Part shown: piece after piece, positions 1-64,000 of the stretch
Layout of the letters: the number at the start of each line of letters is the position of its first letter
How positions within the stretch are numbered: the first letter of the stretch is position 1
Origin: Gammaproteobacteria bacterium
GTDB taxonomy: Bacteria > Pseudomonadota > Gammaproteobacteria > HK1
Length of the DNA stretch: 64,000 nt
Assembly: GCA_021773795.1 (NCBI GenBank)
Contig: JAJFJT010000003.1
Coordinates: 62,001 to 126,000 of the forward strand
Direction of reading: 5' to 3'
Notes under the pieces: generated by a model
Told to the model about the DNA's origin: nothing
The model's input: the letters and a program-made list of their open reading frames with translations, nothing else
The model's database searches: none
Translations under genes and position numbers: made by a program

Positions 1-227
1 GGCGTCAGGCACTGGTTGCTGGTGCGTTGGATTTTGGCGCCTATGGCTTGGCTATCTGGGCTCTGAGTCTGGGGGCGATGGTGCAGGTTTCGGCCTTGCG
101 AGAGACCAGTGTGTTATTTGCCACCTACATCGGTACCCGCTTGTTGGGAGAACCGCTGGGTGCCCAGCGACTGTTTGCCGCCTCGCTGGTGGCTGCGGGC
201 ATTGTGTTGCTCCATACCATGGCCTGA
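1..227 (+). CDS. EamA/DMT-family transporter, C-terminal fragment
   Basis: This is the last ~74 codons of a membrane transporter whose 5' part lies left of the window; the frame is open from base 3. Visible features are two hydrophobic segments and the stretch VSALRETSVLFATYIG followed by LGEPLG, typical of the end of the second EamA repeat in drug/metabolite transporters. Proteins of this family export amino acids, nucleosides or other metabolites across the inner membrane; the substrate cannot be told from the fragment. The stop codon is followed within 10 bases by the nudE start, so the two genes are probably co-transcribed. Confidence 0.7.
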   Translation, partial: RQALVAGALDFGAYGLAIWALSLGAMVQVSALRETSVLFATYIGTRLLGEPLGAQRLFAASLVAAGIVLLHTMA

Positions 228-237
228 GGAATTCCTG

Positions 238-801
238 ATGGCGTGTGAACAAATTATCTGTACCGAAACTCTGTTTGAGGGTGCCATTTTTCGGGTGCTT
301 CGCCACCGGCTACAGCTGCCCTCGGGGAGGGTGGTTGAGCGTGAGGTGGTGGATAAGGGTGGAGACAGTGTTGCCATAGTGGCGGTGGACGAGAACGATA
401 ATATCTATTTGCTTGATGAGTATTGCTGCGCTATCGATGCGCGCGTCCTGGGTTTGCCCAAGGGCATGATTGACGCGGATGAAAGTCCAGAGGGGGCGGC
501 ACTCAGGGAGTTGCGGGAGGAAACCGGGTTTGCGGGTAACTTGCGTTTGTTGGCGCGCATGAGCCTGAGCCCTGGCTATCTCAATCAACACAGTTATGTA
601 TTTCTCGCCACCGAACTGAAAGCAGCCCCGTTGGATGGTGACGAGGAGCATGCCCTGACGGTTGTGCCCGTGCCCTTCATGGATGCCTTCCGGATGGCGC
701 GTGAAGGCAAGATTAGCGACGCTCGCACCATTGCTGGCATTGCTTTGGCCATGGATGTGCGAGAACGGCGCTTGGCTCAGGCGGCTCTCTCGGCGAGCTA
801 G
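238..801 (+). CDS. nudE: Nudix hydrolase, ADP-sugar/NADH pyrophosphatase NudE-like
   Basis: A 187-residue Nudix protein, close to the ~186 residues of E. coli NudE. The Nudix box is complete at about residues 76-98 (G-x5-E-x7-RELREETGF), preceded by the NudE-like LPKGMID. The family hydrolyses ADP-ribose, Ap3A and NADH to nucleotide plus phosphorylated moiety and is thought to be a housecleaning enzyme. The ATG at 238 is chosen because a GAGGA ribosome site overlaps the stop of the preceding gene; the frame is open further upstream without a good start. Its TAG stop overlaps the TAG stop of convergent nadC through a shared CTAG palindrome. NudE assignment is by length and box sequence; another ADP-compound Nudix enzyme is possible. 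Confidence 0.85.
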   Translation: MACEQIICTETLFEGAIFRVLRHRLQLPSGRVVEREVVDKGGDSVAIVAVDENDNIYLLDEYCCAIDARVLGLPKGMIDADESPEGAALRELREETGFAGNLRLLARMSLSPGYLNQHSYVFLATELKAAPLDGDEEHALTVVPVPFMDAFRMAREGKISDARTIAGIALAMDVRERRLAQAALSAS

Positions 802-1640
802 CTCTGATCGAAGCGCATGGAGAAGTCGATACTTTGCAGGTGTTTGGTTAAGGCGCCTACGGAGATATAGTCGATGCCGGTGTCGGCGAGTACCCGCAGT
901 TCATCCAGATGGACGTTGCCGGAGACTTCGATCTTGAGCTGTCCACCATTGAGAGATACGGCTCTGTGCACGTCAGGCAGGCTGAAATTGTCGAGCATGA
1001 CGATGTCTGCGCCTGCCGCCAACGCTTCGCGAAATTCTTCCATATTTTCAACCTCCACCTCTAGGGGCAAATCTGCGTGCATACTCCGTGCCCGCTCCAC
1101 GGCCGTGGTGATGGATCCCGCCGCTTCAATGTGATTTTCCTTGATGAGGAAGGCATCAAACAGGCCAATGCGATGGTTGTGGGCACCGCCGCAGCGCACC
1201 GCATATTTTTGTGCCGTTCTGAGGCCCGGGATGGTCTTGCGCGTGTCGAGTATGCGGACGGGGGTATCAGCCACCGCCTGTGCATAACGGTGAGCCGTGG
1301 TGGCCGTTCCCGAGAGGGTTTGGAGAAAATTGAGTGCGGCACGTTCGCCACTGAGCAGCGCTCGGGCGCGACCGTGAAGCGAGAACACCGGTTCATCTGG
1401 AGATAGCTGTTCACCATCTTGCCGATGCCAGCGGATCTCGGTGCCGGGATCTATCTGCCGGAAGACTTCATCCACCCAGGCGCGACCACAGAGCACGGCC
1501 GACTCGCGACTGATGATGGTAGCCTCGGCGTTTTTTGCCGGTTCAATGAGGGCGGCGGTAACATCTCCATGGCCCAGATCCTCGGCGAGGGCCAGGCTCA
1601 CTACCTGGGCAATGTCATTGGGTAATAGGATTTTGCTCAT
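798..1640 (-). CDS. nadC: Nicotinate-nucleotide pyrophosphorylase (carboxylating)
   Basis: Quinolinate phosphoribosyltransferase, the step of de novo NAD synthesis that converts quinolinate and PRPP to nicotinate mononucleotide with CO2 release. The 280 residues are normal for the family. Recognisable segments are EDLGHGDVTAALI near the N-terminus, ALNFLQTLSGTAT, the DTRKTIPGLR/KYAVRCGG substrate-binding region near residues 135-155, HNHRIGLFDAFLIKENH, and the C-terminal EVSGNV. Cytosolic, usually a homodimer. It is transcribed alone, convergent with nudE, with ~160 bases to the divergent DUF1538 gene. Confidence 0.95.
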   Translation of the reverse strand: MSKILLPNDIAQVVSLALAEDLGHGDVTAALIEPAKNAEATIISRESAVLCGRAWVDEVFRQIDPGTEIRWHRQDGEQLSPDEPVFSLHGRARALLSGERAALNFLQTLSGTATTAHRYAQAVADTPVRILDTRKTIPGLRTAQKYAVRCGGAHNHRIGLFDAFLIKENHIEAAGSITTAVERARSMHADLPLEVEVENMEEFREALAAGADIVMLDNFSLPDVHRAVSLNGGQLKIEVSGNVHLDELRVLADTGIDYISVGALTKHLQSIDFSMRFDQS

Positions 1641-1801
1641 ATTCTGCTGCCAGTAGGAATTTGATGAGGGATTGTAAGGCTTCCCGGCGGGCTAAAAAAG
1701 AAGCGGAGAGGGCTGCGGTTGAGGCTATCGGGCCTTTATAATGGGGCAAATTATCCGGTTCCATAAATTCCGGTCGGCGGCCTGCTTTCAAAAGGGCATC
1801 A

Positions 1802-2536
1802 ATGCGAATTTTTTTCTCCACCCTGGGTGGCAGTCTGCGGGACCTGGCGCCCATTTTCCTGACCATCGCGGTCTTCCAGCTACTCATATTGCGCCAGCCG
1901 ATTCCGGATCTGGGTGCCTTGTTGAGCGGGCTGGTGCTAGTGGTCCTTGGCCTTACCCTGTTTATCCAGGGGCTCGAACTCGGGCTCTTTCCCCTGGGTG
2001 AGTCGCTGGCCTATGCCTTTGCCCGCAAGGGCAGCCTGCCGTGGATGTTGCTGTTCGCCTTTGCGCTAGGCTTTGGTACCACGGTGGCGGAGCCGGCACT
2101 TATTGCGGTGGCCTCCGAGGCCGCCGAAGTTGCTGCCGCGGAGGCCTATATCAACAATGAGTTGGCCAGCAAGGCCAGCTATGCCTTTGAGTTGCGCATG
2201 GTGGTTGGCTTGGCCGTGGGAATCGCCCTGGTGTTGGGGGTCTATCGAATTTTGCGCGGTTGGCCTATCCAGTATTTCATCCTCGGTGGCTACATCGGGG
2301 TGATTGCACTCACCCCCTTTGCTCCCCGAGAATTCATCGGCATTGCCTATGACTCCGGCGGGGTCACGACCTCTACCATTACCGTTCCCCTGGTGACCGC
2401 ACTGGGAGTGGGCTTGGCCTCCAGTATCCAGGGGCGTAACCCCATGACCGATGGTTTTGGCCTCATTGCCTTCGCCTCTTTGAGTCCCATGCTGTTTGTC
2501 ATGGGCTATGGCATTTTGCTGCAGGCGGGCCAGTGA
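1802..2536 (+). CDS. DUF1538 integral membrane protein (first of tandem pair)
   Basis: A 244-residue polytopic membrane protein of the DUF1538 family, predicted transporters of unknown substrate. About seven hydrophobic segments are visible. The family signature [15 protein letters not shown] is near residue 180, followed by [13 protein letters not shown], and an earlier [15 protein letters not shown] segment resembles a half-membrane re-entrant motif. The stop overlaps the GTG start of a second DUF1538 gene, so the two are translationally coupled and probably form a heteromer. A PII-like and a CBS protein follow, suggesting gating by nucleotide or metabolite binding. Function is inference; no DUF1538 substrate is known to me. 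Confidence 0.85.
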
Positions 2537-3309
2537 GTTTTCTGCTGCAATTGGGGCAGGTGCTGATGGATACGATCCGCGATGTACTGCCTATTCTGGC
2601 GATCATCGCTGGTTTTCAGTTCCTTGTTATCCGTCGCCCGATTCCCAATCTGAAGCGAGTGGCCCTGGGTGTGGTGTATGTCATTCTCGGGCTGGCGCTA
2701 TTTCTCAAGGGGCTGGAGCAGGCGTTGTTTCCACTGGGGAAATTAATGGCCCAGCAACTGACCGATCCGAAATTTCTCCACAGCATCACCGGAAGGGCGG
2801 TCGAGCAACTCGGCTGGGGGGATTATTACTGGGTCTACGTTTTTGCCTTTGCCATCGGCTTTTCCACCACCATCGCCGAGCCGTCGTTGCTGGCGGTGGC
2901 TATCAAGGCGCAAGAGGTGTCTGGTGGGGCAATTAGCGTCAGGGGGCTGCGCGTCTCCGTTGCTCTGGGTGTTGCCGTAGGCATTACCCTGGGATGTTTT
3001 CGTATCGTCAGTGGAACCCCGTTATATCTCTATATCATCGCCGGTTATATTCTGGTGATGGTGCAGACGCTCTTTGTACCGCGCGGGATCATTGCGCTTG
3101 CCTACGATTCTGGCGGGGTCACCACTTCCACCGTTACCGTGCCTATAGTTGCCGCCCTGGGGCTTGGGCTGGCAACCCACGTGCCGGGACGCAGCCCGGT
3201 ACTGGATGGTTTTGGCCTCATTGCTTTTGCAAGTTTGTTTCCCATCATGGGGGTGCTGGCCTATGCCCAGCTTAGCCAGTGGCGCCATGAGCGGAAGCTA
3301 TCGAAATAA
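2533..3309 (+). CDS. DUF1538 integral membrane protein (second of tandem pair)
   Basis: 258-residue paralogue of the preceding protein with the same order of motifs: [16 protein letters not shown], then [15 protein letters not shown] and [12 protein letters not shown]. It has a longer loop after the third hydrophobic segment. The GTG start at 2533 lies inside the stop of the upstream gene, a GTGA overlap. The pair looks like an old duplication kept as two subunits; in other bacteria DUF1538 also occurs as a double-domain protein. A 140-bp inverted-repeat element separates it from the PII-like gene, so that gene may be transcribed partly on its own. Confidence 0.85.
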
Positions 3310-3449
3310 AGGTGCCTCTAGAAATACAAGTTTCCAGGCAAGACAAGGCATGTTAAAAAAGTTGAGCACGGCATCTATTTGATATGTGAGCGAAACTTTT
3401 CTGCGAGAAACGCCGTATTGCGACGATAGTGTATTTCTAGAGGTGCTCA
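3310..3449. repeat. MITE-like element, family A copy 1
   Basis: An element of ~140 bp with imperfect terminal inverted repeats of ~18 bp (GGTGCCTCTAGAAATACA at the left, its complement at the right). Its interior segments AGGCAAGACAAGGCAT, GCGAAACTTTT and CCGTATTGCGACGA recur at 11204-11346 and 51299-51444. It has no coding capacity and sits between the second DUF1538 gene and the PII-like gene. Confidence 0.8.
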
Positions 3450-3467
3450 TAACCTGGGAGGAGCAGC

Positions 3468-3818
3468 ATGCATTTCAAATTGATTATCGCGCTGGTCGAC
3501 GACAATAAAACCAATGCCGTGATGGAGGCGGCTCGGGAGGCGGGAGCCACTGGGTCTACGGTTATTAATCATGCCCGTGGCGAGGGTGTGGACGTGTCCA
3601 AAACTTTCCTGGGTCTGAGCCTTGAGACGCAGCGGGACATGCTGCTGTTTTTGGTGGAGGAGCATCTCAGTCGCAAGATCCTTGAGACCATTGAGATGGT
3701 GGCAGAACTTGGTCAAACCAAGGGGGCGGGGATTGCCTTTCAAATTGATGTGGAGGACGCCGTGGGTGTCGCCCATCAGGTGGAAAAACTCACGACCGTG
3801 GTGGAGGAGGAATTATGA
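3468..3818 (+). CDS. PII-like signal-transduction protein
   Basis: A 116-residue protein that reads as a divergent PII family member: the N-terminal beta strand FKLIIALVDD, AAREAGATGSTVINHARGEG in place of the classic T-loop entry, and a C-terminal EDAVGVAHQV. The uridylylated Tyr of GlnB/GlnK is not evident, so it is probably not part of the nitrogen cascade. PII trimers bind ATP, ADP or other small ligands and act on membrane transporters such as AmtB. A strong GGGAGGAG ribosome site precedes the ATG. The gene overlaps the CBS gene by four bases (ATGA). By context I infer it regulates the DUF1538 pair. Confidence 0.8.
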   Translation: MHFKLIIALVDDNKTNAVMEAAREAGATGSTVINHARGEGVDVSKTFLGLSLETQRDMLLFLVEEHLSRKILETIEMVAELGQTKGAGIAFQIDVEDAVGVAHQVEKLTTVVEEEL

Positions 3819-4222
3819 GTGCACAAGAGGCAATAATCCGCGTCAGGGATATTATGAAACTCCGCTTTGATCGAGTGGACGGTATGGCGACTATCCAGGA
3901 GGCCCTGACGGCCATGGAACATCTGGAAGCCAAGTGCCTGATAGTCGATAAATCGCATGCAGATGATGTTTACGGCATTCTGCTGCTTTCGGACATTGCG
4001 CGTGAGGTACTGGCCACAAACCGCCCAGCGGACCGGGTCAACGTCTACGAAGTGATGACCAAGCCGGTGATCAGCGTGGAGGCTGATATGAACATCCGCT
4101 ACAGTGCGCGCCTTTTTGCGCGTCTCGGATTGTCGCGGGCACCGGTGGTGGAAAATGGTGAGATCATTGGAATCATCAGTCTCAATGACATGGTGATGCG
4201 CGGTCTGCGCGATCAGGGCTAA
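3815..4222 (+). CDS. Tandem CBS-domain protein
   Basis: 135 residues forming two CBS domains (about 8-65 and 72-132). VRDIMKLRFDRVDGMATIQEAL opens the first and VYEVMTKPVISVEADMNIRYSARL the second, the latter ending in IIGIISLNDMV. Bateman modules bind adenine nucleotides or S-adenosyl compounds and convey energy status to a partner. There is no catalytic domain. Translational coupling to the PII-like gene and proximity to the DUF1538 genes suggest a second sensor subunit for the same membrane system. That role is inference. Confidence 0.85.
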   Translation: MSAQEAIIRVRDIMKLRFDRVDGMATIQEALTAMEHLEAKCLIVDKSHADDVYGILLLSDIAREVLATNRPADRVNVYEVMTKPVISVEADMNIRYSARLFARLGLSRAPVVENGEIIGIISLNDMVMRGLRDQG

Positions 4223-4229
4223 GTAGCGG

Positions 4230-4790
4230 GTGACGCTGGATTCTACAGGCTGGCTGTGCGGAGTGCGCAGGGTTGCCTCGCCAAACTGGGACGAACGGCC
4301 ACCGGGCTGTGCCATCGATACTCTGGTTATCCATAACATCAGCCTGCCACCGGGGCAGTTTGGCGGGCCACATGTGGATGAGCTGTTTTGTAACCGGATT
4401 GATTCCCAGGCTCATCCTGCCTTTGCAAAACTGAGCGGGCTGCGGGTTTCCGCTCATGCATTAATTAACCGGGGCGGACAGATCACTCAGTACGTAAGCT
4501 TTTCCAAACGGGCCTGGCATGCGGGCGAGTCTTGTTGGCAGGGGCGAAAAAACTTCAACGATTTTTCCATCGGCATAGAACTCGAAGGTACGGACAGGGC
4601 TTCCTATACCGACGCACAATACACAGCTTTGACCCAACTAAGTCTGGTATTAATGACACGCTGGCCGGACATTTGTCCGCAGCGCATCGTCGGACATGCC
4701 GATATAGCGCCAGAGCGTAAGACCGACCCGGGAGCCGCTTTTCAGTGGGGGCGTTTTCGTCGAGAGTTGGAAAAAAACCGGGATTTATAG
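4230..4790 (+). CDS. ampD: 1,6-anhydro-N-acetylmuramyl-L-alanine amidase AmpD
   Basis: Cytosolic zinc amidase that cleaves the peptide from 1,6-anhydro-MurNAc-peptides during cell wall recycling and keeps the beta-lactamase inducer low. 186 residues, as in E. coli. Zinc ligand regions are visible: LVIHNISLPPGQFGG (first His) and VGHADIAPERKTDPG (second His and Asp) near residues 151-165. The GTG at 4230 fits the family N-terminus (LDSTGWLCGVRRVASPN). It starts eight bases after the CBS gene stop. No ampE follows. MupP at 23207-23881 belongs to the same recycling theme. Confidence 0.95.
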   Translation: MTLDSTGWLCGVRRVASPNWDERPPGCAIDTLVIHNISLPPGQFGGPHVDELFCNRIDSQAHPAFAKLSGLRVSAHALINRGGQITQYVSFSKRAWHAGESCWQGRKNFNDFSIGIELEGTDRASYTDAQYTALTQLSLVLMTRWPDICPQRIVGHADIAPERKTDPGAAFQWGRFRRELEKNRDL

Positions 4791-4812
4791 ACAGTTAACT
4801 GTGAGGCATTGA

Positions 4813-5787
4813 ATGAAGGCACTGACGGCTAAGCGGGTACTGGTGACAGGCGGGGCGGGTTTTCTCGGCTCCCATCTATGCCGGCGCTTGTTGGAAGCGG
4901 GAAATGATGTGTTGTGCGTGGATAATTTCTACACCGGCACCAAGGAGAATGTACGCGAATTGCTGGACCACCCATTTTTCGAAGTGATTCGTCACGATGT
5001 GACCTTCCCCCTCTATGTGGAAGTGGATGAAATTTACAATCTTGCCTGTCCCGCTTCGCCGATCCACTACCAGTTCGATCCAGTGCAAACCACCAAGACC
5101 AGCGTACACGGCGCCATCAATATGTTGGGCTTGGCTAAACGGGTAAAGGCCTGCATTCTGCAGGCATCAACCAGCGAGGTTTACGGGGACCCGGAGGTCC
5201 ATCCCCAGCGGGAGGCGTATTGGGGGCGGGTCAACCCGGTGGGGATACGCTCCTGTTATGACGAAGGCAAGCGTTGCGCGGAAACGCTGTTTTTTGACTA
5301 CCATCGGCAACATGCCATGCCCATTAAGGTTGCCCGCATTTTCAATACCTATGGCCCCCACATGCATCCCAATGACGGCCGCGTGGTGTCCAACTTCATT
5401 CTCCAGGCCCTGCGCGGTGAGGACATCACCATTTACGGTGACGGCGAACAGAGCCGATCTTTTTGCTACGTGGACGATTTGATTGAGGGTTTTTTGAGGT
5501 TGATGGCGACCCCGGAGGATTTTACCGGGCCGGTCAATCTGGGAAACCCGGTGGAATTTACCATCCGTGAATTGGCGGAAAAGATCATCGAACTGACAGG
5601 CTCAGCCTCTCAGCTAAAAACAAAGCCACTGCCCAGCGATGATCCACGACAGCGTTGCCCGGACATCAGCCTCGCCCGCAAGCAACTGGATTGGGAACCA
5701 AAGATTCCATTGGAGCAGGGCCTGGTGCGCACCATCGCGTATTTTGAACAGTTGATGGTGCAGGGTGGAGAGCTGCCGGAGGGCTAG
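4813..5787 (+). CDS. UDP-glucuronate decarboxylase (UDP-xylose synthase), SDR family
   Basis: 324-residue extended short-chain dehydrogenase. The NAD-binding [14 protein letters not shown] is at residues 13-26, the catalytic Ser-Tyr-Lys set is [13 protein letters not shown] with YDEGKRCAE, and [22 protein letters not shown] is a strong UXS signature. It converts UDP-glucuronate to UDP-xylose, a precursor for exopolysaccharide or lipopolysaccharide. No other nucleotide-sugar gene is nearby. Downstream of ampD by 22 bases with a weak ribosome site; the operon link is uncertain. Confidence 0.9.
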
Positions 5788-5792
5788 AAGCA

Positions 5793-6083
5793 ATGAGATG
5801 CTTTGAATCTAGATCTGACTCTGCTAAATGCAGTTTCCTGAGTACAGAGGTTACGCCCCCGTTACGAGCTTTTGTTGGAGCCCTATGCGGTCTGATTGCT
5901 GCACTGTTGCTTGGTGGGTTTGCCACGATCATTATTCTCGCGAGTGAGCAAATAAAGCGAGACCTATGGGTTGCTCTAACCGCTACAATCGTGCTTGGAA
6001 TCGGGCTCTTATTCTTGTTGGTAGCCTATAGGCTTTTGCGTAAATCCCATACAGGATCAATGGGGTCAGACTCGATTGATTGA
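5793..6083 (+). CDS. Small hypothetical membrane protein
   Basis: 96 residues with two hydrophobic segments (about 25-50 and 58-82) and basic loops (IKRD, RLLRKS), so probably a two-helix inner-membrane protein. It starts five bases after the preceding stop without an obvious ribosome site. I recognise no family. The last codons (GSMGSDSID) are encoded by a GGGGTCAGACTCGATTGATT-type sequence that resembles dispersed repeats, so the natural C-terminus may have been altered by an insertion or the ORF may be fortuitous. Confidence 0.45.
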   Translation: MRCFESRSDSAKCSFLSTEVTPPLRAFVGALCGLIAALLLGGFATIIILASEQIKRDLWVALTATIVLGIGLLFLLVAYRLLRKSHTGSMGSDSID

Positions 6084-6164
6084 TGCTAGCCCCGTGCTTG
6101 CTATGTCGCCCACATCTTCGTTTGACAGTATTCATACCTGCGCCCTACACTGCGTCGCAGTCAT

Positions 6165-6362
6165 ATGAGGTGCTCCAAAGGCATTCGCCGGAGGAGTGAA
6201 ATGGGAAGCCGGTGCGTCGCGCGATTCGCGTGCACAATTCCGGCGCTGCCCCCGCAACGGTAGGTGAGTTACAGGTAGATCAGATGCCACTGCGCATTCG
6301 CGTGGGAAGGCGATCTACCCGGCCGGAAGGCCACTCACAAGCCCGGAGACCGGCCTGAAATG
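6165..6362 (+). ncRNA. Cobalamin riboswitch
   Basis: All main elements of the adenosylcobalamin aptamer are visible: the upstream GGTGCTCC with paired GGAGGAGTGAAATGGGAAGCCGGTG, GCACAATTCCGGCGC, the CTGCCCCCGCAACGGT core, GCCACTC, and the B12 box AAGCCCGGAGACCGGCC at 6339-6355. About 170 bases separate it from the btuB start. The known action of the class is B12-bound repression of the downstream transport genes. The expression platform probably involves the GTTGCGG/GGGCAACCCGG segment at 6374-6392. Confidence 0.93.
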
Positions 6363-6534
6363 ACGCTAATCCCGTTGCGGAGGGCAACCCGGGTGAGCGT
6401 GATTTGTGGAAGCTTTTTTCCCAAATGGGCCATGTCCCGTCCAACGCCATCCTGCTTTCTCCCCCAACGGACCCAGAAATCTGTATAGATCGTTTGGCGG
6501 CGCGGGTGCGCCCGTCATTGGTCGGGAGCCTGTA

Positions 6535-8553
6535 ATGTTGTACGTAAAATTTTCTCCACATGGGAGCAAAGGCCGTCACGTATTTGTCCTGCTTTCTGCT
6601 GTAGTAATGCCTCTTTCTCTGAGTTTGTCAGCACCATCCGTGATGGCGGCTGCCCCCTTGGAAGTTCCGTCGGTAGTAGTGAGTGCCACTCGTTCCGAAC
6701 AAAGCCTGGTGACCGTGCCTGCCAGCATTACCATCATTGGTCGGGAGGAGATCGAGGCTAGTGGGGCGAGTCATGTGGTCGAGGTATTACGGGGTCGCGG
6801 TGGGGTGCAGGTTAACGACACCTTTGGTGATGGCAGTCGCACCAGCATCGGTATCCGTGGTTTTAACGAAAGCGCCAATGCCAATGTGCTGGTGCTGGTG
6901 GATGGGCGTCGCCTCAATAATACGGATATTGCTGGCCCTGATTTGAATAGCATTTCACTCAAGGATGTGGAGCGGGTAGAAATTATCCAGGGCAGCGCCG
7001 GCACGCTTTACGGAGACCAGGCAGTGGGTGGGGTGATCAATATCATTACCCGGAAGAATCGGGTATTTTTCGCCGAGGGAGAGGCGGGTATTGGCAGTTA
7101 TGGGCGCAAGTCTATGCGCTTGCGTACTGGCAATCGCTTTGCCAATGGTCTGGGATATCAACTCTCGGGTGAGCGCCTGCGCGGCAACAATTACCGCGAT
7201 AATAATCGTCAGGATTACTGGAACTACTTTGGCAAGCTCGACTGGGAGCATGAGCGCGGCAGGCTGTTCGTAGAGCTTCAGGACGTGAAGGAAAATCTGC
7301 GCCTGGCGGGACGGTTGACGCTTGCTGATCTTGCTGCCAATCCCGACCGGCGGCAATCAGTCCGCCCCAACGATTTTGCCGCCTCTGATACGGAAGTCGC
7401 CCGGCTTGGAGCAGAGTTGTCGCTGTCGGACAACTGGACCTTTGAAGGCGACTGGAATTATCGCAAAGTCACCGGATTTTCCCGGCTGGTATTTTTTGGT
7501 GCAAATAGCGACACCCCGCAGGAGCGTATTCAACGCGGCTTTACCCCCCGGTTTGTGGGCAGCTACGGTCTTGCTGCCGGGGAGCTGGTGGTCACTATCG
7601 GTGCCGACATCGACCAGGCCGACTATGACACCACCAATACCTTCTTCGGATTTACCACCACCACCGGCAATCGCCAGGAGGTTCACGGGATCTACGCTCA
7701 AGCTGTGATTCCCCTGGTTCCAGGGTTGACAGCCACCATCGGTGGGCGTCAGGCCAGGGTGACGAATCAACTGCGGCATTCCACTGCCTTCCCGGCGGGT
7801 GTGTCGCTGAAAGACGAACAATTCGTAAGTGAGTTGGGTCTCAGTTATCGCCCACATCAAGAGTGGCGATTTTTTGCCCGCCGGGATGGTAACTTTCGCT
7901 TTGCCAAGGTTGATGAGCAGACCTTTACCTCACCCGGCGTTGTGGGACTGCAGACTCAGACGGGAACATCCTGGGAGGGGGGTGCCGAGTGGCAGCGCAG
8001 TGGTGATTTCCTCAAGCTGGTTCTCTATCGCCTCGATCTCGAGAATGAGATTGGCTTTGACCCCACCGCAGCCGATCCCTTTGGAGGCTTTACCGGTGCC
8101 AATATAAATTTTGCCTCCACCGTGCACGATGGGTTGATTCTCGAAGGTGGCTACGGCCTGGGCCCGAAGTGGTATCTCGCGGGCAGTTATAGTTGTACCG
8201 ATGCCTACTTCGATTCTGGCACCTTCAGCGGGAAGCAGATCTCGGGGGTATCGCGGCATTTATTGCGGGCGACAGCGAATTACCGGATACGGCCCTCCCT
8301 GCGTGCCTTTTTGGAATTACAGCTTAATGGCAACCAGTTTCTATCCGGCGACAATGCCAATGCCAAGGCTCGGCAACCAGGCTTTGGCGTACTCAATCTG
8401 CATATGAGTTATGAACACCGAGGGTTAAGCGTTTCCGCCCGGCTAAACAATTTGTTGGACCGGGAATACAATGAAGTGGCCAATGCATTTGGTGCATTGT
8501 TCCCCGCACCGGAGCGGAATTTTATGCTGACTACGCGTTATCACTTTGACTAG
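6535..8553 (+). CDS. btuB: TonB-dependent outer membrane receptor, BtuB-like (cobalamin)
   Basis: 672-residue outer membrane receptor. The ATG at 6535 is preferred to the longer frame from 6406 because it begins a signal peptide (hydrophobic FVLLSAVVMPLSLSLS, cleavage after SVMAAA) and has a GGGAG site upstream. A TonB-box-like EVPSVVVSATRSEQ follows, then the plug domain (GVQVNDTFGDGSRTSIGIRG, VERVEIIQGSAGTLYG, AVGGVINIITRK) and a 22-strand-type barrel ending in RYHFD with terminal aromatics. The B12 riboswitch and the downstream adenosyltransferase make cobalamin, or a related corrinoid, the likely substrate. Confidence 0.9.
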   Translation: MLYVKFSPHGSKGRHVFVLLSAVVMPLSLSLSAPSVMAAAPLEVPSVVVSATRSEQSLVTVPASITIIGREEIEASGASHVVEVLRGRGGVQVNDTFGDGSRTSIGIRGFNESANANVLVLVDGRRLNNTDIAGPDLNSISLKDVERVEIIQGSAGTLYGDQAVGGVINIITRKNRVFFAEGEAGIGSYGRKSMRLRTGNRFANGLGYQLSGERLRGNNYRDNNRQDYWNYFGKLDWEHERGRLFVELQDVKENLRLAGRLTLADLAANPDRRQSVRPNDFAASDTEVARLGAELSLSDNWTFEGDWNYRKVTGFSRLVFFGANSDTPQERIQRGFTPRFVGSYGLAAGELVVTIGADIDQADYDTTNTFFGFTTTTGNRQEVHGIYAQAVIPLVPGLTATIGGRQARVTNQLRHSTAFPAGVSLKDEQFVSELGLSYRPHQEWRFFARRDGNFRFAKVDEQTFTSPGVVGLQTQTGTSWEGGAEWQRSGDFLKLVLYRLDLENEIGFDPTAADPFGGFTGANINFASTVHDGLILEGGYGLGPKWYLAGSYSCTDAYFDSGTFSGKQISGVSRHLLRATANYRIRPSLRAFLELQLNGNQFLSGDNANAKARQPGFGVLNLHMSYEHRGLSVSARLNNLLDREYNEVANAFGALFPAPERNFMLTTRYHFD

Positions 8554-8563
8554 ACTGTAAGGC

Positions 8564-9337
8564 GTGCAAACTACTTCCTCATATCATCTTGGCAGCTGGT
8601 TGCTAGTTTCGGCACTGGCCCATGCCTCCGTATTCAGTGTCTGGAGTGAGATGGCCCCTGGGATAGTGATGCTGAAACAGGAGGCTCCGTTGCTGCACGC
8701 GAGTCTCGTACCGGCTTCCGGGGGACCTGCGACGGTGGTGGTGAGAAAGTCGTTGGAATCGCAACAGCCGGAGCGTGTCGCCAGCAGGCCGACAGCAGCG
8801 GAAGTCCCGCGTGAAAACGTTCTGAAATCGACACTACGTCAACCGATTTTGCGGAAATCAACGCGGGCACACGCTTCGCGAGTATTGCCCATACCATCGC
8901 TAAGGCCAGCCCAGGTTATAGAGGCGAAAGTGAATCGGCAGGGAAGCGGGGTCGCCGTCACCGCGACCAGGCAAGTTGAGCGTATGGCATCGATGAGGAG
9001 TGCCGTGCCGGCGGTTAAGGCGAAGGCTATGCGAGCTCAGGGCGATGCAGGGCGAGCGGCGCAGTTAATGGCGGTGTTGCATGAGGAAATTAATCGTCAA
9101 AAACGCTACCCCTATATCGCTAAACGGCGGGGCTTGGACGGGGTTGCGACCATTGCCTTTCGTCTGGGGCCGGATGGTGAAATTGCGCATATCCAGGTGC
9201 TGGAATCCAGTGGTTATGGCGTTCTCGACAAAGCCGCAGGTGCGGCGGTAGCCCGGGCGTCACCCTTGGCTAGAGCGAGCACCTATCTGGAATCCCCCCG
9301 TGACTTTCAGGTGAAAGTCGTGTTTGCGCGAAACTGA
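8564..9337 (+). CDS. TonB-family energy transducer
   Basis: 257 residues with one N-terminal hydrophobic anchor (LGSWLLVSALAHASVFSVW), a long basic linker rich in Arg/Ala rather than the usual Pro-Glu/Pro-Lys repeats, and a C-terminal TonB domain (INRQKRYPYIAKRRGLDGVATIAFRLGPDG...). It transmits proton-motive energy from ExbB/ExbD to the receptor plug. The GTG start lies 10 bases after btuB, so this is a receptor-dedicated TonB in the B12 operon. No exbB or exbD is in the window; the MotA/MotB pair at 27360-29050 is not an ExbBD replacement by sequence. Confidence 0.85.
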   Translation: MQTTSSYHLGSWLLVSALAHASVFSVWSEMAPGIVMLKQEAPLLHASLVPASGGPATVVVRKSLESQQPERVASRPTAAEVPRENVLKSTLRQPILRKSTRAHASRVLPIPSLRPAQVIEAKVNRQGSGVAVTATRQVERMASMRSAVPAVKAKAMRAQGDAGRAAQLMAVLHEEINRQKRYPYIAKRRGLDGVATIAFRLGPDGEIAHIQVLESSGYGVLDKAAGAAVARASPLARASTYLESPRDFQVKVVFARN

Positions 9338-9348
9338 CAGGAAGACTC

Positions 9349-9918
9349 ATGGGCAATCGACTTTCCAAAATCAGCACGCGTACCGGCGATCAGGGCACCA
9401 CGGGCCTTGCCGATGGCACCCGTCATGCCAAGGACAGCCTGCGGATTGAAGTTCTGGGGACGGTGGATGAATTCAACAGTGCCATTGGGGTGGTGCTAAG
9501 TCATGGTTTGCCGGCAGAGATAGAGGCCTGTTTGCTGAATTTGCAGCATGGTCTGATGGTGCTGGGCGGTGAGCTTGCCTTGCCGGGCGAGGTGAGAATT
9601 CTTGAGGCCGATGTGGGCGATATAGACAAAGCCTTAAGCGTTTTTAATCGTGAATTGCCTCCGTTGCGCGAGTTCGTGCTTCCCGGTGGTAGCCCCGCTG
9701 CCGCTGCCTGCCATCAGGCGCGGGCCATTTGCCGGCGGGCCGAGCGCCGTCTGGTGTCCCTTGGGCACGGGGAGGTGGTTAATCCCGAGAGCCTGATTTA
9801 TCTCAATCGCACCTCAGACCTGCTTTTCGTTATCGCCCGGTGTCTGGCGCGAGCTGCAGGTGAGGAAGTGCTTTGGCAGCCCGAATGCTGGCGCGGTGGT
9901 GCCATAGAGGAAGCATGA
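9349..9918 (+). CDS. pduO: ATP:cob(I)alamin adenosyltransferase, PduO type
   Basis: 189 residues, the normal size of a PduO-type trimeric adenosyltransferase, which makes adenosylcobalamin from cob(I)alamin and ATP. The ATP-binding N-terminal segment STRTGDQGTTGLADGTR and the C-terminal YLNRTSDLLFVIARCLARAAG match the family. It sits 11 bases after tonB with a GGAAGA ribosome site, so uptake and activation of B12 are made from one riboswitch-controlled transcript. Confidence 0.93.
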   Translation: MGNRLSKISTRTGDQGTTGLADGTRHAKDSLRIEVLGTVDEFNSAIGVVLSHGLPAEIEACLLNLQHGLMVLGGELALPGEVRILEADVGDIDKALSVFNRELPPLREFVLPGGSPAAAACHQARAICRRAERRLVSLGHGEVVNPESLIYLNRTSDLLFVIARCLARAAGEEVLWQPECWRGGAIEEA

Positions 9919-9975
9919 ACGCTATCAATTTCTTATGCCGTCACCTACCATTGACGGACTTTCCGGGGAGCATCC

Positions 9976-10509
9976 ATGAATCAGAATTTCCATATCGATA
10001 AGCGCTTGGTCTATCTCATTGCCTTGGTGGGGTTGGCCGCTATCAGCCGCCTTATTCCGCATCCCCCCAACGTCACACCGGTTGCGGCTATGGCGTTATT
10101 CGGTGGTGCGGCCTTTGCAGATCGGCGTTTGGCTTTTCTGGCGCCCGCTGCGGCCCTGTTACTGAGTGATCTGCTGCTTGGTTTCCATAGCCAGATGTTG
10201 ATTGTTTACGCCTGTTTTGCGGTCACCGTGGTATTTGGCCTCTGTTTGCGTGGCCGGCCGGGGTTTGTTGCTCTCGGTGCGGTGACATTGGGGAGTTCTC
10301 TGCTGTTTTTCCTGGCGACCAATTTTGGTGTCTGGTTGCTTGATGGGCTGTATGCCCAGACCCTGGCGGGGCTGGTCAGCTGTTACGTGGCGGCCTTGCC
10401 ATTCTTCCGTAACAGTCTGTTGGGCAATGCCTTCTACGTGCTGCTGCTGTTTGGGCTTGCAGGTATGCTACCCACGCATCGCCGTGGTCATTTGGCGCCC
10501 ACGGGCTGA
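9976..10509 (+). CDS. DUF6580-like membrane protein, putative cobalamin-linked transport component
   Basis: 177 residues with five or six hydrophobic segments. The N-terminal LIALVGLAAISRLIPHPPNVTPVAAMALFGGAAFADRR resembles the DUF6580 family, whose members look like the S-components of ECF vitamin transporters (residues before the segment are polar). The C-terminal half carries a FLATNFGVWLLDGLY motif. Last gene of the B12 operon; a role in cobalamin or cobalt movement across the inner membrane is inferred only from the riboswitch context. No ECF ATPase or BtuCD gene accompanies it. Confidence 0.7.
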   Translation: MNQNFHIDKRLVYLIALVGLAAISRLIPHPPNVTPVAAMALFGGAAFADRRLAFLAPAAALLLSDLLLGFHSQMLIVYACFAVTVVFGLCLRGRPGFVALGAVTLGSSLLFFLATNFGVWLLDGLYAQTLAGLVSCYVAALPFFRNSLLGNAFYVLLLFGLAGMLPTHRRGHLAPTG

Positions 10510-10533
10510 ATAGAGACTCGGTCGCTCGAGTCC

Positions 10534-11184
10534 TTAATAGCGTTTTCGGAGTTCCAGGGCGCCGCCTTTGCGATGCATGTCGAGGCGACCGAGAAAGGAC
10601 ATGCCGAGCAGGGTAGTACGGGGAAAGTTCCCATCTATTACCGCTGCATCCACGCCATGCAATTTGATATCACCTACCCACACCTTTTTTAGCCGGACGC
10701 CATAACTGCGGGTTACACCGGAGGCGGTGGTGGCCCAACCGGGTTTGCCCTTTACCAGATAGTCGATCCCCAGGCGCTTGGCCTCGTTGCGATTCATGGC
10801 GATGCTGGTGGCGCCGGTATCCACAAGGAAATCAACGGTTTGGCCATTGATACTGCCGGTGGTGCGGTACATTCCCTGGGCTGAGGGCCAGATGCGGACA
10901 CTGGGTGGGGTTGATGCTTTGGCATAGGTGCCGCTGATGCGGGAACCCATTTTGTAGGTGGAGCGCTTGCCCCGGTACTCCAGTACCGCCGCTTTGCTAT
11001 CCGCGGAAATCAGGGTCAGACCCTCTGCGGTGCTTTGCCCCTTGCGCAGCAGGCGTTGGTGACCATCTATTTCCAATAGTGCCTTATCCCGAAACAGTCC
11101 CTTGATACGTATATCTCCATCGGCCTGTACAGAGGATGTCAGGGCGAATAAGGCGAGGGCAAGGCAAGCCAGATGATTTGACAT
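10534..11184 (-). CDS. Secreted clan AA retropepsin-like aspartic protease
   Basis: 216 residues with an N-terminal signal peptide (LACLALALFALTSSVQA). A retropepsin-like domain covers the C-terminal half: the active-site VDFLVDTGATSIAMN near residues 118-132 and a closing strand TTLLGMSFLGRLDM that corresponds to the second conserved glycine region. This is the TIGR02281-type family, usually a single-domain protease that would act as a dimer in the periplasm. Substrates are unknown. The gene is separated from gluQ upstream by a family A repeat element. Confidence 0.85.
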   Translation of the reverse strand: MSNHLACLALALFALTSSVQADGDIRIKGLFRDKALLEIDGHQRLLRKGQSTAEGLTLISADSKAAVLEYRGKRSTYKMGSRISGTYAKASTPPSVRIWPSAQGMYRTTGSINGQTVDFLVDTGATSIAMNRNEAKRLGIDYLVKGKPGWATTASGVTRSYGVRLKKVWVGDIKLHGVDAAVIDGNFPRTTLLGMSFLGRLDMHRKGGALELRKRY

Positions 11185-11203
11185 GGACGGAATATAACAG
11201 CTT

Positions 11204-11346
11204 GAGGGCGCCTCTAGAGATTTAAGTTTTCATGCAAGACAAGGTATGAAAAAAACAGTTAAGCGCAGCATATGATTGATATGTAAGCGAAACTTTTTCG
11301 AGAGATACCGTATTGCGACGATAGTGTATTTTTTGAGATGCCCTCG
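11204..11346. repeat. MITE-like element, family A copy 2
   Basis: Second copy of the ~140-bp element seen at 3310-3449, with termini GAGGGCGCCTCTAGAGATT and GAGATGCCCTC and the same interior (GCAAGACAAGGTATG, GTAAGCGAAACTTTTT, CCGTATTGCGACGATAGTG). It lies between the end of gluQ and the start of the aspartic protease gene and has more changes at the right terminus than the other copies. Confidence 0.8.
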
Positions 11347-11351
11347 GGTAT

Positions 11352-12230
11352 TCAGCAGGCGGATAGAATGCGAGGCACCCGCTCCAGTTCCCAGTGAGCA
11401 ATAGCCCAATCCCTGATCGCCTTGGGATCCTGCCGGGAAGGAGGTAATGTTTGCCCCAGAAAGCTCAGTGCTCGCAGCCAGATATCTTCTGGTGTCGCAG
11501 TGTTGATAGCCTGGGCACCGGTTTGCTTGCTGAGCTTGGCGCCTGTTGTGTTGGTGACCACGGGCAGGTGGGCGTAGCTGGGTAGCGGGTAATCGAGGGC
11601 GTGTTGCAGGTGGATGTGGCAGGCGGTGGACTCCAGTAGGTCACTGCCACGGACGATCTCGGTGATGCCCTGGAATCTGTCATCCACTACCACGGCAAGG
11701 TGGTAGGCGGGTACGCCGTCTCCACGCCGGATAATGAAATCCCCAACACTTTTTTCCAATACCTGGACGGCTGTTTCCTGAACGCGATCCTGAACCGAAT
11801 AGCTGGCGTCATTCGTGAGCAGGCGCAGGGAACGTCCTTTTCGGCCGGGAGCAAGGCCATGACGGCAAGTGCCAGGATAGGGTTTGCCCGCAACTTCCTT
11901 GCGGGAGCAGCCGCAGGGATAGGCCCAACCGCTATCGATAAGTTGCTGCAGGGTTTCCTGGTAGATCGCCAGACGGGTGCTTTGATAAAGCACCGGACCA
12001 TCCCAGTAAAGTCCCAATGATTCGAGTCCGTCAAGGATGGCGGCACTAGCTCCTGCTACGGTGCGCTCTTGGTCCAGGTCTTCCATCCGTACCAGCCACT
12101 TACCACCCCTACTACGCGCCTGGAGATAGCTGCCAATGGCGGCAACGGCAGAGCCAAAATGGAGTGGACCGGAGGGGGAGGGGGCAAAGCGCCCTCGATA
12201 TAAGGATTCGAATGGCAATACCATCACCAT
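11352..12230 (-). CDS. gluQ: Glutamyl-Q tRNA(Asp) synthetase
   Basis: 292-residue truncated GluRS paralogue lacking an anticodon-binding domain. It attaches glutamate to queuosine in tRNA(Asp). Visible are the HIGH-like region FAPSPSGPLHFGSAVAA, the zinc-site cysteines CGCSRKE...Y-P-GTC, and KLSKQTG in place of KMSKS. The start could be the ATG at 12230 or at 12224; neither has a strong ribosome site. It follows dksA on the same strand, the standard arrangement in gammaproteobacteria. QueF at 13812 serves the same queuosine pathway. Confidence 0.95.
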   Translation of the reverse strand: MVMVLPFESLYRGRFAPSPSGPLHFGSAVAAIGSYLQARSRGGKWLVRMEDLDQERTVAGASAAILDGLESLGLYWDGPVLYQSTRLAIYQETLQQLIDSGWAYPCGCSRKEVAGKPYPGTCRHGLAPGRKGRSLRLLTNDASYSVQDRVQETAVQVLEKSVGDFIIRRGDGVPAYHLAVVVDDRFQGITEIVRGSDLLESTACHIHLQHALDYPLPSYAHLPVVTNTTGAKLSKQTGAQAINTATPEDIWLRALSFLGQTLPPSRQDPKAIRDWAIAHWELERVPRILSAC

Positions 12231-12437
12231 TTCGAGAGCCGATGTATCCTGTCTGGCGGCGTTGCTCGTCGGTTAACTATTCGCCCTCCTCGAGCCTGGC
12301 CAGTTGGGAGTCTAGACACCTGAAATGGCAACGCTATTACCGTTCGAGTCCTAAGGGGCGGGAGTTCATCGTAGGATCCGGGGGCGGCCCGGAAAGGGGG
12401 GAAGTGGCGGCGCGGCAAGGCCCGCGCCGCGCCCATA

Positions 12438-12863
12438 TCAGCCCCGCTGTTTTTCGCGGATCTCGTCGAGCACCTTGCAGTCTATGCACAGCGTGGCGGT
12501 AGGGCGTGCCTCAAGACGGCGAACACCGATTTCTACGCCACAGCCTTCACAGTAGCCGTAGTCATCAGCTTCCAGTGCGACCAGTGCTTCATCAATCTTC
12601 TTGATGAGTCTACGTTCCCGGTCGCGGGTACGCAGTTCCAGGGTGAATTCGGATTCCTGGCTGGCGCGGTCGTTGGGATCGGGAAAGTTTCCGGCATCGT
12701 CCTGCATATGGTCGAGGGTGCGGTCTACTTCTTCCATCAACTGTTTCTTCCAGCCATTGAGCACGTTCTGAAAATGCGCGACCTGGGCCTCATTCATGTA
12801 TTCCTCGCCCTTCTCCTCCTGGTATGGGGTGAAGTTGAGAACTGGCTCCAATGGGTCTTTCAT
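12438..12863 (-). CDS. dksA: RNA polymerase-binding transcription factor DksA
   Basis: 141 residues. A coiled coil with the tip acidic residues (DPNDRASQESEF) is followed by the C4 zinc finger CEGCGVEIGVRRLEARPT then CIDC (about residues 106-130). DksA binds the RNA polymerase secondary channel and, with ppGpp, tunes rRNA and amino acid promoters. The N-terminal extension before YMNEAQVAHFQ is the normal gammaproteobacterial form. A GC-rich hairpin (12407-12433) follows the stop and precedes gluQ by ~180 bases. Confidence 0.96.
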   Translation of the reverse strand: MKDPLEPVLNFTPYQEEKGEEYMNEAQVAHFQNVLNGWKKQLMEEVDRTLDHMQDDAGNFPDPNDRASQESEFTLELRTRDRERRLIKKIDEALVALEADDYGYCEGCGVEIGVRRLEARPTATLCIDCKVLDEIREKQRG

Positions 12864-13038
12864 GGTTTTCTTACCTTTGCCTACGCAGGTTTTATATAAG
12901 AGCGGAATCCTAACATTCCCGCTTGAATGGTGCGAGTCACACTGCAGAATGAGGCGCCATTTGGCACCTCTAACACAAGCGGACGCGGTTTAATACCAGA
13001 ATAAGCGGTGTGACGCAAAAAAACGGGGGGAAACTTCC

Positions 13039-13815
13039 TCAATCCAGTGCCTGGACGGGCGCGACGGCTTGTTCCGGGGCGAGACGCTCTACCCACATGA
13101 GGGTGGCCCCAGCCACGGCGGCGGGCATGACAAAGAAATTGACGAGGGGCAGCAGCAAAGCCAGAGCGACGCCGGCGCCAAAACCGAGACTAAGCAGGCG
13201 TTGCTCCGCAAGCTTGCGGCGTTGCTCTGGAAAGAGGATGCCATGATTGCCCATGGGATAGTCGGCATATTCCAGGGAAAACATCCAGGCCCCAAACACG
13301 AACCACAATAGCGGTGCCGCAAGGTTGAGCCCAGGTACCAGAAATAGCAGTAACAAGGGGAGTGCCCGGAGCAGGATATAGCTGAGTTTGCGTAACTCTG
13401 ACCACAGGGTGCGGCTAACCTCCTTCAGAATACCCCTCCAGTCGCTGTTGGCTTCTTCACCATGGCCCCGGAGTTCGCGTTCTACTGCTAACGCTAACAA
13501 GCTGTTGAACGGCGCCGCGATGAGTGCCGCCAGCAGAGCGAAGCCAAACCACAACAGGCAAATGGCGGCCAGGGCAAAGAGAGGCCAGACGATCCACAGC
13601 AACCAGTCGAGCAGCCATTGCGGCAGTAACCAGGTCAGCAGACCGTTAAAGGCATCACCCAGATAGTAAAGCAGGAGCGTGAATAGCAGGGTGTTGATGG
13701 TCAGTGGAATGATGACAAATCGGCGTAGCCCGGGGCGGCAGATAAGGCGAAAACCACGCAGCAGGCAGGCCGCGCCGGTGAGTGGATTGCCCAGCCCCGG
13801 AGTTGCCGGAGTCAC
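13039..13815 (-). CDS. cysZ: CysZ/EI24-family membrane protein (sulfate transport CysZ)
   Basis: 258-residue inner-membrane protein of the CysZ family. The opening [30 protein letters not shown] is typical, followed by hydrophobic segments and [42 protein letters not shown] near residue 200 is a strong CysZ signature. In E. coli CysZ supports sulfate uptake for cysteine synthesis. The start overlaps the queF stop by four bases, so queF and cysZ form a coupled pair; no cys gene is adjacent. Confidence 0.9.
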
Positions 13816-14201
13816 GATAGCGAGACCGGCGTGGTGGCTTCCCAGCCAGAGGCTCGGTGCTCGGCGACGATGGTGGTGTAAATGCCGCCACGGACCTCAA
13901 AGTCTGCGCTAAGACGCATGAAACGCGGCTCGCAGATGCTCACCAGATCATTAAGAATCCGGTTGGTAACGGCCTCGTGAAAGGCGCCCTGGTCACGGAA
14001 GGCGACGATGTAGAGCTTGAGGGATTTGAGTTCCACACAGCGCTGGTTTGCCACATATTCAATATGCAGGGTGGCAAAATCCGGTTGCCCCGTTTTCGGG
14101 CACAGACAGGTGAATTCGGGGATGCGAATACGGATGGTGTAATCGCGCTCCGGGTTGGGGTTTTCAAAGCAATCGAGCCGGGCTGCGAGCGTTTCTGACA
14201 T
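13812..14201 (-). CDS. queF: 7-cyano-7-deazaguanine reductase QueF (short, unimodular form)
   Basis: 129 residues from the ATG at 14201 (an alternative ATG lies 27 bases upstream). NADPH-dependent reduction of preQ0 to preQ1 in queuosine synthesis. The catalytic cysteine is in [13 protein letters not shown], with [20 protein letters not shown] carrying the substrate-binding Glu and the His-Glu pair. This is the short type, unlike the ~280-residue E. coli enzyme. It is divergent from smc with ~100 bases between the starts. Confidence 0.93.
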
Positions 14202-14299
14202 GGTATGAATCTCTGTTTCATGGCACAAATAAGGTCACACTTTAGTGTAAAGTAGCGGCCGATGTCAGCCTGCCGTTGTTATCGGGAAGAGCCTTAAGC

Positions 14300-17200
14300 A
14301 TGCGTCTACGCAAAGTCCGCCTTTCGGGCTTCAAATCCTTCGTCGATCCCACCACTGTGGATTTGCCTGGTCAACTGGTAGGTATTGTTGGGCCCAACGG
14401 TTGTGGCAAGTCCAACATCATCGATGCGGTGCGCTGGGTGATGGGCGAGGCTTCGGCCAAGCACCTGCGTGCTGGCACCATGTCGGACGTGATTTTTAAC
14501 GGTTCCAGTAGCCGCAAGCCCGTGGGGCAGGCCTCCGTAGAGCTGGTTTTTGATAACCACGAAGGCGCTTTGGGCGGACGTTACGCCAGCTACAACGAAA
14601 TTTCCATACGCCGCCAGGTGGGGCGAGACGGGCATTCTGCCTACTTCCTCAATGGCAAACGCTGCCGCCGTCGGGATATCACCGATATTTTCCTTGGCAC
14701 CGGTCTCGGGCCGCGCAGTTATGCGGTGATCGAGCAGGGCATGATCTCACGCATGGTAGAAGCACGGCCCGATGAATTGCGTGAGTTCATCGAGGAAGCG
14801 GCGGGTATTTCCCAGTATAAAGAGCGGCGCCGGGAAACTGAAAACAGGATTCGACACACCAAGGAAAATCTCTCTCGTCTCAGCGATTTGCGCGAAGAAT
14901 TGGGTGCTCAACTGCGCCGCCTCGACCGCCAGGCTAAAAGCGCCGAGCGCTACCGTCGCTTGAAGGACAAGGAACGTCACCTGGAGGCAGAACGCCTGGC
15001 CCTGCGTTGGCGCGGGCAAAATACTGGTTTCCTGGCACAGCAGCGGGGCATCGCGGCCCAGGAGGCGGCACTGGAAAAGGCGGTGGCCGGATTGCGTGCC
15101 ATCGAGGCGGAACTGGAGCGTCGTCGCCAGTTACATGGGGAGCAAACTGAACAGTTCAACGAAACCTACCGTATCAAGCTAGATGCCAGTGCCGACATTG
15201 CGCGTCAGGAAGAGGCCATAGAGCACCGTCGGCGCGAGCTCTCGGGGTTGGAAGAGAATCTTGCCCGTGAGCAACGTATTCTCAATGAAGCGCGGGTGGA
15301 GCTGGAGTATGACAAGTCGGGTTTAGGGGAGATTGTTAGCGAACTCGCCACCCTGGAACCGCTACACATGGAGCTGCAGCAGGCCGTAGCTGGCGCACGT
15401 GAGCAGGCCGATGCTTGTGAGGAAGACAGGCTGGCCCATCAGGCCGAGTGGGAGGCCTTCAATGAGCGTAGCGCCGCGCCAGCGCGGGCAGCACACGGGG
15501 AACGCACCCGTATCGAACAACTCACGGGTCAGATCGCCCGGGTCGAGAGTCGGCTACAACGCATCGCCACAGAGATTTCCTCGCAACAACCGGTGGCAGA
15601 TCAGCAGGCCTTTCTAAAACTTGAGCAGGAACTGGTGACCACTGAACAGGAACGGAGCCGGTTGCAACAGAGCCTGCAGGCCGAGCAGGAAGCCGTGGAG
15701 CGGCTCCGCAAAGAAGTCAGTGAACTCGGTGAAGCACTGCACCGTGAACGCGAGGTGCTACATACCTTGCAGGGGAAGATGGCTTCTTTGGAGGCCTTAC
15801 AGCAAGAGGCGATCAGCGGCGCGAATGAAGCAGCTCAAGCCTGGCTGGAGAAACACCAGCTGACTGAGCAATCTCGCTTGGCCGAAGACCTGGAGGCGCC
15901 GGGCTGGGAGTTGGCGCTGGAAACCGTATTGGGTGGAGCTTTGGAGGCAGTCTGTGTGGACGGTGGTCTGCGTGATCTGGCCACTGCTCTGGAGGCTGGA
16001 TTTCCTGGTGGGTCGGTTGCCTTTCTGGATAGCTCGCTCAGTATCCCGCAGGCCAATCCAGGGGCGGCTGCCGCACCATTGTGCGAGCAGGTGGAGTCGC
16101 GTTGGCCCGTGGCCAGCTTGTTGGACGGTATCTATGGTGTAGAGAGTTTGCAGGCCGCCTTTGATTTACTGCCTCAGCTTGCCGCGGGTGAATCGGTGGT
16201 GACTCCGCAGGGGGTTTGGCTGGGGCGCAATTGGGTGCGTATGGCACGTGAACCCGATGGTCGGCCGGGAATTTTGTCCCGTGAGCGGGAGCTTAAGGAG
16301 CTTAAGGGCCATCGCAACCGGACCCGTGAGCGGGTGGAAGCGCTGGAGCAGTCGCTGCGCGAGCGACGTGAGGCGCTGCAACAACACGAGCAGGAAGCAG
16401 CTCGCGGGCAGCGTGAGTTGCACCAATTGCATGATCGCTATGGCAGCCTGAAATCTGACTACGCCACGGCACGCGAGCGGGCGGTGGCGGAGCAGGCCCG
16501 GGCGGTGGAATTGGCGGGGGAAAAGCAACAGCTGGAAGAGATGCAGGCCAATGACCAGCAGGCGCTGGCAAGCGCGGAGGCGGGCTTGCGTGAGCACAGC
16601 GCCAGCCAGCAACAATTGGAGTCGGAACGCAGGGTGCTACAGGCGGCGCGTGAGACCTTGCGTGAGCGCTTTAATGAGGCACGCGAATTGTGGCAGTCGG
16701 CTAGCGATGAATCCCATGAATTGGGCCTGCGGCTCGAGACCTTGCGGGCGCGGCGTCAAGCTCTGGAACAAGCTAGCGTTCGTAATCAGGCCCTGGTCTC
16801 CGAGCATGATAAACGGCGGGCTGAACTAGAAGCCGCCCTCGCCGAGGTGCGCCAGCCGCTGGAGGCGGTGCGGGTTGAACTCGAGGAAAAATTGCGTGCC
16901 CATGAGGTGGCGGAGCAAGCACTAAAAACAGCGCGTGAGGTGGTGGAAACTGCTGATGAAAAGCTGCGCGAACTCTCTGGAGAGCGGATGGGGCGGGAGA
17001 CTGCCGTGGCGGAAGAACGCGACGGCCTGGATGGGCTACGTCTGGAAAATCGGGAGTTGCAGGTGCGCTTGCAGACTTTGATTGAGGAACTTGAGCAGCG
17101 GGAGCAAGTCCTGGAGTCCTTGCTGGAAAGTCTGCCGGAGGATGCCCAGGAGGCCGATTGGGACGAGTCCCTGGCCAAACTGGCACGTAGCATCGAGCGT

Positions 17201-17815
17201 CTTGGGGCGATTAACCTGGCGGCCATCGATGAACGCAGCCAGCTGGCGGAGCGCAAGGAATATCTGGATGCCCAGAATCAGGATTTGGTGGATGCCCTCG
17301 CTACCCTGGAAGAGGCTATCGGCAAGATTGATCGTGAAACCCGGACTCGCTTTCGCGAGACCTTTGAGACGGTGAATAGTGGCTTTAGCGAGCGCTTCCC
17401 GCGCCTGTTTGGCGGGGGTGCCGCTTATCTGGAACTCACCGGTGAGGATTTGCTAAATACCGGCATCAGCGTGATGGCGCGTCCTCCGGGCAAGAAAAAC
17501 AGCACCATTCATCTGCTTTCAGGTGGCGAAAAGGCACTGACGGCGGTTGCTTTGCTATTCTCCATTTTTGATCTCAAACCCGCTCCCTTTTGCCTGCTCG
17601 ACGAGGTGGATGCGCCGCTGGACGATGCCAATGTCGGGCGCTTCTGTGAGCTGGTCAAGGATATGGCCACCCAGGTGCAGATGATCGTGGTGACCCATAA
17701 CAAAATGACCATGGAGATCAACAAACAGTTGATCGGTGTCACCATGAATGAACCAGGGGTTTCCCGTCTGGTGGCGGTGGACATGGATGCGGCAGTGGAG
17801 CTGGCAGGAGTCTAG
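14300..17815 (+). CDS. smc: Chromosome partition protein SMC
   Basis: 1171 residues, full length. Walker A GPNGCGKSN is near residue 32, two long coiled coils (about 170-500 and 665-1000) flank a globular hinge (about 510-650, ELALETVLGGALEAVCVDGG), and the C-terminal ATPase half has LSGGEKALTAVALLF and the Walker B LLDEVDAPLDDAN. The ATPase ring compacts and segregates the chromosome with ScpA/ScpB, which are not in the window. The ATG at 14300 begins the conserved MRLRKVRLSGFKSF; the frame is open 24 bases further up. zipA follows five bases after the stop. smc-zipA-ligA is the arrangement seen in pseudomonads, which use SMC rather than relying on MukB alone. Confidence 0.97.
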   Translation: MRLRKVRLSGFKSFVDPTTVDLPGQLVGIVGPNGCGKSNIIDAVRWVMGEASAKHLRAGTMSDVIFNGSSSRKPVGQASVELVFDNHEGALGGRYASYNEISIRRQVGRDGHSAYFLNGKRCRRRDITDIFLGTGLGPRSYAVIEQGMISRMVEARPDELREFIEEAAGISQYKERRRETENRIRHTKENLSRLSDLREELGAQLRRLDRQAKSAERYRRLKDKERHLEAERLALRWRGQNTGFLAQQRGIAAQEAALEKAVAGLRAIEAELERRRQLHGEQTEQFNETYRIKLDASADIARQEEAIEHRRRELSGLEENLAREQRILNEARVELEYDKSGLGEIVSELATLEPLHMELQQAVAGAREQADACEEDRLAHQAEWEAFNERSAAPARAAHGERTRIEQLTGQIARVESRLQRIATEISSQQPVADQQAFLKLEQELVTTEQERSRLQQSLQAEQEAVERLRKEVSELGEALHREREVLHTLQGKMASLEALQQEAISGANEAAQAWLEKHQLTEQSRLAEDLEAPGWELALETVLGGALEAVCVDGGLRDLATALEAGFPGGSVAFLDSSLSIPQANPGAAAAPLCEQVESRWPVASLLDGIYGVESLQAAFDLLPQLAAGESVVTPQGVWLGRNWVRMAREPDGRPGILSRERELKELKGHRNRTRERVEALEQSLRERREALQQHEQEAARGQRELHQLHDRYGSLKSDYATARERAVAEQARAVELAGEKQQLEEMQANDQQALASAEAGLREHSASQQQLESERRVLQAARETLRERFNEARELWQSASDESHELGLRLETLRARRQALEQASVRNQALVSEHDKRRAELEAALAEVRQPLEAVRVELEEKLRAHEVAEQALKTAREVVETADEKLRELSGERMGRETAVAEERDGLDGLRLENRELQVRLQTLIEELEQREQVLESLLESLPEDAQEADWDESLAKLARSIERLGAINLAAIDERSQLAERKEYLDAQNQDLVDALATLEEAIGKIDRETRTRFRETFETVNSGFSERFPRLFGGGAAYLELTGEDLLNTGISVMARPPGKKNSTIHLLSGGEKALTAVALLFSIFDLKPAPFCLLDEVDAPLDDANVGRFCELVKDMATQVQMIVVTHNKMTMEINKQLIGVTMNEPGVSRLVAVDMDAAVELAGV

Positions 17816-17819
17816 GGAA

Positions 17820-20545
<2,726 letters not shown>

Positions 20546-20597
20546 GTCGAGAGACCTTGAAGGTAATACTGTTATATCAACTTGTTAGGAGTTAAAC

Positions 20598-21092
20598 ATG
20601 AAGTCAGGCATTGTTGTTGCTCTGTCAATATTTCTTGGATGGTCTACGGCATTTTCCCATGGGGATGGCGACGGACACGGCATGGGCTTCGTACGTGTGG
20701 AACAGGCTTGGGCCCGGCCCAGTCCTCCGATGGTGAAAAATGGTGTGGTTTACCTGCGGTTAAAGAATCGCAGCAATAAGCCCGATCGGCTGCTTGGCGT
20801 TTCTACACCAGTGGCCAAGCGTGCTGAGCTTCATGAGCACCAGATGAAAGGCGGGATGGCGATGATGAGGCCGGTCGAGGGCATTGATGTGCCTCCCGGG
20901 GCCTTGGTGAGCCTGCATCCGGGTGGCTTGCACATCATGCTATTTGACCTCCATGAACCCCTGAAGGCGGGGCAACATTTTCCACTGAGCCTTGAGCTCA
21001 CCCAGAGCGGCCGCATTGAGGCCGAGGTAGAGGTTCGGGAAATGGAAGCACATGCCAGAAAGCCCAAGGGTGGGCATCACGGCATGCACTGA
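20598..21092 (+). CDS. Periplasmic copper chaperone PCu(A)C
   Basis: 164 residues with a signal peptide (SGIVVALSIFLGWSTAFS) followed by a His-rich start (HGDGDGHGMG). The PCu(A)C copper site is clear: ELHEHQMKGGMAMMR, then ~20 residues to LHPGGLHIMLFDL, giving the His-Met-His-Met ligand set. A His-rich tail (GGHHGMH) could bind more metal. The family delivers Cu(I) to the CuA site of cytochrome oxidase. Monocistronic by appearance, with an AGGAG ribosome site. Confidence 0.9.
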   Translation: MKSGIVVALSIFLGWSTAFSHGDGDGHGMGFVRVEQAWARPSPPMVKNGVVYLRLKNRSNKPDRLLGVSTPVAKRAELHEHQMKGGMAMMRPVEGIDVPPGALVSLHPGGLHIMLFDLHEPLKAGQHFPLSLELTQSGRIEAEVEVREMEAHARKPKGGHHGMH

Positions 21093-21103
21093 ACGATAAG
21101 GCC

Positions 21104-22102
21104 TTAGGCTTGTGAGGTCCCGTGCTTGGTGGGGGATTCCAGCGGCTCGTGGTGGGTATCCTTGATCACAGTCACGCGGTTGCGCCCACAGTTTTTGGAT
21201 TGATACAGGCCGTCATCGGCCTTTTCAATCAAGTGGTGGGCATTTTCATCGCCGTTCAAACTGGCTACACCGAGGCTGATGGTGGCATTGATCTCGTATT
21301 TACCGATAGAAATTGCACCATTTTCCACCGCGATCCGGATGCGCTCCGCCAGCTGGCTGGCTCCCACAAGCCCGGTGTTGCTCAGCACTACCATGAATTC
21401 CTCGCCACCATAGCGAAAGACGATGTCGCTATCGCGGACACTCTCACTGATCTCCGCTGCAACCGCCTGCAACACCTGGTCACCTACTGGATGTCCAAAG
21501 GTATCGTTGACGGCCTTAAAGCGATCCAGGTCCAGCATGATGATAGACAGGGGGGTGGAATAGCGTCCCGCAAGCTGGATTTCCCGAGCCAGATTATGGT
21601 CCAGGCTGGCGCGGTTGCGCAGGCCTGTTAAAGCATCCTGCATCGATGCACGCAGCGCCTTTTCATAGCGCAGTGAATTGTGCAGAGGATGCACGAAGTT
21701 ACACAGGAGATCTTCGAAGATATTGGTTTCTTCCTCGCTGAAGGGATGATTGCGGGTGAAATGCACCGCACCAAGGTTATCGCCGTGCAACACGACATCG
21801 TAATGGCAAGAGTGCTTGCCCAACTCTCCTTTCTGAAATTCTATCTCGCTACCTGGGGCGCTGAAGTGGATGCTGTCGTAGTTGATGATGGCCGCAGTGT
21901 ATTCCGAAAAGATACGTACCAACTCCTCGGTGTCCAGCGTGGTCTGCAGGGCCCGGGCAAGTGTGAGCAACCATCCCCGGTTGGGGCGATTTGGCTTTTT
22001 TACCGGTTGCAAGGTCCTTTTTGGCATGATGGCAATATTCTGTTTTCGACTATTTGTTCTGTTAATAAACCTGTTTTCGGCAGAAGGCAATGGAATAGGC
22101 AT
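21104..22102 (-). CDS. Diguanylate cyclase with N-terminal sensory region
   Basis: The C-terminal GGDEF domain has RYGGEEF and an inhibitory-site RDSD five residues before it, so the enzyme should be active and product-inhibited. The ~130 residues before it look like a GAF-type fold (LARALQTTLDTEELVRIFSEYTAAIINYDSIHFSAPG). No membrane segment, so cytosolic. I chose the ATG at 22102, which has GGGGG at ribosome-site distance; alternatives are 22177 (longer) and 22027 (MPKRT...). It makes cyclic di-GMP, which in this genome probably feeds exopolysaccharide control. A 250-base gap with two hairpins separates it from the yciK-like gene. Confidence 0.85.
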   Translation of the reverse strand: MPIPLPSAENRFINRTNSRKQNIAIMPKRTLQPVKKPNRPNRGWLLTLARALQTTLDTEELVRIFSEYTAAIINYDSIHFSAPGSEIEFQKGELGKHSCHYDVVLHGDNLGAVHFTRNHPFSEEETNIFEDLLCNFVHPLHNSLRYEKALRASMQDALTGLRNRASLDHNLAREIQLAGRYSTPLSIIMLDLDRFKAVNDTFGHPVGDQVLQAVAAEISESVRDSDIVFRYGGEEFMVVLSNTGLVGASQLAERIRIAVENGAISIGKYEINATISLGVASLNGDENAHHLIEKADDGLYQSKNCGRNRVTVIKDTHHEPLESPTKHGTSQA

Positions 22103-22287
22103 CCGGTTTCCCCCAGGGGTTTTTATTAGTGGTCTGGGATTTACAGTGCGAAATGTGTGCCAATTAATAAGATGCATAGATAAAAACTAGCATAATCACC
22201 ATCTTATGCAAGTTTTATTATATGGATTCTTGGCGTGGGACAGTTAATTGGCGTTTTTCGGGTTCTGGCGGGGATTTTTTGGAGGGG

Positions 22288-22305
22288 GCGTCAGTTTATT
22301 GACGC
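22288..22305. other. Hairpin with GTTTAT hexaloop, first of a pair
   Basis: GCGTCA-GTTTAT-TGACGC forms a six-base-pair stem with a six-base loop. A second hairpin with the same loop lies at 22386-22401. Both are in the 250-base non-coding stretch downstream of the yciK-like stop. They lack a following T-tract, so they are not ordinary terminators. Confidence 0.5.
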
Positions 22306-22385
22306 GAAAGGGGCGTGTTAGTGCTAAAAATCTCCGAATTCCCTGTAAGTGGGGGCTGGAGAGCGGGAAGAAGAGCCATCGATGT

Positions 22386-22401
22386 CGGCAGTTTATTGCC
22401 G
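22386..22401. other. Hairpin with GTTTAT hexaloop, second of a pair
   Basis: CGGCA-GTTTAT-TGCCG, a five-base-pair stem with the same hexaloop as the hairpin at 22288-22305 but a different stem sequence, which suggests that loop and structure rather than the stem bases are conserved. It lies just before the CTAG-tipped repeat end that supplies the stop codon of the yciK-like gene. Confidence 0.5.
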
Positions 22402-22412
22402 CCCGGGGCAAT

Positions 22413-22434
22413 CCTAAGTCCGACAGACTCCTAG
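22413..22434. repeat. CTAG-tipped inverted-repeat end, family D (single end)
   Basis: CCTAAGTCCGACAGACTCCTAG, the reverse complement of the end sequence at 41467-41487 and of the left end at 43866. The TAG stop of the yciK-like gene (22431-22433) is inside this end. A matching opposite end is not visible to the left, so this is a solo or decayed copy. Confidence 0.65.
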
Positions 22435-23189
22435 CTGAAACTGTAGGCTTGACCGTTGATGCCACGGCTGTCGGGGCCAAGCAGGTAGAGGTAGGGCATG
22501 ACGATCTCCTCGGGAGCCAGCAGGCTTTGCGGATCCTCCGCCGGGTAGGCCGCAGCCCGCATATTGGTTCGTACCCGGCCCGGGTTAAAACTGTTGACCC
22601 GCAGGGTGCCGCTTGCTTCGACTTCTTCGGCTAGAACCTGCATGAGGCCCTCTGAGGCGAACTTGGAGACTGCATAGGCCCCCCAGTAGGCACGTCCATG
22701 GAAGCCAACATTGGAGGAGGTGAACAAAATGGAGGCATCTGCCGCCCGTTCCAATAGGGGCAGGCAGGCGCGGGTGAGGAAGAAGGCGCCGTTCACATTG
22801 ACCTGCATGACCTCCATCCACTCGGTCTCATCGTAGTGCAGCAGTGGCGACAGGCTACCGAGGATACCGGCGTTGTGGACCAGGCCCTCCAGGCCACCAA
22901 GTTCAGCCTCCACCCGGGTGGCTAATTGCTGATAATCGTCGGGTGCGGCACCCGCCAGGTTGAGTGGATAGAGAGCAGGTTGGGGACCACCGGCATCAAT
23001 GATCTGGTCGTAGACCGCCTCAAGTTTGTGCACGGTGCGCCCCAGCAGGATGACCGTTGCCCCGTGCCCGGCCAAGGCCAGACTAACGGCCCGGCCGATG
23101 CCATCACCGGCACCGGTGACCAGGATCCGTCGATCTGCCAACAGCCTTGGAGTGGCCTGATAGTCGGAAGGAATCTGTTTCTGGGACAT
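22431..23189 (-). CDS. YciK-type SDR oxidoreductase
   Basis: 252-residue classical short-chain dehydrogenase. The dinucleotide motif is GAGDGIGRAVSLALAGHG, the active-site Ser is in TSSNVGFHGRAYWGAYAVSKFA with the Tyr-x3-Lys (YAVSK), and NVNGAFFLTRACLPLL is standard. Physiological substrate unknown. Order yciK-mupP-ubiG-mtaD on one strand is the same as in Pseudomonas aeruginosa. Its TAG stop lies in the tip of a dispersed repeat (22413-22434), so the final residues may be altered relative to relatives. Confidence 0.88.
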   Translation of the reverse strand: MSQKQIPSDYQATPRLLADRRILVTGAGDGIGRAVSLALAGHGATVILLGRTVHKLEAVYDQIIDAGGPQPALYPLNLAGAAPDDYQQLATRVEAELGGLEGLVHNAGILGSLSPLLHYDETEWMEVMQVNVNGAFFLTRACLPLLERAADASILFTSSNVGFHGRAYWGAYAVSKFASEGLMQVLAEEVEASGTLRVNSFNPGRVRTNMRAAAYPAEDPQSLLAPEEIVMPYLYLLGPDSRGINGQAYSFS

Positions 23190-23206
23190 GGGTTTGCGGC
23201 CTTTAA

Positions 23207-23881
23207 TTATGTCTGCGGCAGGCAGGCGAGCAATTCGCGTGGGCTTTCAATGATGATGTCGGCACCCCAGCTATAAGGATCATCTGTAGGGAGTATATAG
23301 CCGAAAAGGGCGGTTACGGTGCCGGTGCCGGCGCGCAGCCCTGCTTCGATATCCCTTTGGGCATCACCGACATAGAGGCAGTGCTGCGGTACGCTCCCTG
23401 TCTGTTCGCAGGCGTATAACACGGGGGCGGGATGTGGCTTGCGCCGGGCGGTGGTGTCACCGCTGACGACGCAAGCAGTCCTGGATGAGAGATCCAGTGC
23501 TGCCACCAGGGGATCGGTGAGATAGGCGGGCTTATTGGTGACGATTCCCCACTGAAGTCCAAGTGCCTCTATGCGATCGAGCACTGCTTCCATGCCGGGA
23601 AACAGGCGGGTGGCCGAGCTGATATCTGCCGCATAGTGCTCTAGAAAGCGTTTACAGAGGCGCTCGAAGTCCGGGTGCTCTGGTGCTATGTCAAAGCCAT
23701 GACAAATCATAGCCCGGGAGCCGTGGGAAACGCTGGGCCGGATGTGTTCCAGTGGCAATGCCTGCAGTTTCTCTTCCACCCGAACGCGGTTGAGGGCCGC
23801 CGCCAGATCCGGGGCGGTATCCACTAACGTGCCGTCCAGATCAAAGAGTACCGTATGCAAGGAGTCAGGCGTGGGCATCAT
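23207..23881 (-). CDS. mupP: HAD-family phosphatase, probable N-acetylmuramate 6-phosphate phosphatase MupP
   Basis: 224 residues with all HAD motifs: FDLDGTLVDTAPDL near residue 14, the motif II Thr in VTNKPAY, the motif III Lys in RRKPHPAPVLYACE, and GDAQRDIEAG. It resembles phosphoglycolate phosphatase. The position between yciK and ubiG is that of MupP in P. aeruginosa, which dephosphorylates MurNAc-6-P in the MurU cell wall recycling route. MupP is therefore favoured over Gph by synteny. The start overlaps the ubiG stop by one base. Confidence 0.85.
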   Translation of the reverse strand: MMPTPDSLHTVLFDLDGTLVDTAPDLAAALNRVRVEEKLQALPLEHIRPSVSHGSRAMICHGFDIAPEHPDFERLCKRFLEHYAADISSATRLFPGMEAVLDRIEALGLQWGIVTNKPAYLTDPLVAALDLSSRTACVVSGDTTARRKPHPAPVLYACEQTGSVPQHCLYVGDAQRDIEAGLRAGTGTVTALFGYILPTDDPYSWGADIIIESPRELLACLPQT

Positions 23882-24591
23882 CAGCTTTTACGTTGAAAAT
23901 GCATCAGGTAATTGACCCTCACATCCGTGGTGAGGCTGCATCTGCGGCTCAAGGGGTTGTAGCGCAGACCACTCAAATCCTGCAGTGTTAGAGCACTTGC
24001 CCGGGCGCTGGCGCTTAGCTCTGAGGGGAGGATGAAACGTTCATAGTCGTGGGTGCCGCGGGGCAGCAAGCGCATCAGATATTCAGCACCGAGGATGGCT
24101 GTCAGGTAGGCGCGGGGAGTGCGGTTGATGGTGGAAAAGAACACCATGCCGCCAGGTCGCACCAGTTTGGCAGCAGCCTTAATGACGGAATCCGGGTTGG
24201 GGAGGTGTTCGAGCAGCTCCATGCAGGTAACCACATCAAAGGTGCCTTCTTGCTCGCTGGAAAATGCCTCCGCCGTGGTGTGTTTATATTCCACCTCGAC
24301 CCCGGATTCATAGCCGTGCAGACGGGCTACACCCAGTACCTCGGTACCCGCATCTATCCCTGTGACCCGCGCGCCGGCGGTGGCCATGGCCTCGGACAAT
24401 AGGCCACCACCGCAGCCGATATCCACCACCTGCTTGCCAGCTAATGGTGCGCGAGCATTGATATATTCCAGGCGTACGGGATTGAGATCGTGGAGTGGGC
24501 GGAACTCGCCCTCAGGGTCCCACCAGCGAGCCGCGAGCTGATCAAATTTCGCCACCTCCGCGGGGTCAATATTCTGTTGTTCGGGCTCCAT
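23881..24591 (-). CDS. ubiG: Ubiquinone biosynthesis O-methyltransferase UbiG
   Basis: 236 residues. The SAM-binding motif VVDIGCGGGLLSEAMA is near residue 55. EVAKFDQLAARWWDPEGEFRPLHDLNPVRL at the N-terminus and FFSTINRTPRAYLTAILGAEYLMRLLPRGTHDYE are UbiG signatures. It performs both O-methylations of ubiquinone synthesis, at the membrane surface. Located five bases after mtaD and immediately before mupP in one minus-strand unit. Confidence 0.95.
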   Translation of the reverse strand: MEPEQQNIDPAEVAKFDQLAARWWDPEGEFRPLHDLNPVRLEYINARAPLAGKQVVDIGCGGGLLSEAMATAGARVTGIDAGTEVLGVARLHGYESGVEVEYKHTTAEAFSSEQEGTFDVVTCMELLEHLPNPDSVIKAAAKLVRPGGMVFFSTINRTPRAYLTAILGAEYLMRLLPRGTHDYERFILPSELSASARASALTLQDLSGLRYNPLSRRCSLTTDVRVNYLMHFQRKS

Positions 24592-24596
24592 TTTGC

Positions 24597-25913
24597 CTAT
24601 GCCTTGTTGATGCGCGTTTGCCAGCGCCCGACACGTTCCCGTAACTCAGTTTCATCCAGGGTCGTGAGGGTGCGTCCCTTGAGCACGTGGCGGCCGCCAA
24701 TCCACACATCGCTTACCTGCTCACGGCTGGCGGTATAAATCAGTTGTGACACCGGGTTGTAGACGGGCAGTGTTTCCAGCCGATTAAGGTCCACCGCCAC
24801 GAGATCGGCTGCTTTATTCGGCAACAGGGAGCCGATATTTTCACTCAAGCCAAGCGCTTGTGCGCCACCAAGCGTCGCCATTTCCAACACCCTGCTGGCG
24901 GGCAGTGCGCTGGCCTCACCGGATACCCCCTTGGCCAACAGTGCGCTGGTACGCATTTCTCCCAGCATGTCGAGGTCATTGTTGCTCGCTGCACCGTCAG
25001 TGCCGATGGCCAGATTGACACCCGCTGCGAGCAGTCCGTTGGCGGGGCAAAAGCCGGTGGCGAGCTTGAGGTTTGATTCCGGGCAATGCACCACGTGGGC
25101 GCCACAGGCGGCCAGTTCCGCTATCTCTGTTTCCAGCAGTTGGGTCATGTGCACCGCCAGCAGGCGGGGTGAGAGCAGGCCCAGCTCTTTTAGCCGGGCC
25201 AGGGGGCGGACACCATGGGCATTTACACTGCCGCCGATTTCGTCGGCAGTCTCGTGGACGTGCATGTGAACGGGGATATCCAGTTCCTCGGCGAGTATGC
25301 CTATTTTCTCCAGTACCCCCGGCGATACCGTGTAGGGAGCATGGGGTGCAAAACTGGTGTATATCAGGGGGTCGTTGCGATATTGATCGTGTACAGCAAT
25401 GCCCTTGGCTAGGTATTCCTCCGCATTACTCGCCCATACGCTGGGAAAATCTATGACAATGAGCCCGACGGTGGCACGGATGCCCGCGTCACTGGCCACT
25501 CGGGCGGTTTCACCGGGAAAGAAATACATGTCATTGAAACAGGTGGTGCCGCCACGGAGCATCTCCGCGATGGCCAACTGACTGCCATCGCGCACGAATT
25601 CCTCACCAACCCAGCGCCGCTCCGCCGGCCAGATATGGCCTTCCAACCATTCCATCAGCGGCAGATCGTCCGCCAGCCCACGGAACAGGCTCATGGCCGT
25701 ATGGGTATGGGCGTTGACCAGACCCGGGATGAGAAGGTGGGTGTCGAGCTGATGGCACAGCTCCGCACGATAGTGACGAGCGGCCTCTTCCGAGGGGAGA
25801 ATCTCGATGATGCGCCCTTCGTGCACCGCGATGGCATGGTCTGTGTGGACCGTGTTGGCGGGCTCTACCGGTGCAATCCAGCGGGCGTGTATCAGGATAT
25901 CGATATTTTGCAT
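24597..25913 (-). CDS. mtaD: 5-methylthioadenosine/S-adenosylhomocysteine deaminase
   Basis: 438-residue amidohydrolase of the TRZ/ATZ family. Metal-site residues are visible in PGLVNAHTHTAMSLFRGL (near 65-82), VHMHVHETADE (two His), and GTDGAASNNDLDML (Asp). It deaminates methylthioadenosine to methylthioinosine (or SAH to S-inosylhomocysteine). In P. aeruginosa this enzyme replaces direct MTA phosphorolysis in methionine salvage. Divergent mtnA, the later step of the same pathway, supports the assignment. Confidence 0.9.
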   Translation of the reverse strand: MQNIDILIHARWIAPVEPANTVHTDHAIAVHEGRIIEILPSEEAARHYRAELCHQLDTHLLIPGLVNAHTHTAMSLFRGLADDLPLMEWLEGHIWPAERRWVGEEFVRDGSQLAIAEMLRGGTTCFNDMYFFPGETARVASDAGIRATVGLIVIDFPSVWASNAEEYLAKGIAVHDQYRNDPLIYTSFAPHAPYTVSPGVLEKIGILAEELDIPVHMHVHETADEIGGSVNAHGVRPLARLKELGLLSPRLLAVHMTQLLETEIAELAACGAHVVHCPESNLKLATGFCPANGLLAAGVNLAIGTDGAASNNDLDMLGEMRTSALLAKGVSGEASALPASRVLEMATLGGAQALGLSENIGSLLPNKAADLVAVDLNRLETLPVYNPVSQLIYTASREQVSDVWIGGRHVLKGRTLTTLDETELRERVGRWQTRINKA

Positions 25914-26010
25914 GATGATGGCTTCAGGCTTTGAGCCCGCGCATGATAAAGGGGAAGGCGGGATTGTTGCCAGAGTTTGTCTGGCTACCCGAATATATTC
26001 CCATGGTACT

Positions 26011-26178
26011 AAGGAATCTCTAATCTATTCGTGGACTCGTATCTTGCGTCCAAAAGGCCCATCTTTAGTCGTTGCTGCTCTTCGCAATAGGTTGACTCAT
26101 GTGCGATCAGCGCCCCAAAGCTGAACATTTTAAATCACAAACGACTTCGCCCGGAATAAATCAGAGCTTCCCTAAAGG
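26011..26178. repeat. MITE-like element, family B copy 1
   Basis: About 168 bp with imperfect terminal inverted repeats (GGAATCTCTAATCTATTC at the left; GAATAAATCAGAGCTTCC at the right). The interior segments ACTCGTATCTTGCG, CTTCGCAATAG and GACTTCGCCC recur in the copy at 43702-43866. It fills most of the gap between divergent mtaD and mtnA and ends at the mtnA ribosome-binding site, so its insertion must have reshaped both promoters. Confidence 0.8.
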
Positions 26179-26185
26179 ATATTCA

Positions 26186-27232
26186 ATGAACGAACTTGAT
26201 TCTGTGCGGCCGATACGCTGGTCTCGGGAAGGACTTTTCCTGCTGGACCAACGTTTGCTGCCAGGGCGTTGCGTTGAGCTCCAATGCACCAGCGCGGCGG
26301 ATGTAGCCACTGCGATAAGAGATATGGTGGTACGTGGGGCGCCGGCTATTGGTATTGCGGCAGCCTTCGGAGTCGTACTTGCCGTACGCAGTCGCTATCG
26401 GGAGAACCCCGACAACTGGCGTAATTCCATTGCTGTGGATGTCGAACTGCTGGCCGCTTCTCGGCCTACCGCGGTTAATCTGTTCTGGGCGCTAAAGCGG
26501 ATGGCCGCCCTGACGGTGACGGAAGGAGAGGATCCGGTGCCGCGTTTTGAGGCCGAGGCAAAGGCTATTCATAACGAGGATATTGCGGCTAATCATCGCA
26601 TGGGAGAACTGGGTGCGGCGCTTATCAGCGAGCCCTGCAATATGCTGACGCATTGTAATGCCGGGGCCCTGGCCACCGGGGGATACGGTACTGCCCTCGG
26701 GGTAATACGCAGTGCCTTTGCCACGGGTAAATTACAGCAAATCTACGCGGATGAGACACGTCCCTGGCTACAGGGTGCACGACTGACTGCCTGGGAACTG
26801 GCCGAGGATGGCATTCCCACCCGGCTTATTGCCGATGGCGCTGCAGCTTATCTGATGCAATGCGGCATGATCCGCTGGGTGGTGGTGGGCTCCGATCGAA
26901 TTGCTGCAAACGGGGATGTTGCCAACAAGATCGGAACCTATGGTCTGGCCGTGAACGCGCATCATCACGGCGTAGGATTTATGGTGGTTGCGCCTACTTC
27001 CACCATTGATATGAGCATTGTTTCCGGGGCAGAGATTCCTATTGAGGAACGCACTACCGATGAACTGCTTAACTTCCAGGGCGTTTCCATTGCTCCGAAA
27101 GAGGGGACGGCCTGGAATCCGGTCTTCGATGTTACTCCGGCAGCCTTAGTCGATGTGCTGGTGACGGAACGGGGCGTGGTCCATACCCCCGATCGCGAGA
27201 AACTCAGCAATTTGATGGCCCACACTCGTTGA
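26186..27232 (+). CDS. mtnA: S-methyl-5-thioribose-1-phosphate isomerase
   Basis: 348 residues from the ATG at 26186, chosen for the AAAGGA site 10 bases upstream; the longer frame from 26099 runs through a repeat element. It converts methylthioribose-1-P to methylthioribulose-1-P in methionine salvage. Signatures are [34 protein letters not shown] and [20 protein letters not shown] (catalytic Cys and Asp regions). Divergent from mtaD, and syntenic with the pseudomonad mtnA-gyrA region. Confidence 0.95.
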
Positions 27233-27266
27233 GCGCGACGGGTCAGACATCTGAGCGCAGCACGTA

Positions 27267-27280
27267 CTAGGAGCCTGTCA
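27267..27280. repeat. CTAG-tipped repeat end, family D (partial)
   Basis: CTAGGAGCCTGTCA matches the tip of the element at 43866-44030 but the similarity stops after 14 bases. It lies 35 bases after mtnA. Probably a decayed end. Confidence 0.4.
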
Positions 27281-27359
27281 TTCCACCCTGGGTTTCTGTG
27301 TTTCAGTTTTCTGGCCATCGGCCGCTATAAACCCGGCAAACCGTAGTTGGACAGACAAC

Positions 27360-28217
27360 ATGGCGGAAGAATTGGGCAAAAACGATGAAGTGGCGGTGGC
27401 CACCGTACAAGGTAAGAGTTCGACTCCCGCCACAGGCCGGTCTTATGGGGGGTTTGCACCCGCCATGGGTGAGCAAAGCTGTCTTCGCCTGGAGTCCGAT
27501 GAGCGTGATCCGGATATGACCGCCGCCTGGTCAGTGCCCTGGTCGGATTTTATGATGGTGATGTTTATTCTCTTCGCCGTTCTGCTGGCTGTGGAGATGC
27601 AAGATGGTGATGTGGCGGAGATGTTTGCCACCGCCGAGACGGAATTGCAGCCTCAGCTGGAAGCAACTGCAGCGGAAGCCGCTTATCCATTGGCGCCGGC
27701 CAAAGAGCCGGACCCCACCGCAGACACTAAGGAAGCACCCACACCGGAGCGGATCTTGCGAGAAAGCCGGGAAGCGGTGATTAACGCCAACCTCGATACT
27801 GTGGATGTAGCTCTGACAGAGAATAAAGCGATTAGGGTCAGCGTCCGCGGCCCGATGTTTTTTGACCTGGGCAAGGCGGATCTCAAACCCAGTGCTGCCA
27901 GATTCCTGCAGGGGCTGGCGACGGTTATTCAGCGTAATCCCTTCGTCATCCAAGTGGTGGGCCACACCGATGATTTCCCCATAAATACCGAGCGTTTTCC
28001 CAGCAACTGGGAGCTGTCGGTTACCCGTGCCACCGTAGTTGCACGCTATCTGATCGCGCGCGGTGGTATTAATCCTGCGCGCTTTACGGTGATGGGCCAC
28101 GCGAAGCACCGGCCCGTGGTACCCAATGACACACTGGAAAATAAGGCGTTGAACCGTCGCGTGGAAATCATCATTACCCGTGAGGAGGCCCCTGTTCAGG
28201 GGGAGAGAGCGCAATGA
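27360..28217 (+). CDS. MotB-type stator/OmpA-domain protein
   Basis: 285 residues. A cytoplasmic N-terminus of ~60 residues precedes one membrane segment, VPWSDFMMVMFILFAVLLAVEM, with the Asp placed as in the proton-channel Asp32 of MotB. A periplasmic linker rich in Pro/Glu follows, then an OmpA domain (about 160-275: FDLGKADLKPSAARFL, VVGHTDDFP, SNWELSVTRATVVARYLI, NRRVEIII). It pairs with the next gene as a proton-driven stator anchored to peptidoglycan. No flagellar gene is near. The order (MotB-type before MotA-type) is the reverse of the usual one. Flagellar, gliding or TolQR-like roles are all possible. Confidence 0.8.
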   Translation: MAEELGKNDEVAVATVQGKSSTPATGRSYGGFAPAMGEQSCLRLESDERDPDMTAAWSVPWSDFMMVMFILFAVLLAVEMQDGDVAEMFATAETELQPQLEATAAEAAYPLAPAKEPDPTADTKEAPTPERILRESREAVINANLDTVDVALTENKAIRVSVRGPMFFDLGKADLKPSAARFLQGLATVIQRNPFVIQVVGHTDDFPINTERFPSNWELSVTRATVVARYLIARGGINPARFTVMGHAKHRPVVPNDTLENKALNRRVEIIITREEAPVQGERAQ

Positions 28218-29050
28218 GGGGATATAACTGGATTGCCATTTTGTTGTGCGTGATCATCTTTTTGGCCACCTTCCTCACCGGTGATGGCTCTGCACTAATG
28301 CTCAATGTCATAGGTATCTCGGTGGTGATTTCCGGTACCTTTGGGGCCACTTTTCTGAGCTATCCCCATGGCGACATCAGTGCCGCCTTCAAGGTGGCGC
28401 GTAACAGCTACCTGGTGGAGCCCCCTACCGCCAAGGAGATCGTTAACGGACTGATGGACCTCTCTATTCGTTCTCGTCACGAGGGTATTTTATCGCTGGA
28501 GAATGCCGAGGAAGAAACCACCATCATGTTCCTGAAAAGCGCCCTGGGTATGCTCGTGGATGGATATCGACCAGTGGAATTTCGTGATGTGCTCTATACG
28601 GAGATGTATTTCTTTCAGCAACGGCGCCGCCAACAGGAGCGCGTATTTCGCCACATGGCGCGCTTGGCCCCCTCTTTTGGTGTCGCCGGTAGCGTCATTG
28701 GCTTGATTGGCATGCTGGCGGGCATTGGCGAGGTCGGGGTAGTGATCAAGACCATTCCTGTGGCCCTGACCTCCACCCTCTACGGCATCGTGCTGGCTAA
28801 TTTTGTGTTTATTCCGGCGGCCGAGAGCATTGCCGTCAAGACCCGTAAAGAGCTTTTGATGCAGAAGTTGGTCGTCGAAGGCGTGGGCACCATTGCCAGT
28901 GAGCATAATACGGTTCGACTACAAACCAAGCTGGAGTCCTTCCTGACCCCGGCTGCCCGTGCCGAGAATCACCAGAGTTTCGAGGACTTGCGCAATAAAT
29001 ATCAGGAACTCAAGCTTGCCCGTCTTGAAGGGGCCGGCGATACCGCCTGA
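28214..29050 (+). CDS. MotA/TolQ/ExbB-type proton channel protein
   Basis: 278 residues resembling MotA: two N-terminal membrane segments (WIAILLCVIIFLATFL and LMLNVIGISVVISGTFGATFL), a cytoplasmic stretch, then APSFGVAGSVIGLIGMLAGIGEVG and IPVALTSTLYGIVLANFVFIPAAE as the third and fourth segments. A charged C-terminal tail with a short coiled coil follows. It overlaps the MotB-type gene by four bases (ATGA). With that protein it should form a 5:2 ion-driven stator; the driven structure is unknown. gyrA begins 167 bases downstream under its own promoter. Confidence 0.83.
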   Translation: MRGYNWIAILLCVIIFLATFLTGDGSALMLNVIGISVVISGTFGATFLSYPHGDISAAFKVARNSYLVEPPTAKEIVNGLMDLSIRSRHEGILSLENAEEETTIMFLKSALGMLVDGYRPVEFRDVLYTEMYFFQQRRRQQERVFRHMARLAPSFGVAGSVIGLIGMLAGIGEVGVVIKTIPVALTSTLYGIVLANFVFIPAAESIAVKTRKELLMQKLVVEGVGTIASEHNTVRLQTKLESFLTPAARAENHQSFEDLRNKYQELKLARLEGAGDTA

Positions 29051-29063
29051 GTTGCACCCCTGA

Positions 29064-29101
29064 AAGGCGGTGCAAAACTGCACCTTCTACAATGCCTTTT
29101 T
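29064..29101 (+). terminator. Probable terminator after MotA-type gene
   Basis: AAAGGC at 29064-29069 can pair with GCCTTT near 29094, enclosing the perfect hairpin GGTGCA-AAAC-TGCACC (29069-29084), and a TTTTT run follows. This would separate the stator pair from gyrA. Confidence 0.45.
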
Positions 29102-29134
29102 CCCTTACTGGTTCCCGCATCATAAGTGGGCCAG

Positions 29135-29164
29135 TTCCCCCCGGCTTGTGCTAAAATCCCAGCC
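29135..29164 (+). promoter_or_regulatory. gyrA promoter (extended -10)
   Basis: TTGTGCTAAAATCC contains an extended -10 (TGC-TAAAAT, -10 hexamer at 29152-29157). No good -35 hexamer is seen at 17 bases, in keeping with extended -10 promoters. The leader to the gyrA ATG would be ~55 bases. Confidence 0.4.
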
Positions 29165-29217
29165 TTTTAGATAGCTCCTTTTCCCCCGCGCAAACGGGAT
29201 TTATCGGGTGGTTCTGA

Positions 29218-31800
29218 ATGGCTGAATTTGCGAAGGAAATCCTCCAGGTCGACATTGAGGAGGAGATGAAGCAGTCCTATCTCGATTACGCTATGAGCGT
29301 GATCGTGGGGCGCGCCCTGCCGGATGTCCGTGATGGCCTGAAACCGGTACATCGGCGGGTGCTCTACGCTATGAGCGAGCTGGGCAATGCCTGGAATCGT
29401 CCTTACAAGAAGTCTGCCCGTGTGGTGGGTGATGTCATTGGTAAATACCATCCCCATGGCGACACGGCGGTGTATGACGCCATCGTGCGTATGGCTCAGC
29501 CCTTTTCCCTGCGCATGCCACTGGTGGATGGTCAGGGCAACTTTGGCTCCGTGGACGGTGATGCGCCGGCGGCCATGCGTTATACAGAAGTACGGATGTC
29601 CCGTTTGGCCCACGAAATCATGGCGGATCTCGATAAAGAGACCGTGGATTTCATCCCCAATTACGATGAACAGGATCACGAGCCGACAGTATTGCCCACC
29701 CGGGTACCCAATCTGCTGATTAATGGATCGGCGGGCATTGCAGTGGGTATGGCCACCAATATTCCGCCGCATAACCTCACCGAGGTCACTAACGCCTGCA
29801 TTGCCTATGTGGATGATCCGGAGATCGGTGTTGAGGGCCTGATGGGCCACATTCCGGGTCCGGATTTTCCCACGTCGGCGATTATTAACGGTGCTAAGGG
29901 CATACACGAGGCCTACCGCACCGGTCGTGGCCGTATCCATGTACGTGCCCGCAGTCATATCGAATTTGGGGAGGGCGGAAGTCGGGATCGCATCATCGTT
30001 ACTGAACTGCCCTTTCAGGTGAACAAGGCCCGGCTGGTGGAAAAGATTGCCGTGTTGGTGCGAGAGAAGAAGGTTTCGGGGATTGCCGAACTGCGCGATG
30101 AGTCAGACAAGGACGGTATGCGCATGGTGATCGAGGTGCGCCGTGGGGAAGTTCCCGAGGTGCTGCTCAACGTGCTGTATCAGCAGACCCAGCTACAGAC
30201 TGTGTTTGGCATCAATATGGTGGCCCTCATCGACGGCCGGCCCCAGCTGCTAAATCTCAGGCAGATCATTGAGGCTTTTATTCGCCATCGCCGCGAGGTG
30301 GTCACTCGGCGCACTCTGTTTGAGCTACGTAAGGCGCGTGAGCGCGCCCATATCCTGGAAGGCCTGGCAGTGGCGCTATCTTCCATTGATGAAGTGATTG
30401 CACTGATTAAAGCCTCTGCCAACCCGGCCGCGGCAAAGGCGGGGTTGCTGGCCCGGGTTTGGCCCGCTGAGTTGGTGGCGGAGATGGTGCAACGGGCGGG
30501 GGCTGAGAGTCGTACCGATGCCATGGCGGACTATGGTTTGCGTGAGGATGGCTATCACTTGTCACCGATTCAGGCCCAGGCTATTTTGGATCTGCGTCTG
30601 CACCGTCTCACCGGGCTGGAACAGGACAAGCTGCTGGAGGAATTCAAAGGCTTGCTGGCGGCCATAGCTGAGTTGCTGCGTATTCTGAATAATCCGGAAC
30701 GCCTGATGGAGGTCATCCGTGAAGAATTGGTAGCGCTCCGTGATCAATACGGGGATCAGCGGCGCAGCGAGATCGTGGAACAGCACATCGGATTAAATCG
30801 TCAGGATCTGGTGGTTCCCGAGGATGTGGTGGTGACCCTTTCTCGCGCTGGTTATGTCAAGGCCCAGCCGGTGGATGAGTATCGTGCGCAGCGGCGTGGC
30901 GGACGCGGTAAGACCGCCGCCCGGGTGAAGGAAGCCGACTTGGTCGATTACCTGCTGGTGGCCAATACCCACGACACTATTCTGTGCTTTTCCAGCCGTG
31001 GCAAGGTCTTTTGGCTCAAGGTCTATGAGCTGCCTCAGTCCGGGCGCAGCACCCTGGGTACCCCCATCGTGAATCTGCTGAAGCTGGAGGATGGCGAGCG
31101 TATCAGCGCCATTTTGCCACTGCAGGACTTTTCCAGGCCGGGTTATGTGTTTATGGCCACGGCTGGTGGTGTGGTGAAAAAATGTGCGCTGGAGAATTTC
31201 TCGCGCCCCCGTAGCAACGGCATCATCGCCATCGAACTTCGGGGTGAGGATCAGTTGGTGGGAGTCGCCATTACTGACGGCACCCAGGAGATTATGTTGT
31301 GCAGCGATGGCGGCAAGATCATCCGTTTCAACGAGAGTGAAGTGCGACCCATGGGGCGGACCTCCCGCGGTGTACGCGGGATGACACTGACCGGGAAACA
31401 GCAACTCATTGCCTTGTTGCCGGTGGAGGCCGGGCATCTGGAGCTGAGTCGGGTATTGACGGCAACCGAGCACGGTTACGGCAAGTGCACCCGGGTGACG
31501 GAATTTCGTACTCAGGGACGTGGCGGCAAGGGGTTGATTGCTATCCAGAGTAGCGAGCGCAATGGCGCCATGGTGGGGGCTCTGTTGGTGGAGGAGGCCG
31601 ATGATGTGGTGCTGATTTCCAATGGTGGCGTGCTGGTGCGCACCGCAGTGGATGGCATTAGTGTGCTGGGGCGGAATACCCAGGGGGTCAAGCTGATTAA
31701 TTTATCGAAGAAGGAATCGCTTATCGGTCTGGAACGGATAAGCGAGGACGAGCAATCTAACGAGGCCGGGGAGAAGGAAGCAGATGACACGCCTGTATAA
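29218..31800 (+). CDS. gyrA: DNA gyrase subunit A
   Basis: 860 residues. The catalytic tyrosine region is [11 protein letters not shown]; the quinolone-resistance region [21 protein letters not shown] has Thr at the usual Ser83 place (DTAVYD). The C-terminal DNA-wrapping pinwheel carries the GyrA box QRRGGRGK (near residue 560). It makes up the breakage-reunion half of gyrase, with GyrB elsewhere. The last 17 bases overlap serC, linking gyrA to the amino acid operon as in pseudomonads. Confidence 0.98.
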
Positions 31801-32863
31801 TTTCAGCGCTGGACCGGCGACCCTGCCGGATGCGGTGCTTGCACGTATCCGCGAGGACATTCCGGAGTGGCAGGGGCTGGGCAGCTCGGTGATGGAGGTG
31901 AGTCACCGTGGAGCGGAGTTCATGGCCTTGGCGGCGGCCGCAGAGGAGCGTCTGCGTAGCCTGCTTGCTATTCCAGCGGGCTATCGCGTGCTCTTTCTTC
32001 AGGGCGGGGCCAGCCTGCAGTTTTCCGCGGTGCCACTTAATTTGTTGCGTGGCCGGGAAACGGCGGACTACGTGGATACTGGAATCTGGTCACACAAGGC
32101 GCTGGCCGAGGCCAAGCGCTATTGCCAAGCCGGTGTCGCCGCCAGCAATGCAGAACAGGCGGATTTTGCCATTCCCGCTCAGCAGGACTGGCAACTCAAT
32201 CCCGATGCCGCCTATCTCCATTACACCCCCAACGAGACCATTGCCGGGGTAGAGTTTCACTGGATTCCGGATAGCGGTTCGGTGCCGTTGGTGGCGGATA
32301 TGTCCTCTACCATCCTCTCCCGCCCCCTGGATATAGATCGCTTTGGGCTGATCTATGCCGGGGCGCAAAAGAATATCGGTATCGCCGGGCTGACCGTGGT
32401 GATCGTGCGTGAAGATTTAATCGGCGAGGCTATGGCCTGTACGCCGGGCCTGCTGGACTATGCGGTACAGGCCAAAAGCGACTCCATGCAAAACACCCCC
32501 TGTACCTTTGCCTGGTATGTGGCGAGCCTGGTTTTTGAGTGGATCGAGGCATTTGGCGGGCTCGAGGCCATGGCTGAGTACAACCGGCGCAAGGCCAAGA
32601 AGCTCTATGCAGCCATTGATGCCTCGGACTTCTATCGCAATCCGGTTGCCCATGAGTGTCGCTCGTGGATGAACGTGCCCTTTTTGCTCGCCGACGATGG
32701 CCTGAATGCGGCATTTCTGGAGCAATCAAAAGCCACGGGATTGCTGGCTCTCAAGGGGCACCGCGCCGTTGGTGGCATGCGTGCAAGTATTTACAATGCG
32801 ATGCCAGAAGCCGGTGTGGACAGCCTGATTGAATTCATGGCGGAATTTGAATGCCGCGCATAG
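31784..32863 (+). CDS. serC: Phosphoserine aminotransferase
   Basis: 359 residues. It converts 3-phosphohydroxypyruvate to phosphoserine and also serves pyridoxal phosphate synthesis. The conserved start [36 protein letters not shown], and the PLP lysine in [19 protein letters not shown] near residue 195 are clear. The ATG lies inside the end of gyrA, so translation is probably coupled. serA, which provides its substrate, follows after 22 bases. Confidence 0.97.
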
Positions 32864-32885
32864 CACTTAAGGACTCGAACAGACA

Positions 32886-34049
32886 ATGTATAAAATTCTT
32901 AGCCTGAACAATATCTCGGTGGCGGGGCTTGATCGCCTGCCGCGGGAAAGCTACGAAATTGCTTCGGAGATCCAGCATCCGGATGCCATCCTGCTGCGCT
33001 CCGCTTCGATGCACGATTACACCATTCCGGACAGTTTGCTGGCGGTGGGGCGAGCCGGTGCCGGGGTTAATAATATCCCGTTGGACAAGTTCACTGCGCG
33101 CGGTATTCCGGTCTTCAATACACCGGGCGCCAATGCCAATGCGGTGCTGGAACTGGTGGTTTCCGGGCTCTTTCTGGCGGCGCGGAATATTTGTCAGGCC
33201 TGGGACTTTAATCGTGGCTTGAGCGGCAGTGATGAGGAAATCAGCCGCCAGGTGGAGGCTCACAAAAAACAGTTTGTGGGCTTTGAATTACCGGGCCGTA
33301 CCCTCGGCATTATTGGCCTGGGTGCCATCGGCTCGCGGGTAGCCAATGTGGCTATCGGCCTTGGCATGAACGTCATTGGCTACGATACCAAGATCACGGT
33401 GGAGCGGGCCTGGAAACTGTCCTCGGATATCCAGCAGGCGGCCAGCATTGGCGACTTGCTGGCGCGCTCGGATTTTGTCAGCGTGCACGTTCCGCTGGTA
33501 GCGGAAAATCGTAATCTGATTAATGCCGATCGCATTCGCATGATGCGAGAGGGTGCGACGCTGCTAAATTTTGCCCGCCAGGGGATCGTCGATGATGAGG
33601 CGGTAGTCGAGGCTCTGGATGAAAACCGGCTGCACACCTATGTCACGGATTTCCCGACCCAGCGCCTGCAGGGGCTCGACAAGGTAATCTGTTTACCGCA
33701 TCTCGGTGCCTCCACCCGCGAGGCAGAGGATAACTGCGCGATTATGGTGGCGGATCAGGTGCGCGCTTTCCTGGAAGACGGCAACATCCGCAACTCAGTG
33801 AATTTCCCCGAGGCGGTGATGCCGCGTAACTCGGGTAACCGTATTGTTATCGTCAATGCCAATGTACCCAATATGCTGGGGCAAATTTCCACCACCCTGG
33901 CGGAGGTTGGCTTGAACATTATCGATATGCTCAACAAGTCTCGAGACGGTTTGGCCTATACCGTCACTGATGTGGAGCAGCCTATTCCCGATTCGGTGGT
34001 GGAGACCTTGTCGGCAATTGAAGGTGTGCTCACGGTGCGCACTCTTTAG
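32886..34049 (+). CDS. serA: D-3-phosphoglycerate dehydrogenase with ACT domain
   Basis: 387 residues: substrate and NAD domains with the nucleotide motif GLGAIGSRVA near residue 144, the catalytic Arg in NFARQGIVDD and the His in LPHLGASTREAEDN, then a C-terminal ACT domain (about 320-387, VNANVPNMLGQISTTLAEVGLNIIDM) that should bind serine for feedback inhibition. First step of serine synthesis. Its place between serC and pheA puts both serine genes in one operon; the pseudomonad version of this operon lacks serA here. pheA begins seven bases after the stop. Confidence 0.95.
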   Translation: MYKILSLNNISVAGLDRLPRESYEIASEIQHPDAILLRSASMHDYTIPDSLLAVGRAGAGVNNIPLDKFTARGIPVFNTPGANANAVLELVVSGLFLAARNICQAWDFNRGLSGSDEEISRQVEAHKKQFVGFELPGRTLGIIGLGAIGSRVANVAIGLGMNVIGYDTKITVERAWKLSSDIQQAASIGDLLARSDFVSVHVPLVAENRNLINADRIRMMREGATLLNFARQGIVDDEAVVEALDENRLHTYVTDFPTQRLQGLDKVICLPHLGASTREAEDNCAIMVADQVRAFLEDGNIRNSVNFPEAVMPRNSGNRIVIVNANVPNMLGQISTTLAEVGLNIIDMLNKSRDGLAYTVTDVEQPIPDSVVETLSAIEGVLTVRTL

Positions 34050-34056
34050 CTCGGCT

Positions 34057-35148
34057 ATGGCCAGCCAATACGAAGAGCATCTGGCAACGGTGCGCGATCA
34101 AATCGATCGCCTGGATCGTGAAGTGCTGGAGCGCTTTAGCCAACGCGCACGGCTCGCCCAGGAAGTGGCGAAGATCAAGGAAGATGGAGAGGGTAACGAG
34201 GATTATTATCGACCCGAACGGGAGGCCCAGGTATTACGCGCTCTGCTTCAGGAAAATCCGGGGCCATTGGCCGATGCTGAGGTAGCGCATCTGTTCCAGG
34301 AACTAATGTCGGCCTGTCGGGCGCTGGAGAACGCCATGGCGGTGGCCTTTCTTGGCCCCCGTGGTACCTACACTGAGGTGGCTGCTCTCAAGCACTTCGG
34401 GCGGGCAGTACAGGTGACTCCACTGGAGAGCATTGATGCGGTCTTTCGTGAAGTAGAGGCCGGCGGCTGCGAATATGGTGTGGTGCCGGTGGAGAATTCT
34501 ACCGAAGGGATGGTCAGCCATACGCTGGATATGTTTGTCCGTTCCCAATTGCAGATCTGCGGTGAGGTGAATATTCCTATTCATCACCATCTGCTGGGAA
34601 AAGGGGGTGAACTCAATGACCTGCGCCGCATTTATTCTCATCAGCAGTCCTTCGCACAGTGCCGGCGCTGGCTCGACGGGCATCTTCCCCAGGTGGAAAA
34701 GGTTGCGCTAAGCAGCAATGGCGAGGCGGCTCGTCGTGCGGCCATGGAACCGGAAACCGGGGCCATCGCCGGAGAGACTGCGGCCTCTGCCTACGGCCTG
34801 CAAACGATTGCGGAAAATGTGGAAGACGAGCCTGATAACACTACCCGTTTCCTGGTGGTTGGCAAGCGTTCGGTGCCGGCCAGTGGCGTGGACAAGACCT
34901 CCTTGCTGATCTCTGCCAAGAATCAGCCGGGTACGCTATTCCGTTTACTCAAGCCCTTTGCGCAAAGAAACATCAGTATGACTCGAATCGAGTCGCGTCC
35001 GGCTCGTCGTGGCCGTTGGGAGTATGTGTTTTTCGTGGATGTGGATGGCCATGTGGAGGACCCGGAGGTACGGGCCGCTCTGGAGGAACTTGAGGACACC
35101 GCCGGTATGGTGCGTGTGCTAGGCGCTTATCCAAAGGCCAGCTGGTAG
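34057..35148 (+). CDS. pheA: Bifunctional chorismate mutase/prephenate dehydratase
   Basis: 363 residues. An AroQ-type mutase domain (about 5-85, VRDQIDRLDREVLERFSQRARLAQEV) is followed by prephenate dehydratase (about 93-270, FLGPRGTYTEVAALKHFG, VPVENSTEGMVSHTLD, DNTTRFLVVG) and a C-terminal ACT domain with the Phe-binding IESRPAR. It leads chorismate to phenylpyruvate. The ATG at 34057 is chosen because the mutase starts there; the frame upstream overlaps serA. Confidence 0.96.
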   Translation: MASQYEEHLATVRDQIDRLDREVLERFSQRARLAQEVAKIKEDGEGNEDYYRPEREAQVLRALLQENPGPLADAEVAHLFQELMSACRALENAMAVAFLGPRGTYTEVAALKHFGRAVQVTPLESIDAVFREVEAGGCEYGVVPVENSTEGMVSHTLDMFVRSQLQICGEVNIPIHHHLLGKGGELNDLRRIYSHQQSFAQCRRWLDGHLPQVEKVALSSNGEAARRAAMEPETGAIAGETAASAYGLQTIAENVEDEPDNTTRFLVVGKRSVPASGVDKTSLLISAKNQPGTLFRLLKPFAQRNISMTRIESRPARRGRWEYVFFVDVDGHVEDPEVRAALEELEDTAGMVRVLGAYPKASW

Positions 35149-35151
35149 CTG

Positions 35152-36264
35152 ATGGATGCCAAATTTCTTTCCCTGGCTTTGCCGGGGGTACAGGCGCTGT
35201 CTCCCTATGAACCGGGCAAACCCATCGAGGAATTGCAGCGTGAATTGGGTCTGTCCGAGATCGTCAAACTGGCCTCTAATGAGTCGCCTTTGGGTTGTGG
35301 ACCCGCTGCACTCAAGGCCGCTGGTGCGACCCTTAATGAATTAGCGAGATATCCAGACGGCAGTGGCTTCGGGCTGAAACAAGCCTTGTCTCTGAAGCTC
35401 AACGTAGATACCGATTGCCTGACCCTTGGTAATGGCTCCAACGATGTGCTGGAACTGGTGGCACGGGCCTTTCTGAGTCCTGAGCACGAGGCGCTTTTCT
35501 CCGAACACGCCTTTGCCGTCTATCCGTTGGTAACCCAGGCCATCGGGGCTCGTGCGGTAGTGAGCCCGGCGCGTGACTGGGGCCATGATCTGGAGGCCAT
35601 GGCGGCCCGTATCAGTCTACGTACCCGCGTCATATTTATTGCCAATCCCAATAATCCCACCGGTACGTGGATTGACTGCGAGACCCTTGAACATTTTCTG
35701 GATGGGGTGCCTGCAACCACTTTGGTGGTGCTGGATGAGGCCTACTTCGAGTATGTTGCCGAGCCAAATTATCCGGATGGGGTGGGCCTGTTGCCTCGCT
35801 ATCCCAATTTGATCGTTACCCGTACCTTTTCCAAAGCCTATGGGCTTGCCGGCTTGCGGGTCGGTTACGGGGTTTCCAGTCCTGAGGTGGCGGATCTGTT
35901 GAATCGGGTGCGCCAGCCTTTCAATGTAAATAGTGTTGCCCTGGCCGCAGCAACGGCCGCACTGGCCGATAGTGAGCACCTGGCAGCTAGCGTGGCGGCC
36001 AATCAGGTAGGCATGGCCCAACTGGTGGCGGGTTGTCAGACTCTGGGGCTTTCCTATATACCGTCTGCGGGAAATTTTCTTACCGTGGATGTGGGTCACT
36101 CTGGGCGCACTATCTACCAGGCCTTATTGGAAAAAGGTGTGATCGTTCGTCCCATTGAGGCCTACGGCATGCCTCAACACCTGCGCATCAGCGTCGGTTT
36201 GAAGACCGAGAATATGCGTTTTTTGCAGGCACTGGAGGTTGTCTTGAAGGAGCGCGTATGTTGA
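35152..36264 (+). CDS. hisC: Histidinol-phosphate/aromatic aminotransferase (HisC2 type)
   Basis: 370 residues, fold-type I PLP aminotransferase. KLASNESPLGCGPAAL, the IANPNNPTGTW substrate loop, VLDEAYFEY and the PLP lysine in TRTFSKAYGLAGLRVGYG (near residue 230) are visible. It lies between pheA and tyrA, where the pseudomonad HisC2 is found, and probably also transaminates phenylpyruvate or prephenate in aromatic amino acid synthesis. Starts three bases after pheA and overlaps tyrA by seven. Confidence 0.93.
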   Translation: MDAKFLSLALPGVQALSPYEPGKPIEELQRELGLSEIVKLASNESPLGCGPAALKAAGATLNELARYPDGSGFGLKQALSLKLNVDTDCLTLGNGSNDVLELVARAFLSPEHEALFSEHAFAVYPLVTQAIGARAVVSPARDWGHDLEAMAARISLRTRVIFIANPNNPTGTWIDCETLEHFLDGVPATTLVVLDEAYFEYVAEPNYPDGVGLLPRYPNLIVTRTFSKAYGLAGLRVGYGVSSPEVADLLNRVRQPFNVNSVALAAATAALADSEHLAASVAANQVGMAQLVAGCQTLGLSYIPSAGNFLTVDVGHSGRTIYQALLEKGVIVRPIEAYGMPQHLRISVGLKTENMRFLQALEVVLKERVC

Positions 36265-37136
36265 TCCAGCGCTTGTGCATCGTGGGTGTCGGGCTCATGG
36301 GCGGATCCCTCGCCCGGGCCCTACGACAAGCCGGTGCCTGTGCTGAAATCGTGGGTGTCGGGCGGCGCGTAGAGAGGCTTGAAAAGGCCGTCAGTCTTGG
36401 AGTAATTGACGGCTACGACACAGACATCGCGCGCGCGGTAGCTGACGCCGATATGGTGGTACTGGCAGTGCCCGTGGGTGCCTTGGAGCACTGCTTTAGC
36501 GCCATGAAAGGGCATCTTGCAGCGGATGCTGTGGTCACTGATGTGGGCAGCGTCAAACGCCATGTGCTCCGAGCTGCCGAGTCGGCCTTGGGTGCGGTTC
36601 CGGACTATCTGGTTCCCGGGCACCCCATTGCGGGAGCGGAAAAGAGTGGCATAGAGGCAGCCGACGCTAGCCTGTATCAACATCGCCGGGTGATTTTGAC
36701 GCCTACAGAGCAGACCGATTCCAAAGCCCTGGAGCGGGCGCGTGCCATGTGGCAGGCCGCCGGCGCCGAGGTGGTGGAAATGGAGGCGGGGTATCACGAT
36801 GCGGTGCTTGCAGCCACCAGCCACCTGCCACACGTGCTCGCCTACGCTCTGGTAGATGTGCTCGGGAATATGCGCGAGCACCCGGATATCTTTCGCAATG
36901 CAGCAGGAGGCTTTCGTGATTTCAGTCGTATTGCATCCAGTGATCCGGATGTTTGGCGGGATATTTGCCTCACCAATTCTGATGAGATAGCCCGTGTGCT
37001 GGCCCGCTACCGTGAGGAACTGGCATGCCTGGAGGCGGATATACGTGCTGGTAACGGCGATCAGCTACGGCGGGTCTTCCAACGTGCCAAGGCCTTGCGC
37101 GACCAGTATGCCAAGGGTGAACTCAACGGTGACTGA
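36258..37136 (+). CDS. tyrA: Prephenate/arogenate dehydrogenase
   Basis: 292 residues. The NAD-binding CIVGVGLMGGSLARALRQAG is at the N-terminus, VLAVPVGALE and DVGSVK mark the nucleotide site, PGHPIAGAEKSGIEAA the active site, and SHLPHVLAYAL with GGFRDFSRIASSDPDVW the helical domain. It gives 4-hydroxyphenylpyruvate (or tyrosine from arogenate). No chorismate mutase or ACT domain is fused. In pseudomonads the gene is fused to aroA; here the two overlap by eight bases in different frames. Confidence 0.94.
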   Translation: MLIQRLCIVGVGLMGGSLARALRQAGACAEIVGVGRRVERLEKAVSLGVIDGYDTDIARAVADADMVVLAVPVGALEHCFSAMKGHLAADAVVTDVGSVKRHVLRAAESALGAVPDYLVPGHPIAGAEKSGIEAADASLYQHRRVILTPTEQTDSKALERARAMWQAAGAEVVEMEAGYHDAVLAATSHLPHVLAYALVDVLGNMREHPDIFRNAAGGFRDFSRIASSDPDVWRDICLTNSDEIARVLARYREELACLEADIRAGNGDQLRRVFQRAKALRDQYAKGELNGD

Positions 37137-38469
37137 GGCGCCGATCGATAGCGGGGGATTGGTATTTCAGCTCATTCCCGGTGGCTGTCTGCAGGGGCGG
37201 ATACGGCCACCGGGGGATAAATCCATATCCCACCGCGCACTGATGTTTGGTGCCCTGGCGGAGGGTGAAACCCGGATCGAAGGCTTTTTGGAGGGGGAGG
37301 ATACCCTCGCCACCCTGGCGGCTTTTCGCGCCATGGGCGTGGAGATAGGCCAGCCCGCAGCACATGAATTAGTCATTCAGGGGGTGGGTCTGCACGGTTT
37401 GAAGGCACCGAATGAGCCCCTGTATCTGGGTAACTCGGGTACCGCCATGCGCCTGCTTTCCGGGCTGTTGAGCGGTCAGACTTTCGACTCTGTGCTCACG
37501 GGTGATCCCTCCCTTTCTCGTCGTCCCATGGGACGGGTGACGGTGCCGCTGGCAAAAATGGGGGCACTCATTGACAGCAATGAGGCCGGGACGCCACCGC
37601 TCAACATTCATGGTGGAAGAGCACTCACAGGCTGTCGGCACCGTTTGCTGGTGGCCAGTGCACAGGTGAAATCCTGCTTGCTGCTCGCCGGGCTGTATGC
37701 CACGGGCCAGACATCGGTACAGGAACCGGCGGTTACCCGAGACCATACCGAGCGTATGTTGCAGGCCTTCGGTTATCCAGTGGAAGTGGCCGATGGGCAT
37801 ATCTCATTGCAAGGTGGTGGCCGACTCCGGGGCGGAGCATTACAGGTGCCCGCGGACATTTCTTCTGCGGCTTTCTTTCTGGTGGGAGCGGCCATTTCTG
37901 CGGGCTCGGAGCTGCTAATTGAAAATGTCGGCGTGAATCCCAGTCGCCTGGGAGTGATTCATATACTCCGGCTGATGGGGGCGGAGGTGGAATTTCGTAA
38001 CCCCCGGGAGTTTGGCCGTGAGCCGGTGGCCGATCTCCACGTCAAGGCCAGTACCCTGCAGGGGATACGCATTCCGCGGGAGCAAGTCTCTCTGGCCATC
38101 GACGAATTCCCCATCATTTTTATTGCCGCTGCCTGTGCCGAGGGCGAGACCGTGCTGGAGGGCGCTGAAGAATTGCGTGTCAAGGAAAGTGATCGTATTG
38201 CAGTGATGGCCGAGGGCCTGGTGGAACTAGGCATTTCCGCGCAGGCAACGGAAGACGGCATGATTATTCAGAGCGGCGCATTTTCCGGTGGCCGGGTGCA
38301 CAGCCATGGCGATCACCGCATTGCCATGGCCTTTGCCATGGCCGCACTGGTGGCCAAGGGGCCGATTGTCATTGATGACTGCGACAATGTGGCCACCTCT
38401 TTTCCTGATTTCGTGAAATTGGCCAGCGCAGCGGGCTTAAGAATTAATACGAAAGCGAGTGCAGGATGA
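37129..38469 (+). CDS. aroA: 3-phosphoshikimate 1-carboxyvinyltransferase (EPSP synthase)
   Basis: 446 residues from the GTG at 37129, inside the tyrA stop region. It joins PEP to shikimate-3-phosphate. PPGDKSISHRALMFGALAEG, YLGNSGTAMRLLSGLLSGQ, the RDHTERML region, and GDHRIAMAFAMAAL at the C-terminus are all standard. The glyphosate-contact loop LGNSGTAMR has Ala in the Gly96 equivalent place (GTA rather than GNAG of class I), as in class II enzymes. It overlaps cmk by four bases. Confidence 0.96.
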   Translation: MTEAPIDSGGLVFQLIPGGCLQGRIRPPGDKSISHRALMFGALAEGETRIEGFLEGEDTLATLAAFRAMGVEIGQPAAHELVIQGVGLHGLKAPNEPLYLGNSGTAMRLLSGLLSGQTFDSVLTGDPSLSRRPMGRVTVPLAKMGALIDSNEAGTPPLNIHGGRALTGCRHRLLVASAQVKSCLLLAGLYATGQTSVQEPAVTRDHTERMLQAFGYPVEVADGHISLQGGGRLRGGALQVPADISSAAFFLVGAAISAGSELLIENVGVNPSRLGVIHILRLMGAEVEFRNPREFGREPVADLHVKASTLQGIRIPREQVSLAIDEFPIIFIAAACAEGETVLEGAEELRVKESDRIAVMAEGLVELGISAQATEDGMIIQSGAFSGGRVHSHGDHRIAMAFAMAALVAKGPIVIDDCDNVATSFPDFVKLASAAGLRINTKASAG

Positions 38470-39152
38470 TGACAGAAAGCGTGCCTGTTATTACTCTGGA
38501 TGGTCCCAGTGGGGTGGGGAAGGGCACCATTGCCTGGCATTTGGCAACCCGGCTGAGCTGGCATTTGCTTGATAGCGGTGCTCTCTATCGTTTGCTGGCG
38601 CTGGCTTCAGCGCGCAAGCAGATAGCGCTGGAGGATGAGGATGCTCTGGCGCAGTTGGCGGCCGAGATGGATGTTCACTTTCGTAGCGGTGACGAGACCT
38701 GTCCGGTGTATCCGCTGTTGGATGGAGAGCCGGTGGGAGACGAGATCCGCAATGAAAGTTGCGGTAATCGTGCCTCACGTGTTGCCCGTTACCCTGGCGT
38801 TCGCAAGGCGCTGCTGGGCTTGCAGCATGGCTTTGTTTTACCACCGGGTCTGGTGGCCGATGGGCGCGATATGGGCACCGTGGTTTTCCCTCAGGCAGCG
38901 CTGAAAATATTCCTCAGCGCAAGCCCGGAGGCGAGGGCGCAAAGACGCTATAAACAGTTGAGGCATAAAGGAATTGATGCTAGCCTTGCCCGCCTGTCCG
39001 AGGAGATAGTCGAGCGCGATGAGCGTGACCGAAACCGTGCTATCGCCCCCCTCATTGCGGCCGCAGATGCCATCGATATCGACACCACAATGCTCGATAT
39101 TGACGGTGTGCTGGCGCGGGTGATGGAGGCGGTGCAGCAAAGCGGTCTGTGA
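38466..39152 (+). CDS. cmk: Cytidylate kinase
   Basis: 228 residues. The P-loop LDGPSGVGKGTIAWHLA is near residue 9, DSGALYRLLAL is the CMP-binding Asp-Ser region, and VADGRDMGTVVFPQAALKIFL with RDERDRNRAIAPL form the lid region. It phosphorylates CMP and dCMP. cmk-rpsA-ihfB is widely conserved. A ~160-base leader separates it from rpsA. Confidence 0.95.
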   Translation: MMTESVPVITLDGPSGVGKGTIAWHLATRLSWHLLDSGALYRLLALASARKQIALEDEDALAQLAAEMDVHFRSGDETCPVYPLLDGEPVGDEIRNESCGNRASRVARYPGVRKALLGLQHGFVLPPGLVADGRDMGTVVFPQAALKIFLSASPEARAQRRYKQLRHKGIDASLARLSEEIVERDERDRNRAIAPLIAAADAIDIDTTMLDIDGVLARVMEAVQQSGL

Positions 39153-39328
39153 TCCAAACGGCCTTCCGCCGTCGACAGTGGAAGGAGAGAATGACTGCAC
39201 CTCCTGGTGCGGTCTGAACAGTTACCCCTGATTGCCGGAATTTGGCATGTGGTGAGTTGCCCGGTCCCAAGGCTTGGGTTGGCACATCGTGCAAGGGGCA
39301 ACTTTACTGAAAAATGAGTGTAGATCTA

Positions 39329-41002
39329 ATGAGCGAAAGCTTCGCAGAATTATTTGAGCAGAGCCAAATTGAAGACAAGATGCGCCCAGGCGCTATTCTT
39401 TCCGGTTTGGTTGTCGATATCCGATCTGATTTCGTGATCATCAATGCCGGTCTGAAATCGGAATCCAATATTCCTATTGAGCAGTTCCGTAATGAACGGG
39501 GCGAGATGGACCTCAATGTGGGCGATCAGGTTGAAGTTGCCCTGGAGGCGGTGGAGGACGGCTTTGGGGAAACCCGCCTGTCCCGCGAAAAGGCCAAGCG
39601 TGCGCAGGCCTGGAAACGGCTCGACGATGCTTTCGAGAATTCTGAGGTGGTTACCGGCATATTGACCGGTAAGGTGAAAGGTGGTTTTACCGTGGATATC
39701 GACGATATCCGTGCCTTTTTGCCAGGTTCTCTGGTGGATGTACGACCGGTACGCGATACTGCCTATCTGGAAGGCAAGCCGCTGGAGTTCAAGGTTATCA
39801 AACTGGACCAGCAGCGTAACAACGTGGTGGTCTCCAGGCGTGCCGTGGTGGAACTGCAGTTCTCCGCAGAGCGCGAGGAATTACTCAAGAATCTGAAGGA
39901 TGGTGCTGAGCTCAAGGGTGTGGTGAAAAACCTCACCGACTACGGCGCCTTTGTGGATCTCGGCGGTATCGATGGCCTGCTCCACATTACCGATATGGCC
40001 TGGAAACGGGTCAAGCATCCCACTGACGTGGTTCAGGTGGGTGACGAGATCGACGTCAAGATCCTTAAATTTGACCGCGAGCGCAATCGCGTTTCGCTGG
40101 GTTTGAAGCAGCTCGGTGCGGATCCATGGGTCGGGATTGCCGATCGTTACCCGGTGGGCAGCAAGCTGCTGGGCAAAGTGGCAAATATTGCCGACTACGG
40201 TTGCTTTGTAGAGCTTGAGGATGGTGTTGAGGGATTGGTCCATGTCTCCGAGATGGATTGGACCAACCGTAATATTCATCCCAGCAAAGTGGTACAGGTT
40301 GGGGAAGATGTGCACGTTATGGTCCTCGACCTCAACGAAGAACGTCGTCGTATTTCCCTGGGTATCAAACAGTGTGCCTCCAATCCTTGGGAAGAATTCT
40401 CTGCGCTGCATCAGCGTAACGACAAGGTGAAGGGGAACATTAAATCGATTACGGACTTTGGTATCTTCATCGGTCTTGATGGCGGTATTGATGGACTCGT
40501 CCATCTCTCGGATATCTCCTGGGATGATAATGGCGAGGAGGCGATCCGTGACTTCAAGAAGGGCGACGAGATTGAAGCTGTGGTACTGTCCGTAGATGCA
40601 GACCGTGAACGTATTTCCCTTGGAATCAGGCAGTTAGACGGCGATCCCTTCTCTGATTATGCCGCTGAAAACCCCCGTGGAAGCGTGGTAACGGGTACCA
40701 TTGGTGAGGTGGATCCTCGCGGTGCGGTGATAAACCTGGCTGAAGGCATCAGTGGCTACCTGCGAGTGGGCGATATCAGCCAAGAGCGCACCGAGGATGC
40801 TCGCAGTGCCCTTTCTGAAGGCGATTCCGTTGAAGTGAAGATCGTTGCCATGGACCGTAAAAAACGCAGTATCGGCCTGTCTATTCGTGCCCGCGAGAGT
40901 GATGAAGAAAGCGCGGCAGTTGAGCAGTACAGTGGTGCGGTGGACGCAGGTGCTGCAACCCTCGGAGATCTGCTGAAGGCGCAGATGGACGACAAGGGCT
41001 AA
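39329..41002 (+). CDS. rpsA: 30S ribosomal protein S1
   Basis: 557 residues from the ATG at 39329, which gives the conserved [12 protein letters not shown]; an in-frame ATG at 39314 is five codons earlier. Six S1 RNA-binding repeats are present, with the strongest in the middle ([25 protein letters not shown] and [26 protein letters not shown]). S1 helps the 30S subunit bind and unfold mRNA. Neither start has a good ribosome site, as is usual for rpsA mRNAs, which are autoregulated through a structured leader (here 39153-39328). Confidence 0.97.
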
Positions 41003-41047
41003 AGGCACAAACGGTAGATACGATTCAGACCATACGTTGAGCATGCT

Positions 41048-41329
41048 ATGACCAAATCAGAGTTAATTGAGAGAGTGGCGCATAAGCAGATGCAGTTGGC
41101 TTACCGGGATATCGAGCTAGCGGTGAAAACCATCCTAGAGTTGATGGCTGGACGTCTGGCAAGTGGTGATCGTATCGAGATCCGTGGTTTTGGCAGTTTT
41201 TCGCTGCATTTTCGCCCCGGTAGGGTAGGACGCAATCCAAAAACCGGAGAGCCGGTCTCCTTACCAGCGAAATATGTTCCGCACTTTAAGCCAGGAAAAG
41301 AACTGCGCAAGCGGGTTGACTCGGCTTAG
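41048..41329 (+). CDS. ihfB: Integration host factor beta subunit
   Basis: 93 residues, the normal length. The DNABII fold ends in the DNA-intercalating arm [21 protein letters not shown] with the key proline of NPKTG. IHF alpha/beta heterodimers bend DNA and assist sigma-54 promoters, recombination and replication. That is relevant because sigma-54 sites are found at the PEP-CTERM genes in this window. Last gene of the rpsA unit, followed by a strong terminator. Confidence 0.96.
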
Positions 41330-41404
41330 CCTGAGCACGGCCACGGAGGCGAGTGCAGTCTGAGTCATTGAAATTGAAGGATGCCCAATGAAAATGGGCT
41401 GAAA

Positions 41405-41442
41405 AAACGGCATGTCCAGTTCAGGACATGCCGTTTTTTTTA
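41405..41442 (+). terminator. Rho-independent terminator after ihfB
   Basis: ACGGCATGTCC (41407-41417), loop AGTTCA, GGACATGCCGT (41424-41434) and then a run of seven T. It is a perfect 11-bp stem and also has an A-run on the left, so it could work in both directions. Confidence 0.92.
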
Positions 41443-41466
41443 GCCTGCTTTTTGGCATACTTTCCC

Positions 41467-41487
41467 AAGGAGTCTGTCGGACTTAGG
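41467..41487. repeat. Inverted-repeat end, family D (single end)
   Basis: AAGGAGTCTGTCGGACTTAGG, same as the ends at 22413-22434 (reverse) and 43866. It lies between the ihfB terminator and lapA; no matching second end is clear downstream (the nearest resemblance is CTCCTCCGACAAAC at 41510). Confidence 0.55.
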
Positions 41488-41544
41488 TGTCTGTACACGG
41501 TCGCTGGCTACTCCTCCGACAAACTGTTTAGTGAGGGCAAGGCG

Positions 41545-41835
41545 ATGCGCTATTTGTACATTTTTATCCTCCTTCTTATCTTTGCTCTGGGCCTTAGTTT
41601 TGCGGTGGAAAATGCCCACTCGGTACATTTTCGCTACTATCTTGGTGGCACCGAAATAGCACTCTCCCTGTTATTGGTACTAGCCACTTCCTTGGGCGTT
41701 TGCCTCGGTTTGTTGGCCAGCCTGGCGAATTTCTGGCGTATCAAGGCAGAGTTGCGTGGAGTGAAGCGGCGGCTGGCATCGAGTGAGCGAGAACTCGAAT
41801 CCATGCGTCCGGCGTCCTTGGCTGAATCGGCCTGA
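41545..41835 (+). CDS. lapA: Lipopolysaccharide assembly protein A (LapA/DUF1049)
   Basis: 96 residues from the ATG at 41545. Two membrane segments (about 2-20 and 41-65) and a C-terminal coiled coil (FWRIKAELRGVKRRLASSERELESM) give the YciS/LapA pattern; FAVENAHSVHFRYYLG is the family loop. LapA and LapB control LpxC turnover through FtsH and so LPS amount. lapB starts five bases after. Confidence 0.88.
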   Translation: MRYLYIFILLLIFALGLSFAVENAHSVHFRYYLGGTEIALSLLLVLATSLGVCLGLLASLANFWRIKAELRGVKRRLASSERELESMRPASLAESA

Positions 41836-41839
41836 GCGG

Positions 41840-43006
41840 ATGGAGTTATTGTGGCTGCTATTGCCGGTGGCGGCATTTTCCGGATGGTGGGTGGCTAGCC
41901 GTCACAGCGGCCAGCGCAGTCGAGTACGCGCGAAAGGTGGCCTGTCGGCAGACTATTTCAAGGGCATCAACTACCTGCTAAACGAACAGCCTGACAAGGC
42001 GATTGATGTTTTTATCAAGGTGCTGGAGGTAGACGAGGACACCGCAGAGACCCATCTGGCGCTTGGTAATCTGTACCGTCGTCGTGGCGAAGTGGATCGC
42101 GCCATTCGTATCCATCAGAACCTGCTTGCGCGTGTGGGAGCAGGGGATTCCCAGCGCTTTGAGGCCCTGCTGGAGCTGGCTCAGGATCATCTCAGTGCGG
42201 GATTGCTCGATCGCGCCGAGGGCTTGTTTTCTGAGCTGGTGGAGGGCGGTCACTACAAGGTTCAGGCCTTGCGCCAGTTGATAGATATCTACGAGCAGGA
42301 AAAAGATTGGGACAAGGCCATTGCAGTGAGTGGTCAGCTGGAAGCAGAAACAGGTTTGCAGCTAGCGCCGGTGATTGCCCATTATCGTTGTGAAAAGGCC
42401 GAGCAGGCCAAGCGTGCTAATGCATTGGAGCCCGCTCTGGAGGAAATTCACAAAGCGCTGCGTGCAGATCCGGATTGTATCCGTGCCTTGCTGCTGCAAG
42501 GTGACCTCTACGTGATGCAAGCTGATTTTCCCCACGCCGCCAGCATATTTCGGCAGCTGGTGAAAAAGGATTCGGACTATCTGCCGGAGGTGGTGGAGCG
42601 TCTGCGGGTCTGTCACCAGGCAATGGGTACCTCTGCGGCGCTTATTCCGTATTTTTCCGACTTGCTGGCCCAGCATGGTGGTATCAGCGTGACTCTGAAC
42701 CTGGTGGAGTTAATTCAGTACGAGAGAGGGGTGCAAGAGGCTATTCAATTTATGACCGAACATCTACAGCGACGACCTACGGTGCGCGGTTTCGATCGCC
42801 TGCTCGATCTGGAGAAGGAGCTTGGGAATCAGCCCTCTCCACCCTATATAGGAATTTTCAAGGAATTGACCATTCAGCTTATGGAAGAGCGCGCGATTTA
42901 CCGTTGTGATCACTGTGGCTACTCGGCCAAATCACTGCACTGGAAATGTCCTGGCTGCAAGAACTGGAACACCATCAAGCCTATACAAGGGGTGCAGGAT
43001 GAATAA
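41840..43006 (+). CDS. lapB: Lipopolysaccharide assembly protein B (LapB/YciM)
   Basis: 388 residues. An N-terminal membrane anchor ([17 protein letters not shown]), a series of TPR repeats (about 50-345, first [20 protein letters not shown]), and a C-terminal rubredoxin-like metal site [20 protein letters not shown]. It recruits FtsH to degrade LpxC and balances LPS with phospholipid. The start at 41840 follows lapA; its end overlaps pyrF by eight bases. Confidence 0.94.
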
Positions 43007-43703
43007 GGGTCGTTTAATTGTAGCGCTGGATTTTCCTTCCGTAGATCAGGCACTAGCTATGGCAGATCGCCTGGACCCGGCCCGTTGTCGGGTGAAGGTA
43101 GGCAAGGAATTGTTTAGCCGCGGTGGCCCCGAGGTTATTGGAGCACTACGAGCTCACGGTTTTGAGATATTTCTGGATCTCAAGTTCCACGATATTCCCA
43201 ATACAGTTGCTGCCGCCTGTCGCGCTGCCGCTGATCTTGGGGTATGGATGATCAATGTTCATGCCCTCGGTGGCCGCAAGATGATGGCCGCGGCACGTGG
43301 CGCGCTGGCCGACTATCAAAATGTGCCCTTATTGATTGCCGTGACGGTGCTCACCAGTCTTGATACCGAAGATCTGGCTGAGGTGGGCATTTCATCGACA
43401 CCAGAGCAGATGGTCATGCGTCTGGCTCGGTTAGCATATGAGGCGGGTATGGACGGGGTGGTGTGTTCAGCACGGGAGCTAGCCCCCTTGCGTGCCGCAC
43501 TGCCGGCGGATTTTCTCACCGTCACCCCGGGGATTCGCCCCCAAGGTGCAGCGGTTGCAGATCAAAAACGCGTCATGTCGCCGGGCGATGCGATACAGGC
43601 CGGGGCCAGCTATCTGGTGGTGGGTCGGCCCGTGACCGCGGCCAAGCAACCGTTGCAGGCGCTGGCCGCTATTGAGGCGGAGATAGGGAGTGTTGTTGCC
43701 TAA
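42999..43703 (+). CDS. pyrF: Orotidine 5'-phosphate decarboxylase
   Basis: 234 residues, starting inside the end of lapB. Substrate and catalytic residues are in [23 protein letters not shown] (the Lys-Asp-Asp array) and [10 protein letters not shown]. Last step of UMP synthesis. The lapA-lapB-pyrF order is conserved in gammaproteobacteria. Its TAA stop lies at the left end of a family B repeat. Confidence 0.96.
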
Positions 43704-43866
43704 GGAAGCTCTCATCTACTCGTGAACTCGTATCTTGCGCCCAAAATACCCGGATTTGTCGTTACTGAATCTTCGCAATAGCCAGCTATTACGTGCGACC
43801 AGCACCTCAAATCCAGACATTTTGAATTGCAATCTACTTCGCCCAGAATAAATTCAGAGGCTCCCT
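43702..43866. repeat. MITE-like element, family B copy 2
   Basis: About 165 bp related to 26011-26178, with ends GGAAGCTCTCATCTACTC and GAATAAATTCAGAGGCTCC. The interior has ACTCGTATCTTGCGCCC, CTTCGCAATAG and CTACTTCGCCC. It overlaps the pyrF stop and abuts the family D element that runs to argA. The two elements together fill the whole 325-base space between the convergent genes. Confidence 0.8.
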
Positions 43867-44030
43867 AGGAGTCTGTCAGACCTAGGACTGCTCTGCTGCG
43901 GAAAGGCCATTTTGGTCATATTCCTTGTTCCTTTTCGTCTGATAGATTGACTATTATCCTCAAATGACCAAAAAATCTGTCTCAACATGGTTTTCCCTCG
44001 CTACGAGCGCCTAAATCCGACAGGCTCCTA
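43866..44030. repeat. MITE-like element, family D (complete copy)
   Basis: 165 bp bounded by imperfect inverted repeats TAGGAGTCTGTCAGACCTAGG and CCTAAATCCGACAGGCTCCTA. The interior has an AT-rich dyad-like stretch (GGCCATTTTGGTCAT with AAATGACCAAAAAA). The right tip contains the TAG stop of argA (44028-44030). No coding capacity. Confidence 0.8.
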
Positions 44031-45341
44031 GAGATCCTTGACGAGAATGCGGGAATTGCGTTTGTAGTTGTAGAGCGCCTGACGTTCCACCGGAAGATCA
44101 GCCAGTTGCACCGGACTAAATCCCCGCTCCTCAAACCATTGGAGTGCTTGGGTAGTGAATACATAAATGCGTTTTGCACCCATGGCCCGAGCTTCATCTT
44201 CCGCAGTTTCTAACAACTGCTCGCCGCGGGTTTCATTGCGATAATCGGGGTGTACCGAGAGGCAGGCGAGTTCCACGGCGGCGGCGTCTGGAAAGGGGTG
44301 CAGGGCCGTGCAGCCGATGATTGAGCCATCTCTTTCCATGATGAGAAAGTGCTCGATATTCGTTTCTACCTTATCGCGCGGCCGGCGTACCAGCACGCCT
44401 TCCTGTTCCAGGGGCCGGATAAGTTCGAGTATGCCCGCCACGTCTTCGATGGTGGCGCGCCGACTCTTGTCATAGGGGGTAGCACTGAGCATGGTGCCGG
44501 CACCATCCCGGGTAAAGAGCTCCCGTGGCAGGGCGCCGTTTTCTCTCCAGTCCAGCAAGTGGGTACGCGCCACACCGTTATCGCATGCAGTGATGGCTCG
44601 CGATAGGGTTTCCAAAAGCCCTCCGTGTATTTGGTCTGTGTGATGGCTAATCCAGCGTTTGCCCTGGGCTGTGGTTAGTTCGCGTATCAGCACGCCATCA
44701 TCGCCAACGGGTCCGGAATTACCCACAAAGATCAATTTTGCCGCGCCAAGTTCTACCGCAATCGCGGCGGCCACTTCCGCCGCCGACAGGCGAAAGATCT
44801 CACCGGTAGGGGAATAGCCCAGGGGGGAAACGAGCACGATCGCATGGGCATTCAATTGCTGTTGTAAGGACTCCGAATCAATACGACGGACCTCTCCCGT
44901 GTATTGAAAATCAATGCCTTCATGGACTCCCAATGGTCGTGCGGTAACAAAATTCCCACTACTCACACGGATGCGTGCGCCCGCCATGGGGGAGTTGGTA
45001 ACCCCGGTAGAGAGCAGTGCCTCGATGTCGAGACGCACACGCCCGGCGGCTTCTTTTACCAGTTCCAGGGTGTCGCGATCGGTGATCGGTGGTTTATGGC
45101 TGGCTTGGGTCTCGGCAGATTCGCCGGACAGACGTGCTGCAATCTGCGGCTCGGCACCGTGCACCAACACCAGTTTCACACCCAGGGCATCGAGCAGTGC
45201 GATGTCATGAATCAGGTGTTTGAAGTCGGCGCCGGCCACGACTTCGCCACCAAACTGGATCACGAAAACCTGCCCCTGATGTGCCTTAATATAAGGGACG
45301 GAGTTGCGGAACCATTCCAGTGCTGAGGATGTGTCGGTCAC
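44028..45341 (-). CDS. argA: N-acetylglutamate synthase ArgA
   Basis: 437 residues. An amino acid kinase-like domain (about 20-290, FVIQFGGEVVAGADFKHLIHDIALL, LVLVHGAEPQI) is followed by a GNAT acetyltransferase domain (about 295-437, CTALHPFPDAAAVELACLSVHPDYRNETRGEQLL). First step of arginine synthesis, inhibited by arginine in this class. The TAG stop lies in a repeat-element tip. Divergent from the YjbQ gene with ~190 bases between. Confidence 0.95.
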   Translation of the reverse strand: MTDTSSALEWFRNSVPYIKAHQGQVFVIQFGGEVVAGADFKHLIHDIALLDALGVKLVLVHGAEPQIAARLSGESAETQASHKPPITDRDTLELVKEAAGRVRLDIEALLSTGVTNSPMAGARIRVSSGNFVTARPLGVHEGIDFQYTGEVRRIDSESLQQQLNAHAIVLVSPLGYSPTGEIFRLSAAEVAAAIAVELGAAKLIFVGNSGPVGDDGVLIRELTTAQGKRWISHHTDQIHGGLLETLSRAITACDNGVARTHLLDWRENGALPRELFTRDGAGTMLSATPYDKSRRATIEDVAGILELIRPLEQEGVLVRRPRDKVETNIEHFLIMERDGSIIGCTALHPFPDAAAVELACLSVHPDYRNETRGEQLLETAEDEARAMGAKRIYVFTTQALQWFEERGFSPVQLADLPVERQALYNYKRNSRILVKDL

Positions 45342-45531
45342 GATGCAGATCGCTTTTCGGTAAAAATAAGAACGGCATTATACAAGGAGCTTTGCCGTTT
45401 CTCGCCCATTAGTATTTTGCAGCACATGCGAGCTCCCCGGAGTCTGCTATTATCGCGACGCTGCAGCAGCCAGAATATCGCAGGCGAGGCAGGTTCGCTC
45501 AAATACGTGACAACGACAATCGCTCAATCTT

Positions 45532-45939
45532 ATGTCTGAGATCATTGCTGTTAATACACAACATCGCGAGGAACTGGTGGATATCACCGATCGGGTTCGT
45601 GCGGTGGTTCAAGACAGTGGAATCGCCGATGGCCTGGTATCGATCTATGTTCAGGGGGCGACCGCGGCGATTATGATTCAGGAGAACTGGGACGAGAGCG
45701 TGCAGACTGATGTGGTGCACCTGTTGCAGCAGATAATTCCCCGTGGGGTCTGGCTGCATGACCGCCAGGACGGTAACGGTGATGCCCATCTGAAAGCAGG
45801 CTTAGTAGGGCCTTCCGAGAGTGTACCGTTGATGGGTGGGAAGCTGGCTCTATCAACCTGGCAAAATATCTTTCTGTGCGAATTTGATGGCCCCCGCAAG
45901 GCAAGAAATATTGTCTGCACTGTGCTTCCTTCTCCGTGA
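45532..45939 (+). CDS. YjbQ/UPF0047 family protein (secondary thiamine-phosphate synthase-like)
   Basis: 135 residues of the YjbQ family. LVSIYVQGATAAIMIQENWDESV, the conserved GNGDAHLKAGLVGPSE (metal-site His) and STWQNIFLCEFDGPRKAR are characteristic. Members weakly replace ThiE in E. coli mutants, though the natural role is unsettled. This may be of interest beside the unusual thiL arrangement at 50851-53461, but no thi gene is adjacent. Small, cytosolic, probably a trimer. Confidence 0.88.
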   Translation: MSEIIAVNTQHREELVDITDRVRAVVQDSGIADGLVSIYVQGATAAIMIQENWDESVQTDVVHLLQQIIPRGVWLHDRQDGNGDAHLKAGLVGPSESVPLMGGKLALSTWQNIFLCEFDGPRKARNIVCTVLPSP

Positions 45940-45956
45940 TAGCCGTCCCTTTCGTA

Positions 45957-45968
45957 CTAGCAGGCTGT
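45957..45968. repeat. Family C repeat tip (partial)
   Basis: CTAGCAGGCTGT equals the first 12 bases of the element at 53436-53582, but similarity ends there. It is upstream of ilvD. Confidence 0.35.
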
Positions 45969-46028
45969 GGCATTCCGTTTAGACAGACGCCTAAAGCTCA
46001 ATAACACTGATTCATCAGGTATCCGAAC

Positions 46029-47705
46029 ATGACAAAACTAAATCGCATCAGCGCCCGCATTACCCAACCCAAGGCCCAGGGCGCGTCCCAGGCCATGCTG
46101 TATGCCACCGGCATGACCGCCGAGGATATGGACAAGGCGCAGGTGGGGATCTCCAGCGTCTGGTACGAGGGAAACAGCTGCAATATGCACCTCCTTGACC
46201 TTGCCGCCAAAGTTAAGGAAGGGGTGGTCGCCGCGGGCCTGGTGGGGATGCGTTTTAATACCATCGGTGTGAGCGATGGTATCTCCATGGGTACCGAGGG
46301 CATGAGCTACTCGCTGCAGTCGCGGGACCTGATTGCCGATTCCATTGAGACTGTTACCTGTGCGCAGTGGTATGACGCCAATATCTCCTTGCCCGGGTGC
46401 GATAAAAATATGCCGGGTTGCGTGATTGCCATGGGGCGCTTCAATCGGCCTTCTATCATGGTCTATGGGGGCACCATCAAACCGGGTTATCTGGGGGATC
46501 GTCCGCTGGACATCGTTTCCGCCTTTCAGAGTTATGGTGAATATCTCGCCGGCAGTATCGACGAGGAAGAGCGCCAGCAGATAGTCCAGTGCTCCTGCCC
46601 CGGGCCGGGGGCCTGCGGTGGTATGTATACCGCCAATACCATGGCCTCGGCAGTGGAAGCATTGGGCATGTCGCTGCCCTACAGCTCTTCTACCCCGGCC
46701 GTGGATCCAGCCAAACTGGAGGAATGTTTTCGCGCTGGCGCAGCCATCCGGCATCTGCTGGAAATTGATCTCAAGCCACGCGATATCATGACCCGTGCCG
46801 CCTTTGAGAACGCCTTGGTGATACTCATGGCGCTGGGTGGTTCCACCAATGCAGTGCTGCATCTTATTGCCATGGCACGGGCGGTGGATGTGGAACTGGG
46901 GCTGGAGGATTTTCAGTCAGTCAGCGATCGCATTCCTTTTATCGCCGATCTCAAACCCAGCGGTCGCTATGTCATGGAGGACCTGCATAACGTAGGAGGC
47001 ATACCGGCGGTAATGAAATATCTGCTGGAGAAGGGTTTGCTAAATGGTGAGTGCATGACGGTGACCGGCAAGACTCTGGCGGACAATCTGACCGATATTG
47101 CTCCTTTGACAGAGGGCCAGGAGGTTATCCGTACCATTGAGGATCCGATTCAGGAGATCGGCCACATTCGTATACTTCAAGGTAACCTTGCCCCCGGCGG
47201 TTCAGTGGCCAAGATCACCGGTAAGGAAGGGACTCGTTTTATCGGCCCGGCACGGGTCTTTGACTCTGAGGAGGCGATGCTTGGCGCCCTGGAAGAGGGA
47301 AAGATTCAGAAGGGTGACGTCATTATTATTCGCTATGAAGGCCCCAAGGGTGGCCCAGGCATGCCGGAGATGCTGACGCCTACCTCGGCCATTATGGGCG
47401 CGGGGCTGGGCAAGGACGTGGCACTGATCACCGACGGCCGTTTTTCCGGTGGTTCCCACGGATTCATCATCGGACACGTGGTGCCCGAGGCTCAGGAAGG
47501 TGGCCCCATCGCCTTACTTCAGGATGGGGACCAGATCACCATCGATTCACGCGGTTGTGAGTTGAGTGTAGCGCTGAGTGATGAAGAGCTTTCCAGGCGC
47601 AAATCAGCCTGGAAGATGCCCCCATACAAGGCTAGTCGCGGTACACTCTATAAATACCTCAAGAATGTGCGTACAGCATCCGAGGGTTGTGTGACCGACG
47701 AGTAG
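46029..47705 (+). CDS. ilvD: Dihydroxy-acid dehydratase
   Basis: 558 residues, the shorter class compared with the ~616-residue E. coli enzyme. The Fe-S cysteines are in [20 protein letters not shown] and [38 protein letters not shown] is the C-terminal signature. It forms the 2-keto acids of valine, isoleucine and leucine synthesis. It appears to be monocistronic; no other ilv gene is in the window. Confidence 0.96.
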
Positions 47706-47730
47706 CGCTGCCAATGGAGTAGTGTTTTTT

Positions 47731-48942
47731 ATGTCAGACCCCAGAATACAAAAATATCGGAATCTCGCGGTGGCCATGCAACATGGGCTATTCAATGTGG
47801 TGGAGGACCATGAATCCGATGATGAGGTGGGTCAATTGGGCCATGCTCTCATCAAGCTCGCAAAATCCATGGAAGGCTGGCATCGGGAACAGGGGTTGCT
47901 GACTAAAATTACCGAGAAGATCAATCAGGGCGTGTTCATGGAGGATGTCCTGGACTTTGTTTATGAGGCCTTTAAGAGCGCTATTCCCTATAACCGTATC
48001 GGCTTTGCCTTGTTGGAAGAGGATGGGATTGTGCGCGCCCGATGGGCTCGCAGTGATGCTACAGCAGTAAAAATAAATGCGGGTTTTACACGACACCTGA
48101 GAGATACCAGCCTGGGGAAGGTGATGGAATCCGGTGAACCCCGAATTCTTAATGACCTGGAGGATTATCTGCTTAAACATCCGGACTCTAGTTCTACCCG
48201 GTTGATCCTTGAAGAAGGCGTGCGCTCCAGTCTGACTTGCCCCTTACTTGCCTTGGGAAAACCCGTGGGCTTTATGTTTTTCTCCAGTAGCGAGAAGAAC
48301 ACCTATAAAAATCTGCATCAGGATATTTTTCGGCGCATCGCCAATCAACTTGCCGTTACCGTAGAAAAGAGCCGTCTGTACGAAGATCTCTACCGCTTGA
48401 ATAAGGAACTGAGCGAGGCCCGTGATGCGCTGGAACATCAGGCTACCCACGATGTGTTGACAGATTTGTGGAATCGTCGGGCGATCATGCGGCTGGGCGA
48501 TAAGGAAATAGCCCGTGTTCGACGTACCGGCTATCCAGCCGTGGTGTTTATGGCAGATATCGATTACTTCAAAAAGGTTAACGATACCTACGGCCATCAG
48601 GCGGGTGATGATGTGCTGGAGGAAGTGGCACGCCGGCTTGAAGCCATTTCCCGGGAAGAAGATAGCGTTGGACGTTATGGTGGTGAGGAATTTCTGATCA
48701 TTCTTTCTATAACCAGCGAGTGTGATATTGAGGCGGTGGCCGAGCGTTTCCGGGCCAGGGTTGAAGCGGGTGCCATCGCAACGGCTGGCAATGAGATTTT
48801 GGTGACCATGAGTATGGGTGTGGGTATTGCCCATGAGACCAGCAAAATCGACTTGTCCCAACTCATTAATCTGGCTGATCAGGCGCTGTATGAGGCAAAG
48901 GATGCCGGTCGTAATCAGGTTAAGGTCAAGGAAGCCAGCTAG
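47731..48942 (+). CDS. GAF-GGDEF diguanylate cyclase
   Basis: 403 residues. The N-terminal ~60 residues are helical and charged; a GAF-like domain spans about 65-215 (TKITEKINQGVFMEDVLDFVYEAFKSAIPYNRIGFALLEE, ILEEGVRSSLTCPLLALGKPVGFMFFSS). A short coiled coil leads to GGDEF (about 245-403) with RYGGEEF and an I-site REED. There is no membrane segment. Active, product-inhibited c-di-GMP synthesis is expected. The ATG at 47731 is preferred over one three codons upstream. Confidence 0.88.
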   Translation: MSDPRIQKYRNLAVAMQHGLFNVVEDHESDDEVGQLGHALIKLAKSMEGWHREQGLLTKITEKINQGVFMEDVLDFVYEAFKSAIPYNRIGFALLEEDGIVRARWARSDATAVKINAGFTRHLRDTSLGKVMESGEPRILNDLEDYLLKHPDSSSTRLILEEGVRSSLTCPLLALGKPVGFMFFSSSEKNTYKNLHQDIFRRIANQLAVTVEKSRLYEDLYRLNKELSEARDALEHQATHDVLTDLWNRRAIMRLGDKEIARVRRTGYPAVVFMADIDYFKKVNDTYGHQAGDDVLEEVARRLEAISREEDSVGRYGGEEFLIILSITSECDIEAVAERFRARVEAGAIATAGNEILVTMSMGVGIAHETSKIDLSQLINLADQALYEAKDAGRNQVKVKEAS

Positions 48943-49161
48943 GGGTTTACGCTACTGTAAGTTTGTATTTAAAGGATATGGAGGGACTTGGCTTGCAAAG
49001 CCAACGTGAGCCAAATGCGTAAAATTGTAGCTATGGGCAACCAGTGGTGTTCCAAAATTATGGCGCAAAGCTAACACCCTCATGTCTTGTTGATTCCTGT
49101 TGGTATTTGCTTATCTCCAGTGCTGACGATACCGTGTGGCACGGCTCTTACAAGGGGGTAA

Positions 49162-49809
49162 ATGATGGATATTATAGATTTTTTTAACATGTTGGCGCGT
49201 TGGGGGCATTTGTTATTCGGGATCACATGGATTGGACTCTTGTATTACTTCAACTTTGTTCAGGGTGGTTATTTCAAAGCTGCAACTCCTGAGGGACTCG
49301 CTGATGCCAAGGAAAAACTGGCACCCGCTGCTCTTTGGTGGTTTCGTTGGGGAGCGATGTTTACCTTCTTGACCGGGCTTATCCTGCTATGGGGGCTGCA
49401 TCAGGGTGGTGCCTTGAATCCCTACATAGTGATCGGCGCTACACTCGGTACCCTGATGTTTCTAAATGTTTGGTTGATCATCTGGCCTAATCAACAGATA
49501 GTCTTGGGGATGGCGGAAGGTGATGGCCCGGCAGCGGGTGGCAAGGCGCTGTTAGCCTCTCGTACCAACACCTTGTTTTCAGGTCCTATGGCCTTCTGCA
49601 TGCTGGCAGGTCCCCACTTTGTGGGCTCTATGAGTGGTTACGGTTACTCGGCCGGATCTACCGCCATGTGGGTAGTGCTGGCCATCGTAGCGGTACTTGC
49701 AGTAAATGGTGTTGCCGGCAAGCAGGGTCCGATGACTACGGTTCGCGGCGTTATCGTTAGCAGTTTAGTGTTGACCGCTGTTGTCGTGGGAGTGCTGGAG
49801 TTTATTTAG
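49162..49809 (+). CDS. Urate_ox_N (PuuD-type) membrane domain protein
   Basis: 215 residues with six or so membrane segments. ARWGHLLFGITWIGLLYYFNFVQG and LFLNVWLIIWPNQQIVLG match the N-terminal membrane domain of PuuD urate hydroxylase, including conserved His and Trp residues likely to hold haem. The cytochrome c domain of PuuD is missing, and no purine catabolism gene is nearby, so the urate role is doubtful. In many proteobacteria this stand-alone form is annotated only as a membrane protein. Preceded by AAGGGGG and followed by a strong terminator. Confidence 0.8.
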   Translation: MMDIIDFFNMLARWGHLLFGITWIGLLYYFNFVQGGYFKAATPEGLADAKEKLAPAALWWFRWGAMFTFLTGLILLWGLHQGGALNPYIVIGATLGTLMFLNVWLIIWPNQQIVLGMAEGDGPAAGGKALLASRTNTLFSGPMAFCMLAGPHFVGSMSGYGYSAGSTAMWVVLAIVAVLAVNGVAGKQGPMTTVRGVIVSSLVLTAVVVGVLEFI

Positions 49810-49828
49810 TTCAATCCTGTTGCGAGAA

Positions 49829-49861
49829 TAAAAAGCCGGCCAAATGTGCCGGCTTTTTTTA
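49829..49861 (+). terminator. Rho-independent terminator
   Basis: AAAAGCCGGC (49831-49840), loop CAAATGT, GCCGGCTTTT and further T. A clean stem followed by T-run just after the Urate_ox_N gene. Confidence 0.92.
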
Positions 49862-49954
49862 TGATTTTTTACCGGGAATAATTCAAGAATTATCGATTTA
49901 TCATTAACGATGCCGGTGAAAAGGAGGCGGGAATATGGTGGGGATACGCAGTTG

Positions 49955-50143
49955 ATGGAAATGAGTATTTGGGAATCGCTGTTGCTGGGAGTCCTGGTGC
50001 TGCTGGTCCTGTTTTGGTTTGGCCCGGGAGCAAAGGCGGCGCTGAGGGAAAGTCCGAAAGGTCGTGCTGAGGATTGGCGTAGTTTGATATTGCCACTAGG
50101 CATGGTGGTTTTATTTGTGGTGCTGTTGATCGCCCTGGCTTGA
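49955..50143 (+). CDS. Small two-helix membrane protein, unknown
   Basis: 62 residues from the ATG at 49955 (or 60 from 49961): a hydrophobic segment WESLLLGVLVLLVLFWFGPG, a charged loop ALRESPKGRAEDWRS, then LILPLGMVVLFVVLLIALA. It looks like a real small inner-membrane protein rather than noise because the two segments and basic/acidic loop are well formed, but I recognise no family. The stop is 13 bases from the end of convergent mutH. Confidence 0.5.
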   Translation: MEMSIWESLLLGVLVLLVLFWFGPGAKAALRESPKGRAEDWRSLILPLGMVVLFVVLLIALA

Positions 50144-50155
50144 AGCGAAGGCCCC

Positions 50156-50854
50156 TCAGGGAAGGATATAAGTGCGTTCCAGAATCTGTCGGGTGAAGGT
50201 GGTGCGCAGATAAAAGCCCCGTGGTAGTAGCCAGGTCGGTTGCCCCTCTGTACCACTGCCGCGGCGCAGGCTGCGGGCATTGGCCCCCTTGGGTCGAATC
50301 TGCAGGTAGACTCCGTGGTGTGCCGTTATTTCCTCAATTTTCCCGAGTGTTACAAGATCCATTAACTCCTCCCAGTCTTGCCTGAGCGCGGCCTCCTCCA
50401 ACTCATTGGGTGACCACAGCAATGGCGTAGCAATGCGGCGATTGGCTACCGGCATGCCCCGTGGGCCCGCAATAGGAATCCATAATACCCGGGCCATCTT
50501 GCGGCGCAGATAGGACCCTTCCCAGTACACTCCGTCCTCTCCGGAGAGTGCCACCGGACAGACATAGGTGCTTTCCAAAGGCTGCCCTGCAAGGCTGATG
50601 GGCAGGGTTTTTAATTCGACACCGATGGACTGAAAATCAGGTTCCGGCAGTGATGAGGCAGTGGCTCCAAGCACACCCTCCAATAGCTGCCCGGCCCAAC
50701 CCTTGGCACGACGGTTTTCCCTCGGAGTGGCTTGTTGATAGCGCTGAGCCAGTTCACCGAGGCTAAGCCCGGCAATGGCCTGGCTACGGGCCATTAGCTC
50801 AGATTCATCCCCGGGGGGCGGGCTTGGAAAGAGAGGAGCTTCGGCCACCCTCAA
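50156..50854 (-). CDS. mutH: DNA mismatch repair endonuclease MutH
   Basis: 232 residues. The family core is visible: RRAKGWAGQLLEGVLGATASSLPEPDFQSIGVELKTLPI gives the catalytic Glu and the Asp-x-Glu-x-Lys set, with STYVCPVALSGEDG and LRRKMARVLWIPI after it. It nicks the unmethylated strand at hemimethylated GATC, directed by MutL. Presence of MutH implies Dam methylation and a gammaproteobacterium. Its start overlaps the stop of the ThiL N-domain ORF by four bases, an association I do not know from other genomes. Confidence 0.93.
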   Translation of the reverse strand: MRVAEAPLFPSPPPGDESELMARSQAIAGLSLGELAQRYQQATPRENRRAKGWAGQLLEGVLGATASSLPEPDFQSIGVELKTLPISLAGQPLESTYVCPVALSGEDGVYWEGSYLRRKMARVLWIPIAGPRGMPVANRRIATPLLWSPNELEEAALRQDWEELMDLVTLGKIEEITAHHGVYLQIRPKGANARSLRRGSGTEGQPTWLLPRGFYLRTTFTRQILERTYILP

Positions 50855-51300
50855 GTCTGCTGGTCGGTTACGCTGCCTTCATCACGAACCAGGCCGTGGA
50901 CGGCGAGAACTGCATTTAGCGGACCACTGGTGGTATCCCCCCCAACCAACTGTAATCCGCATTCCTTACAGGCTTGCAGTAGGTGAGTGCTGAAGGTATC
51001 CAGCCAGCCTTCATCGATTTCCGGCAGGCACAGGGCGAGGGTAGCCCAGACGGGTCGGGCATTTTTGGCCTTGAGTTGTTGTCGGCCCTCGGCAACCAGT
51101 TGAGAGGCAAAGTCAGCGGCATTAACGGTAACCAGTTGTGGCTCGGCGCTATTCTGGCTGCTCAGGGCACTGATCATGAGGTGTCCCGGCGGAGCTTGTA
51201 GTACGGCAGCATCGTCACCGACATCTACGACAACGCCACTACGCCGGGTACTCGATGGCCTAAAGAATCGCTCGATAAGGGAAAATTCTTCCAGTGGCAT
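50851..51300 (-). CDS. Stand-alone ThiL N-terminal domain (split/duplicate thiamine-monophosphate kinase)
   Basis: 149 residues that align with the first ~145 of E. coli ThiL: EFSLIERFF at the start, VDVGDDAAVLQAPPG (Mg-binding GDDxA), WATLALCLPEIDEGWLDTF and QLVGGDTTSGPL. Two motifs are lost: the STDTLVxGxHF segment reads SALSSQNSAEPQ and NxSDxAAMG reads NAADFASQLVAEG. The missing motifs are those retained by the other thiL gene at 52562-53461. It ends at the N-domain boundary. Its ATG abuts a family A repeat whose end supplies an AGAGG seven bases upstream. It is coupled to mutH by a four-base overlap. It may be a partner subunit, a regulator or a relic. Confidence 0.8.
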   Translation of the reverse strand: MPLEEFSLIERFFRPSSTRRSGVVVDVGDDAAVLQAPPGHLMISALSSQNSAEPQLVTVNAADFASQLVAEGRQQLKAKNARPVWATLALCLPEIDEGWLDTFSTHLLQACKECGLQLVGGDTTSGPLNAVLAVHGLVRDEGSVTDQQT

Positions 51301-51444
51301 GAGGGCGCCTCTAAAAATTCAAGATTCCAGGCAAGACAAGGCATGAGTAAAAAGTTGAGTGCAGCATATGCTTGATATGTAAGCGAAACTTTTTTGAGAA
51401 AAACGCCGTATTGCGACGAATATTGTGTTTTTAGAGGTGCCCAT
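51299..51444. repeat. MITE-like element, family A copy 3
   Basis: About 145 bp, ends GAGGGCGCCTCTAAAAATTC and TTTTTAGAGGTGCCCAT, interior as in copies 1 and 2 (CCAGGCAAGACAAGGCATG, GTAAGCGAAACTTTTTTGAG, CGCCGTATTGCGACGA). It separates the lytic transglycosylase gene from the ThiL N-domain ORF and touches that ORF's start codon. Confidence 0.82.
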
Positions 51445-51446
51445 GA

Positions 51447-52031
51447 CTACGAGGTGCGCCGGTAACTGCGGTAATAATCCAGCACCTTGCGCACATAGTT
51501 TTGAGTTTCGGGATAGGGGGGGATTTTGTTGCCGTAACGGATAACTGCATTTTCGCCGGCGTTGTAGGCCGCCAGGGCAAGGCGGACGTTGCGAAAGCGC
51601 GTGATCAGGTCGCGCAGATAGCGCACCCCGCCGTCAAGATTTGCTGCGGGATCTCGGCGATTGCTAACCCCATATCGGCTCGCTGTTCCGGGCATGAGTT
51701 GCATTAGTCCTACCGCTCCAGCTCGCGACACCGCCTTGGCATCGTAGGCTGATTCAGCGGTCACCACCGCATGTACCAGGGCTTTATCCATGCGGTAGCG
51801 TCTGGCGGTACGTTCGATTAGCGGGGTGTAGCGTTTGCGATTGGCGCGGCTCCAGTGGATCCCTTTGGGCACCCAGCCCTTCCAGGTGCGCACGATGGCA
51901 TGGTAGCCAGGGCCCAGGGGGCGGTCAGAGAGGTGTACGACGCCATTGGCATCGGTGAATTTGTAGATGTCGCCCCAAGCCGCGGAAAGCGGTGAAAGGA
52001 GGACTAATAGAAGCAGTAAGCGAGATGGCAT
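51447..52031 (-). CDS. Lytic transglycosylase, SLT domain with DUF4124 start
   Basis: 194 residues. Signal peptide (LLLLLVLLSPLSAAWG), a DUF4124-like strand (DIYKFTDANGVVHLSDRP), then an SLT domain (about 70-185). The catalytic Glu lies in VVTAESAYDAKAVSRAGAVGLMQLMP, and AAYNAGENAV with YPETQNYVRKVLDYY closes the fold. It cleaves peptidoglycan strands in the periplasm with formation of 1,6-anhydro-MurNAc, the substrate class recycled by AmpD and MupP in this window. Confidence 0.92.
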   Translation of the reverse strand: MPSRLLLLLVLLSPLSAAWGDIYKFTDANGVVHLSDRPLGPGYHAIVRTWKGWVPKGIHWSRANRKRYTPLIERTARRYRMDKALVHAVVTAESAYDAKAVSRAGAVGLMQLMPGTASRYGVSNRRDPAANLDGGVRYLRDLITRFRNVRLALAAYNAGENAVIRYGNKIPPYPETQNYVRKVLDYYRSYRRTS

Positions 52032-52065
52032 AGATTAATGCAGGCTTCGTGGTGATACTGGCAGA

Positions 52066-52608
52066 TTATAGCGGCAAATTACCGCTATTCTGCAGCCACT
52101 GGGCCAGACCCTGTACCACTAGCCAGGCCAAGGCCCCTGCAAGTACATCGTCGAGCATGATACCAAGTCCTCCCGGCACCCGTTGGTCCAGCAGTGAAAT
52201 TGGCCATGGTTTAAGGATGTCGAAAAAGCGAAAGGCGACAAAACCGACTGGCAGCCAGATCCAGCCAGTAGGCGCAGCGCACATGGTGATGAGATAGCCC
52301 GCAATTTCATCCCAGACAATGGCAGGATGGTCGTGAACTTTCAGGCGCTGAGCGGTGACCCCACAAAGCCAGATTCCCACGACAATGCTTAGCGCGATGA
52401 CTGCGAGATAGGGGTAGAGGGGGAGTGGCCGCAGGGTGAGATAGATGAGCACACCCACCAGGGTGCCCGCGGTACCCGGAGCGTGAGGAGCGAGGCCGCT
52501 CCCAAAACCACAGGCGAGCAGGTACGCGGGGTGTTCTCGGAGCAACTGAAAAGTGGGTTGTTTAGGAAAAATGTTGGTATGCCTGACCGGGATGGAAGGG
52601 GTTAGCAT
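52066..52608 (-). CDS. pgpA: Phosphatidylglycerophosphatase A
   Basis: 180 residues from the ATG at 52608; the frame is open to 52680. FGSGLAPHAPGTAGTLVGV, HDHPAIVWDEIAGYLITM and FRFFDILKPWPISLLDQRVPGGLGIMLDDVLAG are PgpA signatures, on a four-helix membrane protein. It dephosphorylates PGP to phosphatidylglycerol. The chosen start overlaps thiL by 47 bases, which suggests coupled translation. thiL-pgpA order is standard. Confidence 0.93.
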   Translation of the reverse strand: MLTPSIPVRHTNIFPKQPTFQLLREHPAYLLACGFGSGLAPHAPGTAGTLVGVLIYLTLRPLPLYPYLAVIALSIVVGIWLCGVTAQRLKVHDHPAIVWDEIAGYLITMCAAPTGWIWLPVGFVAFRFFDILKPWPISLLDQRVPGGLGIMLDDVLAGALAWLVVQGLAQWLQNSGNLPL

Positions 52609-53461
52609 TCGGATCCTGACAGCGTAGCCCGGGTTTTGTTTCGATGACGCCGACGCGATGAACGGCACAATTGATGGCATTCATAGCGCTTTCTATGTGT
52701 ACCTGCTGCTCCGGTGGGGCGGTAAAGCAGAGTTCATAATCATCCCCGGCACTAAGGGCGAGTTTCCATGCCTGTTGTTGGGGGAGAGCGTTGCGGCAGG
52801 CCGCTGACAGGGGCAGGGCGGCTACCTGCAACGTGGCCCCAACGGTGCTGGCCTGCAGGATATGGCCAAGATCACCCACCAGTCCATCGGAGAGGTCGAT
52901 GGCGGCGGAGGCGATATCCCGCAGGGCTAATCCAGCGGCAATACGTGGCGTGGGGTGGCTGTAGCGACGTTCTAACCAGGCCGTTTCTTTGGCATTCAGG
53001 TTCAGGTTTTGTTGCATGGCCTGGATGGCCAGGCCCGCATCGCCCAAGGTGCCGGTGACATAGATACCGTCACCCACCTGTGCTCCTCGGCGGCAGAGGG
53101 CACCATCGACGGGTACCTCGCCCCAGATTTCAATGCTGACACTGAGCGCACCGGGTTGTATCAGGGTGGTGCCCATGGCAACGGAGTGTAGCTCTGCGAG
53201 TTCCACGAGACCCCGATGAAAGTCCTGCAACCAGGTTTCATCGTCGGGGTGTGGCAGGGTGAGCGCCAGATTCAGCCAGCGGGGTCTGGCACCCATGGCC
53301 GCCATGTCACTGAGATTGACCGCCAGGCTGCGATAGCCAAGGGCCGCTGGCACGAAGGTGTGGGGGAAGTGCACCCCCGCCACCAGGGCATCCATGGATA
53401 CCGCCCATTGCCTATCCGGTGGCAGTCGATGGCTTCTAGCAGGCTGCTGAAAAACCCTCAT
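52562..53461 (-). CDS. thiL: Thiamine-monophosphate kinase, N-terminally truncated
   Basis: 299 residues aligning with E. coli ThiL from about residue 38 to the end. The first ~37 residues, including GDDxA, are replaced by eight codons from a repeat element that also holds the start codon (53461). Retained motifs: SMDALVAGVHF, LAVNLSDMAAMGARPRW, IYVTGTLGDAGLA, AIDLSDGL, and SAGDDYELCF. The GGDTTxGP motif is degraded to AMGTTLIQPGA. The frame is otherwise open and the C-terminal domain well conserved, so selection seems to persist. The enzyme makes thiamine pyrophosphate. No ribosome site precedes the ATG. See the N-domain ORF at 50851-51300. Confidence 0.85.
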   Translation of the reverse strand: MRVFQQPARSHRLPPDRQWAVSMDALVAGVHFPHTFVPAALGYRSLAVNLSDMAAMGARPRWLNLALTLPHPDDETWLQDFHRGLVELAELHSVAMGTTLIQPGALSVSIEIWGEVPVDGALCRRGAQVGDGIYVTGTLGDAGLAIQAMQQNLNLNAKETAWLERRYSHPTPRIAAGLALRDIASAAIDLSDGLVGDLGHILQASTVGATLQVAALPLSAACRNALPQQQAWKLALSAGDDYELCFTAPPEQQVHIESAMNAINCAVHRVGVIETKPGLRCQDPNANPFHPGQAYQHFS

Positions 53462-53582
53462 ACGGCACCATACGGCGTTAAAAATCGGCTCAAAATGCTC
53501 ATTTACGATCTGTAAACTCCGCTTTTTCGCGAATTTTTGCCTTGTCTGGCACTCGCATGAACCCTTTTCAACAGCCTGCTAG
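53436..53582. mobile_element. MITE-like element, family C, inserted at the thiL 5' end
   Basis: 147 bp with 17-bp terminal inverted repeats differing at one base (TAGCAGGCTGCTGAAAA; right end TTTTCAACAGCCTGCTA), flanked by CTAG on both sides. The interior includes GCATACGG-like and AATTTTTGCCTTGTCTGGC segments. It has no ORF. It occupies the place of the nusB-thiL junction and of the missing first codons of thiL. Confidence 0.88.
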
Positions 53583-53605
53583 AGGTGCTCCTGCTTGCCC
53601 GCTGA

Positions 53606-54052
53606 TCAGTCACTTTTGTCGGCGTTTGCTTCCAGATTGCGATGCAGTTTATCGAGCACGCCGTTGACGTATTTGTGGGCTCCGGCGGCGCCAAAGTCCT
53701 TGGCTAATTCTATCGCCTCGTTGATGACGACGCGCCAGGGTACGTCCTGGCGAAAACGTAATTCATAGGTGGCGATGCGCAGGATGGCCCGTTCTACCGG
53801 ATTGAGTTGTTCCACCGAGCGATCGAGGCAGGCCTCGAGCAAGGGATCGATCTCTCCGAGTTTTTCAGGAAGATTGGTGAAAATGTCCTGGAAGTATGGG
53901 ATATCGGCCTTCTTCATGCCGTCATCTTCCAGGAACTGAGCCTCTATGGTCAGCGTCCCCTGGCCCGTACTTTGCCACTGATAAAGGGCCTGCATGGCAG
54001 AACGCCGGGCGCGTCGGCGGGCGCCAGCGGATACACGTGGGGCATCAGTCAC
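53606..54052 (-). CDS. nusB: Transcription antitermination factor NusB
   Basis: 148 residues, all helical. RRRARRSAMQALYQWQSTGQ at the N-terminus (boxA RNA-binding arginines) and ILRIATYELRFRQDVPWRVVINEAIELAKDFG at the C-terminus are the family hallmarks. With NusE it binds boxA in rRNA transcripts. The gene overlaps ribH by eight bases. The usual close nusB-thiL junction is broken by an inserted repeat. Confidence 0.96.
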   Translation of the reverse strand: MTDAPRVSAGARRRARRSAMQALYQWQSTGQGTLTIEAQFLEDDGMKKADIPYFQDIFTNLPEKLGEIDPLLEACLDRSVEQLNPVERAILRIATYELRFRQDVPWRVVINEAIELAKDFGAAGAHKYVNGVLDKLHRNLEANADKSD

Positions 54053-54536
54053 CTTGACGGTGCTCGCCGAGTTGGCGCATCAGGGTGATCATTTCCAGCG
54101 CTGCGACCGCGACCTCATGTCCCTTATTGCCGTCACTGCCACCACAGCGGGCCACTGCCTGTGCCTGGTCGTCGGTGGTCAGCACGCCAAACAGCATCGG
54201 AATTTGCTCATCCAGTGCCACCTGTCCAAGGCCTCGGGTGCATTCACCTGCAACGTATTCAAAATGGGGGGTGCCGCCACGAATGATGGCTCCAAAGCTG
54301 AGCACCGCTTCAAACTCGCGGTTACGGGCCAGGGTCTGGGCGGCCAGCGGTAATTCGAAGGCGCCGGGCACGCGAATGATCTGAATGGCATTTTCATCAA
54401 TGCCGTTGTTACCGAGGGTTTCCACTGCAGCTGTGAGTAGTTTGTTCACTACTTCGTGGTTAAAGCGCGCGGCAACGATGCCCACACGGGCACCACTGAC
54501 GTCATATTCCTGCGTGTCAAGGTCAAAGTGTGCCAT
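54045..54536 (-). CDS. ribH: 6,7-dimethyl-8-ribityllumazine synthase
   Basis: 163 residues. VGIVAARFNHEVVNKLL, IIRVPGAFELPLAAQTLA, FGAIIRGGTPHFEYVAGE and VALDEQIPMLFGVLTTDDQAQA are standard, including the catalytic His near residue 92. It condenses the pyrimidine and butanone phosphate to lumazine, as a multimeric cage or pentamer. The ATG is next to the ribBX stop. Confidence 0.96.
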   Translation of the reverse strand: MAHFDLDTQEYDVSGARVGIVAARFNHEVVNKLLTAAVETLGNNGIDENAIQIIRVPGAFELPLAAQTLARNREFEAVLSFGAIIRGGTPHFEYVAGECTRGLGQVALDEQIPMLFGVLTTDDQAQAVARCGGSDGNKGHEVAVAALEMITLMRQLGEHRQGD

Positions 54537-55670
54537 TTAACTATCTGTTTCCTCTGGTGAATTCTGGCTGACGTACTCAACGATCTCCAGTCCGAAGCCC
54601 GAGATGCCCGCGAGATTTTTTGGGGCGCTCAGAATACGCATTCTGCATGCCCCGAGGTCGAGCAGAATCTGTGAGCCAACCCCGAAGGTGCGTACATTGT
54701 CGTAGCTATGGGATGGCAGATTTTGGGCATCCTGGTCGTGGTCTTCAAACTGGGTTATACGATGAACCAATTCCTCGCTGGACTCATCTCTCCGAATAAT
54801 GACCACCACTCCTTTACCTTCTTCGGCCACCCGCTTGATGGCGCTGTCCAGTGGCCAGCCACAATCTGCCCGACAGCTGCCCGGCAGATCGCTTAGGGAA
54901 TCCTGAACATGGACCCGAATGAGGGTCGGTTCGGCGGGATCGATTTCACCCTTAACCATGGCGAGGTGGATATGACCATCAACGGTGTCCTCATAGGCCA
55001 CTCCCCGAAACTCGCCATGGACGGTGGGAAGGGCAAAATCACCTACCCGGCGCACGGTTTTTTCATTGCGCAGGCGGTATTCGATAAGATCCGCAATGGT
55101 GCCGATCTTGAGATCATGCTCGGCGGCAAAGTGTTCCAGATCGGGCCGCCGCGCCATGCTGCCATCTTCGTTGAGTACTTCGACGATGACGGCACCGGCC
55201 TCCAGCCCTGCGAGACGGGCCAAATCAACCCCGGCCTCAGTATGCCCGGCACGGGTGAGTACGCCACCGGGTTCTGCGATAAGCGGAAAGATATGTCCCG
55301 GTTGGGCCAGATCCTGGGGTTGGGAATCCACTGCCATGGTGGTCTGGATCGTGGTGGCACGATCCGCAGCTGAAATGCCCGTGGTAATGCCCTCGGCGGC
55401 ATCGATAGAAATGGTAAATTGAGTACCGTTGGCCTCCCGGTTATCTCCCACCATAAGCGGCAGATGCAATTGCTCGCAGCGCTCGGCATTGAGGGTCAGG
55501 CAGATGAGGCCACGGCCATAGCGGGCCATGAAATTGATGTCTTCTGGACGGATGAGTGAGGCGGCGATGATCAGGTCCCCCTCGTTTTCACGTCCCTCGT
55601 CGTCCACGAGGATGACCATCCGCCCGAGGCGAATATCCTCGATAATTTCCGGTGTAGGGTTAAAGGTCAT
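54537..55670 (-). CDS. ribBA: RibBX: DHBP synthase fused to degenerate GTP cyclohydrolase II domain
   Basis: 377 residues from the ATG at 55670. The N-terminal half is a good 3,4-dihydroxy-2-butanone-4-phosphate synthase ([13 protein letters not shown] metal site, [26 protein letters not shown]). The C-terminal half resembles GTP cyclohydrolase II but has lost the first zinc Cys (VQDSLSD where EC-LTGD is expected) and the GRGIG segment. Two cysteines remain in SCRADCG. The domain is therefore probably inactive as a cyclohydrolase, as in the RibBX hybrids known from Shewanella and other proteobacteria; a separate RibA elsewhere is expected. Confidence 0.9.
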
Positions 55671-56262
55671 GCTTTCTCCGCAACAGGCGTTCCAGGTAAC
55701 GGGCAATTATATCCACTTCCAGGTTTACCGGGTCGCCAGCTTGGCGCGCGCCGATGGTGGTGACTTCCTGGGTGTGGGGGATGAGGGTCAGTTCAAAGCA
55801 GGAGCCCACTACCTGGTTCACTGTGAGACTAATGCCGTCCACGCAAATTGATCCCTTGGCGGCAATATAGCGGCCGAGTTCCGGCGGTGCCTCAATGGCG
55901 AGGAAAAGCGATTCCCCCTGCTCGCGCCGCTCCCGAATGTGGCCGATGCCGTCGACATGGCCGCTGACCAAGTGTCCACCTAAGGGCTCGCTGAGGGTGA
56001 GCGCCGGTTCCAGGTTGACCGCATCACCCGCTTTGAGTCCGCCCAGTGCCGTGCATTGCAGGGTTTCTTCTGAGGCATGTACACGAAACCCGTCGTCCAG
56101 GCATTCGGCTACCGTCAGGCAGACCCCATTGACCGCGATGCTTGCACCCAGCAGGCATTCGTCGGTGCCGAGAGAGCCGCGTTCAAGGGTAATGCCGGTT
56201 TCCGCACCACGGGGTTCGAGGGCACGGATATGGCCCAGGGTTTTGATGATTCCGGTAAACAT
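55660..56262 (-). CDS. ribC: Riboflavin synthase, alpha subunit
   Basis: 200 residues with two internally repeated lumazine-binding halves: the start MFTGIIKTLGHI, SIAVNGVCLTV in the first and SICVDGISLTVNQV in the second, and GGHLVSGHVDGIGHI. It dismutates two lumazines to riboflavin. It overlaps the ribBX start by 11 bases and follows ribD by nine, in the coupled riboflavin operon. No FMN riboswitch is seen upstream of ribD or ribBX. Confidence 0.95.
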   Translation of the reverse strand: MFTGIIKTLGHIRALEPRGAETGITLERGSLGTDECLLGASIAVNGVCLTVAECLDDGFRVHASEETLQCTALGGLKAGDAVNLEPALTLSEPLGGHLVSGHVDGIGHIRERREQGESLFLAIEAPPELGRYIAAKGSICVDGISLTVNQVVGSCFELTLIPHTQEVTTIGARQAGDPVNLEVDIIARYLERLLRRKHDL

Positions 56263-56271
56263 GTCTGCTGC

Positions 56272-57387
56272 CTATAACAGGATTGGGCGGGCGGTGATGC
56301 GTAGATCCCTACCCACCGAGCGCACATCTTTAATGTCGAGTTCCAGTGCCTGCTGGAGTTGCGTTAGTTCCGGGAGCTGAAACAGGCCGCGGGCACCATC
56401 TCCCATGAGTTGGGGGGCGACGTAGAGCACCAGCTCGTCCACCAGTCCCGCGGCCAGCATGCTACCACTAAGCGTTGCTCCCGCCTCCAGTAATAGCTCG
56501 TTGATTTCACGTTTGCCGAGTTGAGACATGAGTTGGTCGAGATCAACGCCATTTTCCGTTAATGGCAGCCCAAGCAGCTCAACTTGTTGTTGTAGAGCCT
56601 GGCGGCGTTCCGATGGGGCATCGGGTCCGTGGACTAACAGTATCGGTGCTCGGCGCTGAAATATTCGCGCCTTATTGGGGATACGCAGCTGAGAATCGGT
56701 AACGACGAGCAAGGGTGCCGGAATCTGAGTTTCGTCAAAGTCCGGAAGCCTGATCGTATAGCGGGGATTGTCGCCTATGATCGTAGCTACTCCAGTGAGG
56801 ATGGCATCGCTGCGTGCACGCAACCGTTGTACATCCTCTCGTGCCGCGCCTCCCGTAATCCATTGGCTCTCCCCCGAGGCCATGGCGGTGCGCCCATCCA
56901 GACTCATGGCGAGCTTGCAGCGTACAAAAGGGCGCTGACAACGCATACGTTGCAGAAAACCCGGATTCAGCTTCTCCGCCTCGGCTTCTAGCACGCCGGC
57001 TTGTACCTCAATACCGGCTGCTTTCAGTTCATCAAAACCCTGCCCAGCCACCAGCGGATTAGGGTCCAGGCTGGCGGCCACCACTCGCCTGATGCCCGCC
57101 TGTAGCAGGGCTTGCGTACAGGGTGGGGTACGGCCCTGATGGCAGCAGGGTTCCAGGGTGATGTAGGCGGTGCCACCCTTGGCGCGTGTACCGGCGGACT
57201 TAAGGGCCATTACTTCGGCATGATCGCCGCCTGCCTGCTGGTGCCAACCTTCACCGACCACGGCGTCATCACGGACAATGACACAGCCGGTGCGCGGATT
57301 GGGACTGGGGTTAAAGCGTGGTCGGAGCGCAAGCCCGATGGCGTGCGCCATGTGCCGATAGTCATCGGCAGTGGGGAGATGGCTCAT
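56272..57387 (-). CDS. ribD: Bifunctional riboflavin deaminase/reductase RibD
   Basis: 371 residues. The N-terminal deaminase (about 8-145) has the zinc set [10 protein letters not shown] and [13 protein letters not shown]; the C-terminal reductase (about 150-371) opens with [17 protein letters not shown] and contains [21 protein letters not shown]. It performs the second and third steps of riboflavin synthesis. The ATG overlaps the nrdR stop by four bases. Confidence 0.96.
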
Positions 57388-57857
57388 TGCTTATTGTTTG
57401 TACTGGCGTCGCTTTCCAGGCGTTCGATTTCCTCACGAAAGGCATTGACGTCCTGGAAGCTGCGGTAAACCGAGGCGAAGCGCACGTAGGCCACCTGATC
57501 GAGAGCCCGTAACTCGGCCATTACCTGCTCACCAATCTCCCGAGTAGGTACCTCGCGGTCACCAGTGGCAATCAGTGCACGTTTAATGCGGCTTACCGCG
57601 CCTTCCACCTGGTCGCTGGGAACCGGGCGCTTTTCCAGTGCCCGCATCATACCTGAGCGTAGTCGATCCTCGTTAAATGCGACGCGGCTGCCATCCCGTT
57701 TTACTACCCACGGCAGGGATAATTCTGCCACCTCGTAAGTGGTGAAACGCTCCTCGCAATGGGTGCATTCCCGCCGCCGCCGAACCTGGTCACCGGCACC
57801 GGCAAGGCGTGAATCAATGACCCGGGTATCTGCAGAATTACAATAAGGGCAGCGCAT
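57384..57857 (-). CDS. nrdR: Transcriptional repressor NrdR
   Basis: 157 residues from the ATG at 57857 (MRCPYCN...). The zinc ribbon uses CPYC and CTHC, then an ATP-cone domain (about 48-140, [45 protein letters not shown]). It represses ribonucleotide reductase genes according to dATP/ATP binding. The glyA-nrdR-ribD order is common in gammaproteobacteria. Confidence 0.96.
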
Positions 57858-57897
57858 CAGGAGGTCGTCGTGGAGTTTCCCGCGCCTATATCGGGGC

Positions 57898-59157
57898 TCA
57901 GTTTCCCTGGTAAACCGGGAACGCCTTGCACAGTTCCAGCACATCCCCTTTTACCCGTGCGTTGACGTCAGGGTTATCAATGTCATCGAGGATGTCGCAG
58001 ATCCAGCCAGCCAGTTGCTCGCTCTCGGCCTGTTTGAAGCCACGAGTGGTAATGGCTGGCGTGCCAATACGCAGCCCGCTGGTGATAAACGGCGAGCGCG
58101 GGTCGTTGGGTACCGCATTCCTGTTGACGGTGATATTGGCGGCACCTAAAGCGGCATCAGCATCCTTGCCGGTAAACTCGCGACCAATGAAATCTACCAG
58201 CAACAGATGATTGTCGGTGCCACCGGAGACGATCTTGTAGCCGCGCTCCATGATGACGCTCGCCATGGCGCGGGCGTTGGCTACTGTCTGCTTTTGGTAG
58301 TCAACGAACCCAGGCTCCATGGCCTCCTTGAAGGCCACTGCCTTGGCTGCGATGACGTGCATTAATGGCCCACCCTGCATGCCCGGAAATACCAGCGAAT
58401 TGAACTTTTTCTCCAGCTCTTCATTTCCTCGGGCCAGAATAATGCCGCCACGGGGGCCACGCAGGGTTTTGTGGGTGGTGGAGGTGGTGACATCGGCTAT
58501 GGGCACGGGGTTGGGGTAGACGCCAGCGGCGATCAGTCCGGCTACATGGGCCATATCCACCATCAGATAGGCACCTACCTCGTCGGCGATATCCCGAAAG
58601 CGCTGCCAGTCCACCACCCGGGAGTAGGCCGAGAAACCCGCCACGATCATCCGTGGTTTGTGCTCACGGGCCAGCGTTTCCATCTGCTCGTAGTCAAGGA
58701 GTCCGGTGTCGCCAACAACACCGTACTGCACGGCATTGAAGACCTTACCGGAGAAATTCACCTTGGCGCCATGGGTCAGGTGACCACCATGGGCAAGGCT
58801 CATGCCGAGAATGGTGTCTCCCGGCTGAATCAGTGCCAGATAGGCCGCAGCATTTGCCTGCGAGCCGGAGTGAGGTTGGACGTTGGCGTAATCCGCCCCA
58901 AAGAGCTGCTTGACGCGATCGATGGCCAGTGTCTCACCGACATCCACGAACTCACAGCCGCCGTAATAGCGTTTGCCCGGATAGCCCTCGGCATACTTAT
59001 TGGTGAGTACCGAACCCTGAGCCTCCATCACCCTCGGGCTGCTGTAATTTTCCGAGGCGATGAGCTCGATGTGTTCTTCCTGACGAACTTCCTCGGCCCG
59101 CATTGACTCAGCCAATTCATCGTCATAGCCGGCGATTTGCATGTCTTTAGAATACAT
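57898..59157 (-). CDS. glyA: Serine hydroxymethyltransferase
   Basis: 419 residues. The PLP lysine is in [17 protein letters not shown], with [18 protein letters not shown] near the start, [18 protein letters not shown] and [12 protein letters not shown] as further marks. It converts serine plus tetrahydrofolate to glycine plus methylene-THF. The ATG at 59157 gives a MYSKDM start; an ATG five codons later is also possible. An AAGGA site is near 59166 on this strand. Confidence 0.97.
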
Positions 59158-59438
59158 TGGGAGTCCTTGTTTCGTGGTGACCTGGCACAGGTTTGTCGGG
59201 TGCGGAAACGATGCCCGGAAAGGCCTGTAAGGTGGCGAAGGCTAGCAGATTTCAGGGGGGATTGGCAGTCGAAGCCGGGGCGGAATAAAAAGGGAAACAG
59301 GCATTGTGCCCCCCGATTTCAGTCATCTTTGTTCTGTGTGATGTCATGATTCTTTACACTGTGGCTTCGCAGTTTGTCTATGGCGTAACCAAATGATTTT
59401 AAACGGCTTATTTCCAGGCCGTACAGGAGGCTATGAGA

Positions 59439-59549
59439 ATGATTGTCAATAAGCGTTTGTTTTCCAGGGGGATTTTGTCGGTAATTCTTACTTTTTTGGC
59501 CTTTGGTCTTTCGATGCGTGTGACCCATGAATGTAAGGTTATGTTTTAA
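59439..59549 (+). CDS. Possible small single-helix membrane peptide
   Basis: 36 codons (MIVNKRLFSRG... to ...ECKVMF) with a basic N-terminus and a hydrophobic stretch ILSVILTFLAFGLS. The AGGAGG ribosome site at 59425-59430 is perfect and eight bases before the ATG, which is why I list it. It overlaps the conserved upstream motif (59477-59492) of the PEP-CTERM gene and ends before that gene's promoter. No family recognised; it may be fortuitous. Confidence 0.3.
   Translation: MIVNKRLFSRGILSVILTFLAFGLSMRVTHECKVMF
59477..59492 (+). promoter_or_regulatory. Conserved activator-like site upstream of PEP-CTERM gene 1
   Basis: TGTCGGTAATTCTTAC. The same sequence with three changes (CGTCGGGAATTTTTAC) occurs at 62727-62712 upstream of the minus-strand PEP-CTERM gene. 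In both cases 73-74 bp separate the site from a sigma-54 promoter, a typical enhancer-binding protein distance. Confidence 0.55.
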
Positions 59550-59565
59550 AAGCGGTTATCAAAAG

Positions 59566-59581
59566 TGGCTCGATGTTTGCA
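59566..59581 (+). promoter_or_regulatory. Sigma-54 promoter of PEP-CTERM gene 1
   Basis: TGGCTCGATGTTTGCA fits TGGCACG-N4-TTGCW with one change; the GG and GC elements are 10 bases apart as required. Transcription should start near 59592, 45 bases before the ATG. Confidence 0.75.
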
Positions 59582-59636
59582 TCCGTTTGCACATCACATT
59601 ATTTTTTGAATACCGTATCAATTAAGGAAGCGGATA

Positions 59637-60326
59637 ATGAAAAAAGCACATCTCGTAGCCGGACTGCTAGTTTCCGCAGTCCTATTTCTTCCAACCTCTT
59701 CCATGGCCATTCCAATATCTTCGACGGATCTCTGGGATATCAGCCAGGGAAGTACGGTGGATAGCACAAGTGGTGCACTCAATTACAGTTCGTTTTGGAA
59801 TTCGGATGTCCGCAATATGTTTGGTAGTGCCTTTGGGACTGTCGAGGCGGGCAACACCCTTTTTAAGGATTTCATGTCGCCGGGCCAGGCGGGAGGTTCG
59901 GTACCGGCGGGCTTCACGCACTTTGTCGAGTGGCATACCCCGGGCTTGGTTACACTACGAAGCTTCGACCTTCACGCATCGAATGAGGGAATGACGCGCA
60001 GGGCATTCAATCGCTTCCAGCTTTTTTCAGGTGATGGGGCTGGAAACTGGAGTTCCATTTACGATACCGGGGCCGGATTTTCTTACGGTGTACTTGACCT
60101 AGCTATCGATGTTGCGCCTGTGACCGCACAATATTTCAGGGCTGAGTTTGTTCAGGCGCCGTGGACAGATTCTCGTGCAATAGGACCAAGGATTCATGAA
60201 CTGGATGGCTTTGACACCTTCCTGGATGGCACTACAGGAGGGAGCAGCGCTCCTGAACCATCCACAGTTTTTCTCATGGGGCTTGGCCTCGCTGCACTTG
60301 GATTTGGCAGACGTAGAAAGGCATAG
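59637..60326 (+). CDS. PEP-CTERM sorting domain protein
   Basis: 229 residues. Signal peptide (VAGLLVSAVLFLPTSSMA), a beta-rich middle without a family I recognise (possibly a discoidin-like fold: WHTPGLVTLRSFDLHAS, RFQLFSGDG, QYFRAEFVQ) and a C-terminal sorting signal with APEPSTVFLMG, a hydrophobic helix and basic RRRKA. Such proteins are cut and anchored or released by exosortase during exopolysaccharide export. An AAGGA site precedes the ATG, and a sigma-54 promoter lies 55 bases upstream. Confidence 0.9.
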   Translation: MKKAHLVAGLLVSAVLFLPTSSMAIPISSTDLWDISQGSTVDSTSGALNYSSFWNSDVRNMFGSAFGTVEAGNTLFKDFMSPGQAGGSVPAGFTHFVEWHTPGLVTLRSFDLHASNEGMTRRAFNRFQLFSGDGAGNWSSIYDTGAGFSYGVLDLAIDVAPVTAQYFRAEFVQAPWTDSRAIGPRIHELDGFDTFLDGTTGGSSAPEPSTVFLMGLGLAALGFGRRRKA

Positions 60327-60423
60327 ATATGGAGAAATGCACGATGAGCTGGTTTCGCCTTACTGCGGTGGGGATGAACACTCCCTTGTCCGCTAATGTC
60401 CCCTTAGTCACGAAGTTTGCATA

Positions 60424-60947
60424 TCACCTTGCCCGCTCCCTTCGATCCTTGGAAAGTCCTGCGAAACAAGGGCCTTCATCTAACCACGGGGACTCGTCAA
60501 GTAACACTTTTTGCCTGTAGCTTGACCACGAATAGTCCTCCGGCTGCGACGCGAGTCCCGCGCGTATCGGGTTGAGTTCCACATACCGCGAGCACGCGGG
60601 AAGATATCGTCCGGGCTGGATTGGGCTCGGCCTTGTAACGCCCCTCCCAAAGAGTTCCCGTGCGTTGCTCCAATGCGTTGACGTACCGGGTCTGTCGACC
60701 AGCGAGCCGTCTCATTAGCTTGCCAATTGCCTCGAGATAGTCCGAAGGCTCGACGATGAGGTGGACGTGATTGGTCATGAGACAGTACGCGTACACCTTT
60801 ACATCCAGCGCTTCCTTCCACTCCTTTCAGTGAGGCCAGGTAAAAGCGATAATCAGCGGTTCCGGCAAAGACACTCGCCCGGTCGTGGCCGCGCTGAACA
60901 ATGTGATGGGGAGTATGTGGTAGCAACAGGCGCACCGTCCGCGGCAT
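60424..60947 (-). pseudogene. REP-associated tyrosine transposase (RAYT, Y1_Tnp), frameshifted
   Basis: Three reading frames are needed. From 60947: MPRTVRLLLPHTPHHIVQRGHDRASVF and YRFYLASLKG. Then, about 60800, the frame changes to VYAYCLMTNHVHLIVEPSDYLEAIG, the HUH metal motif, through RYVNALEQRTGTLWEGRYKA. Near 60620 a third frame carries SRYVELNPIRAGLASQPEDYSWSSY and runs to a stop at 60424. RAYTs mobilise REP repeats. With two frameshifts the gene is inactive. It lies between PEP-CTERM genes. Confidence 0.85.
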
Positions 60948-60995
60948 GGTCCAAGTCCTCCGTGGACATACCAAAATTCTACCGCTGCCCTGAAA

Positions 60996-61036
60996 CCCGC
61001 AACGATGCGAGTTAATTTGTCAGCAATCGTCGCGGG
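60996..61036. other. Long hairpin between RAYT remnant and PEP-CTERM gene
   Basis: CCCGCAACGAT and ATCGTCGCGGG pair with one mismatch, loop 19 bases. On the minus strand it follows the PEP-CTERM gene stop at 61106 by 70 bases. It could be a REP-like palindrome left by the RAYT or a weak terminator. Confidence 0.4.
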
Positions 61037-61105
61037 TAAACAATGATGCTGGCCGGGGAGCTATCTTCAGAAACGCTTCAAAAATAAGTGCGTCCCTTTT
61101 TTCTG

Positions 61106-61828
61106 TTATGGGGCAGTTTTACGTTGGCGCCTGGCAAGGAGAGGCGCCAGTCCGCATAAAGTCAGTAGCAGGGTGCCTGGTTCCGGAACTGTTGCTTCCT
61201 TGACCAGAAGAGAGCCAAGATTACTTGCAGTTGTAAAAATTGATTGAAAATCTTGAACATTGCCTGGATCTACCCCTTCAGACAGGCCCCGTCCATCAGT
61301 AAAATATCCCCTGCCATCCGGGACGGTTGAAACCTGGGCTAAACACACTACGCTGCTATCGCCGGGGGAGCAGTCGGCATTTGTTCCAAACAGAAACAAT
61401 GCATTAACTTGTGTCTGTCCTGGAGTGCCGTTGATGAAGCCAAGTGTTGATAGAAATCTGTTTGCTCCGGCGGAGTTGGAAGCATGGAAGAATTCGTTTG
61501 TTCCTCCCCAGAGGGCATCCAGCAATGTTTCGGTTTCGACCCTTGATGCATACCTGTAGTCCTCAAAATCGCCTCCGAATCCAAATTGGCCAGAGATATC
61601 GCTCCATGAGCGCCCGATGGTTGTTTCAAATGCCAGGAATTCAAGCGTAGCAACCCCGGTAATATCTGGAAACGTAGGAACGGCCAGGGCTTTCCCAGTG
61701 AAAGGAATGGTCAGGATAGCGAAGGCAAAGGCCCTGAAAATCACCATATGATGAACTTTATGGCCGATCTTCATCAGGGATAGAACGCGGCTTTTAGCAG
61801 TTTTGGCTAATGTGTTTAAGTCATTCAT
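61106..61828 (-). CDS. PEP-CTERM sorting domain protein
   Basis: 240 residues from the ATG at 61828 (or 250 from 61858). A signal-like segment (FRAFAFAILTIPFTGKALAV) follows an unusually long N-terminal stretch of ~35 residues; the true start may be the later Met before VIFRAFAFA. The C-terminus has VPEPGTLLLTLCGLAPLLARRQRKTAP, a clear PEP-CTERM signal. The body is not recognised. It follows another PEP-CTERM gene by 10-40 bases on the same strand and is probably transcribed from the same sigma-54 promoter. Confidence 0.85.
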   Translation of the reverse strand: MNDLNTLAKTAKSRVLSLMKIGHKVHHMVIFRAFAFAILTIPFTGKALAVPTFPDITGVATLEFLAFETTIGRSWSDISGQFGFGGDFEDYRYASRVETETLLDALWGGTNEFFHASNSAGANRFLSTLGFINGTPGQTQVNALFLFGTNADCSPGDSSVVCLAQVSTVPDGRGYFTDGRGLSEGVDPGNVQDFQSIFTTASNLGSLLVKEATVPEPGTLLLTLCGLAPLLARRQRKTAP

Positions 61829-61867
61829 TTGTCGGCCTTTGAGCCAATGCGCTCCCACGTTTTTTCG

Positions 61868-62575
61868 TCAGGTGACACGCTTGCGACGGATGCCGCAGAA
61901 AACCAGGCCGCTGGCGAGCAACAATGCGGTGGCTGGTTCAGGAACGACGCTCATCCGGTCAATTTTAAAACGGTCACTGTCACCATCCGCCCAGAAGAGG
62001 AATTTGGTGCCGTGGACTCCGTTGAAGAAGAACTCGTCCGACTGCCCCGATACATTGGTGACCAGTGGTGACGAATCCCCCGCATTGTAGTCGACCAGGA
62101 GCGATACCCCATCAACGGTCAAATTGAAGTCGTCACTACCAGAGAAGTTGTCGAAGTTAATGTAGGTAAGGTCTATAGCTCGACTAAAGGAGAACAGCAG
62201 TCCTTCATCGGGTTCTGATGAACCAACATCGCCGCCGTCCATCTGGGTTCCGTCACCGGATTGTGTGCTGTTCTTCACTCCGAGATTCTCACTGCTACTG
62301 ACATACACACCGAAGCCCGATCCTGTTATCTGCGTCTGGCTGCTAATGGTACCGTTCCCATCGTTTGCTATCTCGAACGCGGTGATGGTGACACCGATAG
62401 TGCCAACGGTCATGCCCACGGAGTTGTAGGCCGTGCTTTCCGTGACACCGAGATTGCTGGCGTTGAAATCAAAGATTTTGGTGGCGGATGCCGAACTGGC
62501 TGCCAGGCACAGTACGAGACAGCCAATGGTCCGGGCAAAGACCGAAACTCGTGACGCGCGCGATGATAAAGACAT
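61868..62575 (-). CDS. PEP-CTERM sorting domain protein
   Basis: 235 residues from the ATG at 62575, with GGAGG ten bases upstream. Signal peptide (FARTIGCLVLCLAASSASA), a beta-rich body (YINFDNFSGSDDFNLTVDG, FFFNGVHGTKFLFWADGDSDRFKIDRMS) resembling other secreted PEP-CTERM proteins of unknown function, and the C-terminal VPEPATALLLASGLVFCGIRRKR. Expression should depend on the sigma-54 promoter at 62637-62622. Confidence 0.9.
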   Translation of the reverse strand: MSLSSRASRVSVFARTIGCLVLCLAASSASATKIFDFNASNLGVTESTAYNSVGMTVGTIGVTITAFEIANDGNGTISSQTQITGSGFGVYVSSSENLGVKNSTQSGDGTQMDGGDVGSSEPDEGLLFSFSRAIDLTYINFDNFSGSDDFNLTVDGVSLLVDYNAGDSSPLVTNVSGQSDEFFFNGVHGTKFLFWADGDSDRFKIDRMSVVPEPATALLLASGLVFCGIRRKRVT

Positions 62576-62621
62576 GCTGAATTCCTCCAGATTGGATGCT
62601 TTTTCTTTCCTCTCGGAACCA

Positions 62622-62637
62622 AGCAAGATTTGAGCCA
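62622..62637 (-). promoter_or_regulatory. Sigma-54 promoter of PEP-CTERM gene 2
   Basis: On the minus strand TGGCTCAAATCTTGCT, with the GG/GC pair at the required 10-base spacing and TTGC intact. It lies 46 bases upstream of the ATG at 62575. Confidence 0.72.
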
Positions 62638-62711
62638 AATTAAAATAAGTCAGTTAAAACAAGATGTTGCAGGTGGTGTGATGCGCGGATGGGAAGAGCT
62701 ATTTTGGGAGT

Positions 62712-62727
62712 GTAAAAATTCCCGACG
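62712..62727 (-). promoter_or_regulatory. Conserved activator-like site upstream of PEP-CTERM gene 2
   Basis: On the minus strand CGTCGGGAATTTTTAC, 13 of 16 bases identical to 59477-59492, and 74 bp from the sigma-54 promoter (73 bp in the other case). The rest of the 62576-62913 gap shows a G-run at 62821-62831 and nothing else I can name. Confidence 0.55.
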
Positions 62728-62913
62728 TTTTTTTCTTGATTATCCTGGGTCCGGAATGGTCCTGATCACTGGTATTTTCAGGAATGTCCCGTTAAGTCAA
62801 TGAGTTATCGAAATTCTGGAGGGGGGGGAGGGCGTAAAAAATCCTGACAAATAGCTCCCTGTGAAATAATTGAGAGGTACTTTCCGTCTGATCTGGAGAT
62901 GGAATGGTGTTTG

Positions 62914-63972
62914 CTAGGAAAAGCGTCCGGCATTGACCAGAAAATGTACCCAGATGCTGGCGGCATAGCCTAGAGAGATGGCCCAGCTCCACTTGAGGTG
63001 AGCGAAGAAGGTGTAGATTCCGCGCGCCTGTCCCATCACCGCCACCCCGGCGGCGGAGCCGATGGAGAGCATGGAGCCGCCGACCCCGGCGGTGAGGGTG
63101 ACCAGTAGCCATTGTCCTTCGTTCATGTCCGGCATCATGGTGAGCACCGCGAACATCACCGGGATGTTGTCGATGAGTGCGGAGAGAAAACCCACGGCAA
63201 TATTAGCGGTGGTAGGGCCGAGATCCCCATACATGGATTCCGACAGCAGACCGAGGTAGCCCAGGGTTCCCAGGCCGCCCACGCAGAGGATGATGCCGTA
63301 GAAAAACATCAGGGTGTCCCACTCGGCATGCTCCAGTGAGCGGAAGATGTCGAAGCTATCCTGTTGTGTGCCCGTCGCGTGTTGCTGGCGTTTCAGGTGA
63401 TAACCGTAGAGTTTCAGGAAACCGAGCCCGGTCATCATGCCGAGTACTGCCGGCATATACAGGAAATGCTCCACGCTGACGGCCATAACGATGGCAAGTA
63501 CAAAGAGTCCAACAATGACCCCGGCGCCCGGTAGCAGATCTACATTTTCCCGAATTGGCTCCGGGCTCGTGCGGGGCTCCAGGAAGGACAGGAACAGGGC
63601 TGGAATCAGCCAGTATACCCGCCGTAGCGAGCCTCCCCGGCTCACGAGAGCCTTGCTGAGGACGAGGAATACCTGACGTTCCCCCATGGCATTAACGAAG
63701 GTCATGGCGGCGAGCAGGAAGAGGAATAGTTCGGTGTAATACTCGATACCCCGACGCAACACCTGTTCCGGGGTATGGGTGTCGCCGTGCTCCATATAAG
63801 CGATGGCAACCACCAACTAAATGATGCCGGCGGCGACGATGGCGGGTTTGGATTTACGTAATTGTAGTGATTCTTCGCCGATAGCGAGCAGGTAAGCCAA
63901 GGCAAACACGGCGAGGCCAACCAAACCAGCCCAGTGTTGGGTGAGACTGAGCACCTGGATATCAGAAATCAT
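62914..63972 (-). pseudogene. nhaD: Sodium:proton antiporter NhaD, decayed
   Basis: The frame starts at the ATG at 63972 and reads well (LTQHWAGLVGLAVFALAYLLAIGEESLQLRKSKPAIVAAGII) until a TAG at 63819-63817, codon 52, where relatives have Trp. It then continues in frame to 62914 with the NhaD C-terminus (GVGGSMLSIGSAAGVAVMGQARGIYTF). Near 63605 an in-frame deletion of roughly 80-100 residues joins LRRVYW directly to LIPALFLSFLEP. That removes the membrane core that in NhaD holds the SPIADN and FSPFGD ion-site motifs. Two lesions make a functional antiporter unlikely. Restart at the TTG after the TAG is possible but would not restore the core. Confidence 0.8.
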
Positions 63973-64000
63973 AGCGCTGGTTTGCTTCCTTTCTTGTTTT

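Follow-up and report, generated by a model that had tools for sequence, protein, structure and literature searches.

The region analyzed here, hereafter the window, is a 64,000-nucleotide stretch (positions 62,001 to 126,000 of contig JAJFJT010000003.1, assembly GCA_021773795.1) of the genome of a Gammaproteobacteria bacterium. On its minus strand lie two genes related to thiL, the gene for thiamine-monophosphate kinase, which we refer to as BIG and SMALL, together with pgpA, a lytic transglycosylase gene, mutH and nusB (Table 1). BIG holds the thiL position of the common gammaproteobacterial gene order rib-nusB-thiL-pgpA, both in the window and in relatives. The name nusB was assigned from the sequence and its position, supported by synteny in relatives.

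Table 1. Features of the thiL region; coordinates are positions within the window.
Feature	Coordinates	Strand	Length	Description
BIG ThiL	52562..53461	-	299 aa	N-domain without helix α1, GDD and GGDTT, plus a complete C-domain; keeps S-x-D, H54, NLSD, SDGL, D219, H222 and GDDYEL
SMALL ThiL	50851..51300	-	149 aa	N-domain only; keeps helix α1 (EF..I...F), GDDAA and GGDTT; lost D47, H54 and NLSD
pgpA	52066..52680	-		between BIG and SMALL; conserved neighbor; the listed ORF overlaps the end of BIG, the real start is probably near 52560
SLT-domain lytic transglycosylase	51447..52031	-		between pgpA and SMALL in some of the genomes
mutH	50156..50854	-		directly downstream of SMALL; conserved neighbor
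nusB	53606..54052	-		directly upstream of BIG
Dispersed repeat	53435..53583			30-nt inverted ends (80% complementary), at the 5' end of BIG; contains the listed ATG of BIG

Both proteins match ThiL profiles. The NCBIfam model TIGR01379 aligns to BIG over positions 33-320 with 262.8 bits, above its cut-off of 184.15 bits, and to SMALL over positions 1-142 with 73.8 bits, below it, whereas both fall short of the cut-off of 441 for NF004350. Pfam finds AIRS and AIRS_C in BIG and AIRS alone in SMALL; BIG lacks the N-terminal helix/GDD segment, and a complete N- and C-domain is present only in the pair together. AlphaFold models of the single chains (pLDDT 93.6 for BIG and 85.0 for SMALL) match solved ThiL structures best, 8yks for BIG and 5cm7 for SMALL. 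The listed start of BIG lies inside a dispersed repeat with 17 full or partial matches in the genome, one of them about 0.1 kb downstream of thiC, so the true start of BIG may be further in. No GDD motif is hidden in any of the three frames of the 210 nt upstream of BIG, and the same holds in the relatives apart from one out-of-frame GDDG in one genome (G009; genomes are numbered with the prefix G). A frameshift or assembly error is thus rejected, also because the division of motifs described below recurs in separate genomes.

An initial annotation of the window had proposed that the two genes are incomplete copies of thiL with exactly reciprocal active-site motifs, and this observation is confirmed. 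In the window BIG keeps Asp47, His54, the NLSD Asp75, D211, S213, D214, D219, H222 and GDDYEL and lacks GDD and GGDTT, while SMALL keeps GDD and GGDT and lacks D47, H54 and NLSD. Two points of that annotation need refinement: Ser45 of the S-x-D motif is not diagnostic, because 19 of 55 ordinary ThiLs have Ala there, and the term ‘split’ is misleading, as these are two paralogs that overlap in the N-domain and not a gene cut in two.

To determine whether the partition extends beyond this genome, we aligned 19 BIG, 20 SMALL and 55 full-length ThiL-like sequences from the class, one of which later proved to be a SMALL-type copy. D47, H54, N72, S74, D75, D211, S213, D214, D219, H222 and the D, Y and E of GDDYEL are kept in 19/19 BIG sequences. 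G28, D29 and D30 are kept in 20/20 SMALL sequences, and G120, G121, D122 and T123 in 19/19 (SMALL of G007 ends before this motif). Conversely, D75 is lost in 20/20 SMALL and D47 in 19/20, the exception being SMALL of G056, which still aligns an Asp at 47. In BIG the GGDTT motif is broken in 19/19 (G006 keeps the two glycines but not Asp122, and five rows keep an Asp at 122 without the glycines), and the GDD segment is absent or unrecognizable, although six rows align an Asp at position 30. At these single positions the loss in BIG is therefore incomplete, but no BIG sequence keeps both motifs, and the N-terminal alignment is unsure. Conservation is reciprocal: helix α1 is invariant at several positions in SMALL and not kept in BIG, and the C-domain motifs are invariant in BIG and absent or degenerate in SMALL. 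The pattern is far more than chance or one broken gene, since the same partition recurs in these sequences. The other full-length ThiLs examined in the class have complete motif sets, apart from GGN in place of GGD in four of them (L019, L026, L027 and L028); Asn at this position is also described for A. aeolicus ThiL.

Published structures of ordinary ThiL dimers, in which the active sites lie between protomers, account for this partition. In the P. aeruginosa enzyme Mg1 is held by Asp122, Mg2 by Asp75' and Asp47' of the other protomer, and Mg3 by Asp30, Asp75' and Asp211'; Thr123, Gly28 and Gly121 contact the nucleoside (Thr123 the adenine), helix α1 lines the adenine pocket, and His54' and Tyr189' bind TMP (PMC13254938). 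In the A. baumannii enzyme ATP/ADP binds one molecule of the dimer and TMP/TDP the other (PMC6416309). An ordinary site thus consists of an ATP half (helix α1, GDD, GGDTT) from one chain and a TMP/metal half (S-x-D, H54, NLSD, C-domain) from the other. With residue roles transferred by alignment, SMALL keeps the first half and BIG the second. By residue content, a BIG-SMALL dimer would hold one complete site and one vacant one, and a homodimer of either protein none. SMALL also dispenses with the C-domain, and BIG with helix α1, each being the part its half does not need.

All 17 genomes examined from the order of the window's genome (one family, eight genera) carry both genes, and where both lie on one contig the order is nusB-BIG-pgpA-(SLT)-SMALL-mutH on one strand, as far as each stretch reaches. 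One genome (G013) contains two nearly identical copies of SMALL about 4 kb apart (L049:4623-5453 and L049:8577-9407). Two genomes of another order (G017, G056) carry both genes on separate contigs, while a third of that order (G055, 90% complete) shows neither. G073, the only genome examined of its order, has a full-length SMALL-type copy with a degenerate C-domain in which SDGL is lost (L171:211-1260), beginning about 0.2-0.3 kb from a contig end, and no BIG was found. In a class-wide but partial profile search for further lineages of this kind, no other short N-domain frame stood up: G074 looks like an ordinary thiL divided into two overlapping ORFs in different frames (L186:2795-3755), probably by a frameshift, G370 runs close to a contig end, and G174 and G357 also lie at contig starts. 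Because full-length degenerate copies such as that of G073 score like ordinary ThiLs, more lineages may have been missed.

Intermediates suggest the order of events. SMALL of G006, G008 and G009 still has a C-domain, but with Asp214 and Asp219/His222 altered, and within one genus G009 keeps this domain and G012 has lost it. In G006, SMALL is close to an ordinary ThiL in its N-domain except that Asp47 is Lys and Asp75 is Arg. This suggests duplication, then complementary loss of metal ligands, then trimming. In phylogenetic trees the SMALL sequences of the order and G073 group together, as do most BIG sequences of the order. The BIG tree does not reject a single clade (AU p = 0.34), but rpoB marginally places the two sets of species apart (AU p = 0.04), so a single origin is unresolved. 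It is a tentative possibility, and in our view less likely than not, that the conversion of a homodimeric kinase into an obligate heterodimer with one active site happened more than once, in the window's order and separately in the lineage of G073, G017 and G056.

Both genes are under purifying selection. Between the three genomes of the window's genus dN/dS is 0.13-0.16 for BIG and 0.11-0.17 for SMALL, compared with 0.02-0.13 for neighboring genes, although synonymous sites are near saturation and these values are rough. Moreover, the window's genome encodes ThiC and ThiE and gives no thiamine pyrophosphokinase (TPK) hit, so TPP should need a TMP kinase. The only other hits of that genome in the ThiL search lie in hypE (next to hypD) and purM (next to purN).

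With the sum of this evidence, we infer with high confidence that BIG and SMALL form a two-subunit thiamine-monophosphate kinase, derived from an ancestral homodimeric ThiL that was duplicated and whose two copies lost complementary halves of the shared active site. In this account SMALL supplies helix α1 and the adenine pocket, Asp29/Asp30 of GDD, and Gly121/Asp122/Thr123 of GGDTT, and BIG (about 290 aa) supplies the TMP half and the other metal ligands, Asp47, His54, Asp75, Asp211, Asp214, Asp219 and His222, with the C-domain, the two pairing through their N-domain sheets as ordinary ThiL protomers do. That BIG and SMALL bind each other, that the dimer phosphorylates TMP, and that neither acts alone are inferences from sequence, context and single-chain predictions. 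The initial annotation had inferred duplication and complementary degeneration and had suggested that the copies may form an obligate heteromer with a composite site, and this interpretation is supported and fits every test that could be run; neither an intact thiL elsewhere in the genome nor close relatives carrying only one, frameshifted piece, either of which it had named as grounds for mere decay, was found.

Alternative explanations are much less likely. Decay, in which one or both genes are relics and TPP is made by another ThiL or another route, could be argued from the loss in each gene of residues that are near-invariant in the 55 full-length ThiLs and from the dispersed repeat at the 5' end of BIG in this strain. 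It is strongly disfavored by the recurrence of the partition in all 17 genomes of the order, by the low dN/dS of both genes, and by the absence of another ThiL or a TPK from the window's genome despite the presence of ThiC and ThiE, although across G001-G016 the other weak superfamily hits, below 100 bits against the cut-off of 184, were not named one by one. It is also unlikely, though slightly less so, that BIG works alone as a TMP kinase with a rebuilt ATP site while SMALL has a separate role in regulation or in something linked to its neighbor MutH. BIG does pass the TIGR01379 cut-off by itself and SMALL does lie next to mutH, but the invariant residues of SMALL include exactly the ATP-site residues that BIG lacks, which a separate role would not predict, and BIG has no conserved replacement for the GDD or GGDTT segments.

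Finally, the pair could be a heterodimer with a composite site that now phosphorylates something other than TMP, as both proteins have diverged and form long branches. This too we consider very unlikely, given that BIG keeps the TMP-side residues His54, Asp211, Asp214, Asp219 and His222 in 19/19 sequences (Tyr189 was not scored), that the rib-nusB-thiL-pgpA position is kept, and that no other TMP kinase was found in a genome with ThiC and ThiE.

If this account is correct, the pair is an unusually clear natural example of how a homodimer whose active site is shared between chains can be driven by duplication and complementary loss into an obligate heteromer, with intermediates preserved in living lineages. 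It also means that genome annotation gives a false picture here, since BIG alone passes the ThiL cut-off and would be called a complete enzyme. ThiL is studied as an antibacterial target, and a natural system in which the ATP and TMP halves can be mutated separately would help dissect the mechanism of ThiL and the PurM superfamily.

We found no published two-subunit ThiL in literature searches that did not reach most subscription papers. The pair resembles known ThiL (TIGR01379; PDB 8yks/8yku, 5cm7, 6xep) in fold, in its conserved residues as a set, in operon position and, by inference, in the inter-protomer active site. However, the ThiLs in the cited structural papers are homodimers in which every chain carries all motifs and each dimer has two sites, whereas here the motifs are divided between two genes, implying one site per dimer. 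The FGAM synthetase domain of StPurL, a PurM-fold pseudodimer of the same superfamily, likewise comprises two gene-duplicated halves with two-fold pseudosymmetry and one productive site per pseudodimer, but its halves are fused in one polypeptide and each keeps both sub-domains, while here the copies are separate genes and one has lost its C-domain. In the trypanosomatid prozymes of deoxyhypusine synthase and AdoMetDC the active enzyme is also a heteromer of paralogs from gene duplication, both of which are essential (PMC3663545); these enzymes are eukaryotic, have an unrelated fold, and are described as a catalytically impaired subunit activated by a dead paralog, not as a clean division of site residues with domain loss.

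Follow-up and report, generated by a model that had tools for sequence, protein, structure and literature searches.

Complementary loss of ATP-side and TMP-side residues suggests a ThiL enzyme divided between two genes in Gammaproteobacteria

We analysed a 64,000-nucleotide stretch of a gammaproteobacterial contig (JAJFJT010000003.1, positions 62,001 to 126,000), here called the window. On its minus strand, nusB (53606–54052; TIGR01951) is followed by a 147-bp dispersed repeat (53436–53582) and a short thiL gene, thiL-A (52562–53461). Downstream lie pgpA (52066–52680; PF04608), listed with a start that overlaps thiL-A, a lytic transglycosylase gene (51447–52031; PF01464) and a second thiL gene, thiL-B (50851–51300), which encodes a free N-domain of 149 amino acids. 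The end of thiL-B overlaps mutH (50156–50854; TIGR02248) by 4 bases (50851–50854), likewise at loci L059 and L060, and this overlap suggests that the two genes are translationally coupled. A second dispersed repeat, unrelated to the 147-bp element, lies immediately before the thiL-B ATG (51303–51440) and has two further copies in the window, near 3306–3446 and 11200–11341. The gap between the transglycosylase gene and thiL-B measures 146 bp in the window versus 11–12 bp in L059 and L060, and each of the two thiL genes has a repeat at its start in the window genome. Elsewhere in the window, a 52-bp direct repeat occurs at 26009–26060 and 43700–43751 (87% identical, 17.7 kb apart).

ThiL-A matched the ThiL profile TIGR01379 at 262.8 bits and so passes the cut-off of 184.15 bits on its own, though over profile positions 33–320 only. 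ThiL-B matched the same profile over positions 1–142, as well as PF00586. Taken alone, this copy falls outside ThiL: its 73.8 bits are below the cut-off, it has no C-domain, and Asp47, Asp75 and Asp211 are mostly gone from copies of its type. Residues are numbered by the ThiL of genome G030, which coincides with Pseudomonas aeruginosa numbering at the residues named. Motif and column tables showed that helix alpha1, the GDD loop and GGDTT are gone from ThiL-A, which has kept Asp47, NLSD with Asp75, DLSDGL with Asp211 and the C-domain. ThiL-B has kept EFSLI, VGDDAA and VGGDTT and has lost Asp47 and NLSD with Asp75. The pair shares with ThiL, a member of the PurM/AIRS superfamily, the fold family, the catalytic residues and the nusB-pgpA neighbourhood, and together the two copies hold the conserved active-site residues. 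From these motifs we infer that ThiL-A is the TMP-binding subunit and ThiL-B the ATP-binding subunit.

We compared this division with published ThiL structures. The bacterial structures that these papers compare are two-fold homodimers whose interface holds two sites (PMC13254938, PMC6416309), whereas in the window genome the ATP and TMP sides lie on separate genes. In P. aeruginosa ThiL, the two ligands belong to different protomers, one coordinating AMP-PNP and the other TMP; helix alpha1, strands beta5 and beta4 and Thr123 make up the pocket for adenine, and the ribose is bound through the backbone amines of Gly28 and Gly121 (PMC13254938). The metal ligands are Asp30, Asp47, Asp75 and Asp211 (PMC13254938). 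In Acinetobacter baumannii ThiL, the TMP site comes exclusively from one subunit, between its two domains (PMC6416309). The set kept in B corresponds to the ATP side, namely alpha1, the Gly28–Asp30 loop, Trp85 and Leu88 (assigned to beta4 by sequence position) and Gly120–Thr123. The first of the four metal ligands is kept in B and the other three in A. In sequence, the A/B partition of residues coincides with the published division between ATP protomer and TMP protomer. It thus seems that a symmetric two-site dimer has turned into an asymmetric one with a single complete site, in which B would hold ATP and A would hold TMP. Monomer structure prediction gave low confidence, with a pLDDT of 46 for B and 37 for A.

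The survey covered 38 relatives, then 17 genomes of the window's order and then a class sample of 370 gammaproteobacterial genomes; 323 of these gave a match to ThiL at E 1e-35. The class-sample rows inspected singly were the best-scoring ones and, in two follow-ups, those of 57 and of 73 genomes, apart from 38 with E of about 1e-95 to 3e-97. Low-scoring ThiL rows split over frames or contigs were kept outside the counts (for example G071, G142, G098, G164, G287 and G173). Also dropped beforehand were the drafts G269 and G333, which had no ThiL-like main hit, L137, which duplicates a gene in L123, and, from the column counts, the partial B of G007. Most of the compared genomes are draft assemblies.

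A-type ThiL was present in 17/17 genomes of the window's order. Beyond the order we observed it in f2 (G017, G166), f43 (G058, G191, G288, G385), f126 (G141, G246, G386, G387) and f65 (G080), which gives 28 genomes and five gammaproteobacterial families among those inspected. A B copy was found in 27 of the 28, complete in 26 and truncated by the end of a contig in G007; it was not found in the remaining A genome, G385, which is 79% complete. The 26 genomes yielded 27 B sequences, since G013 has two. Its two B genes are nearly identical and lie about 4 kb apart on the single contig (L052, 3123–3953 and 7077–7907). In most f1 genomes at most a few kb separate the A and B genes; the distance is about 34 kb in G015 and about 20 kb in G246, and in G006, G386, f2, f43 and f65 the two lie on separate contigs. 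For f2, f43, f65 and G006, this separation means that co-expression is not implied. A search of open-access papers found no earlier description of a split or paralogous ThiL.

Contig ends or frameshifts can cut a gene, and some look-alikes were indeed artefacts of this kind: G234, in which thiL is cut by a contig end, and G328, in which the gene runs to the contig end, were rejected as split-ThiL genomes. Against an assembly or annotation artefact as the general explanation, 28 genomes show the same cut with matching compensating residues, among them G004, G013 and G015, whose assemblies consist of one contig each (5.1–5.7 Mb). We regard such an artefact as extremely improbable.

We aligned 53 full-length gammaproteobacterial ThiL sequences with the 28 A and 27 B sequences. 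Across the 53 ThiL, 44 columns of the N-domain reach a conservation of 90% or more. At a loss threshold of 30% or less, A has lost 13 of these columns and B 11, and no column is lost from both (P = 0.011, Fisher test against chance overlap; the sequences are related, and the value is a guide only). At a threshold of 40%, 16 columns were lost in A, 15 in B and again none in both (P = 1.6e-4, Fisher test, likewise only a guide given kinship). All 28 A sequences keep Asp47, His54, Ser74, Asp75, Asp211, Ser213, Asp214, Asp262 and Asp263, and all 27 B sequences keep Glu5, Phe6, Asp29, Asp30, Gly120, Gly121 and Asp122. Remnants of the ATP side in A were few (Asp29 and Gly120 in 2/28 each, Gly121 in 2/28, Asp30 in 5/28, Asp122 in 9/28), and some of them are perhaps chance alignments. 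Thr123, present in 41/53 normal ThiL, is a threonine in 7/28 A. Asp47 remained in 1/27 B, Asp75 in 0/27 and Asp211 in 3/27, and the C-domain was missing in 22/27. Column 75 of ThiL-B most often carries Arg in place of Asp (11/27), which may perhaps fill the lost metal site.

Both genes are under purifying selection. The NG86 dN/dS values were 0.126–0.348 for A and 0.087–0.432 for B (13 genome pairs each; several dS values exceed 1, which makes the estimates rough).

Could ThiL-A by itself be a working homodimer that binds ATP in another way, with ThiL-B a leftover or a protein with an unrelated or regulatory role? Copy A does have the TMP side, most of the metal ligands and a score above the ThiL cut-off. 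However, the ATP-side columns lost in A are kept by B, the main residues in every sequence, and B has lost columns that A keeps. B is also under purifying selection and accompanies A in nearly every genome. A role of B unrelated to ATP binding does not predict this complementary pattern, and we consider the A-only homodimer improbable.

We also assessed the thiamine pathway around the two genes. Thiamine pyrophosphokinase (TPK, TIGR01378) was absent from all 28 split genomes in a profile search. ThiE, which makes TMP, had a match in 26 of the 28, over the cut-off in 23 and weak in G006; it was not found in G005 and G385 among the genomes searched. Other AIRS hits that we checked were HypE and PurM in G000, HypE in G006 and SelD in G004. 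The genomes of family f51 (G066, G292, G196) offer a contrast: TPK was present in 3/3, and their ThiL-like proteins have lost the catalytic Asp. We set these proteins apart from the A and B types, as they fit neither type and occur with TPK. At the three f51 loci (L079, L080 and L081, respectively), Asp is replaced by Asn or His in G196, and more is lost in G066 and G292. In f51, judging from these sequences, TPK possibly replaced ThiL.

The f51 genes lend some credit to an explanation in which both thiL genes of the split genomes are also decaying and thiamine pyrophosphate is obtained otherwise, by uptake or through an unrecognised kinase; each copy alone does lack residues that are strictly conserved in ThiL. 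This is difficult to reconcile with dN/dS values well below 1 for both genes, with catalytic residues that are invariant within each half, with the absence of TPK from the 28 genomes and with the identity of the other AIRS hits as HypE, PurM and SelD. Decay of both genes is in our judgement very improbable.

The sequences also include intermediate forms. Five B copies are full-length (G006, G008, G009, G246 and G386); they retain the C-domain, and SDGL and GDDYEL are degenerate in all five. The A copy of G006 has a vestigial GDD and that of G008 has GND. Full-length B copies with broken motifs and a vestigial GDD in A are the expected remains of a stepwise complementary decay after duplication.

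In quick free trees, the A copies fell in four places (f1 with f126, f2, f43 and f65). Holding all A copies together gave a higher likelihood than the free search and was not rejected (P = 0.968, AU test), and the B copies lay on one side of a branch (SH-aLRT 90). A single origin of the split is the simpler reading. It is less than likely, in our estimate, that the split arose repeatedly and independently, each time dividing an ATP half from a TMP half and with the ATP partner shedding its C-domain. Were the origin repeated, a predictable path would lead from symmetric homodimers with sites at the interface to obligate heterodimers with one site.

We then considered the start of thiL-A and the repeat beside it. 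The 147-bp element with inverted ends described earlier at 53436–53582 is real: 17 of 18 terminal bases match, and CTAG stands at both ends. Its own genome (36 contigs, 2.56 Mb) contains 17 matches when the element itself is counted, 4 of them nearly full length at 87–100% identity, and it is therefore not a chance structure. CTAG occurs at both ends in two of the four near-full copies (the window and L004); the other two have CTAG/CTAA and CTAA/CACC. Inverted ends and several dispersed copies, two of the features of a MITE, are both present, and the element shares with MITE-type repeats its shortness and the lack of a long ORF of its own.

The present ATG of thiL-A (53459–53461, minus strand) lies inside the element, and the first eight codons of the ORF (MRVFQQPA) are element sequence, as the preliminary description had reported. 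We also agree that no Shine-Dalgarno-like sequence is visible by eye before this ATG. That it is the only usable start does not hold: a second in-frame ATG at 53395–53393 (residue 23, ...WAVS-ATG-GAT...) is kept in both sister genomes, and non-ATG starts also exist. We joined the window's own flanks to reconstruct the empty site. This yielded a GTG (53611–53613, minus strand) that overlaps the nusB stop (GTGACTGA), followed by the tail VTDQRASRSTSRSHRLPPDRQWAVSMD. A corresponding GTG start is present in the sister genome G002 (locus L060; GTGACTAG), and on these two grounds we take the GTG to be the ancestral start. With the element in place, the GTG frame terminates at a TAA inside it. A TAAATGA in the element opens a frame of 14 codons, and the TGA that closes this frame overlaps the present ATG (ATGA). 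Because the ancestral frame is cut off by the element, we infer that the element now supplies the start codon and first residues of thiL in the window genome. Translation of thiL today by re-initiation at the ATGA overlap is plausible from the sequence.

The short N-terminus adjoins the repeat, which carries its ATG. The preliminary description proposed that the insertion replaced the normal thiL N-terminus and may have forced the retention of the second N-domain copy. The same account had named an equally truncated start in element-free relatives as the observation that would speak against it. This is what we found at the nusB junction of the two sister genomes of the same genus, both MAGs (G001, OFTM67; G002, OFTM98), which lack the element and have an equally short thiL. 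The tail of the empty site contains neither EFxLI nor GDD, so that removal of the element restores no ThiL N-terminus. Element-free sisters that are equally short, together with this empty site, indicate that the insertion hit an already shortened gene, and the presence of truncated ThiL in the whole order and four further families, with a separate B gene in every genome but G385, indicates that the split is older than the insertion. Sequence comparison thus places the insertion after the shortening of thiL, and truncation by the repeat is hardly credible. In the window genome this ordinary MITE-like insertion changes only the start of thiL-A. The preliminary description was right that the second N-domain copy is important.

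Overall, our data suggest that A and B very likely work as an obligate heterodimer that has a single active site and arose by complementary decay of a duplicated homodimer. In this scheme, thiL would have been duplicated in an ancestor and the two copies would have decayed in complementary ways. Copy A would retain only the TMP side, with the metal ligands Asp47, Asp75 and Asp211 and the C-domain. Copy B would retain only the ATP side, with helix alpha1, the GDD loop and its metal ligand Asp30, the Trp85 region and GGDTT, and would usually have shed the C-domain. The two would then depend on each other as a heterodimer whose single complete site makes thiamine pyrophosphate, and the 147-bp repeat would have arrived later. 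The complex, its single site and its activity are predicted from sequence.

A comparable change is described for trypanosomatid deoxyhypusine synthase, in which a homomeric enzyme likewise became a required complex of two diverged paralogs (PMC3663545). That case concerns another enzyme and lineage, and there a catalytically impaired subunit is activated by a dead one (PMC3663545). In ThiL, by contrast, the loss would be reciprocal and run along the two substrate half-sites, with a whole domain gone in one partner. Within the PurM superfamily a further parallel exists.

PurL (FGAM synthetase) is an internal pseudo-dimer of PurM-like halves, one of whose two sites is degenerate. The split ThiL would likewise be a PurM-superfamily dimer, but the PurL halves are fused in one chain and ThiL-A and ThiL-B are encoded by separate genes.

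The important feature of this locus is that one gene carries the ATP side of ThiL and another the TMP side, a variation on a known enzyme for which the sequence support is strong. If this division is correct, current annotation conceals it: copy A passes the ThiL cut-off despite its missing ATP half, B is left as an orphan domain, and pathway calls made from a ThiL hit alone would miss a required partner. With these intermediates, full-length B with broken motifs and A with a vestigial GDD, the complementary decay of a homodimer could be tested directly on a small enzyme. ThiL produces vitamin B1 in its active form, and work cited in PMC6416309 found the enzyme to be essential in A. baumannii. 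If the division is correct, no fewer than five bacterial families would rely for this step on ThiL as an obligate heterodimer that has one site instead of two.
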